Of a DNA stretch of 64,000 bases, positions 1 through 64,000 are shown in pieces; within the stretch, counting starts at the first letter, position 1; the number at the start of each line of letters is the position of its first letter. The notes under the pieces were generated by a model that was given only the letters and a program-made list of their open reading frames with translations, searched no databases and was not told the DNA's origin. The position numbers were made by a program, and so were the translations under genes. Source of the DNA: Spirochaetales bacterium (GTDB lineage Bacteria > Spirochaetota > Spirochaetia > Treponematales > Treponemataceae); contig QKEL01000012.1 in the NCBI GenBank assembly GCA_003252395.1, positions 124,001 through 188,000 on the forward strand, in the 5' to 3' direction.

Positions 1-1403
1 TCCCGCTCAAACAGGGCAAGCGTGGGCATGATGAAGAAATACCGATGAAAGTTTTCCATCGCTTCCTCTATCAAGGCGATCTGGAAATCCCGATCCGCGT
101 TTTGGCGGAATAGATAGTCACGGGTCATGGCTTGATGGAAATTCGAGGCGACCTCCGCGGCGAAAATTCCGTAATCGGCGTACGTGGCCCGCTGCGCGGA
201 GCGGGTAAGGGCGCTGTGCATGGAGTGCCCGAGCTCGTGCGTGAGGGTACTGAGCGAGGAAAGGTCGTCGGCGTAGCTCATCATGATATAGGGGGCGGTC
301 GCGCGGCTTCCGTAACTGAAGGCTCCCTGGCTTTTTCCCTTGGTGGGATACGCGTCTACCCAGCGTTCCTCGAGGCAGCCCCTGCGGAGCCGCTCCACGT
401 ACGGCTCGCCGAGGGGAGAGAGGGCTTCGCAGATCCAGTCCACGGCGGTCTCGAAGGGAACCTTCGGGGGATTCTTCGACAGGGGCGCCCAAATATCCCA
501 ATGCGACATTTTCTGTTGGCCCAAGGCCTTCGCGCGGGCCTTCCAGTAGCGGTGCCACAGCGGGCGGTTTTTCTCGAAAACGGCGAGGGTCGTTTCAAAG
601 GTCGCCAGGGGGATATTGTCCGCAGAAAGGGCGGCCTCGAGGCTGGAGCCGTAGCCCCGGGCGCGGGCGAGAAAGCAGTCCTTCTTTACGTCGGTCACGA
701 GGGAGGCCGCGAGGCTGGGGGCGAAGGCGAGGTGCGCGTCGCAGTAGCTTTCCCAGGCGGATTTCCGGAGCGCGCGGTCGGGGCTTCCGAGCAGGGTATC
801 GATGGTGCTCTGCTCCACCGGGACCGCGTTCCCGGCGGAATCGCGTGCGTCGGCGAAGGTAAGGTCGGAGTCTACCAGCATGTCGTGGACCGAGGCGGCG
901 CCCGCGAACACCTCCTGCGCGGCGCCCAGGACGGCCTCTACCTCGGCGGAACGGACGTGGGAGCGCAGGCGAAAGAGGTCGTCGAACCAATGGCCGAACG
1001 CCGCGAGCTCTCCGTTCTCGGCCATCCAGGCGGCGATGGTCGCTTCGCCCAGGGCGAGCAGCTCGGGCTCGAGAAAGGCCACGGCCTCGGCGTAGCGGCC
1101 GGAGAGCGCGCCTGCCCGGCCGGAAAGGCTTTGGGCTTCCTCGTCGCCCGAGTCGCAGGCTCCCCGCATGGTCGCGTAAAACGCGAGGGTTTCCACCCGG
1201 GCCTCGGTCCGCTCGTTCAGGATAAGGAAATCGAGAAGTGCCGCGGGGCCGTCGCCCAGGGTTCCCGCGCGGGCGGCGAGGGACGGAAGGAGGGCGGAGA
1301 CGGCTTCGTATTCCCGTTTCCAGGCGGCGGAATCGGCGAAGACCGCTTCGTCGTTCCATCGGTATTTTTTGTCGACCGTCGAGCGGTCAGGTAGGCTTTG
1401 CAT
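1..1403 (-). CDS. pepF: Oligoendopeptidase F (M3 family), 3' end missing
   Basis: Cytoplasmic zinc metallopeptidase that degrades oligopeptides. The frame is open from ATG 1403 to the left edge (467 codons), so the C-terminus lies outside the window. Translation gives MQSLPDRSTVDKKYRWNDE at the N-terminus, the usual oligoendopeptidase F opening, and the M3 zinc motif HELGH at residues 389-393, the expected position for a protein of about 600 residues. GGAG lies about 10 nt before the ATG. The third zinc ligand (Glu) should follow in the SNFHQ region (about residue 420). Long antisense open frames over this gene are GC-rich shadows without family motifs. The neighbouring Crp-type gene is a separate unit on the same strand. 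Confidence 0.93.
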   Translation of the reverse strand, partial: MQSLPDRSTVDKKYRWNDEAVFADSAAWKREYEAVSALLPSLAARAGTLGDGPAALLDFLILNERTEARVETLAFYATMRGACDSGDEEAQSLSGRAGALSGRYAEAVAFLEPELLALGEATIAAWMAENGELAAFGHWFDDLFRLRSHVRSAEVEAVLGAAQEVFAGAASVHDMLVDSDLTFADARDSAGNAVPVEQSTIDTLLGSPDRALRKSAWESYCDAHLAFAPSLAASLVTDVKKDCFLARARGYGSSLEAALSADNIPLATFETTLAVFEKNRPLWHRYWKARAKALGQQKMSHWDIWAPLSKNPPKVPFETAVDWICEALSPLGEPYVERLRRGCLEERWVDAYPTKGKSQGAFSYGSRATAPYIMMSYADDLSSLSTLTHELGHSMHSALTRSAQRATYADYGIFAAEVASNFHQAMTRDYLFRQNADRDFQIALIEEAMENFHRYFFIMPTLALFER

Positions 1404-1520
1404 AATCGGGTTTCTCCGGCGTAGTGGTTTGGCGCGCCGGAGGGTCCCCGTTATGGGTCGATCCGGCGCTTGTATCGGAAGAACCCAATATACTCCCGCG
1501 GCGCGGGAATAGGCAAACCG

Positions 1521-2201
1521 TCAGTCGTCGCGCAGGGCCTCCTCCAGGGCGGACCAGTCGGGAATTCGAATTTCCGAGCGGCCCGTGGAGAGGATTCCCT
1601 CGGCTTCCAGGCGCGAAAGGTGCCGATTGACCGTTTCGCGGGTCAGGGCGAGGTCCGCGGCGATTTCGGCCTGGGTCGCCGATACGGCGCGGTTCTCGGT
1701 TCCGCCGAGGGTTTTCCGCCGCGACAGGAGCCAGCCGATTACCCGTTCCCGGTTCCCCCCGCCGAGGAGATAGCCGTGCAGGATCAGCGTCTCCCGGGCC
1801 AGGATCGACGGGAGCGCGCGCGCGAACTCAGGCCTTCGCTCGAGCAGGGCCAGATTGTAGGCGGGAATGACGAAGAGCTCGCTTTCGCGGTCGGCCCGGT
1901 AGTCCGCCTGGGCGGCGGCCTTCGCGACGGTTTCGGCGAGGCAGGCCCAGCCGCCCGGGCCGATGGGCGGCAGCGCGACGGGCAGGGCGCCGATGCGGTT
2001 TTTCGAGGGAAGCAGTCGCCCCGACAGCACCAGGGCGCAGCGGTCGACCGGATCGTCCTGCCAGGCGAACGCGCGGCCCGAGCGGAGGCTCTGCGCGGCG
2101 CCGTAGGGGAACACCAGGCGGGCCAGGGCTTCCGGGGAGGATACGGCGTCGGTCCGCGGGAAAAGGGCGGCGAGCCGCGATTCCAGGTCAGCGCCGCTCA
2201 T
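1521..2201 (-). CDS. Crp/Fnr-family transcriptional regulator
   Basis: 226-residue DNA-binding regulator. Residues about 20-130 form a degenerate cyclic-nucleotide-binding-like beta-roll; the phosphate-binding cassette that marks true cAMP receptors is not recognisable, so the ligand is unknown. The C-terminal winged helix reads TQAEIAADLALTRETVNRHL. Its RETVNR keeps the Arg, Glu and Arg that contact TGTGA in E. coli CRP (RETVGR). The start codon overlaps the stop of the upstream FliM-like gene as ATGA, so the two are translationally coupled. A perfect TGTGA-N6-TCACA palindrome stands in front of the pair, pointing to autoregulation. Confidence 0.88.
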   Translation of the reverse strand: MSGADLESRLAALFPRTDAVSSPEALARLVFPYGAAQSLRSGRAFAWQDDPVDRCALVLSGRLLPSKNRIGALPVALPPIGPGGWACLAETVAKAAAQADYRADRESELFVIPAYNLALLERRPEFARALPSILARETLILHGYLLGGGNRERVIGWLLSRRKTLGGTENRAVSATQAEIAADLALTRETVNRHLSRLEAEGILSTGRSEIRIPDWSALEEALRDD

Positions 2202-3475
2202 GAATCGAGGGCCGCGAGAACGGGCTCGAGAACGCGCAGGGGATAGGCGACGGTCAGTTCATGGCCACGGTCGCTGACGACTTCCACCAGGGCGACCATT
2301 TCCCATTCGCCCGAGAAGGGGGCGAAATCGCGCGCCGAATCGCCGGGGGTTTCCCCGCGCGCGATCGCGGCGCCGGGTCGCGGACTCAGCGTGCCGTACC
2401 GCCGCCATTCGTGGCGCAGGGCTTCCAGTACCGCCGACGCGGCTTCCCGCGCGAGGGGGCCGGAGAGCAGGATCGAGCCGCCCACCGGCCGCGAGAGGGA
2501 GTCGCGGGCCCATCCCTCGACCGTTTCGGCGGGATAGCCCGCCGCGAGGGGGGCGGCCGCGAGGAAAAGCCGTTCCGGGCGGCTGGCCTCGTCCAAATAG
2601 GGGCGAACCGAGGCGGTGGCGGGAGCGACGTGGACCGGTTCTCCCGGGGCGAGGGATTCGAGGTACTCCGTGAAATTGAGCTGGTCCGCGCACCTGACGC
2701 GCAAGCCCGCGGGCAGGGCGCCGGTTATCAGGGCGAGGGAGCGGAGGGCGTTCTCGTGCAGGGCCGCGAGGGAATCGATCTGCCGCCGGGTAAAGCAGTC
2801 CGGTTTCGAAAAATCGTAGCGCTTGACGGAGGCGGCTTCCCCGGCGGGAATAATGCGGCCGGTGGAAGCGAAGGGCGCGTCGGCGAAGAACGCGGGCGGA
2901 AAGCCGGGGGCGAGGGAGTCGATTTCCAGGGCCATATACTCGCCGGAAACGGCGACGGTTCCCCGGGCGGCCTCCATGCCGGCGACGGAAAGGGTGGCCT
3001 TGGCCCTCCAGGCGGCGCCCTCACGGTCGGAGAGCTCGCCCTCGGAGGGTTCCCGCTCGGCGACGATGCCGAGCTCGACGAGGCTCATGCGGCCCAGGCC
3101 GCGGAGCGCCTCGAGCGGAACCCGCGCGCCGCCGAAGCTAACGGTTACGGGAAGCAGGGCCGTCAGCTCGGCGCCCCGAACGGGCTCTATTTCCGCGGGG
3201 AGCGCCGGCGCGAAGGCGGTGATCCGGGCGGTAAGGCGGGCGGCGGGCCGGCTCGCGGCGCGTGGGCCAGGAGCGGGCTCGGGCGGCAGCTCCGCCAAGA
3301 GCGTATCGGCCTCGGCGATTCTCGCGCCGTTCAGCCGAAGCTCAAAGCCCGTACCGGCCACGCGGTCGGTCACGACGACCGAGCCGGGCGCGAGGCGCGC
3401 CAATTCGAAACGGGAAAGCCAGGCGGTCCCGGCCACCAGGGCCAGTTCGCAGGAATTATCGCTAAATGGTTTCAT
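2198..3475 (-). CDS. FliM/SpoA-related protein with permuted domain order
   Basis: 425 residues from ATG 3475, preceded by AAGGAG at 6 nt; an upstream in-frame ATG at 3493 lacks a ribosome site. Residues about 9-55 (RLAPGSVVVTDRVAG, FELRLNGARIAEAD) read as a SpoA/FliN domain. A second SpoA-like stretch follows at about 100-190 (LPVTVSFGGARVPLEALRGL). The rest, from about residue 215 (RYDFSKPDCFTRRQIDSLAAL), resembles the FliM core (YDF-x-x-PD-x-F opening, ending near VAYPLRVLEPVLAAL). Ordinary FliM has the core first and one C-terminal SpoA domain, so the order here is reversed. It could be an accessory motor-switch or C-ring component; function is inferred from domains only. Coupled to the Crp-type gene. 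Confidence 0.72.
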   Translation of the reverse strand: MKPFSDNSCELALVAGTAWLSRFELARLAPGSVVVTDRVAGTGFELRLNGARIAEADTLLAELPPEPAPGPRAASRPAARLTARITAFAPALPAEIEPVRGAELTALLPVTVSFGGARVPLEALRGLGRMSLVELGIVAEREPSEGELSDREGAAWRAKATLSVAGMEAARGTVAVSGEYMALEIDSLAPGFPPAFFADAPFASTGRIIPAGEAASVKRYDFSKPDCFTRRQIDSLAALHENALRSLALITGALPAGLRVRCADQLNFTEYLESLAPGEPVHVAPATASVRPYLDEASRPERLFLAAAPLAAGYPAETVEGWARDSLSRPVGGSILLSGPLAREAASAVLEALRHEWRRYGTLSPRPGAAIARGETPGDSARDFAPFSGEWEMVALVEVVSDRGHELTVAYPLRVLEPVLAALDS

Positions 3476-3533
3476 GGGTTTCTCCTTAACCATACGATAC
3501 CGCCAAACGTTTCCCGACCGGGTGAAACGCGTA

Positions 3534-3549
3534 TGTGAGGGGCGTCACA
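3534..3549. promoter_or_regulatory. Perfect CRP-type operator, TGTGA-N6-TCACA
   Basis: TGTGAGGGGCGTCACA lies 59 nt before the FliM-like start, in the short gap after plsC. It matches the CRP consensus palindrome exactly. The only Crp-family gene in the window is the second gene of the operon it precedes, and that protein keeps the CRP base-contacting residues. Confidence 0.75.
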
Positions 3550-3569
3550 CGGCGCGCCGCCCTTTCCGC

Positions 3570-4298
3570 TTAGCCCCGCATGTCGGCGGGAAGCGCCGAG
3601 AGCACGATGTCGCGGACGCGGTCGTGAAGGCCGGCTACCTCTTCCTTCGTGAGGTTGGCGGTGGGCACGGGGGGGTGCACCGTCACGACGACATGGCCTT
3701 TGGCCATGCGGCCCGTGGCCTCGAAGAGTTTCCAGGAACCGTCGATGGTGACGGGAACGATGGGAACGCCCGCCTTGACCGGGAGCTTGAAGCTGCCGGC
3801 CTTGAATTCGCCGACGGGCTTGCCGCGGCTGCGGGTTCCCTCGGGAAAGATAACGAGGGAGTAGCCCTTCTTAGCCGATTCCACGGCCTCCGCCATGGCT
3901 TTCACGGATTGTCGGGGACTCTTGCGGTCGATAAAGGTGCATTGCATGAGGCGCATCCATTGGTTTAAAAGGGGAACCTTGAGGATCTCGATCTTCGAGA
4001 TAAAGGCCTTTTGCTTGGCCAGGTAGCCGAGCAGGATGGGAATGTCGAAGTTGCCCTGATGGTTGCCGATGAAGACCACGGCGGTGTCCTCGGGAACGTT
4101 TTCCTCGCCGCGCACTTCCACGGTGCCCCCGGCAAGGCCGACGACGTACCGGGCCCAGTCATGGACCCCCTTGTTTACCCATTCGTCCCGCTCGGCGATC
4201 TTTCCCTCGCGCTCCAGCTTCTTAACCGCGCGCAATTGGGGCATAGACAGCACCAAATACCAAAAAAAGCGGACGATTGCCCAAAATGTCTTTAGCAT
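3570..4298 (-). CDS. plsC: 1-acyl-sn-glycerol-3-phosphate acyltransferase
   Basis: Membrane-associated acyltransferase making phosphatidic acid from lysophosphatidic acid. 242 residues from ATG 4298, chosen because AAGGAAG precedes it at 4-5 nt; the in-frame ATG at 4325 has no ribosome site. The N-terminal hydrophobic segment (residues 4-18) is followed by the catalytic HX4D motif as HQGNFD (His80, Asp85) and the glycerophosphate-binding motif FPEGTRS. Length is typical of PlsC. It stands alone between the FliM-like operon and a divergently transcribed ABC exporter. Confidence 0.93.
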   Translation of the reverse strand: MLKTFWAIVRFFWYLVLSMPQLRAVKKLEREGKIAERDEWVNKGVHDWARYVVGLAGGTVEVRGEENVPEDTAVVFIGNHQGNFDIPILLGYLAKQKAFISKIEILKVPLLNQWMRLMQCTFIDRKSPRQSVKAMAEAVESAKKGYSLVIFPEGTRSRGKPVGEFKAGSFKLPVKAGVPIVPVTIDGSWKLFEATGRMAKGHVVVTVHPPVPTANLTKEEVAGLHDRVRDIVLSALPADMRG

Positions 4299-4460
4299 GA
4301 TTCTTCCTTCCCTCCTATCATACACCGAAACCGGCGTCCGGCGGTAGCGGGAGCGGGTAAAAATCCGACAGGAGCGCGGCCTTCTCAGGCGCTACCGATA
4401 CGGGCCCGGCTATTGAGGGTCCGCCCTCGAATGCCCGGCCCGCGGGAATTTCCTTTTCCC

Positions 4461-4489
4461 TTGCCCGGCGCCGGGGAAAAACCTATCTT
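4461..4489 (+). promoter_or_regulatory. Sigma-70-type promoter of the ABC exporter, leaderless
   Basis: TTGCCC (4461-4466), 17 nt, TATCTT (4484-4489). The -10 ends 6 nt before ATG 4496, so transcription should begin at or next to the start codon. No Shine-Dalgarno sequence could fit. Confidence 0.6.
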
Positions 4490-4495
4490 TGTAGT

Positions 4496-5392
4496 ATGAA
4501 TAATCCGCCGATCATGGAAGTCCATGAACTGTATAAATCCTACGGCAAGGTAGAGGCCGTTCGGGGCGTTTCCTTCGCCATCGAGGAAGGAAGCTGTTTC
4601 GGCCTTTTGGGGCCGAACGGCGCGGGAAAGACGACAACCATCGAAATGATGGAGGGAATTCTCGAGCCCACCTCGGGCAGCGTTCTCTTCCGGGGCGAAC
4701 CGGTGGGGCGCAAATTCCGCGAGAAGGTCGGCATCCAGTTCCAAAACACGGCCCTGCCCGAGTTCATTACCGTGCGGGAAACCCTGGAGCTCTTTCGCTC
4801 CTTCTATCCCGCGCCCCGTTCCATGGACGAGGTGATCGAGCTTTGTTCCCTTTCGGACATTCTCGACCGCGACAACCAAAAGCTTTCCGGCGGCCAGCGG
4901 CAGCGGATGCTCTTGGGAATCGCCCTCCTGCCCCGGCCCGAAATGCTGTTTTTGGACGAGCCGACCACGGGCTTGGACCCGCAGTCCCGCAGGAATTTCT
5001 GGGACCTGATCGAGGGCGTGAAAAAAGAGGGCACCTCGATCCTCCTGACCACGCACTACATGGACGAGGCCGAGGCGCTGTGCGACCGGATCGCCATCGT
5101 GGACCGGGGGCGCATACTGGAAAGCGACACGCCTTCAAGGCTCTTGGACAAGCATTTCACCGGGCAAATCGTGCGCCTGCCGAAGCAGGAAGGCGACGCG
5201 GACGCCGCCAAGGCCCTGGCCGAGCTGGGGGCCGAAAGCTCCGGCGACAGCTGGGACATTTGCAGCGAGGCCCTCGACGACACCATGCGGCGGCTGCTCG
5301 GCGCGAAGCTCAACCTGGACGGCCTTTCGATACACCGGCCCGACCTGGAAGACCTGTTCATCAAGCTGACCGGCACGTCGCTACGGACCTGA
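4496..5392 (+). CDS. ABC-2 type transporter, ATP-binding protein
   Basis: 298-residue ATPase of an ABC exporter, cytoplasmic face. Walker A GPNGAGKTT (about residues 40-48), signature LSGGQRQR, Walker B FLDEPTTGLDP and the switch histidine in LLTTHYMDEAEALCDR are intact. The C-terminal about 80 residues after the nucleotide-binding domain are typical of the drug/NodI-like exporter subgroup. The permease follows 19 nt downstream, so the two make one exporter. The substrate cannot be told from sequence. Confidence 0.95.
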   Translation: MNNPPIMEVHELYKSYGKVEAVRGVSFAIEEGSCFGLLGPNGAGKTTTIEMMEGILEPTSGSVLFRGEPVGRKFREKVGIQFQNTALPEFITVRETLELFRSFYPAPRSMDEVIELCSLSDILDRDNQKLSGGQRQRMLLGIALLPRPEMLFLDEPTTGLDPQSRRNFWDLIEGVKKEGTSILLTTHYMDEAEALCDRIAIVDRGRILESDTPSRLLDKHFTGQIVRLPKQEGDADAAKALAELGAESSGDSWDICSEALDDTMRRLLGAKLNLDGLSIHRPDLEDLFIKLTGTSLRT

Positions 5393-5411
5393 GGAAAAAA
5401 GGAAACCTACG

Positions 5412-6497
5412 ATGAAGAAATTTTTGGCGGTGCTCAAGGCCCGCACGATGGAATACGTGAGGGACCGGGGAACCTTCCTGTGGAACCTCTTTTTCCCGAT
5501 CCTGATGGTGGCCGGCTTCGCCTTCGCCTTCGGCACCGGCGAAAGCAAGACCCTTTTCAAGGTGGCCCTGATCGGCGAGGGCGGCGCGGACGCGCTGAAA
5601 ACGGCGATCGCCGACCGCTCATTCGAAACGGGCTCCGCGGCCATGGACGGCTTCCTGGCCATACCCCAACTGGAACTGATCGCGTACGGCGGCGCGGACC
5701 GCGACGCGGCCCTGGATAAGCTGAGAAAGCACCAATTCGACATGGCGGTGGACTTCGCGGGCGGCGCCTGGTATATCAACGACCAGGCCGCGGGAGGCCC
5801 GCTTTTGAGAAAGCTACTCACCGGGTCCGAGGATCCCGGAACGGACGGGGCCATGCCCTCCGTTCCCGGCTTCACGGAAAAGCGCGTTTCGGGTAAGGCG
5901 ATCCGCTACGTGGATTACCTCGTTCCCGGCGTTATCGGCATGAACATGATGTTCTCGTGCCTCTTCGGCGTGGGCTTCGTTTTGGTGCGGTACCGGAAAA
6001 ACGGGGTACTCAAGCGGCTCAAGGCGACGCCGGTCGGCGCGCTCAATTTCCTCACCGCCCAGGCGGTTTCCCGCATGATTATCGTGGTGCTCACCTCGGT
6101 CTTCGTGTTCGCCGCCACCAATTTCTTCCTCCACTTCCGGATGGAGGGAAACTACCTTACCCTCCTCCTCGTTTTAACGCTCGGCATTTTCGCCATGATC
6201 TCGCTCGGGCTCGTGTTCGCCTCGCGCCTCGCCAGCGAGGAACTCGCCTCGGGACTGATGAACCTGGTGACCTTCCCGATGATGGTCTTTTCCGGGGTGT
6301 TCTTCTCGATCGAGGGAAGCCCGGCCATACTGAGGGCGATCGCGAAGGTATTCCCGCTTACCCACTTTCTGGACGCCGCCCGGGCCATCATGCTGGACGG
6401 CGCGGGACTCGCCGCGGTATGGCCGCAAATGGCGGTTTTATCCGGCATGACCGTGCTCTTCCTCGCCGTTTCGGCGAGCCTTTTCAAGTGGGAGTGA
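5412..6497 (+). CDS. ABC-2 type transporter permease
   Basis: 361-residue membrane partner of the preceding ATPase. One N-terminal membrane helix (about residues 25-45), a large extracytoplasmic region (about 50-175), then five hydrophobic segments ending at the C-terminus, as in ABC-2 permeases. The stretch YRKNGVLKRLKATPVGALNF is the family's characteristic coupling region, and PMMVFSGVFFSIEGSP is the usual penultimate-helix motif. AAGGAAA precedes the ATG. It converges with the PTS regulator, only 7 nt away. Confidence 0.93.
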   Translation: MKKFLAVLKARTMEYVRDRGTFLWNLFFPILMVAGFAFAFGTGESKTLFKVALIGEGGADALKTAIADRSFETGSAAMDGFLAIPQLELIAYGGADRDAALDKLRKHQFDMAVDFAGGAWYINDQAAGGPLLRKLLTGSEDPGTDGAMPSVPGFTEKRVSGKAIRYVDYLVPGVIGMNMMFSCLFGVGFVLVRYRKNGVLKRLKATPVGALNFLTAQAVSRMIIVVLTSVFVFAATNFFLHFRMEGNYLTLLLVLTLGIFAMISLGLVFASRLASEELASGLMNLVTFPMMVFSGVFFSIEGSPAILRAIAKVFPLTHFLDAARAIMLDGAGLAAVWPQMAVLSGMTVLFLAVSASLFKWE

Positions 6498-6504
6498 GCG
6501 CTCC

Positions 6505-8559
6505 TTAGAGGCCCGTGGCGAGGACGGAAAAGAGCTGACGCCTGATCGCCGAGGCCTCGCCCCGGACGATGGCGCGGGTAAATTCGACCGATTCGATGAG
6601 CGCCACGGAAACCCGCGAGAGGGCCCGTACCGTTTCGTCGGGGGCGCGTTCCGGCGCGATCAGGAAACAGGACGGGCCGACGACCCCGACCCGCGGTTCA
6701 GAGACGGCGCGGGACCGGCAGTGGTAGAGCCTAATTCCCGATTCTTCCAAAACCACGGCGCCGAGGCGTTCCCTGCGGTCCAGGTCCGCCTGAAGGACCG
6801 CGGCCGAGGCCGTATTCGCGCCGCAGGCGATCCGGGCGATGAGGGCGGTCCGCCCCGATTCCGGCCCCGCTTCCGAAGCGGGAACGAACGAGAAATTCCC
6901 CATAATCTGCAGCGCCGCGTCGATGGCGCGGTCCGGCCCGGCGTTCTCGGCGGCCGCTCCGCCCGTGGCCCCCTCTCCTTCCCTCGCGCCTTCGGCGTCG
7001 ATCTCCCGAATTCCTTCCGCCTTTCCCAGTTTCGCCAGCACGTCGGCCATTTCCGCCCGAAAGGAGGCGGGGTCGAAGGGCGTGGACAGCACGTATTCGG
7101 GGGCGGCGGAAAGCCCGGACGGGAAGGTGGTGACCACGAGGTCCACGGCGTTGGCGAGGATCCAGGGGTCGGTGGCCCGGTCGCAGGAGAGGGCGGAAAC
7201 CACCGTGACCTCGGGAAAGTGGGCGCGCAGGAGGGCGGCGATGAATTGGGCGAGGAAGATGCCCTCGAAGCAGGTGACGAGCACGCGGAAACGGCGACGG
7301 GAGCCGGCGAGGGTTTCTTCGGCGGCGCGCACGGTCATGGCGACGGAGACGAGCTCCTCGGCGCGCACGGTTATGCCGTAGAGGGCGGCGAGGATGGGCG
7401 CGAGAATGCCGTGGAGCGTTTCGGCCAATTCCCCGGAGCCGTTTTGCGCGCCGACGGGGACGTTTCGGGGAACCTGGAGGATCTTTTTGTACACCAGGCC
7501 CGACAGGCCCACCCGGAGGGTATGGAAGAGCCGGCTATCGAAGGAATAGAGGGGCGATTTTTCCCGCTCCAGGCCCGCCAGGAGGGCGGAAACGGCGCGG
7601 TCGATATCGGGATGGCACCGGTTCGATTCCCTGATTTCCCCCGGTTCGAGGGCCGAAAGGAAGAGGGCGAGGGCCCTGATTTCCGTTTCATCGGCGGACG
7701 CGCCGGACGCGTCGGCCGCGCAGGCCGCGCCTGACGCGCAGGCGAGCCAGAGCCGTCGGGCGACCGATTCGGGGACCGACGGGGGCAGGTTCGGCAGGAG
7801 GAGGCCGGCTCCCGCGGGGCCGAGGGCGGCGCGCCGGGTCGCGATGGCGAGATAGAGAAAAAGGAGGGCGAGGTCGTTCCAGGAAAAGCGGTACCCGAGG
7901 CGCGATTCGGCGCCGGTTATCGCCTCGAGAAGGCTTTCCCGGTCCGCCTCGAAGCCCAATGTCGCCAGGAGCCGGGCGGGACGGCCGTCGGCCGCGTCGA
8001 ACAGTATATGCTGGATCAGCTCCTGAGGGTGCGTCAATTCCGCCGCGCCATGCAGGGCCGCCATGCGGACGGCCCATTCGCTTCCGGCGAGGGTCACGCC
8101 GATTCCGCGCTGACGGTCCAGGGTCGCCGAGAGGCCGCGGTCCGCCAGATAGCCGTCGAGCTCCTTCAGGTCGCCCGAGACGCACGAGTCGCTGACGAAA
8201 AAGAGCGTCGCGAGCTCGTTGAGCTTGACCACGCGGTCGGCGTGCCCGAGGTACACGAGCGTGGCGAACTGGCGGTGTCGGCTTCCGAGCCCGGCGAGCC
8301 GCGGCGGCCCGCCCGGGCGCGGCGCGGCGGCGAGCCATTCCCGTTCGATTTCCGGCGAGGGGGTTCCCAAGAGGCGGATGCCCACGCTCCGGCGCTTCTC
8401 GATGACCAGCCCGTAATCGCGGAGGAGGAATTCCAGCTCCTGGATATCGCGGAACACGGTCCGCACCCCCGCGCCGATTTCGCCGGCGAGCTCGGGCACG
8501 GGCACGAATTCGCGCCGTTCGAGGAGCAGGTCGAGAATGCGGCGGAGACGGGGTTTCAT
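6505..8559 (-). CDS. PRD-domain transcriptional regulator of the PTS operon (MtlR/LicR type)
   Basis: 684-residue PTS-controlled regulator. N-terminal winged helix (residues 1-60, TVFRDIQELEFLLRDYGLVI), middle PTS-regulation domains with histidines available for phosphorylation, an EIIB-like domain (RVLVTCFEGIFLAQFIAALL) and a C-terminal EIIA-like domain with LYHCRSRAV where the phospho-histidine sits. A DNA-binding helix rather than an RNA-binding domain argues for activation, not antitermination. It is the last gene of the operon, overlapping ptsI as ATGA. Phosphorylation by this operon's EI, HPr and EIIs would tell it whether the hexitol is being imported. Confidence 0.88.
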   Translation of the reverse strand: MKPRLRRILDLLLERREFVPVPELAGEIGAGVRTVFRDIQELEFLLRDYGLVIEKRRSVGIRLLGTPSPEIEREWLAAAPRPGGPPRLAGLGSRHRQFATLVYLGHADRVVKLNELATLFFVSDSCVSGDLKELDGYLADRGLSATLDRQRGIGVTLAGSEWAVRMAALHGAAELTHPQELIQHILFDAADGRPARLLATLGFEADRESLLEAITGAESRLGYRFSWNDLALLFLYLAIATRRAALGPAGAGLLLPNLPPSVPESVARRLWLACASGAACAADASGASADETEIRALALFLSALEPGEIRESNRCHPDIDRAVSALLAGLEREKSPLYSFDSRLFHTLRVGLSGLVYKKILQVPRNVPVGAQNGSGELAETLHGILAPILAALYGITVRAEELVSVAMTVRAAEETLAGSRRRFRVLVTCFEGIFLAQFIAALLRAHFPEVTVVSALSCDRATDPWILANAVDLVVTTFPSGLSAAPEYVLSTPFDPASFRAEMADVLAKLGKAEGIREIDAEGAREGEGATGGAAAENAGPDRAIDAALQIMGNFSFVPASEAGPESGRTALIARIACGANTASAAVLQADLDRRERLGAVVLEESGIRLYHCRSRAVSEPRVGVVGPSCFLIAPERAPDETVRALSRVSVALIESVEFTRAIVRGEASAIRRQLFSVLATGL

Positions 8560-10325
8560 GCGCCGGGACCCGGGGAGACCGCGAGCCGGTCGAGGAATTC
8601 ACGGGCGAGAAGGCGGGTTTCCGCCGCCGAACCCAGGGAAAGCGCCCGCCGGAGCAGGTCCCGGGCATCCTCGAGCGCGATGAGCCGTATCGCCTCTTTC
8701 ACGGCGGGCAGGGCGCGCGCGGACGCGCTGAGCTCGTCGAAGCCCATGGCGGCAAGATACACGGCTCCCTCGGGAGAGGCCGCGAACTCGCCGCAAACGC
8801 CCGTTTCCATCCCGCAGGCCTTCGCGTCGGCGCAGGCTTTTTGCATGAGGGAGAGCACCGCGGGGTGAAACTCGCTGTAGAGGCCGCCGAGCAGTTCGTT
8901 CTCGCGGTCCGCCGCCAGGGCGTATTGGGTAAGGTCGTTGGAACCCACGCTGATGAACGACGAAACGCCCTCGAAGGCGCGCACGGTCATGGCCGCCGCG
9001 GGGGTTTCCACCATCATGCCCACCAGGGCCTCGCCGCCGGTTTCCCGTTTCAGGTTTCCGACCAGGTCGCTCACCGCCGTCATTTCCGCGCGGGAGCATA
9101 CCATGGGAACCATGATTCGGACCGTTCTGCCGGTTTCCGCCGAGGCGGTTAGCATCGCCCGGAGCTGCGAGATGAGCACGTCGGGATTGTCGAGCAGCCA
9201 GCGGATGCCGCGCCAGCCCAGGAAGGGATTGTTTTCCCGGGGATGCGGGGCGTACGGGAGGGGCTTGTCGGCGCCGATGTCGAGGAGTCGAAAGATGACC
9301 GGGCGCCCGCCCATGGTATCCAATACCCTTCGGTAGTAGGCGCTTTGGCTCGCCTCGTCGGGGAAGGATTCCTGTTCCATGAAAAGGAATTCGGTACGGA
9401 AGAGCCCTATCCCGTCCGCGCGGGCGGCGGATATTCCGGCGAGGTCCTTCATGCCGCCGCCGTTCGCGTAAAGCCCGATCCGCCGCCCGCAGCGGGTAAC
9501 GGCGGGCAGGTCGAGGAGCGCCTTCAGCCGCTCGGCGCGGCGCGATTCCCGCTCACGTTCCGACTCGACCGCCGCGAGGGTTTCCGGCCCGGGATCGCGG
9601 GCGAGAAAGCCCGGTTCGGGGTTCAGGGCGAGCGTCGTTCCGTTGGAGATGGTCGCGAGCTCCGCCTCGGGAATGACCATGGCGGGTATGCCGAGGGAGC
9701 GCGCGAGAATCGCCGCGTGGGAGTTGGCCCCGCCGGCGGATACGACAAAGGCGAGCACGTTCGGCAGGTGAAAGGCCACGGTCTGCCCCGGGGACAGGGT
9801 TCGCGAGACCACCACCGAGGGCACGGCGGGAAAGCAGTCTGCGCCGGCCTTGGCGATGTGGCTGGCCTCTTCCTCGGCGGGCCTCATGATCCACTCGATC
9901 ACGCGGTGGCCGATGTCGCGGAAATCGTCGGCGCGGGCGCGAAAGTACTCGTCGTCCAGTTCTTCCATGTCCTTCGCGTGGGCCTCGGTCGCTTCCCGGA
10001 CGGCGCTCGCCGCCGAATAGCCTTCCTCGGTCACTAGGCGCGAAAGGTCGGCGCGGAATTCCTCATCGGAGAGAATGTCGGCGTGGCTTTCGAAAATCTC
10101 CGCCTTGTCGGCGCCGAGTTCCTTCCCGACCCGACCCGCGAGGGCAAGAAGCTCCCCGGTCGCGGCTTCCACCGCGCGGGAGAGGGCGGCGAGCTCGGCG
10201 GGCCGCTCGACCGCGGGAATTCCCCGGCGGATCGCGATCGTCTGTTCGGCGCCCGCGAGCAGGGCGGGGCCGGCGACGGTCCCGGGAGAGAGGACGGAGC
10301 CCGCAATGCGCTTTTCTTCGGCCAT
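8556..10325 (-). CDS. ptsI: PTS enzyme I (phosphoenolpyruvate-protein phosphotransferase)
   Basis: 589-residue cytoplasmic enzyme that takes phosphate from PEP and passes it to HPr. The phosphorylated histidine is His203 in GGANSHAAILARS; the PEP site shows GSNDLTQYALAADREN and the catalytic cysteine in TGVCGEFAASPEGA. Length and order match standard enzyme I. It starts 3 nt after the HPr stop codon and overlaps the regulator by 4 nt. Being inside a hexitol operon it may be a dedicated copy; whether the genome has another cannot be seen here. Confidence 0.97.
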   Translation of the reverse strand: MAEEKRIAGSVLSPGTVAGPALLAGAEQTIAIRRGIPAVERPAELAALSRAVEAATGELLALAGRVGKELGADKAEIFESHADILSDEEFRADLSRLVTEEGYSAASAVREATEAHAKDMEELDDEYFRARADDFRDIGHRVIEWIMRPAEEEASHIAKAGADCFPAVPSVVVSRTLSPGQTVAFHLPNVLAFVVSAGGANSHAAILARSLGIPAMVIPEAELATISNGTTLALNPEPGFLARDPGPETLAAVESERERESRRAERLKALLDLPAVTRCGRRIGLYANGGGMKDLAGISAARADGIGLFRTEFLFMEQESFPDEASQSAYYRRVLDTMGGRPVIFRLLDIGADKPLPYAPHPRENNPFLGWRGIRWLLDNPDVLISQLRAMLTASAETGRTVRIMVPMVCSRAEMTAVSDLVGNLKRETGGEALVGMMVETPAAAMTVRAFEGVSSFISVGSNDLTQYALAADRENELLGGLYSEFHPAVLSLMQKACADAKACGMETGVCGEFAASPEGAVYLAAMGFDELSASARALPAVKEAIRLIALEDARDLLRRALSLGSAAETRLLAREFLDRLAVSPGPGA

Positions 10326-10328
10326 GGC

Positions 10329-10589
10329 TTACTCCGAAAGGCCCGCGATGAGGCCGGCGAGGCCAGAGAGGGCCTCGGTCTCGTCGGGGCCCTCGCACCG
10401 GACCACGATGGTATTGCCCATCGTAATGCCCAGTTTCATCAGCTTGATCAGGTTCTTGGCGCTTCCTTCCCGGTCGCCCTTCGCGATCGTTATTTCGCTC
10501 GCGTAGGCCCTGGCCGCGTCCACTATCTTTTTCGCCGGTCGGGTATGCAGGCCCGACGGGTTCGTCACGAGAATCTCTTTCTCAACCAT
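10329..10589 (-). CDS. ptsH: HPr phosphocarrier protein, regulatory serine absent
   Basis: 86 residues; carries phosphate from enzyme I to EIIA. Active-site His15 is in SGLHTRPA. The position of the regulatory Ser46 of Gram-positive HPr is Asn46 (SAKNLIKLM), so HPr kinase control at this site is not possible. GAGGAG precedes the ATG at 7 nt. Located between the PfkB kinase (14 nt gap) and ptsI (3 nt gap). Confidence 0.96.
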   Translation of the reverse strand: MVEKEILVTNPSGLHTRPAKKIVDAARAYASEITIAKGDREGSAKNLIKLMKLGITMGNTIVVRCEGPDETEALSGLAGLIAGLSE

Positions 10590-10603
10590 GCTTCAACTCC
10601 TCA

Positions 10604-11536
10604 TCAATCGTTGGGGTCGCGAATCGAGCCGCACCGGAGGTTCAGGGCGTTTCGCGTGGCGCACCAGCTGCCCTTTGCCAGGGCGGCTTCCATGTCGCGC
10701 TCCGCGAGCCAGGAATGCAAAAACCCCGCGGTGAACGAGTCGCCGCAGCCGGTGGCGTTCACGGCCTTGACCGGGTTCACCGGGTGGGTAAAGGCGAGGC
10801 CGAGATAGCCGGCGTACGTGTCCTTCGAGCCACGGGTTATCACGATGGCGTTGGCGTACTCCGCGCTTTTTTCCGCTATGCGGCCCCGCAACTCATCGAC
10901 GCCCAGGGGATACGGGTAGCCGAAGGTCGAGCAAAATTCACGCTCGTTTATTTTGATCACGTCGGGAACGCAGCGCTCAAGGGTGAAGGCGAGGTCCCTG
11001 CCGTGAAAGTCGGCCATGACCGTTTTGCCCGCGTCCTTGGCGAGCTTGCAGATCCGGGCCGCCGTTTCCTCCGGCCAGGCCTTCGGCCGGCTTCCCGCGA
11101 ACAGGAGGGCGTCCACGCCCGGGATATGCCGGCCCGCCTTGGCGAGCAGCTCCTCGGTTGCCCGCGCGAAGCCCGCCGCGGCCGCCTCGCCCCGGTCGAC
11201 CGGCTCGTCCACGACCAGCTCGGTGGTGGAACCGACCGCCGGGTCGACGCAGGTATAGCAATAGCGCGTGCGCCCCGGCACCGAAACCCAATCCACGGTC
11301 AAATCGTCGCGCGCCGCGAGATCGAGGAAGAGCCGGGCGTTGTCTTCGCCCAGGGGGGAAAGGCAGGTCACCGAGCCTTCCTCGAGCTGGTTCAGTACCC
11401 GGGCCGCGTTCACCGCCTTGCCCGAGGCGTCCATCAGGTATTCGGTCGCGCGGTTTACCGTATCCAGCGCGAACCCCGGAAACACGATCGTTTTCTGCAG
11501 GGTGGAACTGAGGCCCACCGCCAGCGTTTTCTTCAT
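10604..11536 (-). CDS. PfkB-family sugar-phosphate kinase, probable 1-phosphofructokinase
   Basis: 310-residue kinase of the ribokinase/PfkB fold. ATG 11536 overlaps the stop of the upstream dehydrogenase as ATGA. The C-terminal PfkB signature VNATGCGDSFTAGF carries the catalytic Asp and anion hole. The N-terminal SGKAVNAARVLNQL matches the GGKG-N-A-R region of the hexose-phosphate kinase branch (FruK, LacC). In this operon it would phosphorylate the ketose phosphate produced by the dehydrogenase; fructose 1-phosphate is my best guess, fructose 6-phosphate or a tagatose phosphate are alternatives. Confidence 0.85.
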   Translation of the reverse strand: MKKTLAVGLSSTLQKTIVFPGFALDTVNRATEYLMDASGKAVNAARVLNQLEEGSVTCLSPLGEDNARLFLDLAARDDLTVDWVSVPGRTRYCYTCVDPAVGSTTELVVDEPVDRGEAAAAGFARATEELLAKAGRHIPGVDALLFAGSRPKAWPEETAARICKLAKDAGKTVMADFHGRDLAFTLERCVPDVIKINEREFCSTFGYPYPLGVDELRGRIAEKSAEYANAIVITRGSKDTYAGYLGLAFTHPVNPVKAVNATGCGDSFTAGFLHSWLAERDMEAALAKGSWCATRNALNLRCGSIRDPND

Positions 11537-12825
11537 TTCGCCATCCTTGGCACGAGCGGGTCCTCGGCGATTTTTGCGCAATGGCCCAAGAACCACCGTT
11601 CCGCCTCTGCCGACCACAGGCCCCTGCCCGCGGAGACTATGCCGTGGAGCTCCGCGAAAAAAGCGGAATCCTTCGCGAGTGAGGGAAGGTCGTCCAGGGC
11701 GAAAAGAGGGCACTTCAGGTGCGTATAAATGAGCTTCTTGCCGCCGGGCAGTCGGGGCAGCGTCAGCGTCGCCTCGAGGGAGGCGTCGAGCCCGCCCACG
11801 TGGGTCACCAGGGCCGCGGGGTGAATGAGGCCCCTTTCCATGAGGGCCAGGGCTTCCCGCTGGTCGTCCGCGTTGCCGCCGGTGGTGCCGATAACGTGTT
11901 TTTCCAGGTAGTGAACGTCGTAATAGTTGAGCCTCGCGTAAAAATCCTGATTGAGGGGCCCGGCGAAAAAGTTCATGCAGCCGTTGAAGGACAGGAGCCG
12001 GTCGCCCAGCTCGAGCACCGACGGGTGGGCCACCATCGCCATCACGTCGTCGAAAAGCTCGCCTGCCGAGGCGTCCTTGAGCAGCGCGAACTCGTCGGAA
12101 GTCCCCGAGGTATCGAAGATAACGAGGTCGATGCCGCGCTCTTTCGCCACGGGAGCGAATATGGAACGGGCGCGCGCCGCCTTCGCCCCGTCGCGGTCGG
12201 TCACCACCACCTGGGAAGGGCGCTTCTCGCCCGCCATGGCGTAGTCGATCATCGCGAGGCCCATGGGACCGCAGCCCCCGAGCACGGCCATCCTGCCGCC
12301 CGCCTTCAGGCCCATCTCGTGCGAGTGGTCGGCACGGGAGGTCCGGTACATGGAATGGCAGGCGCCGATCACGCAGGAATAGGGCTCGGAGAGGGCGGCC
12401 TGGTACATGCCCTCCACCGCCACGGGCAGGAGAGCGTCCACGAGCATCACCTCCGGGGGAAGGATCACGTACGTCGCCTCGCCGCCGCAGTATTTGTAGG
12501 AATAGCCGGGGGAATCCATGGACCCCCGGTAGTTCAAGGCGGGCTGGATTGTCACGGTCTGGCCCTCGCGGTACGTACCCTTCCATTTCGCGCCGATTTT
12601 CACGAGGCGGCCGGACATTTCATGGCCGACGATAATCGGGTTTTCGGCCACGTCGTCGGGGACGCGCTTATGCTCGGGGCCGGCCTGCGCCGCCTTCCAA
12701 CTGCTCATGCACAGGGAATCGGCGGTCACTTCCATCGCTATTTCGTCCTCCCGAATATCGGGCAGGGGGAATGTTTCCAGTCGTAAGTCGTTCTTTCCGT
12801 ACAGCCGTACGGCGGTCGTTTCCAT
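11533..12825 (-). CDS. Zinc-type polyol-phosphate dehydrogenase (sorbose-1-phosphate reductase-like)
   Basis: 430-residue medium-chain dehydrogenase. The zinc-binding half has IIVGHEMSGRLVKIG (GHE) and the nucleotide-binding half GGRMAVLGGCGPMGLAMIDYA. Length and the long C-terminal part resemble the SorE branch, which interconverts L-sorbose 1-phosphate and D-glucitol 6-phosphate, rather than short MtlD enzymes. It sits between EIIA and the PfkB kinase, so it should oxidise the incoming hexitol phosphate to a ketose phosphate. Exact substrate is inference. GGAAAGGA precedes the ATG. Confidence 0.8.
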   Translation of the reverse strand: METTAVRLYGKNDLRLETFPLPDIREDEIAMEVTADSLCMSSWKAAQAGPEHKRVPDDVAENPIIVGHEMSGRLVKIGAKWKGTYREGQTVTIQPALNYRGSMDSPGYSYKYCGGEATYVILPPEVMLVDALLPVAVEGMYQAALSEPYSCVIGACHSMYRTSRADHSHEMGLKAGGRMAVLGGCGPMGLAMIDYAMAGEKRPSQVVVTDRDGAKAARARSIFAPVAKERGIDLVIFDTSGTSDEFALLKDASAGELFDDVMAMVAHPSVLELGDRLLSFNGCMNFFAGPLNQDFYARLNYYDVHYLEKHVIGTTGGNADDQREALALMERGLIHPAALVTHVGGLDASLEATLTLPRLPGGKKLIYTHLKCPLFALDDLPSLAKDSAFFAELHGIVSAGRGLWSAEAERWFLGHCAKIAEDPLVPRMAK

Positions 12826-12864
12826 AGCTTCAATCCTTTCCGTATAAACCCGCTTCCGCGGGGG

Positions 12865-13332
12865 TTACCTGCATTGCTTCCGGGCGCGCATGAGGATCGC
12901 TTCCGCGGCGGCTACGTCCTTGGCGACCCTGAGTTCCATCAGCCAGTCCGGGTTATCGCAAAAATCGGCGATCTGCGTAATCGATTCCTCGGTGTGCGTC
13001 GCCTGATCCTTCGCGGCCATGAAAACGAGTACGTCGATCGGGTCGTTCTCCGCGTCCCCGAACTCAACGCCGCGCTTGAGGGTCACCAGCGCGTAGCCGG
13101 TGGCGAGCACGCCGTTTTCGGGCCGGGCGTGGGGCATGGCGATGCCCGGGCCGATCACCACGTAGGGGCCGTTGCGGACGCAGCCCGAGACCATGGCCTC
13201 GACGTATTTCGGCTCGACGCATCCCGAATCGACGAGGAGCCTGCCGCCCTTGCGTATCGCGTCGATCCAGTCGGTGGCTTCCACGTTGAGCTCTACGGTT
13301 TTGTTCTTCAGAAGGTAGTCGAAAAATCCCAT
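12865..13332 (-). CDS. mtlF: PTS EIIA component, mannitol/fructose type
   Basis: 155-residue cytoplasmic phosphocarrier that takes phosphate from HPr-His15 and hands it to the EIIB domain of the membrane permease. The phosphorylated residue is His68 in GPGIAMPHARPENG, the EIIA-2 signature. As a stand-alone EIIA it complements the EIICB gene 107 nt upstream, which lacks its own EIIA domain. The intervening gap holds a hairpin. Substrate assignment follows the permease. GGAG precedes the start at about 10 nt. Confidence 0.93.
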   Translation of the reverse strand: MGFFDYLLKNKTVELNVEATDWIDAIRKGGRLLVDSGCVEPKYVEAMVSGCVRNGPYVVIGPGIAMPHARPENGVLATGYALVTLKRGVEFGDAENDPIDVLVFMAAKDQATHTEESITQIADFCDNPDWLMELRVAKDVAAAEAILMRARKQCR

Positions 13333-13420
13333 GATGCGTAATCTCCAATAAAACGCGAAGGGAGCGGGCGGCCCGACCCCGAAAGGGCGAACCGGCCCGT
13401 CCCTAAACAGTGTACCCGAC

Positions 13421-13439
13421 GTTGGCGGATAACGCCAAC
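13421..13439 (-). terminator. Hairpin between mtlA and mtlF
   Basis: Perfect 7-bp inverted repeat GTTGGCG/CGCCAAC directly after the mtlA stop codon, with no U-tract. More likely an mRNA-processing or stability hairpin that adjusts EIICB to EIIA expression than a full terminator. Confidence 0.4.
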
Positions 13440-14840
13440 TTAGGCGTCTTTCCTCGCCGCCGCGAGCTCGTCCACGATTCCTTGATACTCGCTCGCGTTC
13501 ACCAGGTTGGATATCCCGAATACCAGGGTACCCGGATTCGAGGCCTTTACCCGGTCAACGAGATTCTTCTGGCAGATGGCGACGGAGGTTCCCCGGGGAA
13601 TATCGTCCACGGAACGGTGTTCGACCTTTATGTCGGTCATGCCTTTCTCCGCCAGCAGTTTCTTGAGGCGGGTGGCGCCCATGGCGCTGGTGCCCATGCC
13701 GGCGTCGCAGGCGAACACGATGGTCTCCACGGAGCCGAGGTTTTTCATGCCCTTCACGGAAGCCTTGGCGTCCTCGAGGCTGTCGCTCACGTCCTCGTCG
13801 GCCATGCGGGAGGCGGCGCGCTTCACGAGCGGCGCGGCGACCAGGAAGGAAACGGCGGCGGCGGCGACCACGCTCAGGAGGACCGGGAGGGTGCTTCCCC
13901 GGGCGGCCACGGCCAGTAAGGCGAAGATCGAACCGGGAGCGGGAGCCGCGACTTCGCCGGCGCCGAGCAGCATGTTCACGGTGATTCCGGTGGCCCCGCC
14001 GGCGATGGCGGCGAGAACCAAAAGGGGCTGCATGAGGACGAAGGGGAAATACATCTCGTGGATGCCGCCGAAGAAGTGCACGACGATCGCCGTGGGGGCG
14101 GTCGCCTTCGCGGAACCCTTCGAGAAGAGCCAGTAGGCGAGAAGGATACCGAGGCCGGGACCGGGGTTGGTTTCCAGGAGGAAGAGGATGGATTTGCCCT
14201 TCTCGGTCACTTCCGCCACGCCCAGGGGACTTAAAACCCCGTGATTGATGGCGTTGTTGAGGAAGAGAATCTTGCCGGGCTCGATCAGGATCGAGGCGAA
14301 CGGAAGGAGCCTGCGTTCGACGATCCAGCCGACCGCGTGCTGTAGGACGGACATAAGGGCCACCACCACCGGCTGGATCGCCACGAGGGCGAGGAGGGTG
14401 AGCGCGCCGCCGACGATACCGGCGGAAAAGAGGCTCACGAGCATTTCGAAGCCCGCGGGAACCTTGCCCTCGGTCGCCTGGTCGAACTTCTTGATCGCCC
14501 AGCCGCCCAAGGGGCCGACGAGCATGGCGCCGATAAACATCGGAACGCCCGCTCCCACGACCACGCCCATGGTCACGATTGCGCCGACCACGCCGCCGCG
14601 GACGCCCCACACCAGCTTGCCGCCGGTATAGCCGATCAAAATCGGCAACAGATAGGTGATCATCGGCCCGACGAGGGTCGCGAACTTCTCGTTCGGCAGC
14701 CAACCCGCGGGGATAAAGAGGGTGGTAATGATACCCCATGCGATAAACGCTCCGAGATTCGGCATGATCATGCCGCTCATGAACCGACCGAAACGTTGAA
14801 TGTGAACGCGGGCGGTCATGCCCTGATTCGCGTTTGCCAT
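13440..14840 (-). CDS. mtlA: PTS EIICB permease, mannitol type
   Basis: 466-residue inner-membrane permease that imports and phosphorylates a hexitol. ATG 14840 is chosen because GGAGG stands 7 nt before it; 37 extra in-frame codons upstream have no ribosome site and read as low-complexity Arg/Lys. The EIIC part has the mannitol-family motif GGIHEMYFP and many hydrophobic segments; the C-terminal EIIB domain carries the phospho-cysteine at about residue 378 in FACDAGMGTSAMG. No EIIA domain is fused; it is encoded by the next gene. First gene of the seven-gene operon. Confidence 0.94.
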   Translation of the reverse strand: MANANQGMTARVHIQRFGRFMSGMIMPNLGAFIAWGIITTLFIPAGWLPNEKFATLVGPMITYLLPILIGYTGGKLVWGVRGGVVGAIVTMGVVVGAGVPMFIGAMLVGPLGGWAIKKFDQATEGKVPAGFEMLVSLFSAGIVGGALTLLALVAIQPVVVALMSVLQHAVGWIVERRLLPFASILIEPGKILFLNNAINHGVLSPLGVAEVTEKGKSILFLLETNPGPGLGILLAYWLFSKGSAKATAPTAIVVHFFGGIHEMYFPFVLMQPLLVLAAIAGGATGITVNMLLGAGEVAAPAPGSIFALLAVAARGSTLPVLLSVVAAAAVSFLVAAPLVKRAASRMADEDVSDSLEDAKASVKGMKNLGSVETIVFACDAGMGTSAMGATRLKKLLAEKGMTDIKVEHRSVDDIPRGTSVAICQKNLVDRVKASNPGTLVFGISNLVNASEYQGIVDELAAARKDA

Positions 14841-14882
14841 TCTGATTCCTCCTTGCTTCTTAGCGTCCGCGGCGGGGCGGAA

Positions 14883-14947
14883 CCGTTTCGGGAACCGGCG
14901 CCGCGGGCTTTCTTGGGTCTCATTGAACCATCGGTTTTCCGAAACGG
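14883..14947 (-). promoter_or_regulatory. Candidate regulator sites upstream of the PTS operon
   Basis: Two inverted copies of CCGTTTCGG: 14883-14891, and as CCGAAACGG at 14939-14947, 43-98 nt before mtlA. Each is followed or preceded by GGAACC/GAACC-type bases. They are the obvious place for the operon's PRD regulator to bind. No convincing -35/-10 pair was found, which would fit activator dependence. Confidence 0.4.
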
Positions 14948-15058
14948 ACAAGGAAAAGTACTTTTTTTATGGCAGGAATCGGGCGGCCGCGCGGTTGGCA
15001 GGAAGTTTCACCGGATGGAAGGGCGTAACCTTCCCCTCGATACGTTATATTCTATACT

Positions 15059-17473
15059 ATGAATAAACAGGGAACCAGATCGAGCGCCAAAGCGCCCGGA
15101 AAAGAAAATACGACCACGCGATCTTACGCGCATTTGCCCTCCCGGGCGTTCGCGCTCATAATCCTGCTCTTGATCGCCGCTTCCCCGTCGCCGGCCCAGA
15201 CTGGAGGAAGCGACGCCGCCGACGCCGTCTCCGGCCCCACGCCCCGCTACGCCGGTCCCGAAAGCGGGCGGCCGAGGGTCGCCCTGGTCCTGGCCGGGGG
15301 CAGCGCGTACGGCCTTGCCCACATCGGCGCGATTCGCGTGATCGAAGAACTGGGCATTCCGGTGGACCTCGTGGTGGGAACCAGCATGGGCGCCATCGTC
15401 GGAGGGCTGTATGCCGCGGGAAACGACCCGCAGGCACTCGAGGGCATCGCCAAGGCCACCGACTGGGATAGGCTGCTTTCTGACAGCGGGCCGAAGGACC
15501 CGTCCGCCTGGAGCGATATGCGGGACCGCGCGCGATACGTCGCGGCCGTCAACTTTGACCGGAAGGGCGTTTGGGCCCAGGGAGGCGTGATAACGGGGAA
15601 CAGGATCGCGCGCTACCTCGATTCCACCCTCCTCGACGCGGAAAAGAACGTCGATTTCGACTCCCTGCCCCGCCGTTTCCGCGCCGTGGCCACCAACGCC
15701 GCCACGGGGGAACGAAAGGCCTTCGATTCAGGCTCCCTTCCCGACGCGATCCGCGCCAGCATCAGCCTTCCCGGGGTATTCTCTCCCTGGGAGGTCGACG
15801 GTCAATGGTACGTCGACGGGGGCACGGTGGACAACCTGCCCATCGACGTCGCCCGGGAACTCGGCGCGCGCTATGTCATCGCCGTGGAGCTGAACGACGA
15901 TTCGCCCTTCGACCCGGACGCCATCAAACGAACGCCCCTTCCCGCCCTCACCCGGTCCTTCGACTATCTCATGCGCGCCACGAGCCGCTGGCAATACCCC
16001 AACGCGGACGCCGTGGTAAAGGTGAACCTAAGCGGCCTGTCCCGGGCCGATTTCAACCGGGTAGACGAGTTCATTGCCAAGGGAGAGGAGGCGGCGCGCG
16101 GCGAAAGCGAGCGGCTGATCGCCCTGCGGGCGGCCATTCTCGCGGACGGGGGAGCCGGATCGAAGGCGGAACCGCTCCCGGAGAAGACCCTCACGGGCGT
16201 GGTCGCCGCGGGCGTTTCGGCCAACGATCGGGAATACATAGAAAAAACCGCCGGAAAGCTCGCCAGGCAACTCGCGGGAATTCAGGGGGACGAGGGCTTC
16301 CCCGCCCTTTCCGGCGAGCCGAGACGGGCCTTCATGGAGAGCCTGTCGACTAGGCTCGACCGGTCCGGCCGGTTTGAGCGGATCCGCTACGCGACCCAAG
16401 AGACGCCCGACGGGACCTTTCTCGCGGTTTTCGCCACGCCGCGCCCGAAGGGAGAAAACCAAATGCGCCTCGGATTTCTCTACGAGGCCACGATCTCTTC
16501 GTCCATCACCGGCAACCTCGACCTCATACCCGGCATCCGCTACGCGAACCTCACCGGTGCGGGCTCCCGGCTGGAAGCCGACGCCGAATTGGTCGATTCC
16601 CCCGGCGTGGACGTTCGCTATGTCCAGCCGGTCGGCGCGGCCTTCTCGCTCATGCCTTCCTATCAATACCACCACGATTTCGAAACCCGCCTCGCGGGCA
16701 GCTCCATCGGCTATCAGTACCAGACCACGGTTTCCCGCGTCGCCCTCGCGCTCCGCTATGAGGGCCTTCCCGGCACCGCGGTCACGGCGGCTCTTTCCCG
16801 CGACTGGCTTTCGAGCGTTGAGCTCCCGGGCGTGGAAGCCGACCGGAATCCTTCGACGAGCGTCATCGCGTCGGCGGGAATACGGGTGGATACCCTGGAC
16901 TTTCCGGTATTTCCCATGAACGGCATGCTCGCCAACCTCGAGTACCGCGCGTCCATTCCCGTCTTTCCGGGGGAAATGAGGTTCGAAAGCCTCGCCTTCG
17001 ACGGCTGTGCCTTCCTTTCCCTGGGAACGCCCTTCGCGGTCTCGCTTCTGTGGCGGGGCGGAACCGATTTCAGCAACCTGACGGACGGCCGGGCCCCCGC
17101 TCCTCCCTACTACCGGCCCGATCTCGCGGACCGGAGGATATTCCCCGGACCCTTGCGGGTTTCGGAACGAATCGGAAGCCACGTTCTCGGCCTGGGGCTC
17201 GACCTGAAGGGAAACCTGAACTGGGGGGCGAAGGGAATAACTGTGCCGTTTTTCTTTTTGGTGCACGGGGCGGTTGGGGCGGTCATAGCCGACCCGAACC
17301 ATACCGATTGGAAAACCGACGTGTTTCACTGGAACGCCGCGGCGGGAATCGGAACGCGGCTTTCGGACTCGTTCGGCATAGAAGTACGGGGAGGGGCGCA
17401 GCGCGACCGCGACGGGGAATACCTTCCCTTCATCGCGCTCGACGTGGGCTCCATCGGCCGCGGGGACCGATAG
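15059..17473 (+). CDS. Patatin-like phospholipase with POTRA and outer-membrane barrel domains
   Basis: 804 residues. A hydrophobic signal segment (AFALIILLLIAASPSPAQ, about residues 23-40) leads to a patatin domain: AGGSAYGLAHIGAIRVIEEL, the nucleophile elbow GTSMG, and the catalytic aspartate in YVDGGTVDNLPI. A POTRA-like region (about 385-470) and an OMP85-type barrel ending near ALDVGSIGRGDR follow. This is the PlpD-type layout: a lipase that is either held on the periplasmic side or carried through its own barrel. The ATG has no Shine-Dalgarno; TATATT lies 7 nt upstream but a -35 is unclear. A TTG start nearer the signal peptide is possible. Confidence 0.9.
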   Translation: MNKQGTRSSAKAPGKENTTTRSYAHLPSRAFALIILLLIAASPSPAQTGGSDAADAVSGPTPRYAGPESGRPRVALVLAGGSAYGLAHIGAIRVIEELGIPVDLVVGTSMGAIVGGLYAAGNDPQALEGIAKATDWDRLLSDSGPKDPSAWSDMRDRARYVAAVNFDRKGVWAQGGVITGNRIARYLDSTLLDAEKNVDFDSLPRRFRAVATNAATGERKAFDSGSLPDAIRASISLPGVFSPWEVDGQWYVDGGTVDNLPIDVARELGARYVIAVELNDDSPFDPDAIKRTPLPALTRSFDYLMRATSRWQYPNADAVVKVNLSGLSRADFNRVDEFIAKGEEAARGESERLIALRAAILADGGAGSKAEPLPEKTLTGVVAAGVSANDREYIEKTAGKLARQLAGIQGDEGFPALSGEPRRAFMESLSTRLDRSGRFERIRYATQETPDGTFLAVFATPRPKGENQMRLGFLYEATISSSITGNLDLIPGIRYANLTGAGSRLEADAELVDSPGVDVRYVQPVGAAFSLMPSYQYHHDFETRLAGSSIGYQYQTTVSRVALALRYEGLPGTAVTAALSRDWLSSVELPGVEADRNPSTSVIASAGIRVDTLDFPVFPMNGMLANLEYRASIPVFPGEMRFESLAFDGCAFLSLGTPFAVSLLWRGGTDFSNLTDGRAPAPPYYRPDLADRRIFPGPLRVSERIGSHVLGLGLDLKGNLNWGAKGITVPFFFLVHGAVGAVIADPNHTDWKTDVFHWNAAAGIGTRLSDSFGIEVRGGAQRDRDGEYLPFIALDVGSIGRGDR

Positions 17474-17482
17474 GAGCCGCGC

Positions 17483-17515
17483 CCCGACGGAGTCGAGCGG
17501 CCCGACGGAGTCGGG
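17483..17515. terminator. Tandem hairpins between convergent genes
   Basis: Two copies of CCCGACGGAGTCG, 18 nt apart (17483 and 17501). The second is a perfect small hairpin CCCGAC-GGA-GTCGGG. They fill the gap between the patatin stop and the MCP stop, so they probably stop or stabilise both transcripts. No U-tract. Confidence 0.4.
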
Positions 17516-18769
17516 CTAGACCTTGAAAAAGCGGACTTCCGAGTCCAAGGCCGCGCTCACCTCGCCGACGGTTTCGGCGTGGGCGGTCACCGAACGCACG
17601 GTCTCGCCGATATGGTGGATACCCGAATTGATCTCGGAGATATTCGTGTACACCTCGTGGGAAATGCGCTCCAGGTCACGGGCCGTCTCTATGATCGTAC
17701 GCGAACTCGCCGACATGGCGTCCGAACCGCTGCCGATCTTCGCGGAAATCTCGTTGAGCTCCCGCATGGCCCGGGAAACCGAGGCCGAATCGGTCGAGGT
17801 TTTGACGATGCTTTCCTGGATCCGGTTGATGGAATCCCCCATGGCCTCGAGCCGTTGCAGCATGCCGTCGAACGCCGTGTTGGTGTTGGCCGCCAATTCC
17901 TGGGTTTGCTCGATTTCCTTCACGATCGCGACGATGTTCTTGCCGATCTCCTTGGAGCGGGCGGACGAGGCCTCCGCGAGGGACCGGATCTCGTCGGCGA
18001 CTACCGCGAAGCCCTGGCCGTACTGCCCGGCGTGCGCCGCCTCGATCGCGGCGTTCATGGCCAAGAGGTTGGTGCGGGCGGCTATGCCCGCCATCACCCC
18101 GGTAATCTCGCGGATCGTTCCGGCGCTCTCGTTGATCTTCGTGATGCGGCGATAGGTCTCCGAAAGCTCTTCCCTGCTCTTTCCCACGGAGTCGGCCAGT
18201 TCGTTTGAGGCGTCGCGGCCCGAGGATACCAGGGAAACCACCTGCTCCAGCGAGCCGATAACCGTGCCGATGGCGTCCGAGGCCCCGGCTACGGTCTGGT
18301 TCTGCCGGCCCACGTCGCCGTGCAGGGTCCCGATCTGGCCCGAAACGGCCGTAATTTCCGAGGAGGTCAGGGCGACCTGGTCGTTCAGCTTGCCGATCTG
18401 GCGCGTAATGGACTCGGAATTGCTCTCGATCTCCGCGACGGAAGAAGAGGCTTCCTGGGCGGCGGCATGGAGGAGATTGCGCACTTCCACGTTTTTGGCC
18501 GAGGCGCGGTGAATGCCGGATACGGTCTCGGACAGGGTAACGAGAAAACCGTTGAGCCCGTCCGCCAAGGCCCCCACCTCATCGCGGGACGTCCGTTCGA
18601 AACGGCCGGTCAGGTCCCCGCTTTCCAGCAAGCCCGCGTTCCGGCCGAGCCGCTCCACGGAGGAAGACATTCGGGTCGCCATTCTGAGGGCGATCGCGAT
18701 GGCCGACAAAACCAGGACCAGGATAATGCCAAGGGCGATGGAGCCGAAACGGTCGCTATACGCGGCCAC
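17516..18769 (-). CDS. Methyl-accepting chemotaxis protein, C-terminal part (after in-frame stop)
   Basis: 417 residues from GTG 18769: one membrane helix (SIALGIILVLVLSAIAIAL), a HAMP linker and the signalling hairpin, whose tip reads GIAARTNLLAMNAAIEAAHA. It ends FFKV. The frame is the same as that of the upstream fragment; the two are separated only by a TAA at 18791-18793, followed by seven codons before this GTG. AAGG lies just before the GTG, so reinitiation is conceivable. Without the first part the protein would lack the sensor domain and the first membrane helix. Disabled MCP or sequencing error are both possible. Confidence 0.85.
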   Translation of the reverse strand: MAAYSDRFGSIALGIILVLVLSAIAIALRMATRMSSSVERLGRNAGLLESGDLTGRFERTSRDEVGALADGLNGFLVTLSETVSGIHRASAKNVEVRNLLHAAAQEASSSVAEIESNSESITRQIGKLNDQVALTSSEITAVSGQIGTLHGDVGRQNQTVAGASDAIGTVIGSLEQVVSLVSSGRDASNELADSVGKSREELSETYRRITKINESAGTIREITGVMAGIAARTNLLAMNAAIEAAHAGQYGQGFAVVADEIRSLAEASSARSKEIGKNIVAIVKEIEQTQELAANTNTAFDGMLQRLEAMGDSINRIQESIVKTSTDSASVSRAMRELNEISAKIGSGSDAMSASSRTIIETARDLERISHEVYTNISEINSGIHHIGETVRSVTAHAETVGEVSAALDSEVRFFKV

Positions 18770-18790
18770 GACCTTCGTAATCGTGCCGAT

Positions 18791-19360
18791 TTAGTTCCGT
18801 ATGACCTTGTCCTGCATTTCCAGCGCCTGGTCCAACGCCAAAAGGGAATCGGAATACCGGTTTCTCAGGATAATCACGTCATGCCGGCTATCGGGCGACA
18901 TATTGGCGAACGCGTAATCCGAGGCGGATTGCATGGTCATTCTCTGCGGATTGAGCCCCATGTCGGTCTCTATCGCGGCCTCAAAGTCCTTTTGAACGGT
19001 TACGGTCTCGTCGATACGCCGTTGTACCACGTCCTTGACCGAAAAGAGGGTATCCAGCGTGGCCGAAACGTCTTCGCCGAGGCCGCGCAGCCTTTCAAGC
19101 CCCCCTATCGCGTCGAAGCCCTCCGAAAGCCGGTCTCTCGCGGCGTTCAGGCCGAGATCGATCGAATCGAAGGTCCGCGTATCCATGCGGTTCACCTCGG
19201 CGCGCAAAAGGTTCACGGAAAGGGTTAAATCGCTGAGCTGCTGCACCTGATCGTTAAGACGCGCCAGGTACCTGTTGCCGCCTACGTACACCGAGGCGCC
19301 AATGGCGAAAAACAAAACCAAACCGAATACCAAAACGAGCAATTTTCGCCTAATTTTCAC
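18791..19360 (-). CDS. Methyl-accepting chemotaxis protein, N-terminal sensor fragment
   Basis: 189 residues from GTG 19360, which has GGAGG 7 nt upstream; the ATG at 19366 abuts the GGAGG and is unlikely. Membrane helix LLVLVFGLVLFFAIGASVYV (residues 6-25), then a helical, periplasmic four-helix-bundle-like sensor. It stops at TAA 18791-18793 just before the second membrane helix, exactly where an intact MCP continues. Together with the next piece, full length would be 615 codons plus the stop. Same operon and promoter as the C-terminal part. Confidence 0.75.
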   Translation of the reverse strand: MKIRRKLLVLVFGLVLFFAIGASVYVGGNRYLARLNDQVQQLSDLTLSVNLLRAEVNRMDTRTFDSIDLGLNAARDRLSEGFDAIGGLERLRGLGEDVSATLDTLFSVKDVVQRRIDETVTVQKDFEAAIETDMGLNPQRMTMQSASDYAFANMSPDSRHDVIILRNRYSDSLLALDQALEMQDKVIRN

Positions 19361-19401
19361 GAACATACCTCCAGAACCACGGGTTTATAGCCCGTCCCTT
19401 T

Positions 19402-19430
19402 GGTATAAACGAAATTACCGCTGAGGACAA
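19402..19430 (-). promoter_or_regulatory. Promoter of the MCP gene
   Basis: TTGTCC (19430-19425), 17 nt, TATACC (19407-19402), about 40 nt before the GTG start. The leader contains a small ACGGG/CCCGT hairpin and then the GGAGG ribosome site, so this one has a conventional leader. Confidence 0.5.
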
Positions 19431-19484
19431 GGTAAAAAAAACGGACCCTTGCGCGAAAAGGCCGGTATTCCTTTCTTCGGCGGC

Positions 19485-20666
19485 TCACAAAAAGTCGAAG
19501 GGGCGCGAGGACGAATCGTCGTCGGGGTCGTCGTCAAGGTCGTCAAGGTCGTCAAGGTCGACCGGGCCTTCCCCGATACCCGCGCGTGCGGTCGGTCCCG
19601 CGAGATCCCCGCCGAGGAGCTTCAGCCGGGCGAAGATCGTTTCCAGCCGGTCCTCGTGTATGGTATAGCGCCATATGTCGTCGTCGAGAAAGTCGATTGA
19701 CCGCGACTCGCGGGAGATATACGGCCGCGTGTTGGCCCCCACGGTCCAATACACCAGCGAGATATGCCCGCCCGCGATTTCCAGCGCGGTAATGCCGTGC
19801 TTTCCCGTGGCGCACCCGGAATTGAAAAGGCAGGGCACCAGGAAGGGACTGTCCCCGTAAAGGCTCTCGGTCTTCCGCCGACGCTCCTTCCTGGCCGACA
19901 ATCTCGCCATTTCGCGCCGGAGCATCATGACCGTCTCCTCTATCTCGGAGCGCCGCCCCTCGCCCGCGTCGGAGTATTCCCGCGTCAGGTCTTCCACCAT
20001 GAAACGGATATTGTCGAACTTGGACATGGACTCGAACAGGGGATGGTGGGTATGGCCGGTCACGGCCAAAACGCCGAAGCGCCGGGCGGCCCGGTAAATG
20101 CGGCGCTCCTTCGCGAAGCGCCGCCGCGCGTCCTTCGGCAAGCCGCCGGAGTTCCGTATATGCAAGGGCTTCACGAGGTACCGTATGAGAAACCCCGTCA
20201 TGTTCTCGTATTTATCGTAGAGGTCCGAGGACTGGTGGCCGTGAAACACCGCGATCCGGTCCTCGCCGCTTTCGTAGATCAGCCCCGGATACAGGGGCCA
20301 GGGATAGTCCTTTTCCTCCAAAAGCGCGATATCGTGGTTCCCGATAATCTTCCTCAATCGGCCGCGCCGCGCGAACTCGTCCACCGTTCCCAGGAGTCTC
20401 GGCCAGGCGGAGCGAATGTCCGCCAGGCGGAATTTCTGCAGTTCCTCGATATCCCCGTTCATCACCAACGTATAATCGTGCTTCAGGTACCACCGCTCCA
20501 GGACCGACTCGATCAGGAACCGGTTGCGCTCAAGATCGTCGCGGCCCCCGCCGTTGCCCATATGCAAGTCGCTGATAAACAGGTATCGCCCCTGGGGGTC
20601 CAGGGGCTCGCGGGGACAGGATTCCAAAAACTCGGAAAACGTGGGAAGGTAGGTTTCGAACTTCAT
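19485..20666 (-). CDS. Calcineurin-like metallophosphoesterase with acidic tail
   Basis: 393 residues. All metal-binding blocks are present: SDLHMG (about 32-37), GDIEE, GNHD, GHQSS and GHTHH. The arrangement fits soluble two-metal phosphoesterases; a distant relation to UDP-diacylglucosamine hydrolases is possible but length and middle region differ. The substrate is unknown. The C-terminus is an Asp-rich tail (DLDDLDDLDDDPDDD) coded by a 9-bp tandem repeat. The ATG lacks a good ribosome site; TTGGAT-N16-TAGAAA ends 9 nt before it, suggesting a very short leader. Divergent from a LysR gene. Confidence 0.87.
   Translation of the reverse strand: MKFETYLPTFSEFLESCPREPLDPQGRYLFISDLHMGNGGGRDDLERNRFLIESVLERWYLKHDYTLVMNGDIEELQKFRLADIRSAWPRLLGTVDEFARRGRLRKIIGNHDIALLEEKDYPWPLYPGLIYESGEDRIAVFHGHQSSDLYDKYENMTGFLIRYLVKPLHIRNSGGLPKDARRRFAKERRIYRAARRFGVLAVTGHTHHPLFESMSKFDNIRFMVEDLTREYSDAGEGRRSEIEETVMMLRREMARLSARKERRRKTESLYGDSPFLVPCLFNSGCATGKHGITALEIAGGHISLVYWTVGANTRPYISRESRSIDFLDDDIWRYTIHEDRLETIFARLKLLGGDLAGPTARAGIGEGPVDLDDLDDLDDDPDDDSSSRPFDFL
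19530..19556. repeat. 9-bp tandem repeat, three units
   Basis: GTCGTCAAG three times, plus a partial fourth unit, inside the 3' end of the metallophosphoesterase gene. It codes the Asp-Asp-Leu units of the acidic tail. Length is likely to vary by slippage without changing frame. Confidence 0.85.
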
Positions 20667-20800
20667 ACCATGAAGTTTCTACCCTTTGCGCCCAAATATC
20701 CAACCCCCGCCGCCCTTTTTTTTCGGAAAAACCGAAAGGGGAGCCGGCCTTGACGGCGGCGCGCCATCCGGGGGATCATGGGGCTTAGGGGAATTGCGCC

Positions 20801-21715
20801 ATGACACTGCAACAGCTCAAATACGCGGCCGCCGTCGCCCGGTGGGGCTCCTTCAACGAGGCCGCCTCCCGCCTCTTTATCTCCCAGCCGAGCCTTTCCG
20901 CCGCCGTGCGCGAGCTGGAATCGGAAATGGGCGTGCGCGTGTTCGACCGCACCAGCCGCGGGGTCGTCGTGACCGAGGAGGGCGCCGAATTCCTCGGCTA
21001 CGCCCGCCAGGTGCTCGAGCAGGCGAACCTCCTCGAGGAGCGGTACCGCGACGCAGTCCCCCGCCGCCGGCTCTTCTCCGTCTCGGCCCAGCACTACGCC
21101 TTCGCCGTCAACGCCTTCGTCGAAACGGTCCGGGACCTCAACGTGGACGAATACGACTGTACCCTGCGCGAGACGAGGACCCACGAAATCATCGAGGACG
21201 TCGCGACCTTCCGCAGCGAGCTCGGCATCCTCTACCTCAACGACTTTAACCGCAAGGTCCTTGAAAAGATATTCCGCGAGCGGCTCCTCGTGTTTACGCC
21301 CCTGTTTGAGGCCACGCCCCACGTCTTCCTCAGCGCCGCCCATCCCCTCGCGGGCCGCGAATCGGTCGCCCTCGAAGAGCTCGAAAGCTGGCCCTGCCTC
21401 TCCTTCGAGCAGGGCGAGCACAATTCCTTCCATTTTTCCGAGGAAATCCTGAGCACCGTTCCCCACCGGAAAAACATCCGCGTTTCCGACCGGGCCACGC
21501 TCTTCAACCTCCTCGTCGGCCTGGGCGGCTACACCGTCTCCACCGGCGTGCTCCCGAGCGACCTCAACGGCAGCCTCATCGCCTCGGTCCCCCTGGAATC
21601 CGACGAGCGCATGACCGTCGGTTACGTCGCCCGCCGCGATATCGGCCTCGGCGAGGCGGGAAAGCTATACCTCTCCCATATGGAAAAATACCGGCTCGAC
21701 GCGGGGGGATCATAA
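20801..21715 (+). CDS. LysR-family transcriptional regulator
   Basis: 304 residues. The N-terminal helix-turn-helix is standard (LKYAAAVARWGSFNEAASRL, FISQPSLSAAVRELE, to about residue 65) and is followed by a periplasmic-binding-protein-like effector domain to the C-terminus. The target is not evident: both flanking genes are unrelated (a divergent metallophosphoesterase and an unknown membrane protein). The 134-nt gap upstream, with a TTTCGG/CCGAAA inverted repeat at 20721-20737, could hold its operator. AGGGG lies about 10 nt before the ATG. Confidence 0.93.
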   Translation: MTLQQLKYAAAVARWGSFNEAASRLFISQPSLSAAVRELESEMGVRVFDRTSRGVVVTEEGAEFLGYARQVLEQANLLEERYRDAVPRRRLFSVSAQHYAFAVNAFVETVRDLNVDEYDCTLRETRTHEIIEDVATFRSELGILYLNDFNRKVLEKIFRERLLVFTPLFEATPHVFLSAAHPLAGRESVALEELESWPCLSFEQGEHNSFHFSEEILSTVPHRKNIRVSDRATLFNLLVGLGGYTVSTGVLPSDLNGSLIASVPLESDERMTVGYVARRDIGLGEAGKLYLSHMEKYRLDAGGS

Positions 21716-21783
21716 GCCGAGGCAGGGGGGGCCATTTTCTTTCCCGCGGGGACGGTCGGAGCCCCCTCCCCGGGCGGGCCACG

Positions 21784-21813
21784 TTGCGGGGGCGCGCCAA
21801 GATGTGAGATAAT
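21784..21813 (+). promoter_or_regulatory. Leaderless promoter of the 21820 gene
   Basis: TTGCGG (21784-21789), 18 nt, GATAAT (21808-21813). The -10 ends 6 nt before the GTG start and there is no Shine-Dalgarno sequence. Confidence 0.55.
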
Positions 21814-21819
21814 CCGGCC

Positions 21820-23265
21820 GTGAGCCTGGAAAGCCTTTTCAAAGTCCTCATACCGATTCTCTTTGCCGTAACGGCCCTTCCCCTCCTTGCCCGATTCATC
21901 GTCGGCAACCTGGTCTTCTTCAGGGTGCGCAAGGAATGCCTGACGCCGCCGGAAACCGGATCGTCGGGGGAAAAGGCCGCGCGCGAGGCCTTCCTCGCCT
22001 TCCTGAAGGCGAAGACCCATTCGCCCTTCCCCGTAAGGGTCGCCGTCCGCCAGGATTTCGACGCGCTCGTCCTCCTCTTTCAGGCCGCCTTCGCCGCGGA
22101 ACGCGGGCCGAACGCCCGATTCTCCTTCTCGGTCTCGGACCTGGTCAAATGCTCCTTTCTCTTAATGGAAGAACTCGATTCCCTCTTGCGGAAAAGCGGG
22201 CGGTTTCGCCGGCTCGCGGCCACGCGGATAGCCACCGTCAGGCGGATCAACCGGGTAAGCGAAACCTATAACGCGCTTTACGAACGGCTTCCCTTCCTCA
22301 AGGCGATGCGGGCGGGGCGCGTCACCGGAAAGGCGGTGCGGCTCGCGTTTATCCCGCTTCTGGGCCTGCCCTCGGTGGCCATCAGCCTCGTCGCGTCCCT
22401 CGTTTCCCTCGTCCTGACCGAGGCGCCGTGGCGCTATTATTACGCCGTCATTCTCGCCAGGGTTTTCCGCTACGGCCTCATGCTTTACGGCGACCGCAGG
22501 GGGCAAATACGCAAGGGCCTGGAACGCTTTTCCGCCGACCGGGTCAAAAAGGACGCGGCCAGCGTGGAGTGGATCCTCGATCCGGAAAACGCCCGGGAAA
22601 GGTCTCCCCGGTACGAGCGGGCCTTCGTGCTCTATCAAAAGGCCCTGGAAGACTTGGGCATCGGCCCCGAAAAGGACGCGGACTTCGGCGGCGTCGTTTA
22701 CCGCTTCAACCGCAAAAGAAGCCTTTTAAAGCGGCTCCTCCGGCTGCCGCTCAGGGCGGCCGACGGGTTTAACCCGTTCGCCGACCCGGAAAACCGCGAC
22801 GCCGAACGCCTCCTGGGCCTGGTGAAAGCCGTCGCCTCGCCGTATAACGACGCCGAGCGGTTTTACGACGACCTCAGGCTCATCGACCTTTTCGACTCGC
22901 TGTACATGCTCTCGCTCATGGGCTACGCGCGTATCCTGACCGGCGCCTTCCTCCTCGACAACGTATCGGTGGATTTCCTCCTCGCGGCGAAAAACCTGGG
23001 CGACGAATGGTTCGGCGAGATACTCGGGAAACGGCTCCCCCTCATCTCCCGCTACTGGCGGTCCATGCGCCTTTACGGCAAGGTACGCCGGCTGTACCGG
23101 ACCGTCCGCGTCGGAAACCCCGTCTCCCTCATCTGGTCGCTCACGGGCCCCATCGCCGCGGAAACGGCCAAGACCGCGGTGCGGGAATACGCGTTCCGCC
23201 GGGTGGGAAGAATGGCCCTCTACTGTTACGAGTGCAATTACCTGAAGAAAAAACGGCTCTTTTAG
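21820..23265 (+). CDS. Unknown membrane protein
   Basis: 481 residues from GTG 21820; I do not recognise the family. One N-terminal membrane helix (VLIPILFAVTALPLLARFIV), a soluble Arg/Lys-rich region, a hydrophobic pair near residues 170-200 (LAFIPLLGLPSVAISLVASLVSLVL, split over two segments) and a basic C-terminal half with many Tyr and Arg residues. No catalytic motif is visible. The start choice rests on the leaderless promoter. The next gene, the SPFH protein, is on the same strand 102 nt away with its own promoter-like sequence. Confidence 0.8.
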   Translation: MSLESLFKVLIPILFAVTALPLLARFIVGNLVFFRVRKECLTPPETGSSGEKAAREAFLAFLKAKTHSPFPVRVAVRQDFDALVLLFQAAFAAERGPNARFSFSVSDLVKCSFLLMEELDSLLRKSGRFRRLAATRIATVRRINRVSETYNALYERLPFLKAMRAGRVTGKAVRLAFIPLLGLPSVAISLVASLVSLVLTEAPWRYYYAVILARVFRYGLMLYGDRRGQIRKGLERFSADRVKKDAASVEWILDPENARERSPRYERAFVLYQKALEDLGIGPEKDADFGGVVYRFNRKRSLLKRLLRLPLRAADGFNPFADPENRDAERLLGLVKAVASPYNDAERFYDDLRLIDLFDSLYMLSLMGYARILTGAFLLDNVSVDFLLAAKNLGDEWFGEILGKRLPLISRYWRSMRLYGKVRRLYRTVRVGNPVSLIWSLTGPIAAETAKTAVREYAFRRVGRMALYCYECNYLKKKRLF

Positions 23266-23327
23266 GAAAGGCCCCGGCCACCGTCTTTACGAAAAGCCCG
23301 GCGATTTTTCCGGTTTCTCCCGATGCG

Positions 23328-23336
23328 TGATATACT
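23328..23336 (+). promoter_or_regulatory. Extended -10 promoter of the SPFH gene
   Basis: TGATATACT: a TGn extension joined to TATACT (23331-23336), with no good -35. The transcript would have a leader of about 25 nt carrying AAGGAG before ATG 23368. Confidence 0.45.
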
Positions 23337-23367
23337 AAAAAATCGATAATCAAGGAGTTATAAAACA

Positions 23368-25617
23368 ATGATCGATTTCGCCCTCCTCATCGCCTATTCC
23401 TGGATCGCGGTCCCCCTCGTCGTCGCGGCGGTGCTTATCGCCAAATCCGTCCTGAACGTGAAGGCCGACGAGCTCGCCACCATCGAGCGGCGCTATATCG
23501 GCAAGACCATGAAGGACGGAAGAACCGTCGCCCTCCCCGGGGAGATCGGTATCCAGGCGCGTATCCTCGGCCCGGGCCTCCATTTCCTCGTGCCCTTCTT
23601 TCAGGTCGCGAAAAAATTCAAATTTCTCGTTATCCGCGACGACGAAATCGGCTTGGTGCAGGCCGTTTCCGGCGCGCCCATCCCCTCCGACGAGTTTATG
23701 GCGAAGGACGTGCCCTGCGACACCTTTCAGGACGGCGTGGCCTTCCTGAAAAACGGCGGCCAAAAAGGGCCGCAAATCAAGATGATTCCCCCCGGCGAGC
23801 ACCGGATCAACCCGCACCTTTTTAAGGTGGAAATCGTGCAGGCCACCACGGTTATGGAAAACGAAATCGCCATCGTCGAGGCCATCGCCGGCAAGCCGAT
23901 TCCCGCGGGAAAAATCATGGCCGAGACCGTCGAGTGCGACCTCTTCCAGGACGGCGCCGCCTTCCTGAAAAACGGGGGGCAAAAGGGACCCCAGGTGCAG
24001 GTCCTCACCCCCGGTATGTACCGCATCAATACGTACATGTTCCGCATTACCCGACAACCGGCCATCGTGGTTCCCGGCGGCCACGTCCGGATGGTGACGG
24101 CGATGGACGGAACCCAAATTCCCGACGGCAGGCTCCTGGCCGACAAAATCGAGGGCCACAAGAACTTCGAGAAGGGCGACGTATTCCTGGCGAACGGGGG
24201 GCAAAAGGGGCGGCAAATCCAGCACCTTATGCCCGGAACCTACCGCATCAACACGCGGCTATTCGAGGTGAGCGAGGCGAATCCCTGGGTGGAAGTTCCG
24301 CCGGACGGGATCGGCATCGTGACCATCCTCGAGGGAAACCCGATAATCGGCCAGGATAACATCGCCGCCGACGAAATCGACCTGAAAACGCACAAAAACT
24401 TCCAGGACCCCGACGCCTTCATCAAGGCGGGGGGGCAAAAGGGCCTCCAGATTCCCGTATTGCGCGCGGGCGCCTACGCGGTCAATCCCTGGTTCGCCCA
24501 GGTGCGGATCGAGAAGATGATCAGGGTCGAGGTCGGGTTTTGCGGCGTGGTCAACTCCTTCATCGGCGACGACGGGGTCGACGTGGCGGGCAGCGAATTC
24601 AAGCACGGCAAGATCGTGAAAAAGGGCCAAAAGGGCATTTGGGAAACGACGCTCGACCCGGGTCTCTATCCCGTGAATAAGAACCTGCAGGATATCCTCA
24701 TGGTGCCCACAACCAATATCGTGCTCAATTGGAAAGACGAAACCCACGAAGACCACGGGCTGGACCAAAAGCTGAAAACCATCAAGGTGCGCTCGAAAGA
24801 CGGCTTTACCTTCAACCTGGAGGTTTCCCAGGTCATCAATATCTCGAATACCGCCGCGCCCAAGGTCATCGCCCGCTTCGGCACCGTCGAAAACCTCATC
24901 TCCCAGGTGCTGGAGCCCACCATCGGCAACTATTTCCGGAACAGCGCCCAAACCTCGGAAGCGCTCTCCTTCGTTGAGGGCCGGTCCGAGCGGCAAATGG
25001 AAGCGAGGGCCCACATCGAGCGCATACTGAACCAGTACGACATAGAATGCGTCGACACGCTCATCGGCGACATCAATCCCCCCATGGAACTCATGAAAAT
25101 CCTCGCGGACCGAAAGGTGGCCGAGCAGCAGCAGGAAATGTACCTAATGCAAAAGGCCTCCGAGGAAAAGCGGCAGGATTTCGTGAAGGCGCAAACCGCC
25201 GCCACCAAGGAAGAGGAACTGACCGCGGCCCGGTACAACAAGGAAATCGCAACCCAGGTGGCCGACGCGAAGGTCGAAACCGCCAAGGGCGAGCGGGAGT
25301 CCGCCAAGATCACTGCGGACGGCGAGGCCTACGTGCTCACGACCGTCGGCGCCGCCAAGGCGGACAATATCGACAAGGTCGGTACCGCCGAGGCCGGCGT
25401 TATCCAGAAGAAAACCGACGCCATGGGCCGCGAGCAATTCGCCATCGTGCAGGTGGCCGAGCATCTGGCGAAAAACCAGGTAAAAATCGTTCCCGAAATT
25501 CTTATCCAGGGCTCGGGCGACGGCGCCGGCAACGGAAGCCTCGTGGAAGCCCTGATCGGCACCGAATTGCTGAAAGGCAGATTGAACGCCGTCGCCGAGA
25601 AAACGGATAAGGCGTAA
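23368..25617 (+). CDS. SPFH/flotillin-like protein with tandem vault-like repeats
   Basis: 749 residues. One N-terminal membrane helix (about 8-28) anchors the protein. Residues 91-388 are four tandem units of 73-78 residues, each with FLKNGGQKG or a close variant (GGQKG at 130, 203, 277, 355) followed by PG-x-x-RIN-x-x-x-F. Degenerate units flank them (about 31-90 and 389-448). An SPFH/band-7 domain follows (about 450-590), then a charged Ala/Glu/Lys-rich coiled coil (about 590-700) and a flotillin-like tail. The order repeats-SPFH-like shoulder-long helix is that of eukaryotic major vault protein, here with a membrane anchor. A scaffold role is inference. Confidence 0.85.
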   Translation: MIDFALLIAYSWIAVPLVVAAVLIAKSVLNVKADELATIERRYIGKTMKDGRTVALPGEIGIQARILGPGLHFLVPFFQVAKKFKFLVIRDDEIGLVQAVSGAPIPSDEFMAKDVPCDTFQDGVAFLKNGGQKGPQIKMIPPGEHRINPHLFKVEIVQATTVMENEIAIVEAIAGKPIPAGKIMAETVECDLFQDGAAFLKNGGQKGPQVQVLTPGMYRINTYMFRITRQPAIVVPGGHVRMVTAMDGTQIPDGRLLADKIEGHKNFEKGDVFLANGGQKGRQIQHLMPGTYRINTRLFEVSEANPWVEVPPDGIGIVTILEGNPIIGQDNIAADEIDLKTHKNFQDPDAFIKAGGQKGLQIPVLRAGAYAVNPWFAQVRIEKMIRVEVGFCGVVNSFIGDDGVDVAGSEFKHGKIVKKGQKGIWETTLDPGLYPVNKNLQDILMVPTTNIVLNWKDETHEDHGLDQKLKTIKVRSKDGFTFNLEVSQVINISNTAAPKVIARFGTVENLISQVLEPTIGNYFRNSAQTSEALSFVEGRSERQMEARAHIERILNQYDIECVDTLIGDINPPMELMKILADRKVAEQQQEMYLMQKASEEKRQDFVKAQTAATKEEELTAARYNKEIATQVADAKVETAKGERESAKITADGEAYVLTTVGAAKADNIDKVGTAEAGVIQKKTDAMGREQFAIVQVAEHLAKNQVKIVPEILIQGSGDGAGNGSLVEALIGTELLKGRLNAVAEKTDKA

Positions 25618-25676
25618 GCGGCGCGCCCTTTTTTCGGGGATTCCCGTCCCTGAAAAGGGCGGTTTACCGCAATAGG

Positions 25677-25782
25677 TATAGCCTTTTCCTATAACTGATA
25701 ATAAAAACAAAGTCTTGGACTATATCTTTCTGACCTGTTAGGCTGTACCCAACGCCGGCTTTTTTGTCGGCAGGAGGTACGC
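25677..25782 (+). promoter_or_regulatory. metE promoter and leader, with LysR-type box
   Basis: An inverted repeat TATAG-N7-CTATA (25677-25693) of the LysR T-N11-A type lies before TTGGAC (25715-25720), 18 nt, TAGGCT (25739-25744, with TGn extension). The short leader has a hairpin GCCGGC-T6-GTCGGC (25754-25771) touching the strong ribosome site AGGAGG (25772-25777). No SAM-riboswitch or methionine T-box signature is visible. Confidence 0.5.
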
Positions 25783-28068
25783 ATGTTCACACAGGTTTCC
25801 GGATGGCCCCGGATCGGCGCGGGACGCGCGCTCAAATTCGCCACCGAATCATGGCTCAGGGGAGAGATAGACGAGGCGACGCTCCAAGCCAAGGCCGCAT
25901 CGCTCCGCCTGAACGCGTGGAACGGCATGAAGGCCGCGGGCATAGACCGCATTCCCTCGCAGGACTTTTCCTTTTACGACGGCATGCTCGATACCGCCAT
26001 CCGTTTTTCCGCCGTTCCCGCGCGGTTCCGGATCGCGGGGGCGAGTCGGCTCGAAACGGCCTTCGCGATGGCGCGAGGCACGCCGGAGCGGGCGCCCCTC
26101 CCCATGAAAAAGTGGTTTATCACGAATTATCATTACATAGTCCCCGAACTGGACGGCGATACGGAACTCCGCCTCGCCGAATCGCCGGAAGAGGCGTTTT
26201 CCGGCTGGCTCGAGGCCCGCGCCGCCGGAATCGATACCGTGCCGACCTTTATCGGGCCCTGGACCTTTCTATCCCTCTCCCGCTACGGGGATGGCCTGGG
26301 CCCGAGTTCCTTCGCCGACGGGGCCGCCCGCGCGTGGGCCGAGCTCATTGCCGCCGCGGCAAGACTCGGCGTGCCGGAAATCCGCTTTGAGGAGCCCGCG
26401 CTTACGCTGGATACCGGGGAGAGCGAAAACGCCTTATTCGTTCGAATATGGGAACGGCTTCTCGCCGCCCGATCCGGGGTCCGCATAACCGCGGGCTTCC
26501 CCTTCGGGGACATTCGCGACTCCTGGGACGCCGTCGCGGCGCTGCCCTTCGACGGAATCGCCCTCGATTTCGTGGACGGCGCGCGGAATCTCGATCTTCT
26601 GCGGGAACGGGGCTTTCCGGCGGACCGGGAATTGGGCGTCGGCCTCGTGAACGGGCGAAACGTCCGCAAGAACCGACAAGACGACTCGGTCGCCCTCCTT
26701 CGCGAGATCGCGCGGCGCACGGGGGCGCCGCTGGGCGTCGAAACCTCCTGCTCCCTCCTCCACGTGCCCCTCTCGCTTGCCGAAGAAACGGAACTGGACG
26801 CACCCGTTCGCGAAGGGCTCGCCTTCGCCTCGGAAAAGCTCGGGGAACTCGTTTCCGTCGCGCGAAAGGCGGAAAATCCGCTGCAGTCAAGTCTCGGGGA
26901 GGGCGACAAAGGCGCCGACGGCTTCAGGGCTCCGGGTAGCGAATACATGAATGAAACCGTTCCCTTCCGCTCGCCGTCGCGCTCGGAGCGGCGCGCCATT
27001 CAGGCGGCGCGGTTCAAGCTCCCCCCGCTCCCCCTTACCACCATCGGCTCGTTTCCCCAATCCGCCGAGGTACGCGCCCTCCGCTCCCGGCTCCGCTCGG
27101 CCCAGATCGACCGGAGCGACTACGACCGGGAAATCTTCGGCCTCATCAGGGACTGCGTACTTTATCAGGAACGGCTCGGCCTGGACGTATTGGTGCACGG
27201 GGAATTCGAGCGGAACGACATGGTGGAGTTCTTCGCGGAAAGCCTCGCGGGCTTCGCCTTTACCCGTCACGGCTGGGTCCAGTCCTACGGGACCCGCTGC
27301 GTGAAGCCGCCGGTCGTTTCCGGCGACGTTCGGCGCGCCCGCTCCCTTACCGCGGACTTGGCGGTCCGCGCCCAATCGCTCACGGACAAGCCGGTCAAGG
27401 GCATGCTTACCGGGCCCGCGACCATCCTTGCCTGGTCGTTCCCCCGGGAAGACATTTCCCTCGCCGAATCGGCCTTTCAGATCGCCCGGGCCCTCCGCGA
27501 GGAAGTCCTCGAGCTGGAAAGGAGGGGCATCGCCATAATACAGATCGACGAGGCGGCGCTCCGGGAAAAAATGCCCGCGCGGAAGGCGGACCGGCACGCC
27601 TATCTCGCCTGGGCGATCCCCGCGTTCAGGCTCTGCCACGCGTCGGTTCGCCCGGAAACCCAGATCCACACCCATATGTGCTACAGCGACTTTACGGAGA
27701 TTATCCACGACATCGACGACATGGACGCCGACGTGATTACCTTCGAGGCGGCGCGCTCCGCCGAGTCGCTCGCGGAAACCCTGGCGCGCGAGGGATTCGA
27801 GACGGCGGTGGGCCCGGGCGTGTGGGACATCCATTCGCCCCGCGTACCCTCAACGGAGGAGCTCACCGAACGAATCCTCGCCATGGTCCGCGTTCCCGGC
27901 GCCGACTCCGGCTGGATCGATCGCCTCTGGGTCAATCCCGACTGCGGCCTGAAAACCCGGGGATGGGCAGAGACCAGGGCGTCGCTGGAAAACCTCGTCG
28001 CCGCGACCCTCGCCGCGCGCGAGGCGCTCGCTTCCGCCGGGAAGGGCGCCCCGGGAGGCCGCCCGTGA
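25783..28068 (+). CDS. metE: Cobalamin-independent methionine synthase
   Basis: 761 residues; transfers the methyl group of 5-methyltetrahydropteroyl-triglutamate to homocysteine. The N-terminal half begins GWPRIGAGRALKFATESW. The catalytic C-terminal half opens with LPLTTIGSFPQ and keeps the zinc ligands in HTHMCYSDF (His, Cys) and NPDCGLKTRGW (Cys). Length is normal. AGGAGG precedes the ATG. The metF gene overlaps its stop as GTGA, so methyl donor supply and methionine synthesis are coupled. Confidence 0.97.
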   Translation: MFTQVSGWPRIGAGRALKFATESWLRGEIDEATLQAKAASLRLNAWNGMKAAGIDRIPSQDFSFYDGMLDTAIRFSAVPARFRIAGASRLETAFAMARGTPERAPLPMKKWFITNYHYIVPELDGDTELRLAESPEEAFSGWLEARAAGIDTVPTFIGPWTFLSLSRYGDGLGPSSFADGAARAWAELIAAAARLGVPEIRFEEPALTLDTGESENALFVRIWERLLAARSGVRITAGFPFGDIRDSWDAVAALPFDGIALDFVDGARNLDLLRERGFPADRELGVGLVNGRNVRKNRQDDSVALLREIARRTGAPLGVETSCSLLHVPLSLAEETELDAPVREGLAFASEKLGELVSVARKAENPLQSSLGEGDKGADGFRAPGSEYMNETVPFRSPSRSERRAIQAARFKLPPLPLTTIGSFPQSAEVRALRSRLRSAQIDRSDYDREIFGLIRDCVLYQERLGLDVLVHGEFERNDMVEFFAESLAGFAFTRHGWVQSYGTRCVKPPVVSGDVRRARSLTADLAVRAQSLTDKPVKGMLTGPATILAWSFPREDISLAESAFQIARALREEVLELERRGIAIIQIDEAALREKMPARKADRHAYLAWAIPAFRLCHASVRPETQIHTHMCYSDFTEIIHDIDDMDADVITFEAARSAESLAETLAREGFETAVGPGVWDIHSPRVPSTEELTERILAMVRVPGADSGWIDRLWVNPDCGLKTRGWAETRASLENLVAATLAAREALASAGKGAPGGRP

Positions 28069-29060
28069 GCGGGGCGCCCGTATCAGGGCCGCCCGTATCA
28101 GGGCCCTTTATCGCGGTGGAACTCGATTCCCCCGCAGCGAACGGCGGACAGCGGGAAAACCCGGGGGCGTTCGGCCGCTACCTCGAGGCGGCGACGCGGC
28201 TTCGCGACGCCGGGGCCCGCGCGATTACCGTCGCCGATAATCCCCTCGCCTCGCCCCGCGCCGATTCCTGCATGCTCGCCGCGGCGGTTGTCCGGGAAAC
28301 GGGCATTCCGGTCATTCCCCATCTCGCCTGCCGCGACCGGAACCGGAACGCGCTCCTTTCCGCCCTCCTCGCCCTGGATCTCCTGGGTAACCGCGAAATA
28401 CTCGCGGTCACCGGCGACCCGGTGCGGCCGGAAGACCGGGCCGCGGTGAAAAGCGCGGCGAGCTTCGATTCCGTGGGCTTTGCGCGACTCGTGGCCGAAT
28501 GGAACGAAACCCTCTTCGAGCGGCCCTTCGCCGTATCCGGCGCGCTCAACGTGAACGCCCCGAACTTTCCGGCGGAACTGGCCAGGGCGGAACGGAAGCG
28601 GGAAGCCGGGGTACGCCGCTTCTTTACCCAACCGATATTCTCCGAACGGGCCTTACGCAACCTGGAAAGGGCGCGGGAGGCCCTCGACGCCGAGCTGCTC
28701 GCGGGGATACTCCCGGTACTAAGCGCGAAAAACGCGCGGTATCTCGCGGAGAACGTGCGGGGCATCGCGTTGGACCCGGGCCTGGAAAGGCGGCTTGAGG
28801 GGACCGACCGGGAAGGGGCCGCGGCCATCGCCTCGGAAACCGCAGCGGAAACGGCGAAGGCCGCCCTCCGCGTCGTTACCGGCCTCTATCTCATAACGCC
28901 CTTCCGCCGGATAGACATCGTTGAGCGTATCCTTCGGGGCCTCGGTTTACAGCCGGAAGCGAGCCCGGTATACTTCCCCCATGAAGCACCTGAACCGCGC
29001 CCAAGCGCTTTTCCTGTCGGGATACAATTGCGCCCAGTCCACTGCGGCGGCCTTCGCTGA
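28065..29060 (+). CDS. metF: 5,10-methylenetetrahydrofolate reductase
   Basis: 331 residues from GTG 28065, which overlaps the metE stop (GTGA). The fold-defining stretches are clear: VELDSPAANGG, GARAITVADNPLASPRADS, IPHLACRDRN, EILAVTGDPV, FFTQPIFSERAL, TGLYLITPFRR. These resemble the reductase half of the bifunctional homocysteine methyltransferase/MTHFR proteins more than E. coli MetF. An early repeat PVSG-PPVSG is odd. Family similarity ends near residue 290; the last 35-40 codons run 80 nt into the next gene and end RPVHCGGLR, which looks like read-through past a lost stop. Confidence 0.9.
   Translation: MSGAPVSGPPVSGPFIAVELDSPAANGGQRENPGAFGRYLEAATRLRDAGARAITVADNPLASPRADSCMLAAAVVRETGIPVIPHLACRDRNRNALLSALLALDLLGNREILAVTGDPVRPEDRAAVKSAASFDSVGFARLVAEWNETLFERPFAVSGALNVNAPNFPAELARAERKREAGVRRFFTQPIFSERALRNLERAREALDAELLAGILPVLSAKNARYLAENVRGIALDPGLERRLEGTDREGAAAIASETAAETAKAALRVVTGLYLITPFRRIDIVERILRGLGLQPEASPVYFPHEAPEPRPSAFPVGIQLRPVHCGGLR
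28946..28974 (+). promoter_or_regulatory. Leaderless promoter inside the 3' end of metF
   Basis: TTTACA (28946-28951), 17 nt, TATACT (28969-28974). The -10 ends 6 nt before ATG 28981, predicting transcription from the start codon itself. Confidence 0.65.
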
Positions 29061-29454
29061 AGATTTTGGCCTTACCGAGGCGGAGATCGCGAAAATGACG
29101 GCCGGTTTTGGCGGGGGCATAGGCGGGCTGAGAGAGACCTGCGGCGCCATTAGCGGCATGGCCTTCGTCTCGGGCTTGGCCCGGGGCTCCTATTCCCCGG
29201 ACGACACCGAGTCAAAAACCGCCTTTTACGCCCTTATCCAGGAAGCGCACGGCGAATTCATTTCGCGTTTCGGTACCGGCGTGTGCCGCGAGCTCTTGGA
29301 TAAATTCGACTGCGGCTATTCCGCGGCCCCCTCGGAGCGGACGAAAGAATATTACGAAAAGAGGCCCTGCGCGCGAATCGTGGGCGAAGCCGCGGCCATT
29401 ATCGCGCGAAAGCTCGGCTTGGAAGAAGAAAACCGGGACGGCCAGGATACGTAG
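28981..29454 (+). CDS. C_GCAxxG_C_C family redox protein
   Basis: 157 residues. The family's cysteine pattern is present: GYNCAQSTA, GFGGGIGGLRETCGAISGMA (CGAxxG), GVCRELL, FDCGY and RPCARIV. Such proteins are common in anaerobes next to redox or metal genes and are thought to be redox-active; no reaction is established. It overlaps the metF reading frame by 80 nt but carries its own near-consensus promoter immediately upstream of its ATG. Confidence 0.9.
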   Translation: MKHLNRAQALFLSGYNCAQSTAAAFAEDFGLTEAEIAKMTAGFGGGIGGLRETCGAISGMAFVSGLARGSYSPDDTESKTAFYALIQEAHGEFISRFGTGVCRELLDKFDCGYSAAPSERTKEYYEKRPCARIVGEAAAIIARKLGLEEENRDGQDT

Positions 29455-29482
29455 AACGCATCGCAGCGGCCGTCCCGATCGT

Positions 29483-30469
29483 TTACCACAGGTGATGCAC
29501 CAGCGGCTTAATGTCTACCTCGTAGATGCGTTTCACGATTTGGTGCTCGCTTTCGCTTAAGGGCGGCAGGTCCGAGGCCCGGCAGTTCGACCTGATTTGG
29601 TCCGGCCGCGAGGCGCCCGGTATGACGCACGAGACTTGCGGGTGGTCAAGAATCCACCGAAGCGCCATGAGGGCAAGGGGCGGCTCGAGGGGGAACACTT
29701 CCTTGAGCCGCTCGGTCGCCCGAAGGCCGGCGTCGTACGGAATTCCCGAAAAGGTTTCGCCCTTGTCGAAGGCTTCGCCGTTCCGGTTAAAGTTCCGGTG
29801 GTCGTCCTTGGCGAAGGCGGTTTTCTCGCCGAATTTACCGGTAAGGAGGCCGCTTGCCAGCGGCACCCGCACGATCACGCCGATATTCCGCGCCGCCGCC
29901 TCGCGGAAAAAGAGTTCCCCGGGCCGCTGCCGGAACATGTTGAAGATGATCTGCACGGTTTCCACGTTGGCGTACTCGATGGCCTTGAGCGCCTCCTCTA
30001 CCTTTTCCACGCTTACCCCGAGATGAGCGACCTTGCCCTCGTCCCGCAAACGATCGAACAGGCCGAAGATTTCCGGCCGATAGTATACCTCGGTGGGGGG
30101 GCAATGCAGCTGCACCAGGTCAAGCCGCTCCAAGCCCGTGTTCTTCAGGCTGTCTTCCACGAAGGCGCGAAGGGCTTCGGGGGTATACGAGGCGGCCACG
30201 TGAGGATTCAGGCGCCGCCCGCATTTCGTGGCGAAGCGAACCTTCCCCGCGTGCCGTTTGGCGAAAGTCCCGACCGCCTTCTCGCTCAAGCCGTCGGAAT
30301 AGACGTCCGCGGTGTCGAAAAAATCGATCCCGCTTTCGAATGCCGTCTCAAGAATCGCGTCGGCGTTCGCGCGGTCGAATTCCGAGCCCCATACGCCGCC
30401 GAGTTGCCAGGTTCCGAGGGATATCTCGGAAACCGTAAAACCGGTCTTTCCCAAAGTTCTGTATTTCAT
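29483..30469 (-). CDS. Aldo/keto reductase
   Basis: 328-residue NAD(P)H-dependent oxidoreductase of the AKR fold. Catalytic tetrad: Asp and Tyr in FDTADVYSDGLSE, Lys in FATKCGRR, His in LVQLHCPP. The C-terminal cofactor motif is VIPGASRPDQIRSN. The physiological substrate is unknown. Start: ATG 30469, with a leaderless promoter. It ends 28 nt after the convergent redox protein, leaving no room for a separate terminator. Confidence 0.94.
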   Translation of the reverse strand: MKYRTLGKTGFTVSEISLGTWQLGGVWGSEFDRANADAILETAFESGIDFFDTADVYSDGLSEKAVGTFAKRHAGKVRFATKCGRRLNPHVAASYTPEALRAFVEDSLKNTGLERLDLVQLHCPPTEVYYRPEIFGLFDRLRDEGKVAHLGVSVEKVEEALKAIEYANVETVQIIFNMFRQRPGELFFREAAARNIGVIVRVPLASGLLTGKFGEKTAFAKDDHRNFNRNGEAFDKGETFSGIPYDAGLRATERLKEVFPLEPPLALMALRWILDHPQVSCVIPGASRPDQIRSNCRASDLPPLSESEHQIVKRIYEVDIKPLVHHLW

Positions 30470-30475
30470 ACCTTA

Positions 30476-30504
30476 ATGGTAAAACCGGACCGGCCCGCTG
30501 TCCA
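30476..30504 (-). promoter_or_regulatory. Leaderless promoter of the aldo/keto reductase
   Basis: TGGACA (30504-30499), 17 nt, TACCAT (30481-30476), 6 nt before ATG 30469. Confidence 0.55.
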
Positions 30505-30548
30505 GTCCCGAATCGCCCAGGGGAGGGGCGGGATCGCCGACAGTCGAT

Positions 30549-30582
30549 AAAAAAAAGGCCGGGATCCCGCAGATCCCGGCCC
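30549..30582 (-). terminator. Intrinsic terminator of the HEAT-like/lipoprotein operon
   Basis: On the minus strand a 9-bp stem GGCCGGGAT/ATCCCGGCC is followed by eight Ts. It lies 34 nt past the stop codon of the HEAT-like gene. Confidence 0.9.
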
Positions 30583-30616
30583 CGCGACGTATCGAAACGC
30601 CGAATAGAACGCCCGC

Positions 30617-31807
30617 TTACGGCAGCGCCTTCAGCACGTCTTCCATTTGGCGGAGCAGGCCGTTGTCGTAGTTGATGTATTGCGCCTGGAGAAGCGCGTT
30701 CTTTACCAGGGGATTCTTAGCGGTTTGCATGCTGGAAAGCAGCTGCTTAATCAGCATTTTATCCCGGGCCGTATTCGCCTGGCTCCGCTGGCGTGAATTA
30801 TAGGTCGTCAGGAGGGAAGCCATGTAGCTCGCGGCGGCGTCGGTACCGTTAACGCCCATGGCAACCAGCGATCGCGCGGTTTCCTCGAGCGTGGCGTCGT
30901 TCTTTTTGTCCATCTCAAACACCCGAACCAGAAGGGGCACGGTATCGGCCGACTTGTCCTCGAGGGAAACGAGGCCGTTCATGGCGGTCAGGCGGATCTT
31001 TTGCACGGCGCGGATCCTGATGGCGTCATCCTCGGCGCGGTCTACGCCCCAGGCAAGGGCCTGCCGGGCCATATCCCGTTTTTTATCCGTCGGCGCCTTG
31101 GAATTCAACTCGGTTTCCAGGGCGGCGAGCTTGATATCCAGCGAGGGATTGGCCAGGAACACCTTCAAAAGGCTTTCTGTCGGGTCGTCCACCATGGCGG
31201 CGCTCGCGTCCTTGGCCGTCTCCTTTACCGCGGATTTTCCCGAGTACCAGCCGAAGGAGGCGAGGAACACGGGCTCAAACCCCACGGGGGAACGCATGGC
31301 GCCGAGGCCCCGAACGAGCCCGAGGGCGACTATTTCCTGGTCGCGGCCCTGGGAGGCCACGGGGCCCACGTTGATGGCGGCAAGGTCGAAGGCCAGGTTT
31401 TCGGCGTACTGGGCGGCGCGCATATTCCCCAGGGACTCGGCGGCTGCGGCCTTCAGTACCGCGTCGGCGGTATCCTTATAGGCCGCGAAGACGCTTTCGG
31501 CGGCTTCAACGCTCTTCAGGTTGCCCAACTCGGTCACCAGCAGCTTGGCAAGCTCTATCTTGTCGTGCCTTTCGCCGCTCGAGCCAAGGTCAAGCCGGCT
31601 CGCGATAAGGCCGTCAAGCGCCGATTGGAGCATGGGCGTGAACTCCCGGTCCTTGAACTCCATGATCTTCAGCATTATTTGGTACCGCTGGGCGTTGGAA
31701 TCCATCTGCTTGTAGATCTCTTCCCAAACGATAACGTTCTCGTTGATGGCGAAGGCGTTAACCCCAAAGAGGGCCAACGCCGCGCCCAATAACAGCGACT
31801 TCTTCAT
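30617..31807 (-). CDS. Exported alpha-helical repeat (HEAT-like) protein
   Basis: 396 residues. A cleavable signal peptide MKKSLLLGAALALFGVNAFA is followed by all-helical sequence with HEAT-like repeats: LKAAAAESLGNMRAAQ, DIKLAALETELN, IRIRAVQKIRLTAMNGL, LEETARSLVAMGVNG. No cysteine lipobox, so it is probably a soluble periplasmic protein, a scaffold rather than an enzyme. GGGAG precedes the ATG. It follows the lipoprotein gene by 19 nt and shares its promoter and the terminator. Confidence 0.85.
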   Translation of the reverse strand: MKKSLLLGAALALFGVNAFAINENVIVWEEIYKQMDSNAQRYQIMLKIMEFKDREFTPMLQSALDGLIASRLDLGSSGERHDKIELAKLLVTELGNLKSVEAAESVFAAYKDTADAVLKAAAAESLGNMRAAQYAENLAFDLAAINVGPVASQGRDQEIVALGLVRGLGAMRSPVGFEPVFLASFGWYSGKSAVKETAKDASAAMVDDPTESLLKVFLANPSLDIKLAALETELNSKAPTDKKRDMARQALAWGVDRAEDDAIRIRAVQKIRLTAMNGLVSLEDKSADTVPLLVRVFEMDKKNDATLEETARSLVAMGVNGTDAAASYMASLLTTYNSRQRSQANTARDKMLIKQLLSSMQTAKNPLVKNALLQAQYINYDNGLLRQMEDVLKALP

Positions 31808-31826
31808 GTTCTCCCTACCCTATCTA

Positions 31827-32678
31827 TCACTTCTGGCGCGCGAGCTTGGTATAACCCGTCCACGCCTGTTTTCTCGTTTCGATCAGACGGCCGGCGCGGT
31901 CAAGGAAACTGACCGTCACGGGGTTGCCGTTTTCGTCGTTTTCGTACTGTATGGCCGAAACCATGCCCCCGGTGCCGTTGCGCACCTCTTCTCCCGTCAC
32001 GAAACCGTTCTCGGCCGTGTAGGCGATCGCGCGAACGAGGGTTCCCTTCGCGTCATACTCTTTTTCTGAGAGCGGAAGGCCGGAAGCGTCGTACGAACGG
32101 ACGAATTTCTTGATTTCCGCTCCCGTGGCGTCCTTGACGGAAATGCCGGTCAAAAGGCCGTCGGTCCAAAAATAGTCGGTGGTTACGGAGCTTCCCTTCG
32201 CGGTTTGCACGGACCAATGGGTTTTATTCCCCGCGGCGTCGTATTCGTATGCCTCGGTGGATTGGATCTCGTCCTTCGGCGTCAGGCGGGTTTCCTTTAC
32301 CAACAGCCCGTTCGACCACTCCTGTACGCCCTTGCCCACCAGGGCGCCGGATGAATCGGACATGGTTACGCTCGCCGTATCCCCGGTCCAGGAATACGCC
32401 TTCAGGCTCACGACCGCGCCCTTCCCGTCGTAGAGCGTATCCGCGAGAACGCGACCGGTATCGTCGAGCGTAAATTCTTCCACCGCGGAAATAACCCCGT
32501 CGGGATAGGCGGTCTCTACCCGGTTAAGCGCCCAGTACGGAACCGAAACCATTGCCGGTTCCGGGGCGGGCGGGGCTTGGACGGCCTCGGCGACGGGTTC
32601 CGAGGGCTTTACGGTAGCGCAGGATATGAGCGACGCGGCGAGGGCCAACGTTGCCGGAACGAAACTGATTTTTCTCAT
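31827..32678 (-). CDS. Lipoprotein with YD-type repeats
   Basis: 283 residues from ATG 32678 (GGGAGG 8-9 nt upstream). Signal peptide MRKISFVPATLALAASLISC with lipobox LISC, so lipidated at Cys20, followed by a Pro/Ala/Glu-rich linker. The rest is a series of beta-rich units such as YDAAGNKTHWSV, YDASGLPLSEKEYDAKGTLV and NDENGNPVTVSFLDRAGRL, akin to RHS/YD repeats. Function unknown; envelope location is secure from the lipobox. First gene of a two-gene operon with the HEAT-like protein. Confidence 0.87.
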   Translation of the reverse strand: MRKISFVPATLALAASLISCATVKPSEPVAEAVQAPPAPEPAMVSVPYWALNRVETAYPDGVISAVEEFTLDDTGRVLADTLYDGKGAVVSLKAYSWTGDTASVTMSDSSGALVGKGVQEWSNGLLVKETRLTPKDEIQSTEAYEYDAAGNKTHWSVQTAKGSSVTTDYFWTDGLLTGISVKDATGAEIKKFVRSYDASGLPLSEKEYDAKGTLVRAIAYTAENGFVTGEEVRNGTGGMVSAIQYENDENGNPVTVSFLDRAGRLIETRKQAWTGYTKLARQK

Positions 32679-32750
32679 CGATTCAACCTCCCGAAATACG
32701 ATCATAAAAAAAAGCGACAAAGGGCCGGACCGGAATACCGTCCTTCCGGG

Positions 32751-32779
32751 AGTATAGTTTGCGCGCGTCAACATGTCAA
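32751..32779 (-). promoter_or_regulatory. Consensus sigma-70-type promoter of the lipoprotein operon
   Basis: TTGACA (32779-32774), 17 nt, TATACT (32756-32751): six of six at -35, five of six at -10. The leader would be about 65 nt and includes a T-rich tract. The best canonical promoter in the window. Confidence 0.85.
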
Positions 32780-32794
32780 ATGGAGATAATGGAA

Positions 32795-33505
32795 TTAATG
32801 CACCGCGCCTCCATGGAACACGCACTCATAGGTTTTCACGCCCCGTACGAGAATTTCCTCGCTGCCTTGAAACCAGGAAAGTTCGCCCGTGACCATGCAG
32901 TGATAGGCGAAATCGCCCCGCTCGTAGACTCGCGGGCCCCGGAACGGAAGGTCTGGAGGCACGGCGCACAGGGCCTCCTTCAAGAAATCGGAGGGGAAAA
33001 GATCGGGGACCAAAACCCGTCCGGCGTAGTTCATGGACCACGCGGGGTTCTCGCCGATCCAGGCCGCCTCTTCCCCGACGAAGGCCTCGCCGCCGAAATA
33101 GGTGTCATAATAGGAGAAGTCGCCTTCCCGATAGGCAAGGTCGTGGGAGGACGGGCGGGAGGAGGCGGTTTCGGCGCCCTTTCCGGCGTAGGTCGCGCGC
33201 TTTGCCCGACGCAGGATTTCGCCGAACGCCAGCGCGTCCAGGCGGCCGCCCGCGAGGCCGGGGAGCGCGCGGCCGGGAACGGGCGACCCGGACGGCGAGG
33301 CGCCGCAGGAATCGGCGCGGATAAGGCTATCCACGGTTACCCCGAAGAACGAGGCAAGGGCGATCAGGTTGTCCAGGTCCGGCTGGGACTCTCCCGATTC
33401 CCATTTGGTAACGGCCTGCCGACTCACGCCGACGCTTTCCGCGAGGGCTTCCTGGGAAAGGCCCCGGTCCTTTCTCAGCGCCGCGATACACGATCCGATA
33501 TTCAT
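32795..33505 (-). CDS. XRE-type regulator with C-terminal DUF5680 domain
   Basis: 236 residues from ATG 33505 (AAGGAG 8 nt upstream). The N-terminal helix-turn-helix is classical: LSQEALAESVGVSRQAVTKW followed by ESGESQPDLDNL. The C-terminal 130 residues (FSYYDTYFGGEAFVGEEAAW, MNYAGRVL, ECVFHGGAVH) match the DUF5680 pattern, a domain often fused to XRE regulators and probably a ligand or protein sensor. Divergent from the GH18 gene across 176 nt that contain two palindromes. Confidence 0.88.
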   Translation of the reverse strand: MNIGSCIAALRKDRGLSQEALAESVGVSRQAVTKWESGESQPDLDNLIALASFFGVTVDSLIRADSCGASPSGSPVPGRALPGLAGGRLDALAFGEILRRAKRATYAGKGAETASSRPSSHDLAYREGDFSYYDTYFGGEAFVGEEAAWIGENPAWSMNYAGRVLVPDLFPSDFLKEALCAVPPDLPFRGPRVYERGDFAYHCMVTGELSWFQGSEEILVRGVKTYECVFHGGAVH

Positions 33506-33530
33506 CGCAATACTCCTTGTTCGATACGGC

Positions 33531-33632
33531 AAAGCCGAACGGCTTTACGCCCGTTTCTTTCCGTACATATTCGCCGCTTTACCGTACCCGCGCCACCAAC
33601 AAAATACACCAAAAAACGCAACCCAGGGTTGC
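33531..33632. promoter_or_regulatory. Two palindromes between the XRE and GH18 genes
   Basis: AAAGCCG-AA-CGGCTTT (33531-33546) lies 26 nt before the XRE start, and GCAACC-CAG-GGTTGC (33618-33632) lies 50 nt before the GH18 start. Both are suitable operators for the XRE regulator; no clear -35/-10 pair was found for either gene. Confidence 0.35.
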
Positions 33633-33681
33633 CGGAATGCGCGATACTGACACTATGGAGAACGTTTGGGGAGGAATCAGC

Positions 33682-34911
33682 ATGAAAAAAGCGGTTCCGC
33701 GGGCAGTCGCGATCGGCGCGTGCTGCCTGGCCGTTCTTGCCCGGGGCGGCGCCGCGCTTGCGAACGGCGGCGCCGATTCGACCGCGTACCGCGCGTACCC
33801 CGGCGACATCGCCGTATCCTCGTATATACGGACCTGGCCGCTCGGCCCGACCGCGACAGACCGGACGGGAAGATCCCACTGGAGGGCCGCGGATATCCGC
33901 GGCGAATACCTGACGGATCTGATTATCGCCTTCGCGCGCGTGCGGGCCGAAAACGGCACGATCTTCTTTCCCGACGCGGACGGCGGGGCGCAGGCCTTTA
34001 CCGATTTATGGAAGGAGACGGAAAAGCTACAAGGGAAATTTCCGAACCTGCGAATCCACGTTTCCCTGGGCGGCTGGGGCGCGGACGGCTTTTCGCAGGT
34101 CTCGGCCGATCCGGTAAAACGGGCAACCCTGGTGGCCGAAATAACGGCGCTTACGGAAAAAAGGAAGCTCGCCGGCATTGATATCGACTGGGAATACCCC
34201 GTGGGGCCGGACGAGGGCCAGGAAATCGCTTCTTCCCCCGCCGACGCCGAAAACTTCCTACTCCTTTTATCCGCTATCCGCGCGGCCTTCGCCGAACTGG
34301 ACCGGCGGACGGGCACGTACCATACCCTTTCCGTCGCGGTACCGGCCATACCCTGGTACCCGCAAAAAATAGACGTGAAAGCCGTCGCCGCCCTCGTCGA
34401 TTCGGTCAAGTTGATGAGCTACGACTACTATGGGCCCTGGAGCGCCACCACCGGTCACCTGGCGAACCTCAGGAACAATCCCGCCGATCCGGCCTGGGGC
34501 GGCTGGAGCACCGAACAGGCCCTGCGCCTCTATCGCGAGGCGGGCGTGCCGCCGCGCAAGATTATCCTGGGAATCGGGTTCTATGGGCTGTCCTGGCGGG
34601 GCGTTCCCGACGGCGGTACCCACGGGCTCTATCAAAGGCCCGCCGAGCAGGCAGGAACCGAGTGGTATTCCTGGCCGGAGCTGAAGGCCTTCCTCGGCTT
34701 CGGCTCCCGCTACCGACGGTATTGGGACGAAACGGCTCAATCTCCTTTTCTCTACGACGGCGACGCCTTCATTACCTATACCGATCCCCAGGCCATCCGG
34801 GCGATCTGCGCCTTCGCGAAATCGGAAGGCCTCGCCGGCGTGATGATGTGGGAATACGGCCACGACCTGAACGGCGAGCTCTTGCGGGAGGTTTCTCGGG
34901 CGTTGCGCTGA
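33682..34911 (+). CDS. Exported glycoside hydrolase family 18 protein (chitinase-like)
   Basis: 409 residues from ATG 33682, with GGGGAGG 8 nt upstream. Signal peptide MKKAVPRAVAIGACCLAVLA, then a GH18 barrel. The catalytic motif DxxDxDxE reads as LAGIDIDWEYP with the proton-donor Glu in place; LMSYDYYGPW and VMMWEYGHDLNG are the other conserved strands. It should hydrolyse chitin or related N-acetylglucosamine polymers outside the cytoplasm. The GH3 hexosaminidase-like gene at 49.6 kb could act on its products, but they are not linked. Confidence 0.92.
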   Translation: MKKAVPRAVAIGACCLAVLARGGAALANGGADSTAYRAYPGDIAVSSYIRTWPLGPTATDRTGRSHWRAADIRGEYLTDLIIAFARVRAENGTIFFPDADGGAQAFTDLWKETEKLQGKFPNLRIHVSLGGWGADGFSQVSADPVKRATLVAEITALTEKRKLAGIDIDWEYPVGPDEGQEIASSPADAENFLLLLSAIRAAFAELDRRTGTYHTLSVAVPAIPWYPQKIDVKAVAALVDSVKLMSYDYYGPWSATTGHLANLRNNPADPAWGGWSTEQALRLYREAGVPPRKIILGIGFYGLSWRGVPDGGTHGLYQRPAEQAGTEWYSWPELKAFLGFGSRYRRYWDETAQSPFLYDGDAFITYTDPQAIRAICAFAKSEGLAGVMMWEYGHDLNGELLREVSRALR

Positions 34912-34921
34912 GCCGGCCGCC

Positions 34922-36379
34922 TTACCGGGGGGTGGAACGCTCGGTAAGCGCGGCGTCGCACTCGGCGATCGCCGCGAATAGCGCCTCGAGCTCGCGCTCG
35001 CCCCGGTTCCCGTAGCCGACGAGCAAGATGTCACGAAACCGCGCGTCGGTATGCCCAGCCGGGCGATAGTAATCGGAAGCAAGCTCGACGACGAAGCCCC
35101 TGCCCCGGACGAGCCGCACCAGGGGGGTGAGGTCCCGCGCGCCGGCTCCGCGTTCCGGGGACCGGCGCAGGGAAAGATGCATGCCCGTGGTGGAGCCGAA
35201 GACGGTCCAGCGGGGCGACAGGTATTTCGAGGCCAAAGCCAGGGTGACGGCGTTTCTTCCCGCGTACACCGACCGGCAGTGACGCACGTGGCGCTCGAGC
35301 TGACCCCGGGCGATGAAGAGCGCGAGGGCCTTTTGCTGAAACCCCTCGTTCCATAAATCCCAGCGGCGCTTGAGGGTTTTCACGCCCGCGCTCAGCCCGG
35401 GGGGAAGCGCCATAAAGCCCAGACGAAGCGCCGGGCTCAGGGTTTTGCTGAAGCTCCCCACGTACACGACCCGGGACGGGTCCATGGCCGCGAGGGGCGT
35501 CACGGGATTCCCGGAGTACCGGTATTCGCTATCGAAATCGTCTTCCACGATCCAGACCCCGGTACGCCGGGCGTATTCCAGCAGGGCAACGCGCCGCGCC
35601 GCCGACAGGGTTCCCCCCAGGGGAAACTGATGGTTCGGCGTCACGTACAGGTAGTGCGGCGCTTCCGTCGGCAAACCCTCGCAAACGATGCCGCCTTCGT
35701 CTACCGGGCAATCCGTAACCGTCGCGCCAAGCCCGTCAAAAACCCTGAAAACGAAGGGCGCGCGCGGGTTTTCCATGGCGATGCGGGGATTCGGGACGGT
35801 CTGCGCGAGCATGGCGAAGGCCTGGGACGAACCGGCGGTGACGATAATCCGCTCGGGGCCGGTCCTGATGCCCTTGGCGGCCAAAAGGTACGAGGCTATC
35901 GCGACCCGAAGGTCCCACCGGCCCGAAGGCGGCGCGTAACCCAGATCCGTATCGGCGGCGTACTCCACCGCCTCGCGGTAGCAGGAAAGCCAGGCACGCC
36001 GGGGAAACAGGCCCACGTCGGGGAGTCCCGGCGCGAAGGAAAGGGGGCTATCCGACGCCGGGGCCGGGCCGCGCGGATCGGCGGCGGGGCCTGACGCGCG
36101 GGAGGGCGGGCCCGGTGCGGCCTCGGACCGAAACCGAAGGTTCGGGCATACGTAGGTCCCGGATCCGCGCTTGGTATGGAGATAGCCTTCCATTTTCAAT
36201 TGATCCACCGCCTCGAGCACGACCGCGCGCGCGATTTTCAGCGACGCGGCAAGCTCGCGGGTAGAGGCCAGTTTCGCGTCGCCGGAGAGCGCGCCGTCCA
36301 GGATGAGGGACCGAAGGCTATCCACCAACTGGCGGTATTGGCTCAAGGGAGAGTCGGGGTCGAACCGTATTCCGTACAT
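34922..36379 (-). CDS. MocR-type regulator (GntR helix with aminotransferase domain)
   Basis: 485 residues. N-terminal GntR winged helix (about 10-75: YRQLVDSLRSLILDG, STRELAASLKIARAVVLEAV, GYLHTKRGSGTYV) and a fold-type I aminotransferase domain with VEDDFDSEYRYSG and the PLP lysine in GSFSKTLSPALRLGF. Such proteins sense PLP or an amino acid and control a divergent gene. Here the divergent neighbour is an aldo/keto reductase, as in PLP-salvage loci where pyridoxal reductases are AKRs; the assignment of the AKR as a pyridoxal reductase is only a possibility. Leaderless start at ATG 36379. Confidence 0.92.
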   Translation of the reverse strand: MYGIRFDPDSPLSQYRQLVDSLRSLILDGALSGDAKLASTRELAASLKIARAVVLEAVDQLKMEGYLHTKRGSGTYVCPNLRFRSEAAPGPPSRASGPAADPRGPAPASDSPLSFAPGLPDVGLFPRRAWLSCYREAVEYAADTDLGYAPPSGRWDLRVAIASYLLAAKGIRTGPERIIVTAGSSQAFAMLAQTVPNPRIAMENPRAPFVFRVFDGLGATVTDCPVDEGGIVCEGLPTEAPHYLYVTPNHQFPLGGTLSAARRVALLEYARRTGVWIVEDDFDSEYRYSGNPVTPLAAMDPSRVVYVGSFSKTLSPALRLGFMALPPGLSAGVKTLKRRWDLWNEGFQQKALALFIARGQLERHVRHCRSVYAGRNAVTLALASKYLSPRWTVFGSTTGMHLSLRRSPERGAGARDLTPLVRLVRGRGFVVELASDYYRPAGHTDARFRDILLVGYGNRGERELEALFAAIAECDAALTERSTPR

Positions 36380-36385
36380 GGGACC

Positions 36386-36415
36386 ATTCTAGCCTTGGGG
36401 ACTGGCTGCCTTCAA
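36386..36415 (-). promoter_or_regulatory. Leaderless promoter of the MocR gene
   Basis: TTGAAG (36415-36410), 18 nt, TAGAAT (36391-36386), 6 nt before ATG 36379. The -35 abuts the first AAGTGG box. Confidence 0.6.
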
Positions 36416-36462
36416 GTGGTTCGTAAAACTTGGCGAAAAGTGGCGCTACCGCGCACCACTTT
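36414..36462. promoter_or_regulatory. Candidate MocR operator: three AAGTGG boxes
   Basis: AAGTGG at 36414-36419 and 36438-36443 in the same orientation, 24 nt apart, and CCACTT inverted at 36456-36461, all in the 121-nt divergent region. Direct repeats plus an inverted one are typical of MocR regulators such as GabR and PdxR. The boxes touch the regulator's own -35 and lie upstream of TATGAT (36470-36475), a possible -10 for the reductase. Confidence 0.55.
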
Positions 36463-36500
36463 ATCCGCCTATGATAGGGACAACACGAGGAGGCAATCGT

Positions 36501-37499
36501 ATGAACATGATTCAATTCGCGGATACCAACGAGAAAATCAGCGCCATGGGGCTTGGCTGTCTGCCCTTCGGCTCGAAGCTGGACCGCCCTTCTTCCTTCG
36601 CGCTTCTGGACCGCTTCGCCGAGGAAGGGGGGACCGTACTCGACACGGCCAACAACTATTCCTTTTGGGAAGAGGGCAGCCGGGGCGGCGAAAGCGAGAG
36701 CGTGCTCGGGGAATGGTTTACCGCCCGGGGCAACCGGGACCGGTGCTTCCTGGCGACGAAGCTGGGCGCCTTCCCGACGGTGAGCCGCGCCGAGTTTTTC
36801 GCCTATAAAGGCGACCCCTGGCAGGATAAAACCCAGGGGCTGTCGGCGAAAACCATCGCGAAGGCCGTGGACGAAAGCCTTGCGAGGCTTAAAACCGACC
36901 GCATAGACCTCTTGTACGCCCACGTGGACGACCGCAGAACCGATCAGGAAGAAACCCTTGCGGCCTTCGACGCGGTGGTGCGCTCCGGAAAGGTCCGGCA
37001 CATCGGCTGCTCGAACTTCAAGGTGTGGCGGATCGCGCGGGCGCGGGAAATCAGCCGGCACAGGGGCTTCGCCGCCTACCGGGCCTATCAGGGCTTCGAT
37101 ACCTACTTCCAAAGCGAAAAGTTCGCCAATACCGGCATCTTCGACCAAATGGGCGAGGAACTCTTCGATTACGTGGGCTCGCACCCGATGACCCTGTTCG
37201 GCTATACCCCCCTTCTCTGGGGCTCGTACACGAGGCCCGAGAAATACGCCGAAATTCCCAGGCTCAAGCACTTCGAGCGGCCGCAAAACGCCGAACGGAG
37301 GCTTCGCCTGGAACGGGTCGCCGGGGAAACCGGTTGGACGGTCAATCAGGTAATCTATGCCTGGATGCTTTCCCGCGCGCCCGCGGTCGTTCCGCTGGTC
37401 GCGGTGAGCAAGATGGAGCACCTAGCCGAAGACCTCGCGGCGGCCGACTTGCGGCTTCCGGAAGAGCTTCTCGCGGTCCTAGACGCCCCGCTGGACTGA
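36501..37499 (+). CDS. Aldo/keto reductase
   Basis: 332 residues from ATG 36501, with GAGGAGG 6-7 nt upstream. Catalytic Asp and Tyr in VLDTANNYSFWEE, Lys in FLATKLGAF, and His in LLYAHVDDR; the C-terminal cofactor region is VVPLVAVSKMEHL. Sequence differs clearly from the other AKR at 29.5 kb. Control by the divergent MocR regulator is likely, so the substrate may be a pyridoxal or amino-acid-derived aldehyde; this is inference. Confidence 0.93.
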   Translation: MNMIQFADTNEKISAMGLGCLPFGSKLDRPSSFALLDRFAEEGGTVLDTANNYSFWEEGSRGGESESVLGEWFTARGNRDRCFLATKLGAFPTVSRAEFFAYKGDPWQDKTQGLSAKTIAKAVDESLARLKTDRIDLLYAHVDDRRTDQEETLAAFDAVVRSGKVRHIGCSNFKVWRIARAREISRHRGFAAYRAYQGFDTYFQSEKFANTGIFDQMGEELFDYVGSHPMTLFGYTPLLWGSYTRPEKYAEIPRLKHFERPQNAERRLRLERVAGETGWTVNQVIYAWMLSRAPAVVPLVAVSKMEHLAEDLAAADLRLPEELLAVLDAPLD

Positions 37500-37511
37500 A
37501 CGCGTGAGGGA

Positions 37512-37600
37512 TTGCAGCGGAAAGCCCCGCCCGGCGAACGCCGGGCTTGGCCGCCAGGCCGGGCTTGCAGCGGAAAGCCCGACCCGGCGCCCGCGCCGGG
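37512..37600. repeat. Two REP-like units with hairpins
   Basis: TTGCAGCGGAAAGCCC occurs at 37512-37527 and 37565-37580 (53 nt apart). Each copy leads into a GC hairpin: GCCCGGCG-AA-CGCCGGGC (37529-37546) and CCCGGCG-CCCG-CGCCGGG (37583-37600). Lies between the convergent AKR and tyrS; may serve as terminator for both. Confidence 0.65.
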
Positions 37601-37622
37601 GCACGCCCTTTCTCCGCTTCCC

Positions 37623-38855
37623 TCAGGCTTCCCCGCCTTCGGGCACGACCCTGAGGTAGCGCCGGCGGCCGATTCGCAACACGAGCCCTTCGGCGGGGAC
37701 CGTTGCCGTCGCGAGGGAGAGGCGGGCTTCCGTCACGCGTTCCGTTCCCGCGAATACCGCCCCTTCCCGGACGAGCCGCCGCGCCTCGCTCGTGGAAGAA
37801 ACGAGGCCGCCCGCGCGGAGGGCGCCGGGGATATCCATGCCGGTCCGCAGCGTGACGCTCGGCATGGAATCCGGTTCCTCGCCGCGGGAAAACCGGCTTT
37901 CCCAGGCGGCCCGGGCGCGAATGGCGCGTTCCTCCCCGTTCAGCTTTTCCACGATCCGGGTCGCGAGGCCGAGTTTGAGGTCACGGGGGTTTCCGCCGCG
38001 CTCTATCCTTTCCGCCGCCTCCTTCCGCGCTTCCGGAGACTCGAGGAGGACCAGGGCGAGGTACTGGTCGATTTGGGAATCGGCGATGGACATGAGGCGG
38101 GCGAATTGCTCTTCCGCATCGCAGGCGACGGGTATGTCGTTTCCCAGGGACTTGGACATTTTGCGGCCGTCGAGCCCGTTTAGGAGGGGCACGAGCAGGG
38201 CGCACTGGCTTTCCATGCCGCGGTCCCGCATGAGGTCCCGGCCGGAAAGGATGTTGAACTTCTGATCGGTGCCGCCGAGCTCCACGTCGGCGCCGACGAC
38301 CACCGAGTCGTAGGATTGGAGTATCGGGTAGAGAAGCTCGTGGATGCCCACGCGCGCGCCGCCCTCGTAGCGCTGCCGGAAGGTCTCGTGGGAGAGCATG
38401 TGGGCGAGGCTGAATGACCCCGCGAGGGAAAGGGTTTCGGCGAGGCTCAAGGCGCCGTACCATTCGCTTTGCCGTCGCATTTCCGCGCGCTCCCGGTCGA
38501 CCACCCGGAAGATCTGCTCCGCGTAGGTTTCCGCGTTTTCGCGGACCGCCTCCAGGGTCAGGGGCGGCCGTTCGGCGTTCCGTCCCGAGGGGTCGCCGAT
38601 CGAGGCCGTATAGTCGCCGATGACCAATACCGCGACGTGCCCCAGGTCCTGAAACTGCCTGAGCTTTCCGTAGGGCACCATGTGGCCCAGGTGCACGTTC
38701 TTCGAAGTGGGATCGATCCCGAGCTTGACCCGTAGCGGTATTCCCGTTCTCACGCTCCGCTCGAGTTTCGCGAGCAAGCCGTCCCGGGGCACGATTTCCT
38801 CGCACCCCCGCTCCAGAAGCGCCAATTGGCGCTCCGCCTCTTTTTTCGCGTCCAT
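37623..38855 (-). CDS. tyrS: Tyrosyl-tRNA synthetase
   Basis: 410-residue cytoplasmic enzyme charging tRNA-Tyr. Class I signatures: the HIGH motif as HLGH in DPTSKNVHLGHMV and KMSKS in DGRKMSKSLGND. The tyrosine pocket region YPILQSYDSVVVGADVELGG is intact, and a C-terminal S4-like RNA-binding domain (GGLVSSTSEARRLVREG) is present. The spacing between signatures fits the TyrZ-type subgroup. AAGGAGG precedes the ATG. The 250 nt upstream encode a Tyr-rich leader peptide and a strong hairpin, suggesting attenuation by tyrosine supply. Confidence 0.97.
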   Translation of the reverse strand: MDAKKEAERQLALLERGCEEIVPRDGLLAKLERSVRTGIPLRVKLGIDPTSKNVHLGHMVPYGKLRQFQDLGHVAVLVIGDYTASIGDPSGRNAERPPLTLEAVRENAETYAEQIFRVVDRERAEMRRQSEWYGALSLAETLSLAGSFSLAHMLSHETFRQRYEGGARVGIHELLYPILQSYDSVVVGADVELGGTDQKFNILSGRDLMRDRGMESQCALLVPLLNGLDGRKMSKSLGNDIPVACDAEEQFARLMSIADSQIDQYLALVLLESPEARKEAAERIERGGNPRDLKLGLATRIVEKLNGEERAIRARAAWESRFSRGEEPDSMPSVTLRTGMDIPGALRAGGLVSSTSEARRLVREGAVFAGTERVTEARLSLATATVPAEGLVLRIGRRRYLRVVPEGGEA

Positions 38856-38949
38856 TATTCCTCCTTTTCACGCGCGCCGAAACGCGAGCCCGGGGGACCC
38901 GCGAAACCGGGTTCGCCGCGAAGGGGGAAATACGGACGCAGGGCGCTTT

Positions 38950-39003
38950 AAAACGCGAAAGGCCCGCGACCGGCTCCCCCTCAGGGGAATCCGGCCGCGG
39001 GCC
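38950..39003 (-). terminator. Attenuator hairpin upstream of tyrS
   Basis: Minus-strand stem GGCCCGCG/CGCGGGCC (outer arms 39003-38996 and 38968-38961) with inner CCGG/CCGG and CCCC/GGGG steps, followed by TTTCGCGTTTT. It begins 20 nt after the leader-peptide stop. The U-tract is interrupted, so termination may be partial. Between it and the leader stop a second hairpin GCGGTAT-TCGT-ATGCCGC (about 39023-39006) can form. Confidence 0.6.
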
Positions 39004-39022
39004 TCGCGGCATACGAATACCG

Positions 39023-39103
39023 CTACTCCTTCGCGACGCCTCCGATGAGGGTCGAAGCGCAATAGCGGTAATAATATTTTTTCGCGGTAGATACGGCGTT
39101 CAT
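39023..39103 (-). CDS. Tyrosine-rich leader peptide of tyrS
   Basis: 26-codon frame reading MNAVSTAKKYYYRYCASTL then IGGVAKE and stop. Four of five consecutive codons are Tyr (TAT TAT TAC CGC TAT). A promoter TTGCGC-N18-TACACT ends 9 nt before the ATG; no ribosome site, as with the other leaderless genes here. The Tyr codon stretch contains TACCGCTA, which is complementary to TAGCGGTA overlapping the stop codon, so a ribosome stalled for lack of Tyr-tRNA would change the downstream folding. Nothing else explains the 301-nt space between the MBL gene and tyrS. Confidence 0.65.
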   Translation of the reverse strand: MNAVSTAKKYYYRYCASTLIGGVAKE

Positions 39104-39112
39104 CGTATTTTG

Positions 39113-39142
39113 AGTGTAGCGGATGCGGCGGGTTACGCGCAA
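39113..39142 (-). promoter_or_regulatory. Promoter of the tyrS leader
   Basis: TTGCGC (39142-39137), 18 nt, TACACT (39118-39113). Transcription would start about 2 nt before the leader-peptide ATG at 39103. Confidence 0.6.
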
Positions 39143-39156
39143 GGGGCTACAGCCCC

Positions 39157-40008
39157 CTAAAGCCGGATCGCCGTTCCGCATTCGCCCTTCGTCACCGCCG
39201 GGCCGAGCCTTTCCTTGAGCCACTCGATTTCCGCCTCACCCGTGCAGTGGCACGGGATAACGCGCCGTATTCCCGTTCGCTCGATATACTCAGCCGTCGC
39301 GCGGAGGCGTTCCTCGCCGACATTCGAAAGATGAAAGCCGCCGATTACCGCGTGTATTTCCCCGATTCCCGAAACCGCGCGTACGTATTCGCAGGTATTA
39401 ATGAATCCCGCGTGGCAGCAACCGGTCAGGATCGCGAGCCCGTCGGGCGTATCGATCCACAGGACGATTTCGTCCGGCACTTCGTCGGGGACGGTGCAGG
39501 AGGGATCCCCGAAAAGAAGCGGGCTTGGCGTCTCCAGGGGGTGCGCACGGGGAATGCGTCCGGCAAGGCGGATGCCGCCGGGGACGGAAGCCGCTTTTCC
39601 GAAGGGACGGAATTGGTCCCGGGGAAGGGCGGATATCGCGGCCCGGCTTTCGTCGGAAAGCGCGATGGCGCGGCACGCGCCCGTCCGGAGGCTATAGTGC
39701 TCCCGGAAGATTTCGGCGGAGGCGTGAACGCGCGTTGCGGGGTACCGATCGAGGTACGCCGCGAGCGCGTCGGTATGGTCGTAATGCCCGTGGCTCAAAA
39801 CCACGTCGCCCACCCGCGCGAGGTCGATTCCCGCCGCCGCCGCGTTCCCGAAGATCGCGCCCGTTCCGGTATCGAAGAGAATGGCCGACCCGCTTCCGTC
39901 AGTCCCCCGGGTCTCGACAAGCGCCGAATAGCCGTGCTCCGCCCGATAGGGCGGGGCCGCGGCATTGTCGGCGAGGATCGTGACCGTCACGTTTCCCGCT
40001 TCTTTCAT
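39157..40008 (-). CDS. MBL-fold metallohydrolase of the ORP-type cluster
   Basis: 283 residues of the metallo-beta-lactamase fold. Metal motif SHGHYDHTDAL, with further ligands in GCCHAGFIN and IGGFHL, and CHCTGE near the C-terminus. The pattern GCCHAGxxN and GGFHL is that of the ribofuranosylaminobenzene 5'-phosphate synthase-like branch, which is often linked to NifX/MinD clusters in anaerobes. Its reaction here is unknown. It is the last gene of the minus-strand operon, 4 nt after the NifX-like gene. A GGGGCT/AGCCCC hairpin (39143-39156) follows the stop. Confidence 0.88.
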   Translation of the reverse strand: MKEAGNVTVTILADNAAAPPYRAEHGYSALVETRGTDGSGSAILFDTGTGAIFGNAAAAGIDLARVGDVVLSHGHYDHTDALAAYLDRYPATRVHASAEIFREHYSLRTGACRAIALSDESRAAISALPRDQFRPFGKAASVPGGIRLAGRIPRAHPLETPSPLLFGDPSCTVPDEVPDEIVLWIDTPDGLAILTGCCHAGFINTCEYVRAVSGIGEIHAVIGGFHLSNVGEERLRATAEYIERTGIRRVIPCHCTGEAEIEWLKERLGPAVTKGECGTAIRL

Positions 40009-40012
40009 GGCA

Positions 40013-40354
40013 TCAATGGTCGCATCCGTTAACGCCGGTAATCAAGGTCCCGGCGAGAAAGTCCGCGACGATTTTCTCGGTTTTCTCGGCGGGCGCGCCG
40101 ACGCATACGGCGATTCCCCGCTCGGTAAAGAGGTCGCGCGCCCGGCTCCCCATTCCCCCCGCGACGATATGGGTCACGCCCTTTTCGCCGAGGAATTTCG
40201 GCAAGAGGCCCGGCTCGTGGGGCGGGGCGACGATGTAGTCCTTATTAACGACGGTCTTTCCGTCCTCGGCGATGTCGAAGGAATCGAACCCCGCGCAATG
40301 GCCGAAATGCTGGGTCAGCCGCCCTTCCGCAACGGGTACCGCGATCTTCATCAT
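40013..40354 (-). CDS. NifX/NifB C-terminal-like protein
   Basis: 113 residues of the dinitrogenase iron-molybdenum cofactor family (MKIAVPVAEGRLTQHFGHC, VTHIVAGGMGSRARDLF). The family includes proteins that hold metal clusters, among them the orange protein ORP. The ATG overlaps the mrp stop as ATGA, with AAGGAG 6 nt before it. Ends NGCDH, so it keeps a terminal Cys/His pair. No nitrogenase genes are present, so a role in nitrogen fixation is unlikely. One of three such paralogues in this operon. Confidence 0.9.
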   Translation of the reverse strand: MMKIAVPVAEGRLTQHFGHCAGFDSFDIAEDGKTVVNKDYIVAPPHEPGLLPKFLGEKGVTHIVAGGMGSRARDLFTERGIAVCVGAPAEKTEKIVADFLAGTLITGVNGCDH

Positions 40355-41131
40355 AAAAGGCTCCTTGTAATCTCGTTATATAGGTCGCTCACCGGCGACT
40401 CCTTGAATTTCAGAACGTAGGGAGTGCCGGAATCGCCGGCCTCGCCGATGGCGGGATCGAGCGGCAGGGAGCCGAGAAACGGCACGCCGTATTCCTCCGC
40501 GAGCCGCTTGCCGCCCCCCCGCTTGAAGACATAGGTAATCTTCCCGCATTCGGGACACACGAAGCCGGACATGTTTTCGACGACGCCGGCGACCGGCAGG
40601 CCAAGCTGCTTGCAGAAATTGATGGACTTGCTCACGTCGATCGCCGCGACTTCCTGCGGCGTCGTGACGACGATCGCCCCGTCGGCGTTCCCGAGGAGCT
40701 GAATGACCGACAGCGGCTCGTCTCCCGTCCCGGGAGGGCAATCGACGACGAGGCAATCGAGCTCGCCCCATTCGACTTCTTCCAGGAATTGCTTGATCAC
40801 GCCGTTCTTCATCGGGCCGCGCCAGATTACCGGGGCGTCGGGCGATTGGAGCATGAAGCCGATCGACATTACCTTCAGGTTGCCGAGTTCCGGTATCCCG
40901 GCAGGCAGCATCTTCCCGCCGATCGCCTCGAGCCGGCCGTTCCCAAGGCCGAGCATCGTCGGCACGCTCGGACCGTGAATGTCCACGTCGAGAAGCCCGA
41001 CGCGCTTGCCCCGCAGGGCGAGACTCGCGGCGAGGTTCACCGCCACCGTGCTTTTCCCGACGCCGCCCTTCCCCGACATGACGATATACTTCTTCGCCAC
41101 GCCGTCCATCTTTACCGTTTCGATTGACATA
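40351..41131 (-). CDS. mrp: Mrp/NBP35-type iron-sulfur carrier ATPase
   Basis: 259 residues from ATG 41131 (GGAG 7 nt upstream); the gene starts 20 nt inside the preceding one. Deviant Walker A MSGKGGVGKSTVAVNL, DVDIHGPSVPTMLGL, and the cysteine pair in FVCPECGKITYVF that bridges a 4Fe-4S cluster in the dimer. Mrp proteins pass Fe-S clusters to targets. In Desulfovibrio the orange-protein complex includes an Mrp-type ATPase, so it probably serves the NifX-like proteins here. Confidence 0.93.
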
Positions 41132-42029
41132 TCTTCTCCCATATTCCGCCGAGTATCGACGGCATGTTTTGCTCGCCGCTTCCGCCGCTTTCGCAATATT
41201 CGATCACGCTCTTTCCCTCGATCTGGGCCTTCGTCACGGCGCGGTCGTACGGGACCGTCCCGAGAAACGGCACCCCGTTCCGCGCGCACCAGGCCTCCGT
41301 TTCGTCCGCCATGGCCCGGTTGATGTCGGCCTTGTTCACGACGACCGAAAAGGGAATTTGGAAATGCCGCGCGAGGCCGGCGACGCGCTCAAGGTCATGT
41401 CGGCCGGACATCGTGGGTTCGGTCACGATCAGCGCCTCGTCGACGCCGGTGATCGAGGCGATGACCGGGCAGCCCGTGCCGGGAGACCCGTCCACGATGA
41501 TCCAGTCGGCCTTCGTTTCCCCCGCGAGCCGTTTCGCTTCCTTGCGGACGGTCGTCACGAGCTTGCCCGAGTTCTCCGCGCGCGCGTCGAGCGCCGCGTG
41601 GGCGAGCGGGCCGAACCGCGTGTCCGAAACGTACCATTCGCCGCATCGCCGGGGAACGAACTCGATCGCCTTTTCGGGGCAAAACCGGGCGCATACGCCG
41701 CAGCCCTCGCAAGAGCCCCCGTCGATCTCTATGCCCGATTCGCCGGAACGCCGTATCGCGCCGAACCGGCAGAGTTCCACGCACTTCGAGCGGCTTGCGT
41801 CCCCTCCCGTCGATATGCACCGCGTGGGATCGACGCGGGCGACGTGCCCGCTGATGAATTCGTTCCGATCTTTTATCGTCGGCGAAAGAATGAGGTGCAG
41901 GTCCGCGGCGTCCACGTCGCAGTCGGCCAAGACCGCGTTTCCGTGCCGGGCCGCCAGCGTCGCGAAGGCGGCCGTGAGGCTCGTCTTTCCGGTACCGCCC
42001 TTTCCGCTTATTATCGCGATTTCCTTCAT
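41112..42029 (-). CDS. MinD-superfamily ATPase with inserted ferredoxin domain (second copy)
   Basis: 305 residues from ATG 42029, overlapping the previous stop as ATGA. Walker A ISGKGGTGKTSL; an inserted ferredoxin with one complete motif CEGCGVCARFCPEKAIEF. The other is altered: the expected CxxCxxCxxxC is RCIS...SRSKCVELCRFGAI, where an insertion of about ten residues replaces one cysteine, so one cluster may be lost or changed. A P-loop partner to the next ATPase; such pairs accompany ORP-type NifX proteins. Confidence 0.92.
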   Translation of the reverse strand: MKEIAIISGKGGTGKTSLTAAFATLAARHGNAVLADCDVDAADLHLILSPTIKDRNEFISGHVARVDPTRCISTGGDASRSKCVELCRFGAIRRSGESGIEIDGGSCEGCGVCARFCPEKAIEFVPRRCGEWYVSDTRFGPLAHAALDARAENSGKLVTTVRKEAKRLAGETKADWIIVDGSPGTGCPVIASITGVDEALIVTEPTMSGRHDLERVAGLARHFQIPFSVVVNKADINRAMADETEAWCARNGVPFLGTVPYDRAVTKAQIEGKSVIEYCESGGSGEQNMPSILGGIWEKICQSKR

Positions 42030-42922
42030 CGGTCCCCTCCCCGTATCTCGCCGGCAATTACATACGCCAAAACGGCGAACTTCTTCCGGTATTCCGGAGC
42101 CGAGTCGATAAGCGGTTTTCCCTCCGAGTAACCTTCGGCGATGCGGCGGTCTTCGGGTATGCGCATGAGAACCCTGATGCCCTCCCCGGCGCAGTACGCC
42201 GCCACGCGGTCGTCGCCCGAATCGCACCGATTAATGATGACGCCGAACGGGATCCCCATCTTTCGGACGGTCTTCGCCGCGAGGTCAAGGTCATGGAGGC
42301 CGAAGGGCGTCGGTTCGGTCACGAGAACGATGAAGTCCGCGCCCGCGACGGCAGTGCCCATCGGACAGGACGTTCCCGGGGGGGAGTCGACGATCGTAAG
42401 CACGTCAGGGTCTCCGCGCCGTTCGTCCCCCCGCTCCGGTTTTGCCGCGCGAGACTTGACCGCCCGGATCAGCGGCGGCGACATCGCCTTTCCGATCGAG
42501 AGCAGGCCCTGAAAAAAAGCGAGGGGATAAAGGCCGTCGCGAAGAACCTCGCTTTCCGTTAGCGTGCCGATCGAGGACGGTTCCTCCCGAATCGCGCCAA
42601 CCGGGCACACGAGCGCGCAGCCGCCGCAGGAGTGGCACAGTTCGGGGAATATCATGACGGTCGTACCGATTCGCACGATCGCGTTGAACTCGCAAAACGA
42701 CGCGCACGCGCCGCACGAGGCGCATTTTGCCTCATCTATGACCGGCACGGGAACGGTAACCTCCCGTTCGCCGATATCCCGCCGCGAGAGAAAAATCCCC
42801 GCGTTCGGCTCTTCCACGTCGCAGTCGAGGAGCTGCGCCTTGCCCGGAAACGAGAGCGCGAGAGAAACCGATACGGTCGTTTTGCCCGTTCCGCCCTTGC
42901 CGGACGCGACGGCTATCCTCAT
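42026..42922 (-). CDS. MinD-superfamily ATPase with inserted ferredoxin domain (first copy)
   Basis: 298 residues from ATG 42922, which overlaps the NifX-like stop as ATGA; an in-frame TTG two codons upstream is less likely. Walker A ASGKGGTGKTTVSVSL and an insertion with two complete 4Fe-4S motifs, CASCGACASFCEFNAI and CHSCGGCALVCPVGAI. It ends next to the second ATPase copy, with which it probably forms a heterodimer. Role: ATP-driven electron or cluster transfer within the ORP-type complex (inference from family and context). Confidence 0.93.
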   Translation of the reverse strand: MRIAVASGKGGTGKTTVSVSLALSFPGKAQLLDCDVEEPNAGIFLSRRDIGEREVTVPVPVIDEAKCASCGACASFCEFNAIVRIGTTVMIFPELCHSCGGCALVCPVGAIREEPSSIGTLTESEVLRDGLYPLAFFQGLLSIGKAMSPPLIRAVKSRAAKPERGDERRGDPDVLTIVDSPPGTSCPMGTAVAGADFIVLVTEPTPFGLHDLDLAAKTVRKMGIPFGVIINRCDSGDDRVAAYCAGEGIRVLMRIPEDRRIAEGYSEGKPLIDSAPEYRKKFAVLAYVIAGEIRGGDR

Positions 42923-43281
42923 ACCCAATGCCCCTCCACGTCGGCCGCAACGATGGCCTTGAGGGTACCCGCGCGGAAGGCGGCGATCGCTTCCCGCACG
43001 GTCCCGCCCTCGGCGAGGAACACGGGTACCTTCGCGGCCTCCAGGACCTTGAAGGCTTTCGGCCCCGTGTGGCCGGTCACGAGCGCCCCGACGCCCGCGT
43101 TGACGACGTGCTGCGCCGCCTGGATTCCCGCGCCCTGCGCGGCCTCGAGGTTTTGCGTATTGTCCACGACGGCGAGCGCGTCGCCGTCAAGGTCGTAGAC
43201 GATAAACAGGGCGGCGCGCCCGAACCGTAGGTCAATCCGATCGTCGAGCGTCGGTCCCGATGAACTAATGGCGATTTTCAT
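42919..43281 (-). CDS. NifX-like protein, probable orange-protein homologue
   Basis: 120 residues from ATG 43281 (AAGGAG 8 nt upstream). The family core is MKIAISSSGPTLDDRIDLRFGR, VVDNTQNLEAAQGAGIQAAQ, GALVTGHTGPKAF; the arrangement ARFGRxxxF, DNxxN, GxGIQAAQ is that of the ORP/NifX proteins rather than nitrogenase NifX. In Desulfovibrio ORP binds an unusual Mo-Cu sulfide cluster. It is flanked by another NifX-like gene and the first MinD-type ATPase. Confidence 0.92.
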   Translation of the reverse strand: MKIAISSSGPTLDDRIDLRFGRAALFIVYDLDGDALAVVDNTQNLEAAQGAGIQAAQHVVNAGVGALVTGHTGPKAFKVLEAAKVPVFLAEGGTVREAIAAFRAGTLKAIVAADVEGHWV

Positions 43282-43300
43282 GAGAGTATCTCCTTGTTTC

Positions 43301-43687
43301 CTATAGATTGAGCGATCCTCCGCGACCTCTCCGCCTGCAGCGGCGGCGGCGCGGACAGCCGCATCCCGGCATGGAAAACGGCGCCCCAATCAGGGTTCCG
43401 TCGTTCCAGGCCTCGATTACTTGCTCCACCGGCCCGGCTATAAACGAGATAATCTCGATGCCGCGGGAAATGAAGGCTTCCTCGTATTCATGGGACACCG
43501 CGCCGCACACGACCGTCGACACGCCCTTTTCCGCGAGAAAACGGGCCTTATCGGCGGCGCTCCAGCCCGGGAACCCGACAAGATCGCCGATCGAGCCGGA
43601 AGAATCGGCGTCGACGATAAGGCACCGTTCCGATGCGTCGAAGACGGGAGCGATTCTGTCATTCCAGACCGATAGGGCAAGTTTCAT
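43301..43687 (-). CDS. NifX-like protein with Cys/Arg-rich tail
   Basis: 128 residues from ATG 43687. NifX-family core (MKLALSVWNDRIAPVFDASE, VSTVVCGAVSHEYEEAF) followed by a tail GCGCPRRRRCRRRGRGGS in which closely spaced cysteines and arginines could bind metal or nucleic acid. First gene of the minus-strand ORP-type operon. A sigma-54 promoter has its -12 element so close (43700) that the predicted transcript begins one base before the ATG, so it is probably translated without a leader. Confidence 0.88.
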   Translation of the reverse strand: MKLALSVWNDRIAPVFDASERCLIVDADSSGSIGDLVGFPGWSAADKARFLAEKGVSTVVCGAVSHEYEEAFISRGIEIISFIAGPVEQVIEAWNDGTLIGAPFSMPGCGCPRRRRCRRRGRGGSLNL

Positions 43688-43699
43688 GGTTTTTAGTAA

Positions 43700-43714
43700 G
43701 CAATTTCCGTGCCA
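43700..43714 (-). promoter_or_regulatory. Sigma-54 promoter of the minus-strand ORP operon
   Basis: TGGCACGGAAATTGC, reading 43714 to 43700: GG at -24, ten bases, GC at -12, an essentially perfect match to TGGCACG-N4-TTGC. Predicted start at about 43688. Confidence 0.9.
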
Positions 43715-43760
43715 TCTCGAACAATCGCGCTGCGATGGGGTTTCTGGACGCGCGTCGCAG

Positions 43761-43805
43761 TGCGGAATCGCAACGCGAACGCAATGGATAATGCATATCC
43801 GCAAT
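43761..43805. promoter_or_regulatory. Upstream activator sites between the two sigma-54 promoters
   Basis: Two TGC-N6-GCA palindromes: TGCGGAATCGCA (43761-43772) and TGCATATCCGCA (43792-43803). The second extends to TGCATATCCGCAAT, almost identical to TGCATTTCCGCAAT at 45610-45623 before the activator gene. Positions 50-100 nt from both sigma-54 promoters suit an enhancer-binding activator. Confidence 0.65.
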
Positions 43806-43858
43806 CATTCCCGCCGTCCTTTCGCCTTCGCTCTCCCGGCGGGCGCAAAAAAAGTCGC

Positions 43859-43875
43859 TTGGCACGCTTATTGCA
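43859..43875 (+). promoter_or_regulatory. Sigma-54 promoter of the DUF5320 gene
   Basis: TTGGCACGCTTATTGCA: GG at 43861-43862, ten bases, GC at 43873-43874. Predicted start near 43886, leaving a 26-nt leader with GGAGGT before ATG 43912. Confidence 0.92.
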
Positions 43876-43911
43876 TGACGATGGGAAACTCTCAGCTAGA
43901 GGAGGTACACT

Positions 43912-44211
43912 ATGCCTAGAGGAAATGGAATGGGACCGCGGGGATGCGGTCCGATGACCGGCCGTGGCGCGGGTTTCTGCGCGGGATATGACGTTCCGGG
44001 GTACGCGAACGGCGGAGGCCGGGGCTTCGGAGGCCGGGGCTTCGGAGGCCGAGGCTTCGGAGGCCGACAACGAACGCGCGGGGCCCTTCCGACCGAATCG
44101 ATGGACGGGGAAGAAAAGGCATTCCTCGAGAACCGCGTCGCGATTCTCGCGCGCGAGCTCGATTACGCGAAGGGGCGGCTCGCCGAACTGACCGCGCCGA
44201 AAGAAACGTGA
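43912..44211 (+). CDS. DUF5320-type small protein with Gly-Arg-Phe repeats
   Basis: 99 residues. The opening PRGNGMGPRGCGPMTGRGAG with a following FCAGYDVPGY is the family signature; such proteins accompany NifX/MinD clusters in anaerobes. The middle has GGRGF four times, coded by a 15-bp tandem repeat (about 44026-44071). The C-terminus is a short coiled coil (EKAFLENRVAILARELDYAK). The Gly/Cys pattern suggests metal binding. Transcribed alone from its sigma-54 promoter, divergent from the rest of the cluster. Confidence 0.9.
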   Translation: MPRGNGMGPRGCGPMTGRGAGFCAGYDVPGYANGGGRGFGGRGFGGRGFGGRQRTRGALPTESMDGEEKAFLENRVAILARELDYAKGRLAELTAPKET

Positions 44212-44239
44212 CCGACGGCGGGCGATAGTCCCCGCGCGG

Positions 44240-45586
44240 CTATGGCCCGGTAATGCCGAACCGTTTCATTTTTCGCCACAGCGTCGCCTTATCCATGCCG
44301 AGCGCGGCGGCCGTCTCGGCGCGCCTCCATCCGTGCGCGTCGAGCGACGAGACGATGCATTCCCGCTCCGCCTCGTCGCGGACGCGCGCGACCTTCGCGG
44401 GGCCGGCTCCCGATAGCGCTTCCTTCAGGGAAACGACGGGAGTCAGCAATTCGGTCGGCAAGAGGTCCCGGCCGATGACGGGCGCGTCCGCGAGCACGAC
44501 CATGCGTTCCACGACGTTCTCGAGCTCGCGGATATTCCCCGGCCAATCATACGCGTAAAAGCGCGAGAATACCTCAGGCGCGAATCCGTCGATCTTTTTG
44601 TTCATCTTCGACGCAAAGGTCGAGAGAAAGCCCGAGGCGAGATCGGGTATGTCTTCCTTCCGGTCTTTCAGGGGAGGCAATGCGAGATTGATGACGTTAA
44701 CGCGATAAAAAAGGTCGCGCCGGAACGTTCCCTCGGCGATCAGGCCCGCAAGGTCCGCGTTCGTCGCCGAGACGAGGCGCACGTCCGCGCGCGCCGGCTT
44801 CGTGCCGCCGAGGGGCTCGTACTCCCGTTCCTGAAGGACGCGCAATAGCTTTACCTGCAAGGGAGGGGCAATATCGCCAATCTCGTCGAGAAAAAGGGTT
44901 CCGCCCTCGGCGAGCGCGAAGCGTCCCGGCTTGTCTCGGTCGGCGCCGGTGAAGGCGCCCTTCTTATAGCCAAAAAGCTCCGATTCCAGAAGGTTTTCGG
45001 GAATAGCGCCGCAATTCACCGCGACGAACGGCCCGTCCTTTCGGGGGCTCAGGGAATGGATGGCGCGCGCCAGCACTTCCTTGCCCGTGCCGGTCTCTCC
45101 CTGGATCAGGATCGAGCTCGTTGAGTCCGATACCGCGGGAAGCATCGCGAGAAGTTTCTCCAAGGAAGGGCTTTTGCTGCGAAAAACGGGGTTTGGCCCG
45201 CGGGAGGCAAGCTCCTTTTTCAGATTCTCAAGCTCGCTCAAATCACGAAAGGTCTCCGCGCCGCCGAGGACCCTGCCCCGCGCGTCCACGAGCAAGGCGG
45301 TCGATACGCTGATCGGGATCCGCCTGCCCTTTTTCGTCACGCAAAAGCCCGAACGGTCGACAAGCGGCTTCCCGGTCTTCATGGTACGCCGCAAGGGGCA
45401 TGAGGACTCGCACATGTTCGATTTAAATACCTCGAAGCAGTTCTGTCCGATCGCCTGCTTCCGGCTCACTCCGGTAATCTTCTCGGCAGCCCGGTTAAAC
45501 GAGGTTATCTTCCAATCCTCATCGACGGTAAACACCCCGTCAGAAATGCTTTCAAGGATATTCGCCGTCAGGTTTTCGTCGCTCAT
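44240..45586 (-). CDS. Sigma-54-dependent activator, PAS-AAA-Fis
   Basis: 448 residues. An N-terminal PAS domain (about 8-120) contains cysteines C50, C59, C63 and C82 (NMCESSCPL in the middle), suggesting redox or Fe-S sensing. The AAA domain has Walker A GETGTGKE, the sigma-54 contact loop GAFTGAD and Walker B FLDEIGD, then a Fis-type helix (AETAAALGMDKATLWRKMKR). In Desulfovibrio vulgaris two divergent orp operons are controlled by sigma-54 and a cognate activator (DVU2106); this gene and the two promoters match that plan. Leaderless promoter overlapping a TGC-N6-GCA site suggests autoregulation. Confidence 0.93.
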   Translation of the reverse strand: MSDENLTANILESISDGVFTVDEDWKITSFNRAAEKITGVSRKQAIGQNCFEVFKSNMCESSCPLRRTMKTGKPLVDRSGFCVTKKGRRIPISVSTALLVDARGRVLGGAETFRDLSELENLKKELASRGPNPVFRSKSPSLEKLLAMLPAVSDSTSSILIQGETGTGKEVLARAIHSLSPRKDGPFVAVNCGAIPENLLESELFGYKKGAFTGADRDKPGRFALAEGGTLFLDEIGDIAPPLQVKLLRVLQEREYEPLGGTKPARADVRLVSATNADLAGLIAEGTFRRDLFYRVNVINLALPPLKDRKEDIPDLASGFLSTFASKMNKKIDGFAPEVFSRFYAYDWPGNIRELENVVERMVVLADAPVIGRDLLPTELLTPVVSLKEALSGAGPAKVARVRDEAERECIVSSLDAHGWRRAETAAALGMDKATLWRKMKRFGITGP

Positions 45587-45593
45587 AATTGGA

Positions 45594-45623
45594 ATAATAG
45601 AGCCCTAATTGCATTTCCGCAAT
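45594..45623 (-). promoter_or_regulatory. Leaderless promoter and self-binding site of the activator
   Basis: TTGCGG (45622-45617), 17 nt, TATTAT (45599-45594), 7 nt before ATG 45586. The -35 lies within TGCATTTCCGCAAT (45610-45623), the same motif as between the sigma-54 promoters. Binding there should repress the gene. Confidence 0.6.
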
Positions 45624-45662
45624 ACCCTTCATTGCATATTCGATATAGTCCGTCAACGACGC

Positions 45663-45692
45663 TTGACAGCGTCGTTTTCATTGCTTTATGCT
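45663..45692 (+). promoter_or_regulatory. Promoter of the thrS T-box leader
   Basis: TTGACA (45663-45668), 18 nt, TATGCT (45687-45692); start predicted near 45699. An ACGACGCT/AGCGTCGT inverted repeat overlaps the -35. Confidence 0.65.
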
Positions 45693-45698
45693 CCGTGC

Positions 45699-46032
45699 AA
45701 CGGCACAGACGGAGACGAGTAGGAGAACCACCGTTTAACAGGGACCGCGCGACGAGACTGAGAGCGCGCGGGAAACAGGATCGTCCGAAAACCACTCCCG
45801 AGCCGCGCAGGGTAAAGGGCATCGCGCGCGATCGCGTATCGCGCGGGCGAGGTCCGAGTATCCGGCGCCGTTAATCCACGTTACGGATGAAGAGCGCGGC
45901 CGCCGTCATGGCGAGCCGAAGCAGGGTGGAACCGCGAAAGAGAGCCGAACCTTCGGGCCTTTCGTCCTTGCCGACAATCCGGACACGCGCGTCCCGATTC
46001 AGGCGATGACGCGATGCCCGAAGGTTTTTTTT
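45699..46032 (+). promoter_or_regulatory. Threonine T-box riboswitch
   Basis: Uncharged tRNA-Thr should bind and prevent termination ahead of thrS. Stem I begins GACGGAGACGAGTAGG, including the AGTA bulge (45718-45721). The specifier is ACC, a Thr codon, at 45791-45793 in GAAAACCACTCC. The T-box itself, AGGGTGGAACCGCG, is at 45923-45936. The terminator pairs CCTTCGGGC (45950-45958) with GCCCGAAGG (46016-46024), followed by eight Ts (46025-46032). All hallmark elements are present and in order. Confidence 0.95.
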
Positions 46033-46052
46033 ATCCCGTGAGGAGGTTTCAT

Positions 46053-47804
46053 ATGGGAGCGACAATCGACGAAGGCCTTGAGACGGTCAGGCATTCCCTC
46101 TCGCACGTAATGGCCGAGGCCGTTACCGCCCTTTTCCCCGGCACCAAGTTCGGCGTCGGGCCGGCCATCGAAAACGGCTTTTACTACGACATGGAAACCC
46201 CGCGTCCGCTCACCGACGAGGACCTCCCCGCCATCGAGTCCGCCATGAGGAAGATCGTCAACGAGGGCCGCGAGTTCGTCCGGCGCGAGGTATCGCGCGA
46301 CGAGGCAAAAAAGCTCTTCGCCGAACAGCCTTTCAAGCTCGAGCTCATCGACGATCTTCCCGAAGGCGAGACCATATCGGTGTACGAGCAGGGCGCGTTC
46401 CGCGACCTCTGCAGGGGCCCCCACGTCGCGTCGACGAAGGAGCTCAACGCGCAGAGTTTCAAGCTAACCAAGATCGCGGGCGCCTACTGGCGCGGCGACG
46501 AGAAACGGCCGATGCTCACCCGCGTCTACGGCATCGGCTTCCGCAAGCCGCTCGAGCTCGACGCCTACCTCAAGCTCCTCGAGGAGGCCGAGAAGCGCGA
46601 CAACCGCAAGCTCGGCAAGGAACTCGACCTCTTCTCCGTGCATGAGGAAGCGGGCCCCGGACTCGTGTACTGGCACCCGATGGGAGGCCGCTTCCGCGTC
46701 GCCCTCGAGTCCTGGTGGCGCGAAGAACACTACAAGAACGGCTACGAAATCCTCTTTACCCCGCACATCGGCAAATCCTGGCTCTGGGAGACGAGCGGTC
46801 ACCTTTCCTTCTATAAGGAGGGAATGTACTCGCCGATGGAGATCGACGAGGACGACTACTATATCAAGCCGATGAACTGCCCCTTCCACATCATGATCTA
46901 CAACAACGGCGCGCACTCCTACCGCGACCTGCCCTTACGCTGGGCGGAACTCGGCACCGTCTACCGCTACGAGCGCTCTGGTACCCTCCACGGCCTCATG
47001 CGCGTGCGCGGCTTCACCCAGGACGACGCGCACATCATCTGCACGCCCGAGCAGATCGAGGACGAGATATCCGAAGTCCTTCGATTCTCGCTTTCCATGC
47101 ACAAGACCCTCGGTTTCCCCGAGATCAAGGCCTACCTCGCGACCCGGCCCGCGGGCGACGGCGCGGTCGGCGATCCGGCGATGTGGGATACCGCGCTCGT
47201 CTCGCTCAAGAAGGCGGTCGAGAAGCAAGGGATCCCCTTCGAGATGGACGAGGGCGGCGGCGCGTTTTACGGACCGAAGATCGACCTCAAGGTAAAGGAC
47301 GCGATTGGTCGAGAATGGCAGCTTACCACCATCCAGTTCGACTTCAACCTGCCCGAGCGGTTCAACATGACGTACGTCGACTCGGACGGCCAGAAAAAGA
47401 GGCCTTACATGGTGCATCGCGCCCTCCTCGGCTCGATTGAGCGTTTCTTCGGCGTGTACCTCGAGCACACCGCGGGCGCCTTCCCGCTCTGGCTCGCGCC
47501 CGAGCAGGCGGTCGTGATCCCGGTCGGCCACGGCTTTGACGACTACGCGAAATCGGTGCTCGCAAGACTTAAGGCCGCGGGCCTCAGAGCCTCGGCCGAC
47601 CTCGGCGACGACCGACTCAACGCGAAGATCCGCGACGCGCAGACGAAGAAGATCCCGTACATGCTCGTCGTCGGGCAAAAGGAAATGGAAGGGAACCAGG
47701 TCGCTCCGCGCGCCCGCGGCGGGGCGCAGCTTCAGGCGATGGGCGTCGACGAGTTCATCGCGCTCGCGAAGGCGAAGATCGAAGCGAAGGAATTGGGGCT
47801 GTAA
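46053..47804 (+). CDS. thrS: Threonyl-tRNA synthetase without TGS domain
   Basis: 583 residues from ATG 46053, with AGGAGG 6 nt upstream. It begins directly with the editing-type domain (HSLSHVMAEAVTALFPGTKF) and so lacks the N-terminal TGS domain of the E. coli enzyme. Class II motifs are present: motif 2 GTVYRYERSGTLHGLMRVRG, motif 3 region RALLGSIERFFGVYLEH, and the anticodon-binding domain at the C-terminus. It charges tRNA-Thr in the cytoplasm. Expression is governed by the T-box. The block of gene plus T-box may have been acquired together. Confidence 0.97.
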   Translation: MGATIDEGLETVRHSLSHVMAEAVTALFPGTKFGVGPAIENGFYYDMETPRPLTDEDLPAIESAMRKIVNEGREFVRREVSRDEAKKLFAEQPFKLELIDDLPEGETISVYEQGAFRDLCRGPHVASTKELNAQSFKLTKIAGAYWRGDEKRPMLTRVYGIGFRKPLELDAYLKLLEEAEKRDNRKLGKELDLFSVHEEAGPGLVYWHPMGGRFRVALESWWREEHYKNGYEILFTPHIGKSWLWETSGHLSFYKEGMYSPMEIDEDDYYIKPMNCPFHIMIYNNGAHSYRDLPLRWAELGTVYRYERSGTLHGLMRVRGFTQDDAHIICTPEQIEDEISEVLRFSLSMHKTLGFPEIKAYLATRPAGDGAVGDPAMWDTALVSLKKAVEKQGIPFEMDEGGGAFYGPKIDLKVKDAIGREWQLTTIQFDFNLPERFNMTYVDSDGQKKRPYMVHRALLGSIERFFGVYLEHTAGAFPLWLAPEQAVVIPVGHGFDDYAKSVLARLKAAGLRASADLGDDRLNAKIRDAQTKKIPYMLVVGQKEMEGNQVAPRARGGAQLQAMGVDEFIALAKAKIEAKELGL

Positions 47805-47825
47805 CGATGCCGAAACGAAGCGAAA

Positions 47826-47876
47826 CGGTTCCTTGAAGCTGCGCCTGGGCAGTAAACTAACTGCCTCGCGGAACCG
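47826..47876 (+). other. Nested hairpin after thrS
   Basis: Outer CGGTTCC/GGAACCG (47826-47832, 47870-47876) enclosing GGCAGT/ACTGCC (47848-47853, 47860-47865). It starts 21 nt past the stop and joins the terminator. Probably a 3' structure protecting the message; an unrecognised small RNA is possible. Confidence 0.4.
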
Positions 47877-47932
47877 GCGCCTCAAAAAAGAAAAGCCCAC
47901 CGAATGGTGGGCTTTTCTTTTTTGAGGCGCCG
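47875..47932. terminator. Bidirectional terminator, 27-bp perfect palindrome
   Basis: Arms 47875-47901 and 47906-47932 are exact reverse complements around GAAT. The core GCCCACC/GGTGGGC is flanked by AAAAAAGAAAA and TTTTCTTTTTT, so it ends both thrS and the convergent tRNA-Cys transcript. The outer 8 bp on the right are the last bases of the tRNA gene. Confidence 0.92.
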
Positions 47933-47996
47933 ATCAGAATCGAACTGATGCATAAAGGTTTTGCAGACCTCTCCCTTACCGCTTGGGTACGGCGCC
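47925..47996 (-). tRNA. tRNA-Cys (anticodon GCA)
   Basis: 72 nt, minus strand. Acceptor stem GGCGCCG/CGGCGCC, discriminator U as expected for Cys, D-arm CCCAAGCGGTAAGGG, anticodon stem-loop GAGGT-CTGCAAA-ACCTT with anticodon GCA, T-arm ATCAG-TTCGATT-CTGAT. CCA is not encoded. Upstream lies a near-perfect palindrome GATAGCACATATGTACTATC (48003-48022). Confidence 0.96.
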
Positions 47997-48151
47997 ATGT
48001 GCGATAGCACATATGTACTATCTTTTCTTTACGCCGCCCGCCGGAACCGTAGGTTCCAAGGACAGGCGCCATGTCTGATTAATATACCAATGTGGTAGGC
48101 TTTAGGCAAGGGGTTCTGTAAAAATTGCCCGTTATCGGGTATCATGTCTCC

Positions 48152-48604
48152 ATGTTCGAAATGAAACCCTCGCTTACCGCCAGCGTCACCGGCGACACGA
48201 TATCCTATACCCTGGTTTGGTCGCCGCTGAAAAAGGCGGACAAATACGAGATAAACGCCTCGGTCCCCTCCGTTTCCGGCCTCTTCGAGCTGTACCGGAT
48301 GGATGAACAAAAGAAACTGAACCTATTAACGGTAACCCACGCCTGGTACGGCGGCCTGAGAAGCCAACTGCGGGCCGCGGTAGATCCCGACGCGACCACG
48401 GATCCCCTCAGGCGTTCGCAGATAGAGAACCAGGAACTGTGGTTTCGCTACTGTCCCTCCGATTCCTTCGCCTCTATCCTCGACGCGGTTTGGTTCCTCC
48501 ACTGCGCCTATTTCCCCAAGGACGTGCGGGTCGAGCATTCGGGCCGCTACAAGACGATTCGCATGGCGGAGAAGGCGCCCGACAAGGTACACTGGCTTGA
48601 CTGA
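48152..48604 (+). CDS. Conserved-looking protein of unknown function
   Basis: 150 residues from ATG 48152; I do not recognise the family. TATCAT (48140-48145) ends 6 nt before this ATG, matching the leaderless pattern, whereas the longer frame from TTG 48125 would begin upstream of that promoter. The sequence is mixed alpha/beta with no signal peptide or membrane helix: SVTGDTISYTLVWSPLKKAD, HAWYGGLRSQLRAAV, WFLHCAYFPKDVRVEHSGRY. Followed by trxB on the same strand with its own promoter. Confidence 0.75.
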   Translation: MFEMKPSLTASVTGDTISYTLVWSPLKKADKYEINASVPSVSGLFELYRMDEQKKLNLLTVTHAWYGGLRSQLRAAVDPDATTDPLRRSQIENQELWFRYCPSDSFASILDAVWFLHCAYFPKDVRVEHSGRYKTIRMAEKAPDKVHWLD

Positions 48605-48626
48605 AAGCTAAAACCTTCCTTACATT
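48597..48626 (+). promoter_or_regulatory. Leaderless promoter of trxB
   Basis: TTGACT (48597-48602), 18 nt, TACATT (48621-48626), 6 nt before ATG 48633. The -35 overlaps the stop of the preceding gene. Confidence 0.65.
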
Positions 48627-48632
48627 GTTCTT

Positions 48633-49595
48633 ATGGAAACCATATACGATATGATAATCATCGGGGCCGGCGCGGCTGGCCTTTCGGCCGCGCAATACGC
48701 GGGACGGGCTAACCTTAAAACGCTCGTTATCGAGGAAAAATCCGAGGGCGGCCAGGCCGTGCTCATCGACCGGCTTGAAAACTATCCCGGCATTCTCGAT
48801 CCCGTCAACGGCTACGATTTCGCGGCGAACATGAAGGAACAGGCCGTCCGCTTCGGTGCCGAATTCGTATATGGAAAGGTTACGGGACTGGGCAAGAAAG
48901 ACGGCGTTTTCGTGATACCCATCGAATCGAGCGAGGAAAACCCCATCACCTATTCGACCCGGACCGTGGTTTTGGCCACGGGCGCCGAGCATCGGCACCT
49001 CGGGGTCCCCGGCGAGGAAGCCTACTACGGCCGCGGCGTATCCTACTGCGCGACCTGCGACGGGCCCTTTTTCCGGAACAAGCATATCGTGGTGGTGGGC
49101 GGCGGCGACGCGGCCTGCGACGAGGCGGGCTTCCTGGCCCACCTGACCGACCGGGTCACCATGGTCCACCGCCGAAACGCCTTTAGGGCGCAAAAATCCA
49201 TCGCCGAGCGCACCCTGCGCAACCCGCACATAAACGTGCGCTTCAATACCGTGGTGAAGGAAATTCTCGGGACCGACCAGGAATCGGGAAAGGTGACCTC
49301 GGTACTCCTCGAGAACGTCGAGACGGGCGCGAAGGAAGAACTCGCCTGCGACGCCGTGTTCATCTTCATCGGCATGAATCCCCGCACGGAACTGGTCACC
49401 CTCGCCAAAAAGGACGACGAGGGATACGTGCTGACCGACGAGGGGATGCAGACCTCCATCCATGGACTCTTCGCGGCGGGCGACATTCGATCCAAGCCCT
49501 TCCGCCAAATCGTTACCGCCACCTCCGACGGGGCGGTGGCGGCCCACTCCGCCTCGAACTGCATCGACGCGTCCATGTGCGGGGTCGGCTCGTGA
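48633..49595 (+). CDS. trxB: Thioredoxin reductase
   Basis: 320-residue flavoprotein that reduces thioredoxin with NADPH. FAD motif IIIGAGAAGLSAAQYAG near the N-terminus, redox-active pair Cys139/Cys142 in SYCATCDGPFF, NADPH-binding VVVGGGDAACDEAGFLA, and the C-terminal FAD motif LFAAGDIRSKPFRQ. Length and order match bacterial low-molecular-weight TrxB. Stop overlaps the next start as GTGA. Confidence 0.97.
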   Translation: METIYDMIIIGAGAAGLSAAQYAGRANLKTLVIEEKSEGGQAVLIDRLENYPGILDPVNGYDFAANMKEQAVRFGAEFVYGKVTGLGKKDGVFVIPIESSEENPITYSTRTVVLATGAEHRHLGVPGEEAYYGRGVSYCATCDGPFFRNKHIVVVGGGDAACDEAGFLAHLTDRVTMVHRRNAFRAQKSIAERTLRNPHINVRFNTVVKEILGTDQESGKVTSVLLENVETGAKEELACDAVFIFIGMNPRTELVTLAKKDDEGYVLTDEGMQTSIHGLFAAGDIRSKPFRQIVTATSDGAVAAHSASNCIDASMCGVGS

Positions 49596-51262
49596 ATAAA
49601 CGCCGCGCCGCGGCGGTTTTCGCTACTATTTCCGCCCTACTCGCCGTAACGGCGGCGGCGGCCCTCATGCTTTCCGCCAAGGCGCCGCCGGAGGGCCTTC
49701 CCCGCTTTGACGACCCCCTTCCCGACGAAGCCCTGGCGGACGCGTTGGTTGCCGCCATGACCGACTCGGAACTGCTGGCTCAAACCCTCATGTTCGGCTG
49801 GGCCGGAACCGATCCCAGCCCCCTCGTTACCGATTGGGTGGCCGAGCGGGGGCTGGGCAGCATCAAAATCTTCGGCTGGAACACCGACGACACGCGAAAG
49901 GTCGCCGAATCGGTAACGGCGCTCCAAAGAAAGGCCGCCGAGGGCAGGTTCGGCATTCCCCTCTTCGTGGCCACCGACCAGGAAGGCGGCTGGATCAGGC
50001 ATATCAAGGGCCGAACCACCGAAACCCCGGGAAATCTCGCCATCGGCGCGTCCGGGCTTCCCGCAGACGCCTGGAATACGGGCTATTATATCTCGCGGGA
50101 GCTGGGAGCCCTCGGCATCAATTTGAATTTCGCCCCCGCGGTAGACCTCTATACGGACCACGAATCCACCGTGATCGGCCCGCGCTCCTTCGGCGAGGAC
50201 CCCGACGCGGCCGGCATTCTCGGCGCCGCCTTCGTCGCGGGCAGCCGGGCGGCCGGGGTCCTCACCACCGCCAAGCACTTTCCCGGCCACGGCGACACCG
50301 GCATGGACAGTCACGGCAAGCTCCCCGTCATCCCCATCGACGGAAAGACGTTCAGAAGCCGCGAGCTCGTCCCCTTCCGCTACCTGATAGACGCGGGGGT
50401 CGAGGCCGTCATGAGCGGCCACCTCAATTTCCCGCGAATCACCGGAAACGACGAACCGGCGACCTTCTCGAGACTGCTTTTAAACGACGTCTTGCGGGAC
50501 GAAATGGGCTTCACGGGGCTTATCGTAACCGACGATATCATGATGAACGGGGCCACGGAATACGCGGGAAGCGTTTCCCGGGCCGTTCAGCTCGCGCTGG
50601 AGGCGGGCAACGATATTATCGAATCCTCCACCACCCCGTCCTTCGGCGACGCGTTCTGGGCCAAGAACCTTGACCGCATGTCGCGCGTTCCGGCTTTCAG
50701 GGACCGGGTTAAGGACGCGGCCCGGCGGGTCATTCTCGCGAAGCTCTCATATTTCAAGGATGACGACGCGGTCCCCGTGTATCCGGACCTCGCGAAGCTT
50801 GAAGAGCGGGTGCCCGATCCCGAGGGGAAGGAGTTTTTCCTGTCGCAGGCGGTTCGCTCGGTCACGCTCGTGCGGAACGCGGGGCTCCCCCTCGGCGAGC
50901 CGGGCCGGGTGCTACTCGCCTCTGCCTTTCCCTCCTTTTTAGAGGCGGGTACGGCGCGTTTCCCGAACGCAGAGACGGCCGGGGTAAACTGGAACCTGCC
51001 AAAACGGGCCAGGGCCTTCGATACGGTCATTGTCTGTCTTTCTTCCCGGGAACAACTGCCCGTACTGAACGCCCTGCGGGGCGAAAAGTGCCGGGTTATC
51101 GTGGTATCGGCCCTGTCGCCGGTCCTGCTCGAAAACGCGCCCTGGGTCAGCACGGCCCTGGCGGTGTACAGCTACGCTCCCCTCTCGTTCACCGCGGCAT
51201 TCGGGGCCTTGGCCGGCGATTTCACGCCCGAAGGAATTATGCCGCTCAAGGGCATTAATTGA
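49592..51262 (+). CDS. Glycoside hydrolase family 3, beta-N-acetylhexosaminidase-like
   Basis: 556 residues from GTG 49592, overlapping the trxB stop. An N-terminal hydrophobic segment (AAAVFATISALLAVTAAAALML) acts as signal or anchor, so it works in the periplasm. The GH3 barrel shows ATDQEGGWIRHIKG, GPRSFGEDPDAAG and the NagZ-type loop KHFPGHGDTGMDSHGKLPVI, whose His/Asp pair marks N-acetylhexosaminidases. A C-terminal alpha/beta domain makes it longer than cytoplasmic NagZ. Peptidoglycan or chitin fragments are plausible substrates. Confidence 0.92.
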   Translation: MNKRRAAAVFATISALLAVTAAAALMLSAKAPPEGLPRFDDPLPDEALADALVAAMTDSELLAQTLMFGWAGTDPSPLVTDWVAERGLGSIKIFGWNTDDTRKVAESVTALQRKAAEGRFGIPLFVATDQEGGWIRHIKGRTTETPGNLAIGASGLPADAWNTGYYISRELGALGINLNFAPAVDLYTDHESTVIGPRSFGEDPDAAGILGAAFVAGSRAAGVLTTAKHFPGHGDTGMDSHGKLPVIPIDGKTFRSRELVPFRYLIDAGVEAVMSGHLNFPRITGNDEPATFSRLLLNDVLRDEMGFTGLIVTDDIMMNGATEYAGSVSRAVQLALEAGNDIIESSTTPSFGDAFWAKNLDRMSRVPAFRDRVKDAARRVILAKLSYFKDDDAVPVYPDLAKLEERVPDPEGKEFFLSQAVRSVTLVRNAGLPLGEPGRVLLASAFPSFLEAGTARFPNAETAGVNWNLPKRARAFDTVIVCLSSREQLPVLNALRGEKCRVIVVSALSPVLLENAPWVSTALAVYSYAPLSFTAAFGALAGDFTPEGIMPLKGIN

Positions 51263-52098
51263 CCCGATTACGGCCCGCTACCCCGTCAGAGCTTGACTCG
51301 TGCCTCGCATTCCTCGCGCCCCGGGAGTTCCGCTGCGTCGGCCTTTCCAGCCGTCTTAATCGCCCAGGGGAAGGAACGCTGTGGGTTCTCGGGAATCCGG
51401 AGCACGGATACGGGGACATCGCGGCGCTTTTCTTAAAAACGCCCGGGGGCATGCTCTTTCACTGCGTTCGCGAAGGCTTCGACCTGGCTCAGGCGAAAAG
51501 CCAGATCGTACGGAACCTCTTCGCCGATTTCCCCTCCACCGTCATCGGGAGCCTCGACGCGACCTGTATGTTAGAGACCATGGCCGACGTGAAACCGCGC
51601 TACGTCGTGGATTACGACCTTCTTACCCTGAAAAGCGAACCGAAGGGCGGCAACGCGAGGCGGGAAGAGCCGGGGTTGTCGGTTTCCCGCGCGGGGCCCG
51701 AAAGACTGGAAGCGCTCTTGCCCCTGCAGGAGGGCTACGAACGGGAGGAAGTGCTCCTCCCCGGCGAACCGTTCCGGATTGACCGCTGTCGCGCCATGCT
51801 GAAGGCCACCCTCTCCTCCCAGCGGGTATATGCCGCCTGGATCGGCAGCCTTCCCGTGGCCAAGGCGGGGACCAATGCCCAAGGGATAGCCTGGGACCAA
51901 ATCGGCGGGGTATATACGGCGAAAGATTATCGCGGAAAAGGATATGCGCGATCTGTTTTTAGGGAATTATGCCTTGATCGGATCGGGAAAAGAAAAAACA
52001 TCGCCCTTTTCGTGAAAAAAAACAATTTTTCGGCGAAAAACCTGTATTTTTCCGAGGGATTCACCTTTCAGGAAGGATTCCGGATAATATATTGGTAA
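51259..52098 (+). CDS. GNAT-type acetyltransferase
   Basis: 279 residues. The start is TTG 51259, overlapping the GH3 stop (TTGA). The C-terminal 120 residues form a GNAT domain with the acetyl-CoA loop YTAKDYRGKGYARSVFRELC and the terminal strand KNNFSAKNLYFSEGFTFQEG. The N-terminal half is an unassigned alpha/beta domain. The substrate is unknown. The 3' end (from about 51940) is visibly more A/T-rich than the surroundings, as is the following receiver gene. Confidence 0.87.
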   Translation: MTRLRPATPSELDSCLAFLAPREFRCVGLSSRLNRPGEGTLWVLGNPEHGYGDIAALFLKTPGGMLFHCVREGFDLAQAKSQIVRNLFADFPSTVIGSLDATCMLETMADVKPRYVVDYDLLTLKSEPKGGNARREEPGLSVSRAGPERLEALLPLQEGYEREEVLLPGEPFRIDRCRAMLKATLSSQRVYAAWIGSLPVAKAGTNAQGIAWDQIGGVYTAKDYRGKGYARSVFRELCLDRIGKRKNIALFVKKNNFSAKNLYFSEGFTFQEGFRIIYW

Positions 52099-52107
52099 TT
52101 TTTCTCA

Positions 52108-52135
52108 TTGACGTTTTGAAATTTTGGGATATATT
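52108..52135 (+). promoter_or_regulatory. Promoter of the receiver gene
   Basis: TTGACG (52108-52113), 16 nt, TATATT (52130-52135), in a markedly A/T-rich stretch; the leader would be about 20 nt with AGGTGG about 12 nt before the ATG. Confidence 0.5.
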
Positions 52136-52160
52136 ATTTGTTCAGGTGGGTTACTAACGT

Positions 52161-52538
52161 ATGTCTCCAGTACTTGTTGTTGAGGACAACGAGATAAATG
52201 CGGAAATTCTAACGGGCCTTCTCGAATCGTTTGGCATTCCAAACGAACTCGCGACTGACGGGGTTGAATCCGTGGATCTTTGCGGCTCAAAGCCGAAAGA
52301 TTATTATTCCCTGATCCTCATGGATATTCACATGCCCCGAATGGACGGCTACGAGGCTGCCCGAAAAATCAAGACAGAACTTGAGGTAACCGCCCCCGTC
52401 ATCGCCCAAACGGCGACCCACACCACCGATGAATCGATTCGCGAGCATCAGCCCTATATCTCGGATTATCTGTATAAACCCTTCAAGCCAGCCCAACTAT
52501 TCACCCTCTTGAAGAAATACCTCGAGGTGAATTTCTAA
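52161..52538 (+). CDS. Single-domain response-regulator receiver
   Basis: 125 residues, CheY-like fold. Acidic pair in VVEDNEIN, phospho-acceptor Asp in LILMDIHMPRMDGYEAA, the conserved Thr in AQTATHTT and Lys in YLYKPFKPAQ. No output domain, so it acts by protein contact, for instance in chemotaxis or a phosphorelay. No histidine kinase is adjacent. The sequence resembles receiver domains of hybrid kinases more than CheY itself. Confidence 0.93.
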   Translation: MSPVLVVEDNEINAEILTGLLESFGIPNELATDGVESVDLCGSKPKDYYSLILMDIHMPRMDGYEAARKIKTELEVTAPVIAQTATHTTDESIREHQPYISDYLYKPFKPAQLFTLLKKYLEVNF

Positions 52539-52556
52539 GCGATCGACGAAAGAAGG

Positions 52557-53360
52557 CTATTTCCCCAATTCCCGAGAACGTTCCCAGGCGGCCATGGCGC
52601 CCTCGATCACGGCATGTCGGAAACCCTTCTCTTCCAGCTTGGTCACCGCCGCTATCGTCGTTCCGGCCGGGGAGCATACCGAATCCTTGAGCGCGCCGGG
52701 GTGCTGACCGGTCTGGAGAACCATTTCCGCCGCGCCCTTCAGGGTTTGGGCGGCGTACCGGATCGCCTGGGCGCGGGGCATGCCCATGCGAACCCCGGCG
52801 TCGGCCAGGGCCTCGGTAAAAAGGTAGGCATAGGCGGGACCGGAGCCGGAAACGGCGGTAACGGCGTCCATCAGGGATTCGCCGGTCAGTTCCGTCAGGC
52901 CCGCGGCGGAAAGCAGGCGCTGAAGCTCACGGGTTTCCTCCTCGGTAACGGAGGCGTCGGGAGCGATGGCGATCATGCCGGAACCGACCGCGGCGGGCGT
53001 ATTCGGCATGATCCTGACGACCTTGGCGTGCCCCCCGAGGAAGGCGCGGATTGCCTCGATTTTAACCCCCGCGGCCATGGAAACCACCACGGTGGCGGAA
53101 TCGAGCGCGGGGGCGAATTCCTCAAGCGCGGCCTTTAGGTATTGGGGCTTCACGGCGATAAAAAGGTAGCGGACCGACGAGGCGATTTCGCGGTTGGTTT
53201 GGGCCGGTACGCAGCCGGACGATCGGCAGAATTCGCGTGTCCGGTCCGGGTCCGCGTCGCGAACGAGCACCTGAGCGCCCCCCGCGACCTTGGCCACCGC
53301 GTTCATGAGCGCCGAGCCCATCACTCCCGTTCCGATGCATCCTGCCGTCTTTTTTTCCAT
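52557..53360 (-). CDS. proC: Pyrroline-5-carboxylate reductase
   Basis: 267 residues; last step of proline synthesis. NAD(P)-binding IGTGVMGSALMNAVAKV at the N-terminus, KPQYLKAALEEF in the middle and the C-terminal signature ALADAGVRMGMPRAQAIRYA followed by HPGALKDSVCSPAGTTIAAV. Length is normal. It follows proB by 30 nt, so proA-proB-proC form one operon in which all three proline enzymes are made together. Confidence 0.96.
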   Translation of the reverse strand: MEKKTAGCIGTGVMGSALMNAVAKVAGGAQVLVRDADPDRTREFCRSSGCVPAQTNREIASSVRYLFIAVKPQYLKAALEEFAPALDSATVVVSMAAGVKIEAIRAFLGGHAKVVRIMPNTPAAVGSGMIAIAPDASVTEEETRELQRLLSAAGLTELTGESLMDAVTAVSGSGPAYAYLFTEALADAGVRMGMPRAQAIRYAAQTLKGAAEMVLQTGQHPGALKDSVCSPAGTTIAAVTKLEEKGFRHAVIEGAMAAWERSRELGK

Positions 53361-53390
53361 CTGTCCGTATCCCCTTCTCCAGAAATATGA

Positions 53391-54185
53391 TCAGTCCCGC
53401 GCGAGAAACACGGTTCCCCGGTTCGTCCCGTTCGCGAGGCCCTCGAGGCACCGCCCCTGGGACCCGTTGGCCAAAAGCATGGGTATGCCGTAAGAGGTAA
53501 CCTTCTCGGCGGCCTCAAGCTTGGTGGCGATGCCCCCGGTCCCGAAACTGTTGGTCGCGCCGATCGTGATGCCCGAACGAAGGTCGTTCAGGTCGGAAAC
53601 CTCGCCGATATGCCGGGCGTCGGCGTGCTCTTTCGGATTCTTGTCGTAAACCCCGTCTATATCGCTGAAAAGAATCAAAAGGTCGGCGCTCCACAGGATG
53701 GCAGTGAGGGCAGACAGGTTGTCGTTGTCGCCGATCCTGATTTCCTCGTACGACACCGAATCGTTTTCGTTGATGATCGGGATCACCCCTTCGTCCACGA
53801 GGGTAAAGATGGTGTTGCGCATGTTCAGGGTACGCTGATCGTCGTTGAAATCTTCCCGGGTAAGGAGGAGTTGCCCGATATGCAGGTCGCGGGCCGCGAA
53901 GGCCTCGCGCCAGTTCTGCATGAGCTCCACCTGCCCGATGGCGCACAGGGCTTGGCGGTAGTGAATGTCCTTCTTTCGGGCCCAGCGGTCCAGGGTGGAA
54001 ACCCCCGCGACCTGCGCGCCGGAGGAGACGAGCACGACCTGCTTGCCCGATTTGACGAGATTGGCGCATTGCTCGGCGAATTCGGCCATGAACGCGCGAT
54101 TCATGGTCCCGTCGCCCATGGCGAGGGTATTCGACCCCACCTTGATGACGATCTTGCGCGCTTCCGCGATGACTTTCGGTATCAT
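53391..54185 (-). CDS. proB: Glutamate 5-kinase, without PUA domain
   Basis: 264 residues; first step of proline synthesis. Amino-acid-kinase fold: VIKVGSNTLA, VLVSSGAQVAG, INENDSVSYEEIRIGDNDNLSA, ILFSDIDGVYDKNP and GTGGIATKLEAAE. The C-terminal PUA domain of the E. coli enzyme is absent, a common variant whose main consequence is altered feedback control. Start overlaps the proA stop as ATGA. Confidence 0.96.
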   Translation of the reverse strand: MIPKVIAEARKIVIKVGSNTLAMGDGTMNRAFMAEFAEQCANLVKSGKQVVLVSSGAQVAGVSTLDRWARKKDIHYRQALCAIGQVELMQNWREAFAARDLHIGQLLLTREDFNDDQRTLNMRNTIFTLVDEGVIPIINENDSVSYEEIRIGDNDNLSALTAILWSADLLILFSDIDGVYDKNPKEHADARHIGEVSDLNDLRSGITIGATNSFGTGGIATKLEAAEKVTSYGIPMLLANGSQGRCLEGLANGTNRGTVFLARD

Positions 54186-55486
54186 GGTCTGACCTGGCCT
54201 TCACCTTCTATGAGATATTTAACGGTCGTGAGCGCCGTAACGCCCATGGGACCCCGGGCGTGGAGTTTTTGGGTACTGATACCGACCTCCGCGCCCATGC
54301 CGAACTGACCGCCGTCGGTAAAGCGGATCGAGGCGTTCACGTAAACGCAGGCCGCGTCGACCCGGCTCTGGAAGGCACGGGCATTGGCGCGGCTTTCGGT
54401 AACGATAACCTCGGAGTGCTTCGTATTGTGGGCGTTGATGTAGGCGATCGCCTCGTCCAGGGAATCAACGACCCGCACGGCGAATATATAATCGAGGAAT
54501 TCCATGCCCCAGTCCGATTCGACGGCCGGGATAACGTTTGCCGGGCGGCCGCCTCCCGCGGTAAGAAGGGAGAGGGCGCGTTCGTCGCAGCGCATTTCCA
54601 CGCCTCCCGAACGGCCCGTCTTGGCCTCGTATTTCCTGAAAGACTCCGCTACGCGCGGCAGGACCTCTGCGGCGCGGGAGGAATGTACCAAGAGGCATTC
54701 AAGGGCGTTGCAGGCCCCGGGTTTCTGGATTTTCGCGTTTTCGACTATGGCCACGGCCATGTCCGCGCTGGCCGACTCGTCTACGTATACGTGGCAGGTT
54801 CCCGCGCCGGTCTCTATCACCGGTACCTTGGCGTTCGCCACGACCCGCTGGATCAGCGCTGCGCCGCCCCGGGGGAGCACCACGTCGATCTTGCCCACGG
54901 CGTTCAATATCCAGTCCACGTCGGCGTGGGTATTGTCCCCCTCCGTGGCTGGCTCCGAAAGGGCGACGGCGCTAGATTCCCCGCCGAAAGCCGCAAGTCC
55001 CGCCTTTATGGCCTTAAGGAGGGCCCGGTTCGATTCCAGGGCGGAGGAACTGCCCCGGAGCAAAACCGCGTTCGAGCTTTTATAGGCCAGGGCAAAAACG
55101 TCCACGGTCACGTTGGGGCGGGATTCATAAATGACCGCGATTACGCCGAGCGGCACGCGAACCTGGCGGATCTCAAGGCCGTTGGGCACTTTCCAGCCCG
55201 AAATGACCTCTCCGATGGGATCGGTCTGCTCAATGAGCACGTGAAGGGAATCGATAATCTCATTCAAGCCCGCGTCGGAAAGGGAGAGTCGGGCGAGAAG
55301 GGTTTCCCGCATTCCGCCCGCGCGGGCCTTGGCCACGTCGCGCACGTTGGCCGAAAGTATTTCGGCGCGGTGGGCGTCCAACGCTTCGGCTACGGCGAGA
55401 AGGGCCCTGTTTTTCTCTTCCGCGGTCCGCAACGAAAGGCTCGAAGCGGCAGACCGCAGTTCATCGCATAAGGAGTCGAGATTCAT
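54182..55486 (-). CDS. proA: Gamma-glutamyl phosphate reductase
   Basis: 434 residues; second step of proline synthesis. Aldehyde-dehydrogenase fold with VPLGVIAVIYESRPNVTVD, NAVLLRGSSSALESN, the catalytic cysteine in KIQKPGACNALECLLVH and the C-terminal AVYVNASIRFTDG-type strand (VYVNASIRFTDGGQFGMGAE). AAGGAG precedes the ATG by 7 nt. First gene of the proABC operon; a GCGCCTT-AAA-AAGGCGC hairpin (55528-55544) lies 42 nt upstream. Confidence 0.97.
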   Translation of the reverse strand: MNLDSLCDELRSAASSLSLRTAEEKNRALLAVAEALDAHRAEILSANVRDVAKARAGGMRETLLARLSLSDAGLNEIIDSLHVLIEQTDPIGEVISGWKVPNGLEIRQVRVPLGVIAVIYESRPNVTVDVFALAYKSSNAVLLRGSSSALESNRALLKAIKAGLAAFGGESSAVALSEPATEGDNTHADVDWILNAVGKIDVVLPRGGAALIQRVVANAKVPVIETGAGTCHVYVDESASADMAVAIVENAKIQKPGACNALECLLVHSSRAAEVLPRVAESFRKYEAKTGRSGGVEMRCDERALSLLTAGGGRPANVIPAVESDWGMEFLDYIFAVRVVDSLDEAIAYINAHNTKHSEVIVTESRANARAFQSRVDAACVYVNASIRFTDGGQFGMGAEVGISTQKLHARGPMGVTALTTVKYLIEGEGQVRP

Positions 55487-55527
55487 GGGTCTCTCCTTGA
55501 AGTCGCGTCCCTATCGCGCCCGGTTGG

Positions 55528-55544
55528 GCGCCTTAAAAAGGCGC
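55528..55544. other. Perfect hairpin upstream of proA
   Basis: GCGCCTT-AAA-AAGGCGC, between the 3' end of the 55561 gene and proA. Reads on the minus strand with a short T-run in the loop; could be the terminator of the upstream gene or a leader structure. No proline-rich leader peptide was found. Confidence 0.4.
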
Positions 55545-55560
55545 TATAAGTAGAAAGCCG

Positions 55561-56130
55561 TTAGAAATTGGCCAGAAAGAATATGCCCAGCAAAACCGCG
55601 GCGCGGCATTTTTCCTCGGACCACGCGTCGTGGGCCGGTAAACTGTTTATGTAGTACCAGAAGAAGCCGAAATCAGGATCGATGCGTACCGCGTATTCCA
55701 AAAAGGAAGATTGCTTGGCGAGGGAACCGAACAGCAGATACACCACGTCGTGCAGCACCGGAAGGAATTCGGACAAGGCCCGATGATAATCGTAGGTAAC
55801 GAGGTTATGGCAGAGCGTATCGATTCTCAGCAGCATTTCCTCTTTCATGGTCTCGTCAGCCTTCTCGACCCAGGTTTTCTGGACGAGCAGCTCGAGATTT
55901 CTCTCGAAACTGGCAACAAGCTTCCTCTCCGCCTCATCACGGGATTCATTCTTGTCCGACATGACGGCCTTAAAATCGTCCTGGTCGCTGAAAGCCGCGG
56001 CGATACGCACGGCAAGCGGGGCGAGATCGATATCGTTATGGGCCTCGATAAAGGAGGGTAAGGCCTCGGTTACCGCGGTTTTCACGACATCGGGCATTGA
56101 TATGTCATTCTCGAAGACAGAAGTTTGCAT
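55561..56130 (-). CDS. Unknown cytoplasmic protein
   Basis: 189 residues; family not recognised. All-helical, acidic, without signal peptide or membrane helix until a hydrophobic C-terminus AAVLLGIFFLANF. Recognisable stretches: EALPSFIEAHNDIDLAPLAV, FERNLELLVQKTWVEKADET, YDYHRALSEFLPVLHDVVYL. Divergent from def; its promoter is of the leaderless kind. Helical content and charge pattern suggest a protein-binding role, but this is a guess. Confidence 0.75.
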   Translation of the reverse strand: MQTSVFENDISMPDVVKTAVTEALPSFIEAHNDIDLAPLAVRIAAAFSDQDDFKAVMSDKNESRDEAERKLVASFERNLELLVQKTWVEKADETMKEEMLLRIDTLCHNLVTYDYHRALSEFLPVLHDVVYLLFGSLAKQSSFLEYAVRIDPDFGFFWYYINSLPAHDAWSEEKCRAAVLLGIFFLANF

Positions 56131-56135
56131 ACCTC

Positions 56136-56164
56136 ACTATGGATTTTTTGCCCGCCTTGGTCAA
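56136..56164 (-). promoter_or_regulatory. Leaderless promoter of the 55561 gene
   Basis: TTGACC (56164-56159), 17 nt, CATAGT (56141-56136), 5 nt before ATG 56130. Confidence 0.6.
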
Positions 56165-56248
56165 GAGTATCCCTTACGGAAGGACAGTCAGGCTTAAGGA
56201 TCGGCACTCTCATTGAAGGACGCGCCGGGAGGGGCGAAACGTCAAACC

Positions 56249-56278
56249 TTGACCAGAGGCCGCCTGATTGGGTACTTT
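56249..56278 (+). promoter_or_regulatory. Leaderless promoter of def
   Basis: TTGACC (56249-56254), 18 nt, TACTTT (56273-56278), 6 nt before ATG 56285. It rules out the earlier in-frame start at 56213. Confidence 0.65.
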
Positions 56279-56284
56279 AACGGT

Positions 56285-56779
56285 ATGGAAGTTTTACGAC
56301 TCGGAAACGAGACCTTGCGCGAGAAAGCGGTTCCCGTAGAGGAAATAACCGATGAAATACGGGCCCTGGCGACGGAAATGTTCGATACCATGGAAAAAGC
56401 CGACGGAGTCGGCCTGGCGGCGCCCCAAATCGGAAAAAGCATCCGCATGTTCGTCCTCAAGGCCGATGACGGGGTCAAACGCGTTTTCATCAATCCGCAG
56501 ATTATCGAGACCTCCCAGGAAGTGTGTTCTTACGAAGAGGGCTGCCTAAGCATCCCCAAATACTACGAAGACGTCATACGCCCGGAACGGATTACGGTTC
56601 AGGCCAGGAACGAAAACGGCCGCCGGTTTACCCTGGAAGCCGACGGCTTTCTTGCCCGGGTAATCCAGCATGAATACGATCACCTTGAGGGCGTGCTGTT
56701 CATAGACCGCATAGACCCGGCAAAGAAGGCGAAAATCGAGGAAAAGTTCCTCAAAAAGGCCAAAAAGGACGCTCTGTAA
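56285..56779 (+). CDS. def: Peptide deformylase
   Basis: 164-residue metalloenzyme removing the N-formyl group from new proteins. The three motifs are complete: GVGLAAPQIG, EEGCLSIP and QHEYDHLEG, with Cys and two His as metal ligands. ATG 56285 is preferred over 56213 because the added 24 residues lie upstream of the leaderless promoter and do not resemble the family. First gene of def-fmt-PASTA, two nucleotides from fmt. Confidence 0.97.
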   Translation: MEVLRLGNETLREKAVPVEEITDEIRALATEMFDTMEKADGVGLAAPQIGKSIRMFVLKADDGVKRVFINPQIIETSQEVCSYEEGCLSIPKYYEDVIRPERITVQARNENGRRFTLEADGFLARVIQHEYDHLEGVLFIDRIDPAKKAKIEEKFLKKAKKDAL

Positions 56780-56781
56780 CG

Positions 56782-57768
56782 GTGTTAAACGTCGTTTTCG
56801 CCGGATCGCCCGAATGCGCCGTACCCAGCCTTGAGGCGATCGCGGGCGCGCACCGTATCGTGGCCGTACTCACCAATCCCAGCTCCGCCAAGGGCCGATC
56901 CAGGGAGCTTATGCCCACTCCGGTCGCGGCCGCCGCGGAACGGCTCAAGGCCGAAGGGCTCATCGAGCCGGATGCGCCCGTTTTAACCCCCGAAAAGATA
57001 ACCCAGGAAACCCGGGACGCCATAGCGGCACGCAAGCCCGACGTACTGGCCTGCTTCGCCTACGGCAAGATTTTCGGGCCCAAATCACTCGCGCTCTATC
57101 CCAAGGGCGCGATCAACCTGCATCCCTCGCTCCTGCCCCGCTGGAGGGGAAGCACTCCGGTGCCGGCGAGCATTCTCGCGCGGGACGCGGAAACCGGCAT
57201 TACCGTTCAGCGGATGTCACTCGGCATGGACGAGGGAGATATCCTTATCCAAACCCGGTTTCCCCTGAACGGCACCGAAACCGCGGGAAGCCTCCTGGAG
57301 CGGGCGGCGGTCGAGGGCGCTCCCCTCATGGTGGAAGCGCTCCGCCTCATCGATCGGGGAGAGGCCGTCGCCCGGCCCCAATCGGGAGAGGCGACGTATT
57401 GCGCCGAACTGAAAAAGGAAGACGGGGAAATCGACTGGAACCGGACTGCCCCGGAAATCGATGCCCTCATTCGGGCCTTTACGCCCTGGCCGGGAGCCTA
57501 TACCTCCGCCGGCGACGCGGTATTGATTATTCACGAAGCGGTTCCGGTAGCCGCCTCAGGCGATACGCCCGCGGCGCAACCCGGTACCGTGGTCGGAATA
57601 GACAAACGAACGGGAATTCTGGTACAAACGGGAGAGGGGCTGCTTGCCCTACGAACCCTTCAATGGCGGACCAAAAAGGTCCTCGACTGGAAATCCTTCA
57701 TAAACGGCAGCCGCGATTTCGCGGGAACCCTGCTTGGCTCCATGGCCCAGGACAAAAGGAACGAATAA
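56782..57768 (+). CDS. fmt: Methionyl-tRNA formyltransferase
   Basis: 328 residues from GTG 56782. Formyl-transfer domain with VVFAGSPECAVPSLEAI, the catalytic block AINLHPSLLPRWRGSTPVPA and the Asp in QRMSLGMDEGDIL; a C-terminal tRNA-contacting domain follows (about residues 205-310). It formylates initiator Met-tRNA, the step reversed on proteins by the adjacent deformylase. Stop overlaps the next start as TAATG. Confidence 0.97.
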   Translation: MLNVVFAGSPECAVPSLEAIAGAHRIVAVLTNPSSAKGRSRELMPTPVAAAAERLKAEGLIEPDAPVLTPEKITQETRDAIAARKPDVLACFAYGKIFGPKSLALYPKGAINLHPSLLPRWRGSTPVPASILARDAETGITVQRMSLGMDEGDILIQTRFPLNGTETAGSLLERAAVEGAPLMVEALRLIDRGEAVARPQSGEATYCAELKKEDGEIDWNRTAPEIDALIRAFTPWPGAYTSAGDAVLIIHEAVPVAASGDTPAAQPGTVVGIDKRTGILVQTGEGLLALRTLQWRTKKVLDWKSFINGSRDFAGTLLGSMAQDKRNE

Positions 57769-58880
57769 TGAGATTAAAATTGCCCGATTTCTCGAATTTC
57801 CCCAGGATTCCGTTCAACCTTGACGAGGCGCTGGAGGCGTTCGCGCGTAACGCCCGCGTCATCGTCATTACCGCCATCACGACCCTCGCCCTGGCGGTCG
57901 CCGCGTCGGTGGTCGTTTTTTTCCTTTCACTGAAAGGGAGCGAACAGGTTATGGTCCCGAACGTTACGGGAAAGGACCTTGCCGTCGCGATGATGGAAAT
58001 GCAGGCCAAGGAACTGTACCCGAAAATTCAGCTCAAATACTCGGATAAGACCGATGACAAGGGCGCGATCCTCGAGCAAAGCCCCGCTGCGGGCGCTATC
58101 GTCAAGGCGGGCCGCAGGATCAATCTGGTCGTAAGCCGGGGAATCATCGTGGACCGGGTGGAAAATTTCATCGGGCAGAACATCGACGACGTGAAGATTC
58201 ACCTGCAAAGCCTTTTCACGTCCATGTCGTCGCCCCTTATCGTCATAACCGACCCGCCCCTGTACCGGTTCAGCACGGAGAGCGCCGGTACCGTCCTGGA
58301 GCAGGACCCGCCGCCGGACACCCCCATTACCGCGCCGGTGCAGGTTTCCCTCGTGATCAGCCGCGGTCCCGAAAACAACAAGGTGACGGTTCCGGAAATC
58401 GCGGGGCTTTCCATCGGCGAGGTACTGGGCATGCTCGGCTCCAGCGACGTGGTGTACGACTTTACCGCCCGGGCTCCCGAAGGAATGGAGCGGGCGGGAA
58501 CGGTAGTCTCCCAACTGCCCGCCGAGGGCTCGCGGGTCAACGCCTTCTCGCGCGTGGCGGCGGTAGTGGCCATGCCGGTTACCCCCACCGACGGGCGCGT
58601 ATACGGAATTTTCAGCGAGGTATTGCCCGAATACCCCTACCCCTTCCAAATCCGCGTGGACGCGGTGAACGCCAACGGCGAGCGCCGAACGCTCGCTTCC
58701 TTCAAGCATCCGGGCGGGCCCTTGAGCTTCCCCTACGCCCTGAGCGAGGGAACCGTGCTTTCCCTGAATATCCTGAACAAGGAAACGGGTACCTGGGAAA
58801 TCAAGGCCGGGGAAAACGCCGGCGACGGAACGGCGGGCATGAGCGCCGTGGGAGCGGAGGCGTCTCCCCGATCAGAATAA
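57768..58880 (+). CDS. Membrane-anchored PASTA-repeat protein
   Basis: 370 residues. A short cytoplasmic tail, one membrane helix (VIVITAITTLALAVAASVVVFF, about 31-52), then three PASTA-like units: VMVPNVTGKDLAVAMMEMQA, VDRVENFIGQNIDDVKIHLQ and VTVPEIAGLSIGEVLGMLGS, each ending in the ..VVSRG/VISRG pattern. No kinase domain is present, unlike PknB-type proteins. The last 100 residues form an unassigned domain. PASTA domains bind peptidoglycan, so a cell-wall sensing role outside the membrane is likely. Coupled to fmt. Confidence 0.88.
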   Translation: MRLKLPDFSNFPRIPFNLDEALEAFARNARVIVITAITTLALAVAASVVVFFLSLKGSEQVMVPNVTGKDLAVAMMEMQAKELYPKIQLKYSDKTDDKGAILEQSPAAGAIVKAGRRINLVVSRGIIVDRVENFIGQNIDDVKIHLQSLFTSMSSPLIVITDPPLYRFSTESAGTVLEQDPPPDTPITAPVQVSLVISRGPENNKVTVPEIAGLSIGEVLGMLGSSDVVYDFTARAPEGMERAGTVVSQLPAEGSRVNAFSRVAAVVAMPVTPTDGRVYGIFSEVLPEYPYPFQIRVDAVNANGERRTLASFKHPGGPLSFPYALSEGTVLSLNILNKETGTWEIKAGENAGDGTAGMSAVGAEASPRSE

Positions 58881-58893
58881 TACGCGCGATCCG

Positions 58894-58929
58894 AAGGGCG
58901 CCGGCGTTGAACGCGGGCGCCCTTTTTTT
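58894..58929 (+). terminator. Terminator of def-fmt-PASTA
   Basis: AAGGGCGCC/GGCGCCCTT stem followed by T7. Its loop and 3' arm hold the -35 and spacer of the next gene's promoter. Confidence 0.9.
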
Positions 58930-58936
58930 GTATACT
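58907..58936 (+). promoter_or_regulatory. Leaderless promoter of aroDE, nested in a terminator
   Basis: TTGAAC (58907-58912), 18 nt, TATACT (58931-58936), 7 nt before ATG 58944. No ribosome site. The T-run of the terminator forms part of the spacer. Confidence 0.65.
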
Positions 58937-58943
58937 TCTTCCC

Positions 58944-60431
58944 ATGAAAACGAAAATTTGCCTGGTACTGACGGCGCCCACCATCCACGAAAATCTGGCC
59001 CTGGTGGAGCTCTACCGGTCGTGGATCGATATCGCGGAACTTCGCGTGGACTGCCTGATCCCGGAAGAACGGCTGAAATTCCGCCGCTTCCCGGAAATGG
59101 CCGCCCTTCCCTGCGTCCTGACGATTCGCCGTACCTCGGACGGGGGCAAGTTCGCCGAGGGTGAGGGCTCGCGCATCGCCCTCCTTGCCCGGGGCCTCGC
59201 GTTCGCCGACACCGACCACCGCAAAAATTTCGCCTATATCGACCTGGAAGAGGACCTCGCGGTTCCCAGTATCGAGGAAGCGGCCCGGGCTTTCGGCACC
59301 AAGATAATCCGCAGCGTGCACGACATGAACGGCCCGGTGGGCGACCTTCGCTCCAGGGTTCAGAAACTCAGGCGAACGAAGGACGAAATAGCGAAAATCG
59401 CCTTCATGCCCCGAAACCTTTCCGACGTGACCCGGCTCTTTCACGAGGCCAAGCAATGCGAGGGAGACGATTACATACTCATCGCCATGGGAACCTACGG
59501 CATGCCCTCGCGCATTCTCGCGCCGGTCATCGGCTCCTCCATCGTGTACGTGACGAGCGAGGAGAACGTGCGGAAGAGCGAGAATATCCTGGGGCAGCTC
59601 GATCCCATTACCCTCAACGAAATTTACAATATTCGCAACCTGGGACCCAAAACCCGCGTCTTCGGCATAACGGGCAACCCCCTGACCATCACGTCCAGCC
59701 CGCTGATCCATAACTCCGAATACCGCAAACAGGGCATCGACGCGGTCTACATACCCATCAAGGCGGAAAACGTGGACGAGGCGATCGACTTCGCCGAGGA
59801 GACGGGAATCGGCGGGCTTTCGGTCACGCACCCGTTCAAGGAATCGGTAATACCGAACCTGGACCAAATTTCCGCCCAAACGGGAGAGATCGGGGCCTGC
59901 AACACCATCCTGAAGCAGGGCGACGCCTGGCACGGCTACAATACCGACGCGCCGGGATTCAGCAGGGCGCTCATCGAATTCCTCGGAAGGAAGGACCTCA
60001 AGCGGATGAAGGTGGCCATATTGGGAGCGGGAGGCGCGGCAAAGGCCATCGCGCACGTAGTATGGGAACTGGGCGGCAAGGCCTGCGTGTTCAACCGTAC
60101 CACCGACAAGGCCAGGGAACTCGCCCAAAAGTACAACTTCAAGTGGGCCACGCTGGACGCGGGAAACCGGATCACGCTCGAAAACTATTCTGACCTGATC
60201 GTTCAGACCACCAGCGTCGGTATGTTCCCCGATCTCGAGGACGATCCCATCGACTTTTACGCCTTTAACGGCACCGAGTACGTGTACGACGTGATTTACA
60301 ATCCCGAAAAGACGAAAATGCTCCGCCGCGCCGAGAAGGCGGGCTGCAAGACCTGCAACGGGTATACCATGCTGCAATATCAGGCCTATATACAATACGA
60401 AATGTTCACGGGAGTTGAATATGCCCAATGA
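58944..60431 (+). CDS. aroDE: Bifunctional 3-dehydroquinate dehydratase / shikimate dehydrogenase
   Basis: 495 residues covering two consecutive steps of the shikimate pathway. Residues 1-220 are a type I dehydroquinase: AELRVDCL, the catalytic His in IIRSVHDMNG and the Schiff-base Lys in IAKIAFMPRN. Residues about 225-495 are a shikimate dehydrogenase: GNPLTITSSPLIHNSEY, GGLSVTHPFKESV, DAPGF and the NADP motif ILGAGGAAKAIAHVV. Such fusions are known in plants and some bacteria, including chlamydiae. rpiA overlaps the 3' end by 11 nt. Confidence 0.95.
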   Translation: MKTKICLVLTAPTIHENLALVELYRSWIDIAELRVDCLIPEERLKFRRFPEMAALPCVLTIRRTSDGGKFAEGEGSRIALLARGLAFADTDHRKNFAYIDLEEDLAVPSIEEAARAFGTKIIRSVHDMNGPVGDLRSRVQKLRRTKDEIAKIAFMPRNLSDVTRLFHEAKQCEGDDYILIAMGTYGMPSRILAPVIGSSIVYVTSEENVRKSENILGQLDPITLNEIYNIRNLGPKTRVFGITGNPLTITSSPLIHNSEYRKQGIDAVYIPIKAENVDEAIDFAEETGIGGLSVTHPFKESVIPNLDQISAQTGEIGACNTILKQGDAWHGYNTDAPGFSRALIEFLGRKDLKRMKVAILGAGGAAKAIAHVVWELGGKACVFNRTTDKARELAQKYNFKWATLDAGNRITLENYSDLIVQTTSVGMFPDLEDDPIDFYAFNGTEYVYDVIYNPEKTKMLRRAEKAGCKTCNGYTMLQYQAYIQYEMFTGVEYAQ

Positions 60432-61185
60432 GAAAGCGAGCGCCGGCGCCTTGGGCGCCGCGGCCCAGAAGGAACTGGTGGCGCGGTTCGCGGTAGACGA
60501 CCTCGTACGGCGGGGGCTGCTGCGGGCCGGCATGAAACTGGGGCTCGGTACCGGTTCCACCGCCATGCCCGCGGTGAGGCGGATCGCCGAATTGATGCAG
60601 GAAGGGGTACTCGCGGGCATTCGCGCCGTTCCCACGAGCTTTCAGACCACCATCGCCTGCGAGGATCTCGGCATACCCGCGTATTCGATGAACGCGCGGG
60701 AAATCGGGGGCTCGCTCGATCTCGCCATCGACGGCGCCGACGAGGCTACTCCCGAAGGTTACCTCATAAAGGGCGGCGGCGCGGCCTTGCTGCTCGAAAA
60801 GATCGTGGCCTACAACGCCGCGCGGTTCGTGATCGTCGCCGATTCCTCCAAGGCGGTCGCCCACCTCGGAACGTCGTTTGCCCTTCCCGTGGAGGTGATT
60901 CCCGAGGCGCGCGTCAGCGTCGCCGCGGCGCTGGCCCGGCTCGGCGCGACGGCGGTCCTTCGCGAAGGGATACGAAAGGCGGGCCCCGTGGTCACGGATA
61001 ACGGAAACCTGATCCTGGACTGTACCTGGGCCCCGCGCGCCGACGGCTCGTCGCCCGTAAATCCCGCGGAAATGGAAGATACCGTCAATGCCATCGTCGG
61101 GGTGGTGGAAAACGGCTTGTTCACCAAAAACCCGCCCATAATTTACGTGGCGCGCGCCGACGGAACCGTGGAAAGCAGAACCTGA
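60421..61185 (+). CDS. rpiA: Ribose-5-phosphate isomerase A
   Basis: 254 residues from ATG 60421 (GGAG 6 nt upstream, inside the end of aroDE). Interconverts ribose 5-phosphate and ribulose 5-phosphate. Motifs GLGTGSTAMPAVRRIAE, SLDLAIDGADEATPEG, LIKGGGAALLLEKIVA and the C-terminal DNGNLILDC are all in place. The N-terminal extension of about 20 residues is slightly longer than usual. Followed by a strong terminator. Confidence 0.96.
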   Translation: MPNEKASAGALGAAAQKELVARFAVDDLVRRGLLRAGMKLGLGTGSTAMPAVRRIAELMQEGVLAGIRAVPTSFQTTIACEDLGIPAYSMNAREIGGSLDLAIDGADEATPEGYLIKGGGAALLLEKIVAYNAARFVIVADSSKAVAHLGTSFALPVEVIPEARVSVAAALARLGATAVLREGIRKAGPVVTDNGNLILDCTWAPRADGSSPVNPAEMEDTVNAIVGVVENGLFTKNPPIIYVARADGTVESRT

Positions 61186-61204
61186 TGACCGAGGCGCGCA
61201 CATG

Positions 61205-61245
61205 GCCCCGAGGAAACGGCACGGCCCTTCCCCGGGGCTTTTTTT
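61205..61245 (+). terminator. Terminator of aroDE-rpiA
   Basis: GCCCCG (61205-61210) pairs with CGGGGC (61233-61238); T7 follows. The convergent DUF2892 gene ends in the T-run. Confidence 0.85.
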
Positions 61246-61438
61246 ATTTGCCCGAGGTATCGATATGGAGGGGAAGGTAGAGCGGGCATACGCGCACCGC
61301 CGCGGTCGCGAGCAGTACCCCTCCGACTATGGCCAGCCACCACAGGCCCGAGCCCGCGAAAACCAGGCCGGCCGCTGCCAGTGCGAGTCCCGCGATCGCG
61401 CGCACGACCCTATCCACGTTTCCCACGTTCTTTTTCAT
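61244..61438 (-). CDS. DUF2892 small membrane protein (YgaP-like)
   Basis: 64 residues. MKKNVGNVDRVVRAIAGLAL followed by two membrane helices and the closing VRVCPLYLPLHIDTSGK match the DUF2892 family, the membrane part of YgaP-type proteins, here without a rhodanese domain. The conserved Cys in CPLYLPL is present. GGGAGG precedes the ATG. Its stop lies within the terminator of the convergent rpiA operon. Function unknown. Confidence 0.9.
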   Translation of the reverse strand: MKKNVGNVDRVVRAIAGLALAAAGLVFAGSGLWWLAIVGGVLLATAAVRVCPLYLPLHIDTSGK

Positions 61439-61520
61439 AAGTGCCTCCCGGGGCGCGTAAGCCCCCTTTCGTTATCGAGACAAATATACGGCTCAGAAGG
61501 CGCGGCAATCCGTGCCTAAG

Positions 61521-62024
61521 TCACGGAACCGCCCCTCGTTTTTTCCGCGCTCCCGAGACGAGGGTATCCTGCAGGGTGCCCATGGGACAGACGGCGCACC
61601 AGGCGCGGGGTTTCCAAAACGGCGCCATCGCCGCGCCAAGACCGACGGAAACCGTATACATGAGCCAGAAAACGCGGCCGACCAGGGCCCACTCCCCGCC
61701 GGTTCGGGAAAGAAGATTGATTACGCAGAAGATCATGAAGGCGCACAGGGCGCTTCGGGCCATGGGGGAGCGAAGTCCGCGGGGAAGCGGCTTGCCGCGG
61801 CTGAGGCGGGAAAAAGAAGCCGAAAGGGACCTTCCGTTCGGGCATACACCGGCGCAAAAGGAGCGCCTGCCGAACGCGTTGAGACCTAAGGCGGCCAGGA
61901 TCAGGACCGGGACGGTAAGGCCGGCCGCGGGCCAAAAGAATCCGGCGACCGAGACGAGGAGAACCAGGGGCGGCGAAAGCCATTTCCAAAAGCCTTTGTA
62001 AAAGCGGGGCGTGAGGGGCATCAT
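61521..62024 (-). CDS. Membrane iron-sulfur protein (NapH/YccM-like)
   Basis: 167 residues. Four membrane helices with two CxxxCP motifs facing the same side: SFCAGVCPNGRSLS and AWCAVCPMGTLQD. This is the membrane half of NapH, NosR and YccM proteins; the C-terminal ferredoxin is missing, so it is a minimal version. Likely passes electrons between membrane carriers; its partner is unknown. TATACT (62041-62036 region) ends about 10 nt before the first ATG, giving a very short leader. It lies between the DUF2892 gene and era, on the same strand. Confidence 0.85.
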   Translation of the reverse strand: MMPLTPRFYKGFWKWLSPPLVLLVSVAGFFWPAAGLTVPVLILAALGLNAFGRRSFCAGVCPNGRSLSASFSRLSRGKPLPRGLRSPMARSALCAFMIFCVINLLSRTGGEWALVGRVFWLMYTVSVGLGAAMAPFWKPRAWCAVCPMGTLQDTLVSGARKKRGAVP

Positions 62025-62109
62025 GATACGGGACAGTATACCGGAGCCCCCGGTCCCGCACCGTGACTAGGTCACCGTTTCGGAACGGGAATCCGACGCC
62101 GGCCGATCG

Positions 62110-63036
62110 CTATCGCTTCGTGAGCCTGCCGATAATCGGGTCCTTTTGCCGCCAGTTTTTGTTTACCTTCACCTGCAGGTCGAGCTGTATGTGATAGGGG
62201 AAAATCTGATTGAGTTCCTTTTGGGCCTCGGTGCGGATCTTCTTGATCATCGAGGCCCCCTTCCCGATCACCATGGACTTTTGGCTTTCGCGCTCCACCA
62301 CGAGGAACGACCGCACCCACAGCTCCTTGCCGTTTCGCCGCATTTCCAGGTCCGCGATCTCCACGTAAATCGCGTGGGGAATCTCCTCCCGGGTATTGAG
62401 CATCGCCTTTTCCCGGATTATCTCCGCGATTCGGAAGTCGACGTCCTGGTCGGTGTAGAATTCCTCGGGATACAGGATGTCGCCCTCGGGAGCCAGGTCG
62501 AATAGCCGCACGAGCAGGGGGTCGATATTCGTGTCTTTCTCGGCGGAGATCTCGAAAATTCGGTCTTCGGGAATTTCGGGAAGATGCTGGGCGAGGAAGG
62601 CGCGGACGGGTCCGGTCTTTGCCGAGGCGAGATCGGTTTTGTTGATGCCGACGACGACCCTCGCGCTGGCGCGGGCGAGCATATTCGCGATGAGTTCCTC
62701 TTCCCGCCCCGGCTCCCGCGCGGCGTCGATCAGGTAGAGGATGGCGTCCGCCTCGGGCAGGCGGTCATGGGCGATGCCCCGCAAAAGCTGGTTGAATTTC
62801 TTGTCGGACTCGTGATAGCCGGGGGTGTCCACGAAGACGAGCTGGCCGCGGCTGCCGTTCACGATGCCGCGAATGGCGTTCCGCGTGGTCTGGGGCACGG
62901 GAGAAACGATGGAAACCTTCTCGCCGCAGGCGGTATTCAGGAAGGTGGATTTGCCGGCGGAGGGCCGGCCGATGATCGCCACGACGGCGGAGAGCTTTTT
63001 GCCCCCCGCCGGGGCGTTATCTTTGGTATCGGACAT
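62110..63036 (-). CDS. era: GTPase Era
   Basis: 308 residues; essential GTPase in 30S subunit assembly. G1 IIGRPSAGKSTFLN, G3 FVDTPGYHESDKKF, G4 INKTDLAS, and the C-terminal KH domain with KGASMIKKIRTEAQKELNQI. A short Ala/Gly/Lys-rich N-terminal extension of about 17 residues is added. It begins 8 nt after the rnfB stop, which suggests cotranscription with the Rnf genes. Confidence 0.97.
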   Translation of the reverse strand: MSDTKDNAPAGGKKLSAVVAIIGRPSAGKSTFLNTACGEKVSIVSPVPQTTRNAIRGIVNGSRGQLVFVDTPGYHESDKKFNQLLRGIAHDRLPEADAILYLIDAAREPGREEELIANMLARASARVVVGINKTDLASAKTGPVRAFLAQHLPEIPEDRIFEISAEKDTNIDPLLVRLFDLAPEGDILYPEEFYTDQDVDFRIAEIIREKAMLNTREEIPHAIYVEIADLEMRRNGKELWVRSFLVVERESQKSMVIGKGASMIKKIRTEAQKELNQIFPYHIQLDLQVKVNKNWRQKDPIIGRLTKR

Positions 63037-63044
63037 GTGTCCGA

Positions 63045-63863
63045 TTATTGCACGAGGGCGACCTTCTCTTCAATCAGGGCAAGCACGTGGGTGGGACAGG
63101 ATTTCACGCATTCGCCGCAGGAATCGCACAGGGAGTAATCCACGACCGGTATTCCGTCGGTCACCTTGATGGCGAGCTTGGGGCAGACCTTCTCGCACTT
63201 CATGCACTTGATGCAGCCGATCTTGCAGTCCTTGATTACCTGGGCCTTCCGCGGGTTGCGGTTGGAACACAGGGCGACGGCGCCCTTTCTCTCGAAGGGG
63301 GTCAGGGTCAGCGTGCGCTGCGGGCACTCGGCCACGCAGATGCCGCATCCCGTGCACTTGGCGTAGTCCACGTGGGGAAGCCCGTCGGCCCCGACGTGAA
63401 TCGCGTCGAAGGGGCACGCGACCTCGCAGTCCCCGAAGCCCATGCAGGCGTAGTCGCAGAGCTTCGTCCCGTTTACCGAGAGCTTCGCCGCCCGGCAGGT
63501 TTTAACGCCGACGTACTCGGCCTTGGGCTTGCAGAATTCGGTCGATCCCTGGCACAGGAGCATGGCGACCTTCTTTTCCGCCGATCCTTCCACGCCCATG
63601 ATGCGGCCCACCTCGGCCGCGCACGAAGCGCCCCCCACCGGGCAGGCGTTTACCGGGGCGTCCCCGCGAACGATGGCCGCCGCGAGCCCGTCGCAGCCCG
63701 GATAGCCGCAGGCGCCGCAGTTGGCGCCCGGCAGCGCGGCCCGCACCGCAGACTCGGTCGGGTCCACCTCGACGTGGAAAACCTTCTTGAAAAAACCGAG
63801 CAAAAAGCCGAGCAGGGCCGAAAGAACCAGGGATACGACAAGGGTTGTCACGATTACGTTCAT
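63045..63863 (-). CDS. rnfB: Rnf complex subunit B
   Basis: 272 residues; ferredoxin-type entry subunit of the ion-translocating ferredoxin:NAD oxidoreductase. N-terminal membrane helix ([20 protein letters not shown]), a 4Fe-4S domain with [15 protein letters not shown] and ACPVGG, and two ferredoxin pairs including [13 protein letters not shown] and [12 protein letters not shown]; another, [12 protein letters not shown], lies between. AAGGAG precedes the ATG. Follows rnfA by 12 nt. Confidence 0.96.
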
Positions 63864-63875
63864 CTCATCAGCTCC

Positions 63876-64000
63876 TTATTTAATCAGCCCGGAGAAACCG
63901 CCGAAGGCCATGGACAGCAGGGCGGCCGCGATAAAGAGAATCGGGGTCCCCTTTAGGAAGGAGGGAATCGGGGCGATCTTGATCCGCTCGCGAATGCCCG
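63876..64000 (-). CDS. rnfA: Rnf complex subunit A, C-terminal end only
   Basis: Only the last 41 codons lie in the window: ...GIRERIKIAPIPSFLKGTPI, LFIAAALLSMAFGGFSGLIK and TAA at 63878-63876. The ending with a hydrophobic helix and GFSGL is typical of RnfA, and position before rnfB agrees. The upstream rnf genes are expected past the right edge. Confidence 0.85.
   Translation of the reverse strand, partial: GIRERIKIAPIPSFLKGTPILFIAAALLSMAFGGFSGLIK

Follow-up and report, generated by a model that had tools for sequence, protein, structure and literature searches.

The 301-nt gap upstream of tyrS-2, a second tyrosyl-tRNA synthetase gene in a 3.4-Mb spirochete genome, in all likelihood harbors a real, conserved ribosome-mediated attenuator, judging from a leader frame and RNA pairings that are conserved among relatives. 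Very probably, this element acts on transcription, senses charged tRNA-Tyr, and thereby controls an auxiliary tyrS. Attenuation by ribosomes stalling at Tyr codons had been the interpretation offered in the original prediction, and the conserved frame and pairing support it. Comparison of the upstream regions of relatives, which that prediction had named as a possible refutation, found both Tyr-rich frames and pairing conserved, and the interpretation stood.

Within the window (the whole 64,000-nt stretch analyzed here), tyrS-2 occupies positions 37623–38855 on the minus strand and matches PF00579 at 1.7e-62, with HLGH and KMSKS motifs. It is 32% identical to the other tyrS of the same genome. 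Genes of that other type account for most tyrS matches in 59 relatives and are mostly 31–36% identical to tyrS-2; we therefore infer that the other tyrS is the housekeeping copy. A locus from a close relative is labelled Spirochaetales bacterium Spiro_09. The gap 5′ of tyrS-2 (39156–38856, minus strand) contains all of the attenuator elements, as well as the AAGGAGG Shine–Dalgarno sequence of tyrS-2 (38860–38866), which lies 83 nt past the T-rich tail of the leader terminator. At its upstream edge, in the stretch separating the upstream gene's stop codon from the leader −35, we noted by eye a perfect inverted repeat, GGGGCT GT AGCCCC (39143–39156), that could be an operator or a small terminator. 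The minus-strand genes further upstream (39157–42928) encode a metallo-beta-lactamase fold and PF02579, followed by what by eye are Mrp/ParA-like ATPases, a gene set that we take to resemble an operon of the orange-protein type.

The original prediction had described a promoter, a 26-codon frame with a run of Tyr codons, two hairpins, and complementarity between the Tyr codons and the stop region of the frame, all of which we recovered at the same coordinates. A −35-like hexamer, TTGCGC (39137–39142, minus strand), is separated by 18 nt from a −10-like hexamer, TACACT (39113–39118, minus strand), which ends 9 nt 5′ of the leader start codon. The leader ORF itself (39023–39103, minus strand) consists of 26 codons and TAG, encodes MNAVSTAKKYYYRYCASTLIGGVAKE*, and has no Shine–Dalgarno site that we could see. 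Its putative regulatory codons, TAT TAT TAC CGC TAT (39062–39076, minus strand), specify Y10, Y11, Y12, R13, and Y14; among the 514 short frames of the window (12–40 codons), four Tyr in five residues are unique to this ORF.

The position of the promoter-like site suggests how translation of the leader begins. Judged by reading, all 13 leaders identified below have a −10-like hexamer that ends 6–9 nt ahead of the start codon. When each of the 13 was scanned from 60 nt before the frame to 40 nt after it, the best promoter-like site fell 6–9 nt 5′ of the start in 10, a placement reached in 1.5–4% of shuffles for each leader. For the remaining three (L004, L005, and L139), the hexamer is present by eye in the same place, yet another site outscores it. 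In the window, the promoter score as such is unremarkable, being matched by 46.5% of shuffles. Shine–Dalgarno-like letters precede the leader start in only one of the 13, namely L003, where AGGA lies within its −10. Transcription usually starts 6–8 nt past a −10 element; with the spacing seen here, the leader AUG would therefore be placed at the RNA 5′ end itself or no more than about 3 nt from it. Thus, the leader peptide is probably leaderless, as had been suggested for the window, and the promoter spacing supports this view.

Pairing analysis, folding, and alignment divide the window leader into four segments, all read on the minus strand. Segment 1 (39047–39070), the 5′ side of a predicted protector hairpin, overlaps the Tyr codons. 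Segment 2 (39018–39040) comprises the end of the leader ORF and its stop codon, and can form either the protector with segment 1 or the antiterminator with segment 3; within it, TAGCGGTA (39025–39018) is complementary to TACCGCTA (39070–39063) in segment 1. Segment 3 (38984–39003) and segment 4 (38961–38980) are the 5′ and 3′ arms of a GC-rich terminator hairpin that spans 39003–38961 and directly precedes a T-rich tail, TTTCGCGTTTT (38950–38960). The protector, antiterminator, and terminator are mutually exclusive structures. The original prediction had left the alternative partner of the stop region open; our analysis points to the terminator 5′ arm as the partner of the frame end, and to the GCGGTAT/ATGCCGC hairpin reported between them (39006–39023) as the apical part of the antiterminator. 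The terminator hairpin has a folding energy of −49.8 kcal/mol (z −5.7; equalled by 0 of 200 shuffles), and the hairpin between the Tyr codons and the stop region has a z of −3.4 (equalled by 1 of 200). The antiterminator stretch of the window, folded alone, gave a z of −0.75 and beat only 154 of 200 shuffles; its best fold is shifted by two in register relative to the relatives, and of the 8 aligned antiterminator stem positions, only 5 are paired in the window row. A consensus terminator scan of the window did not list the leader terminator, and the T-tract of the window is interrupted.

These features suggest the following mechanism, in which the start site, the ribosome positions, and the direction of regulation are deduced from the sequence. 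Transcription would begin at the leader AUG or no more than about 3 nt from it, and because the transcript would start at or near this codon, the ribosome would load at the RNA 5′ end without a Shine–Dalgarno site. Segment 2 overlies the last codons and the stop, within the footprint of a terminating ribosome, and segment 1 overlies the Tyr codons, within the footprint of a stalled one. When Tyr-tRNA-Tyr is ample, the ribosome would reach UAG and cover segment 2, leaving segments 3 and 4 to pair as the terminator, which would prevent transcription of tyrS. When tRNA-Tyr is uncharged, the ribosome would stall at codons 10–14 and cover segment 1, releasing segment 2; free segment 2 would then pair with the 5′ arm of the terminator, and polymerase would consequently continue into tyrS. 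If the leader is not translated at all, the protector hairpin (1:2) would form and leave the terminator intact. The likely role of tyrS-2 would be that of a backup synthetase for failed charging of tRNA-Tyr, whether through starvation or through an inhibitor of the first enzyme.

We then asked how this arrangement is distributed. We searched for tyrS among 59 relatives and among genomes of the family (274), the phylum (392), the order (390), and a sister family (23); genes were assigned to the tyrS-2 class at E values up to 1e-60 in one search and up to 1e-55 in another, with a gene found in two pieces counted once. Fifteen loci of this class were found in the order, and 13 of them, including the window, share the Tyr leader layout. 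Eight belong to lineage 1 (L001, which is the window, L002–L006, L008, and L139) and five, all with a leader, to lineage 2 (L141–L145), whose tyrS is 31–40% identical to that of lineage 1. The two loci without a leader, L007 and L140, carry 38% identical tyrS and both come from one other genus. Compared with its seven close relatives, tyrS-2 of the window is 48–69% identical to six full-length copies and 74% identical, over 156 residues, to one broken copy. A Tyr-rich frame with an adjoining −10 was found at the window tyrS-2, at these seven relatives, and at all five lineage 2 loci. The 13 leader frames have 20–27 codons with two to five Tyr codons, and all end in UAG. The first Tyr is codon 10 in all eight lineage 1 leaders and codon 11 in all five of lineage 2; residues 2–9 are hardly conserved. 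In every leader a terminator starts no more than about 30 nt past the stop, as established by folding for 11 and by sequence and arm pairing for the other two. We also observed that the match to the tyrS-2 of genome G050 (L008:1501–2378) is split near residue 150, not far from the end of a contig, into two overlapping pieces, which may reflect a frameshift, a pseudogene, or an assembly error.

Genes other than the auxiliary tyrS served as a comparison. A Tyr run with a terminator was found upstream of none of the 20 housekeeping tyrS loci (22 in total) that have 450 nt of upstream sequence, where two short chance frames with two Tyr were present. Housekeeping tyrS copies from the leader-carrying genomes likewise showed no leader (0 of 8 uncut copies and 0 of 2 copies cut by contig ends). 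These ten copies were part of a scan of 23 loci (10 housekeeping tyrS, 9 trpS-like, and 4 trpE-like), in which starts were taken from the family match, trpS-like genes were named by exclusion, and the upstream position is uncertain for four loci cut by contig ends; none of the 23 combined a terminator with a leader enriched in the cognate amino acid. Two tyrS-2 loci included as positive controls were both detected. One trpS-like locus, L173, has an unrelated upstream frame with Phe-Phe. Within the genomes and loci searched, the Tyr-leader unit thus goes with auxiliary tyrS genes. A covariance model built from seven leaders matched in 7 of 390 genomes, each time at its own source leader, and also matched the terminators of five of these leaders on the opposite strand; the model does not amount to a census, because the L006 and lineage 2 leaders were not reported in the 390 genomes.

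To evaluate the pairings across species, seven lineage 1 leaders were aligned, leaving out L006 as too diverged. This alignment is gap-free over the last 18 codons; a MAFFT alignment, A3, is consistent with it over this region, and pairs were counted on A3. Run separately on three stretches, RNAalifold gave the protector, the antiterminator, and the terminator, and it found the antiterminator without being given it. In the protector, the Tyr codons and CTCC pair with GGAG and TAGCGG; in the antiterminator, GGC.YRCGR before the stop pairs with the 5′ arm of the terminator, enclosing the GCGGY:RCCGC hairpin. Counted on structures derived from the same seven sequences, the terminator is paired in 97.0% of 101 cells (a percentage reached by 0 of 500 shuffles), the protector in 87.4% of 119 cells (1 of 500), and the antiterminator in 87.9% of 91 cells (1 of 500). 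The GCGGTAT/ATGCCGC helix is paired in 100% of cells in the seven sequences, three of its five pairs being invariant. Structures slid by 1–3 columns pair in 27.5–54.2%.

Covariation, which related rows inflate and whose two-sided changes come mainly from the L003–L005 group, gave four two-sided pairs for the terminator, five for the protector, and three for the antiterminator, counts reached by 25, 30, and 28 of 500 shuffles, respectively. Counts of pair types were reached by 262 of 500 shuffles for the terminator, 77 for the protector, and 204 for the antiterminator, and the antiterminator slid by +3 retains an equal number of two-sided cells (4). Segments dealt among species did as well in 7 of 2000 trials for the terminator and in 41 of 2000 for both the antiterminator and the protector. 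Column shuffles of the 5′ side of the antiterminator did as well in 221 of 1000, and shuffles of the protector in 11 of 1000 by columns and in 57 of 1000 by whole codons. In duplex swaps, the values were 0–1 of 20000 for the terminator, 5–6% for the protector, and 8–13% for the antiterminator. As for its controls, pair 1:3 was weaker than swapped pairs and the unused pair 2:4 reached 7–16%; because of the latter value, the swap test fails to single out the antiterminator. Among the 10 of 13 leaders given to a test by synonymous recoding, the protector was favored over its recodings at below 10% in three (L001, L003, and L139). With everything 5′ of frame nt 53 masked, the best folds of all eight lineage 1 leaders used part of the 5′ arm of the terminator. 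L006, L143, and L145 fit the detailed pairing poorly. Single-sequence energetics were also considered as proof of the antiterminator and rejected, since dinucleotide shuffles of this GC-rich sequence were equally strong. Taken together, the antiterminator is the weakest of the three structures.

A strong terminator in every leader, together with an antiterminator that is not above chance in single sequences, would suit a constitutive terminator whose leader merely couples transcription to translation without sensing an amino acid, or simply the terminator of the upstream gene. We give such explanations little credence: they leave unexplained why Tyr stands at codon 10 or 11 in all 13 leaders and why a Tyr leader is absent from the scanned housekeeping tyrS, trpS-like, and trpE-like loci, and the terminator is separated from the upstream gene by a promoter-like site. 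Regulation could alternatively depend on the peptide, by a nascent-chain arrest of the TnaC kind in which the ribosome would halt at UAG once the peptide, whose end is conserved, has bound tyrosine or an inhibitor. The shared UAG stop and the Gly-Gly near the peptide end in seven of the eight lineage 1 leaders (Arg-Gly-Gly in four) point in this direction. Nevertheless, the C-termini in all five lineage 2 leaders are unrelated (PPHRV, PPHHREP, AYRD, PDRG, and ITGK), yet the Tyr codons, the spacing, and the terminator stay. Moreover, the window has the Gly-Gly displaced by one codon, the GGA GGC codons that encode it take part in the RNA pairing, and a ribosome held at the stop would favor the terminator, the wrong sign for induction by Tyr starvation. 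Arrest by the peptide is therefore very unlikely in our judgment.

T-boxes are a usual control of tyrS in Firmicutes, and a T-box or another riboswitch might govern the terminator, with the Tyr codons being incidental or a specifier. Tyrosine T-boxes are also named in PMC1262725. Against this, each of 13 loci has two to five Tyr codons within a frame whose start and stop are fixed, and we regard control by such an element as exceedingly improbable: neither a T-box nor any other credible Rfam element was found at E values up to 5 in 38700–39400. At gathering score, Rfam returned one tRNA and nothing else in the whole window, and no T-box in any of the 20 loci covered among the 80 named ones (nearly all from other phyla, L093 being from Spirochaetales). 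The tRNA gene of the window (47925–47996; 62.3 bits) has the anticodon loop CUGCAAA and, by eye, is a Cys tRNA (GCA).

Codon-dependent sensing of charged tRNA-Tyr, the explanation that we prefer, is attenuation of a known kind. Classical ribosome-mediated attenuators are of the E. coli trp, his, and pheST leader type. The tyrS-2 leader resembles them in its ORF with clustered codons for the amino acid being sensed, its alternating 1:2, 2:3, and 3:4 segments, its intrinsic terminator before the structural gene, and, as in pheST, its synthetase target. Unlike them, it involves tyrosine and tyrS, belongs to Spirochaetota, and has a start codon 6–9 nt past the −10 with no evident Shine–Dalgarno site. 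Vecchione and Sello are said to have described, in 2010, an attenuator of an auxiliary trpS in Streptomyces. Streptomyces trpS and leuS with attenuators are reported, and pheST is named among attenuated synthetase genes, in the accessible portion of PMC1262725. These Streptomyces cases share with tyrS-2 the leader-peptide attenuation of a synthetase gene, an extra copy in the case of the auxiliary trpS, whereas they concern other amino acids and another phylum, and the same portion does not mention a leaderless start. Also similar in outline, as described in PMC2965389, are the hisS*/hisZ paralogues of bacilli with His leader peptides: the synthetase paralogue has a leader-peptide attenuator and the other copy does not, outside Proteobacteria and Actinobacteria, where, ermC apart, its authors knew of none shown before. 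Unlike tyrS-2, these are histidine systems of Firmicutes, and the likeness is one of description. His attenuators in further Firmicutes appear in the available part of PMC9413887.

For the leaderless start, the nearest counterparts are the leaderless poly-Cys short ORFs that act as attenuators in mycobacteria (Canestrari 2020, as cited in the available parts of PMC9031893 and PMC13236596), which, like the probably leaderless leader of tyrS-2, are short ORFs rich in the sensed amino acid. According to the same parts, they control downstream translation with no terminator switch, sense cysteine, and belong to Actinobacteria; control of that type was not found here, as a terminator is present and the tyrS Shine–Dalgarno sequence lies well past its tail. 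The original prediction had known of no description for a tyrS target or with an apparently leaderless leader peptide. The first part holds for the literature searched, mostly open-access papers, in which we recognized no Tyr leader peptide before tyrS and no leader-peptide attenuation in Spirochaetota; the second does not, given the mycobacterial Cys ORFs described in the portions of those papers available. The terms "leader peptide" and "leaderless" are absent from the accessible text of a Borrelia 3′-end map (PMC10319736), and the parts of PMC4833913, PMC5397173, and PMC9094748 at hand add nothing further on Tyr leaders or Spirochaetota attenuation. Neither tyrS as a target, nor the phylum, nor a leaderless leader preceding a terminator turned up in this limited literature.

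We lean, with modest confidence, towards a broader reading, in which these loci represent a recurrent class of Spirochaetota attenuators with leaderless leaders, where polymerase would set the entry of the ribosome and Tyr codons at position 10 or 11 would time the ribosome against the hairpins. As the two tyrS lineages are 31–40% identical and their peptide ends are unrelated, the arrangement would have either arisen twice or kept its codons and pairing alone. On this reading, tyrosine attenuation would be described here for the first time, as would ribosome-mediated attenuation of transcription in any member of the phylum. If true, codon-stalling attenuation would extend to tyrosine, tyrS, and Spirochaetota; an auxiliary synthetase would be kept behind a charging sensor, with the housekeeping copy lacking one; and the leaderless start would offer a simple model for synchrony between ribosome and polymerase without a Shine–Dalgarno site.

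Finally, we scanned 350 nt upstream of the 80 named loci and found leaders that looked convincing only at L043 and L031, the rest reading as chance frames. L031 comes from the same genome as L004. L043 (L043:2651–3000) is a tyrS from a Gracilibacteria-labelled contig that shares 46% identity with the query and falls among hits from Chloroflexota; its Tyr leader, MIQQQSYYCTYASYHTG*, is accompanied by a Shine–Dalgarno-like AGGAGG and a terminator-like hairpin. Tyr attenuation may therefore exist outside Spirochaetota too, in a form that is not leaderless.
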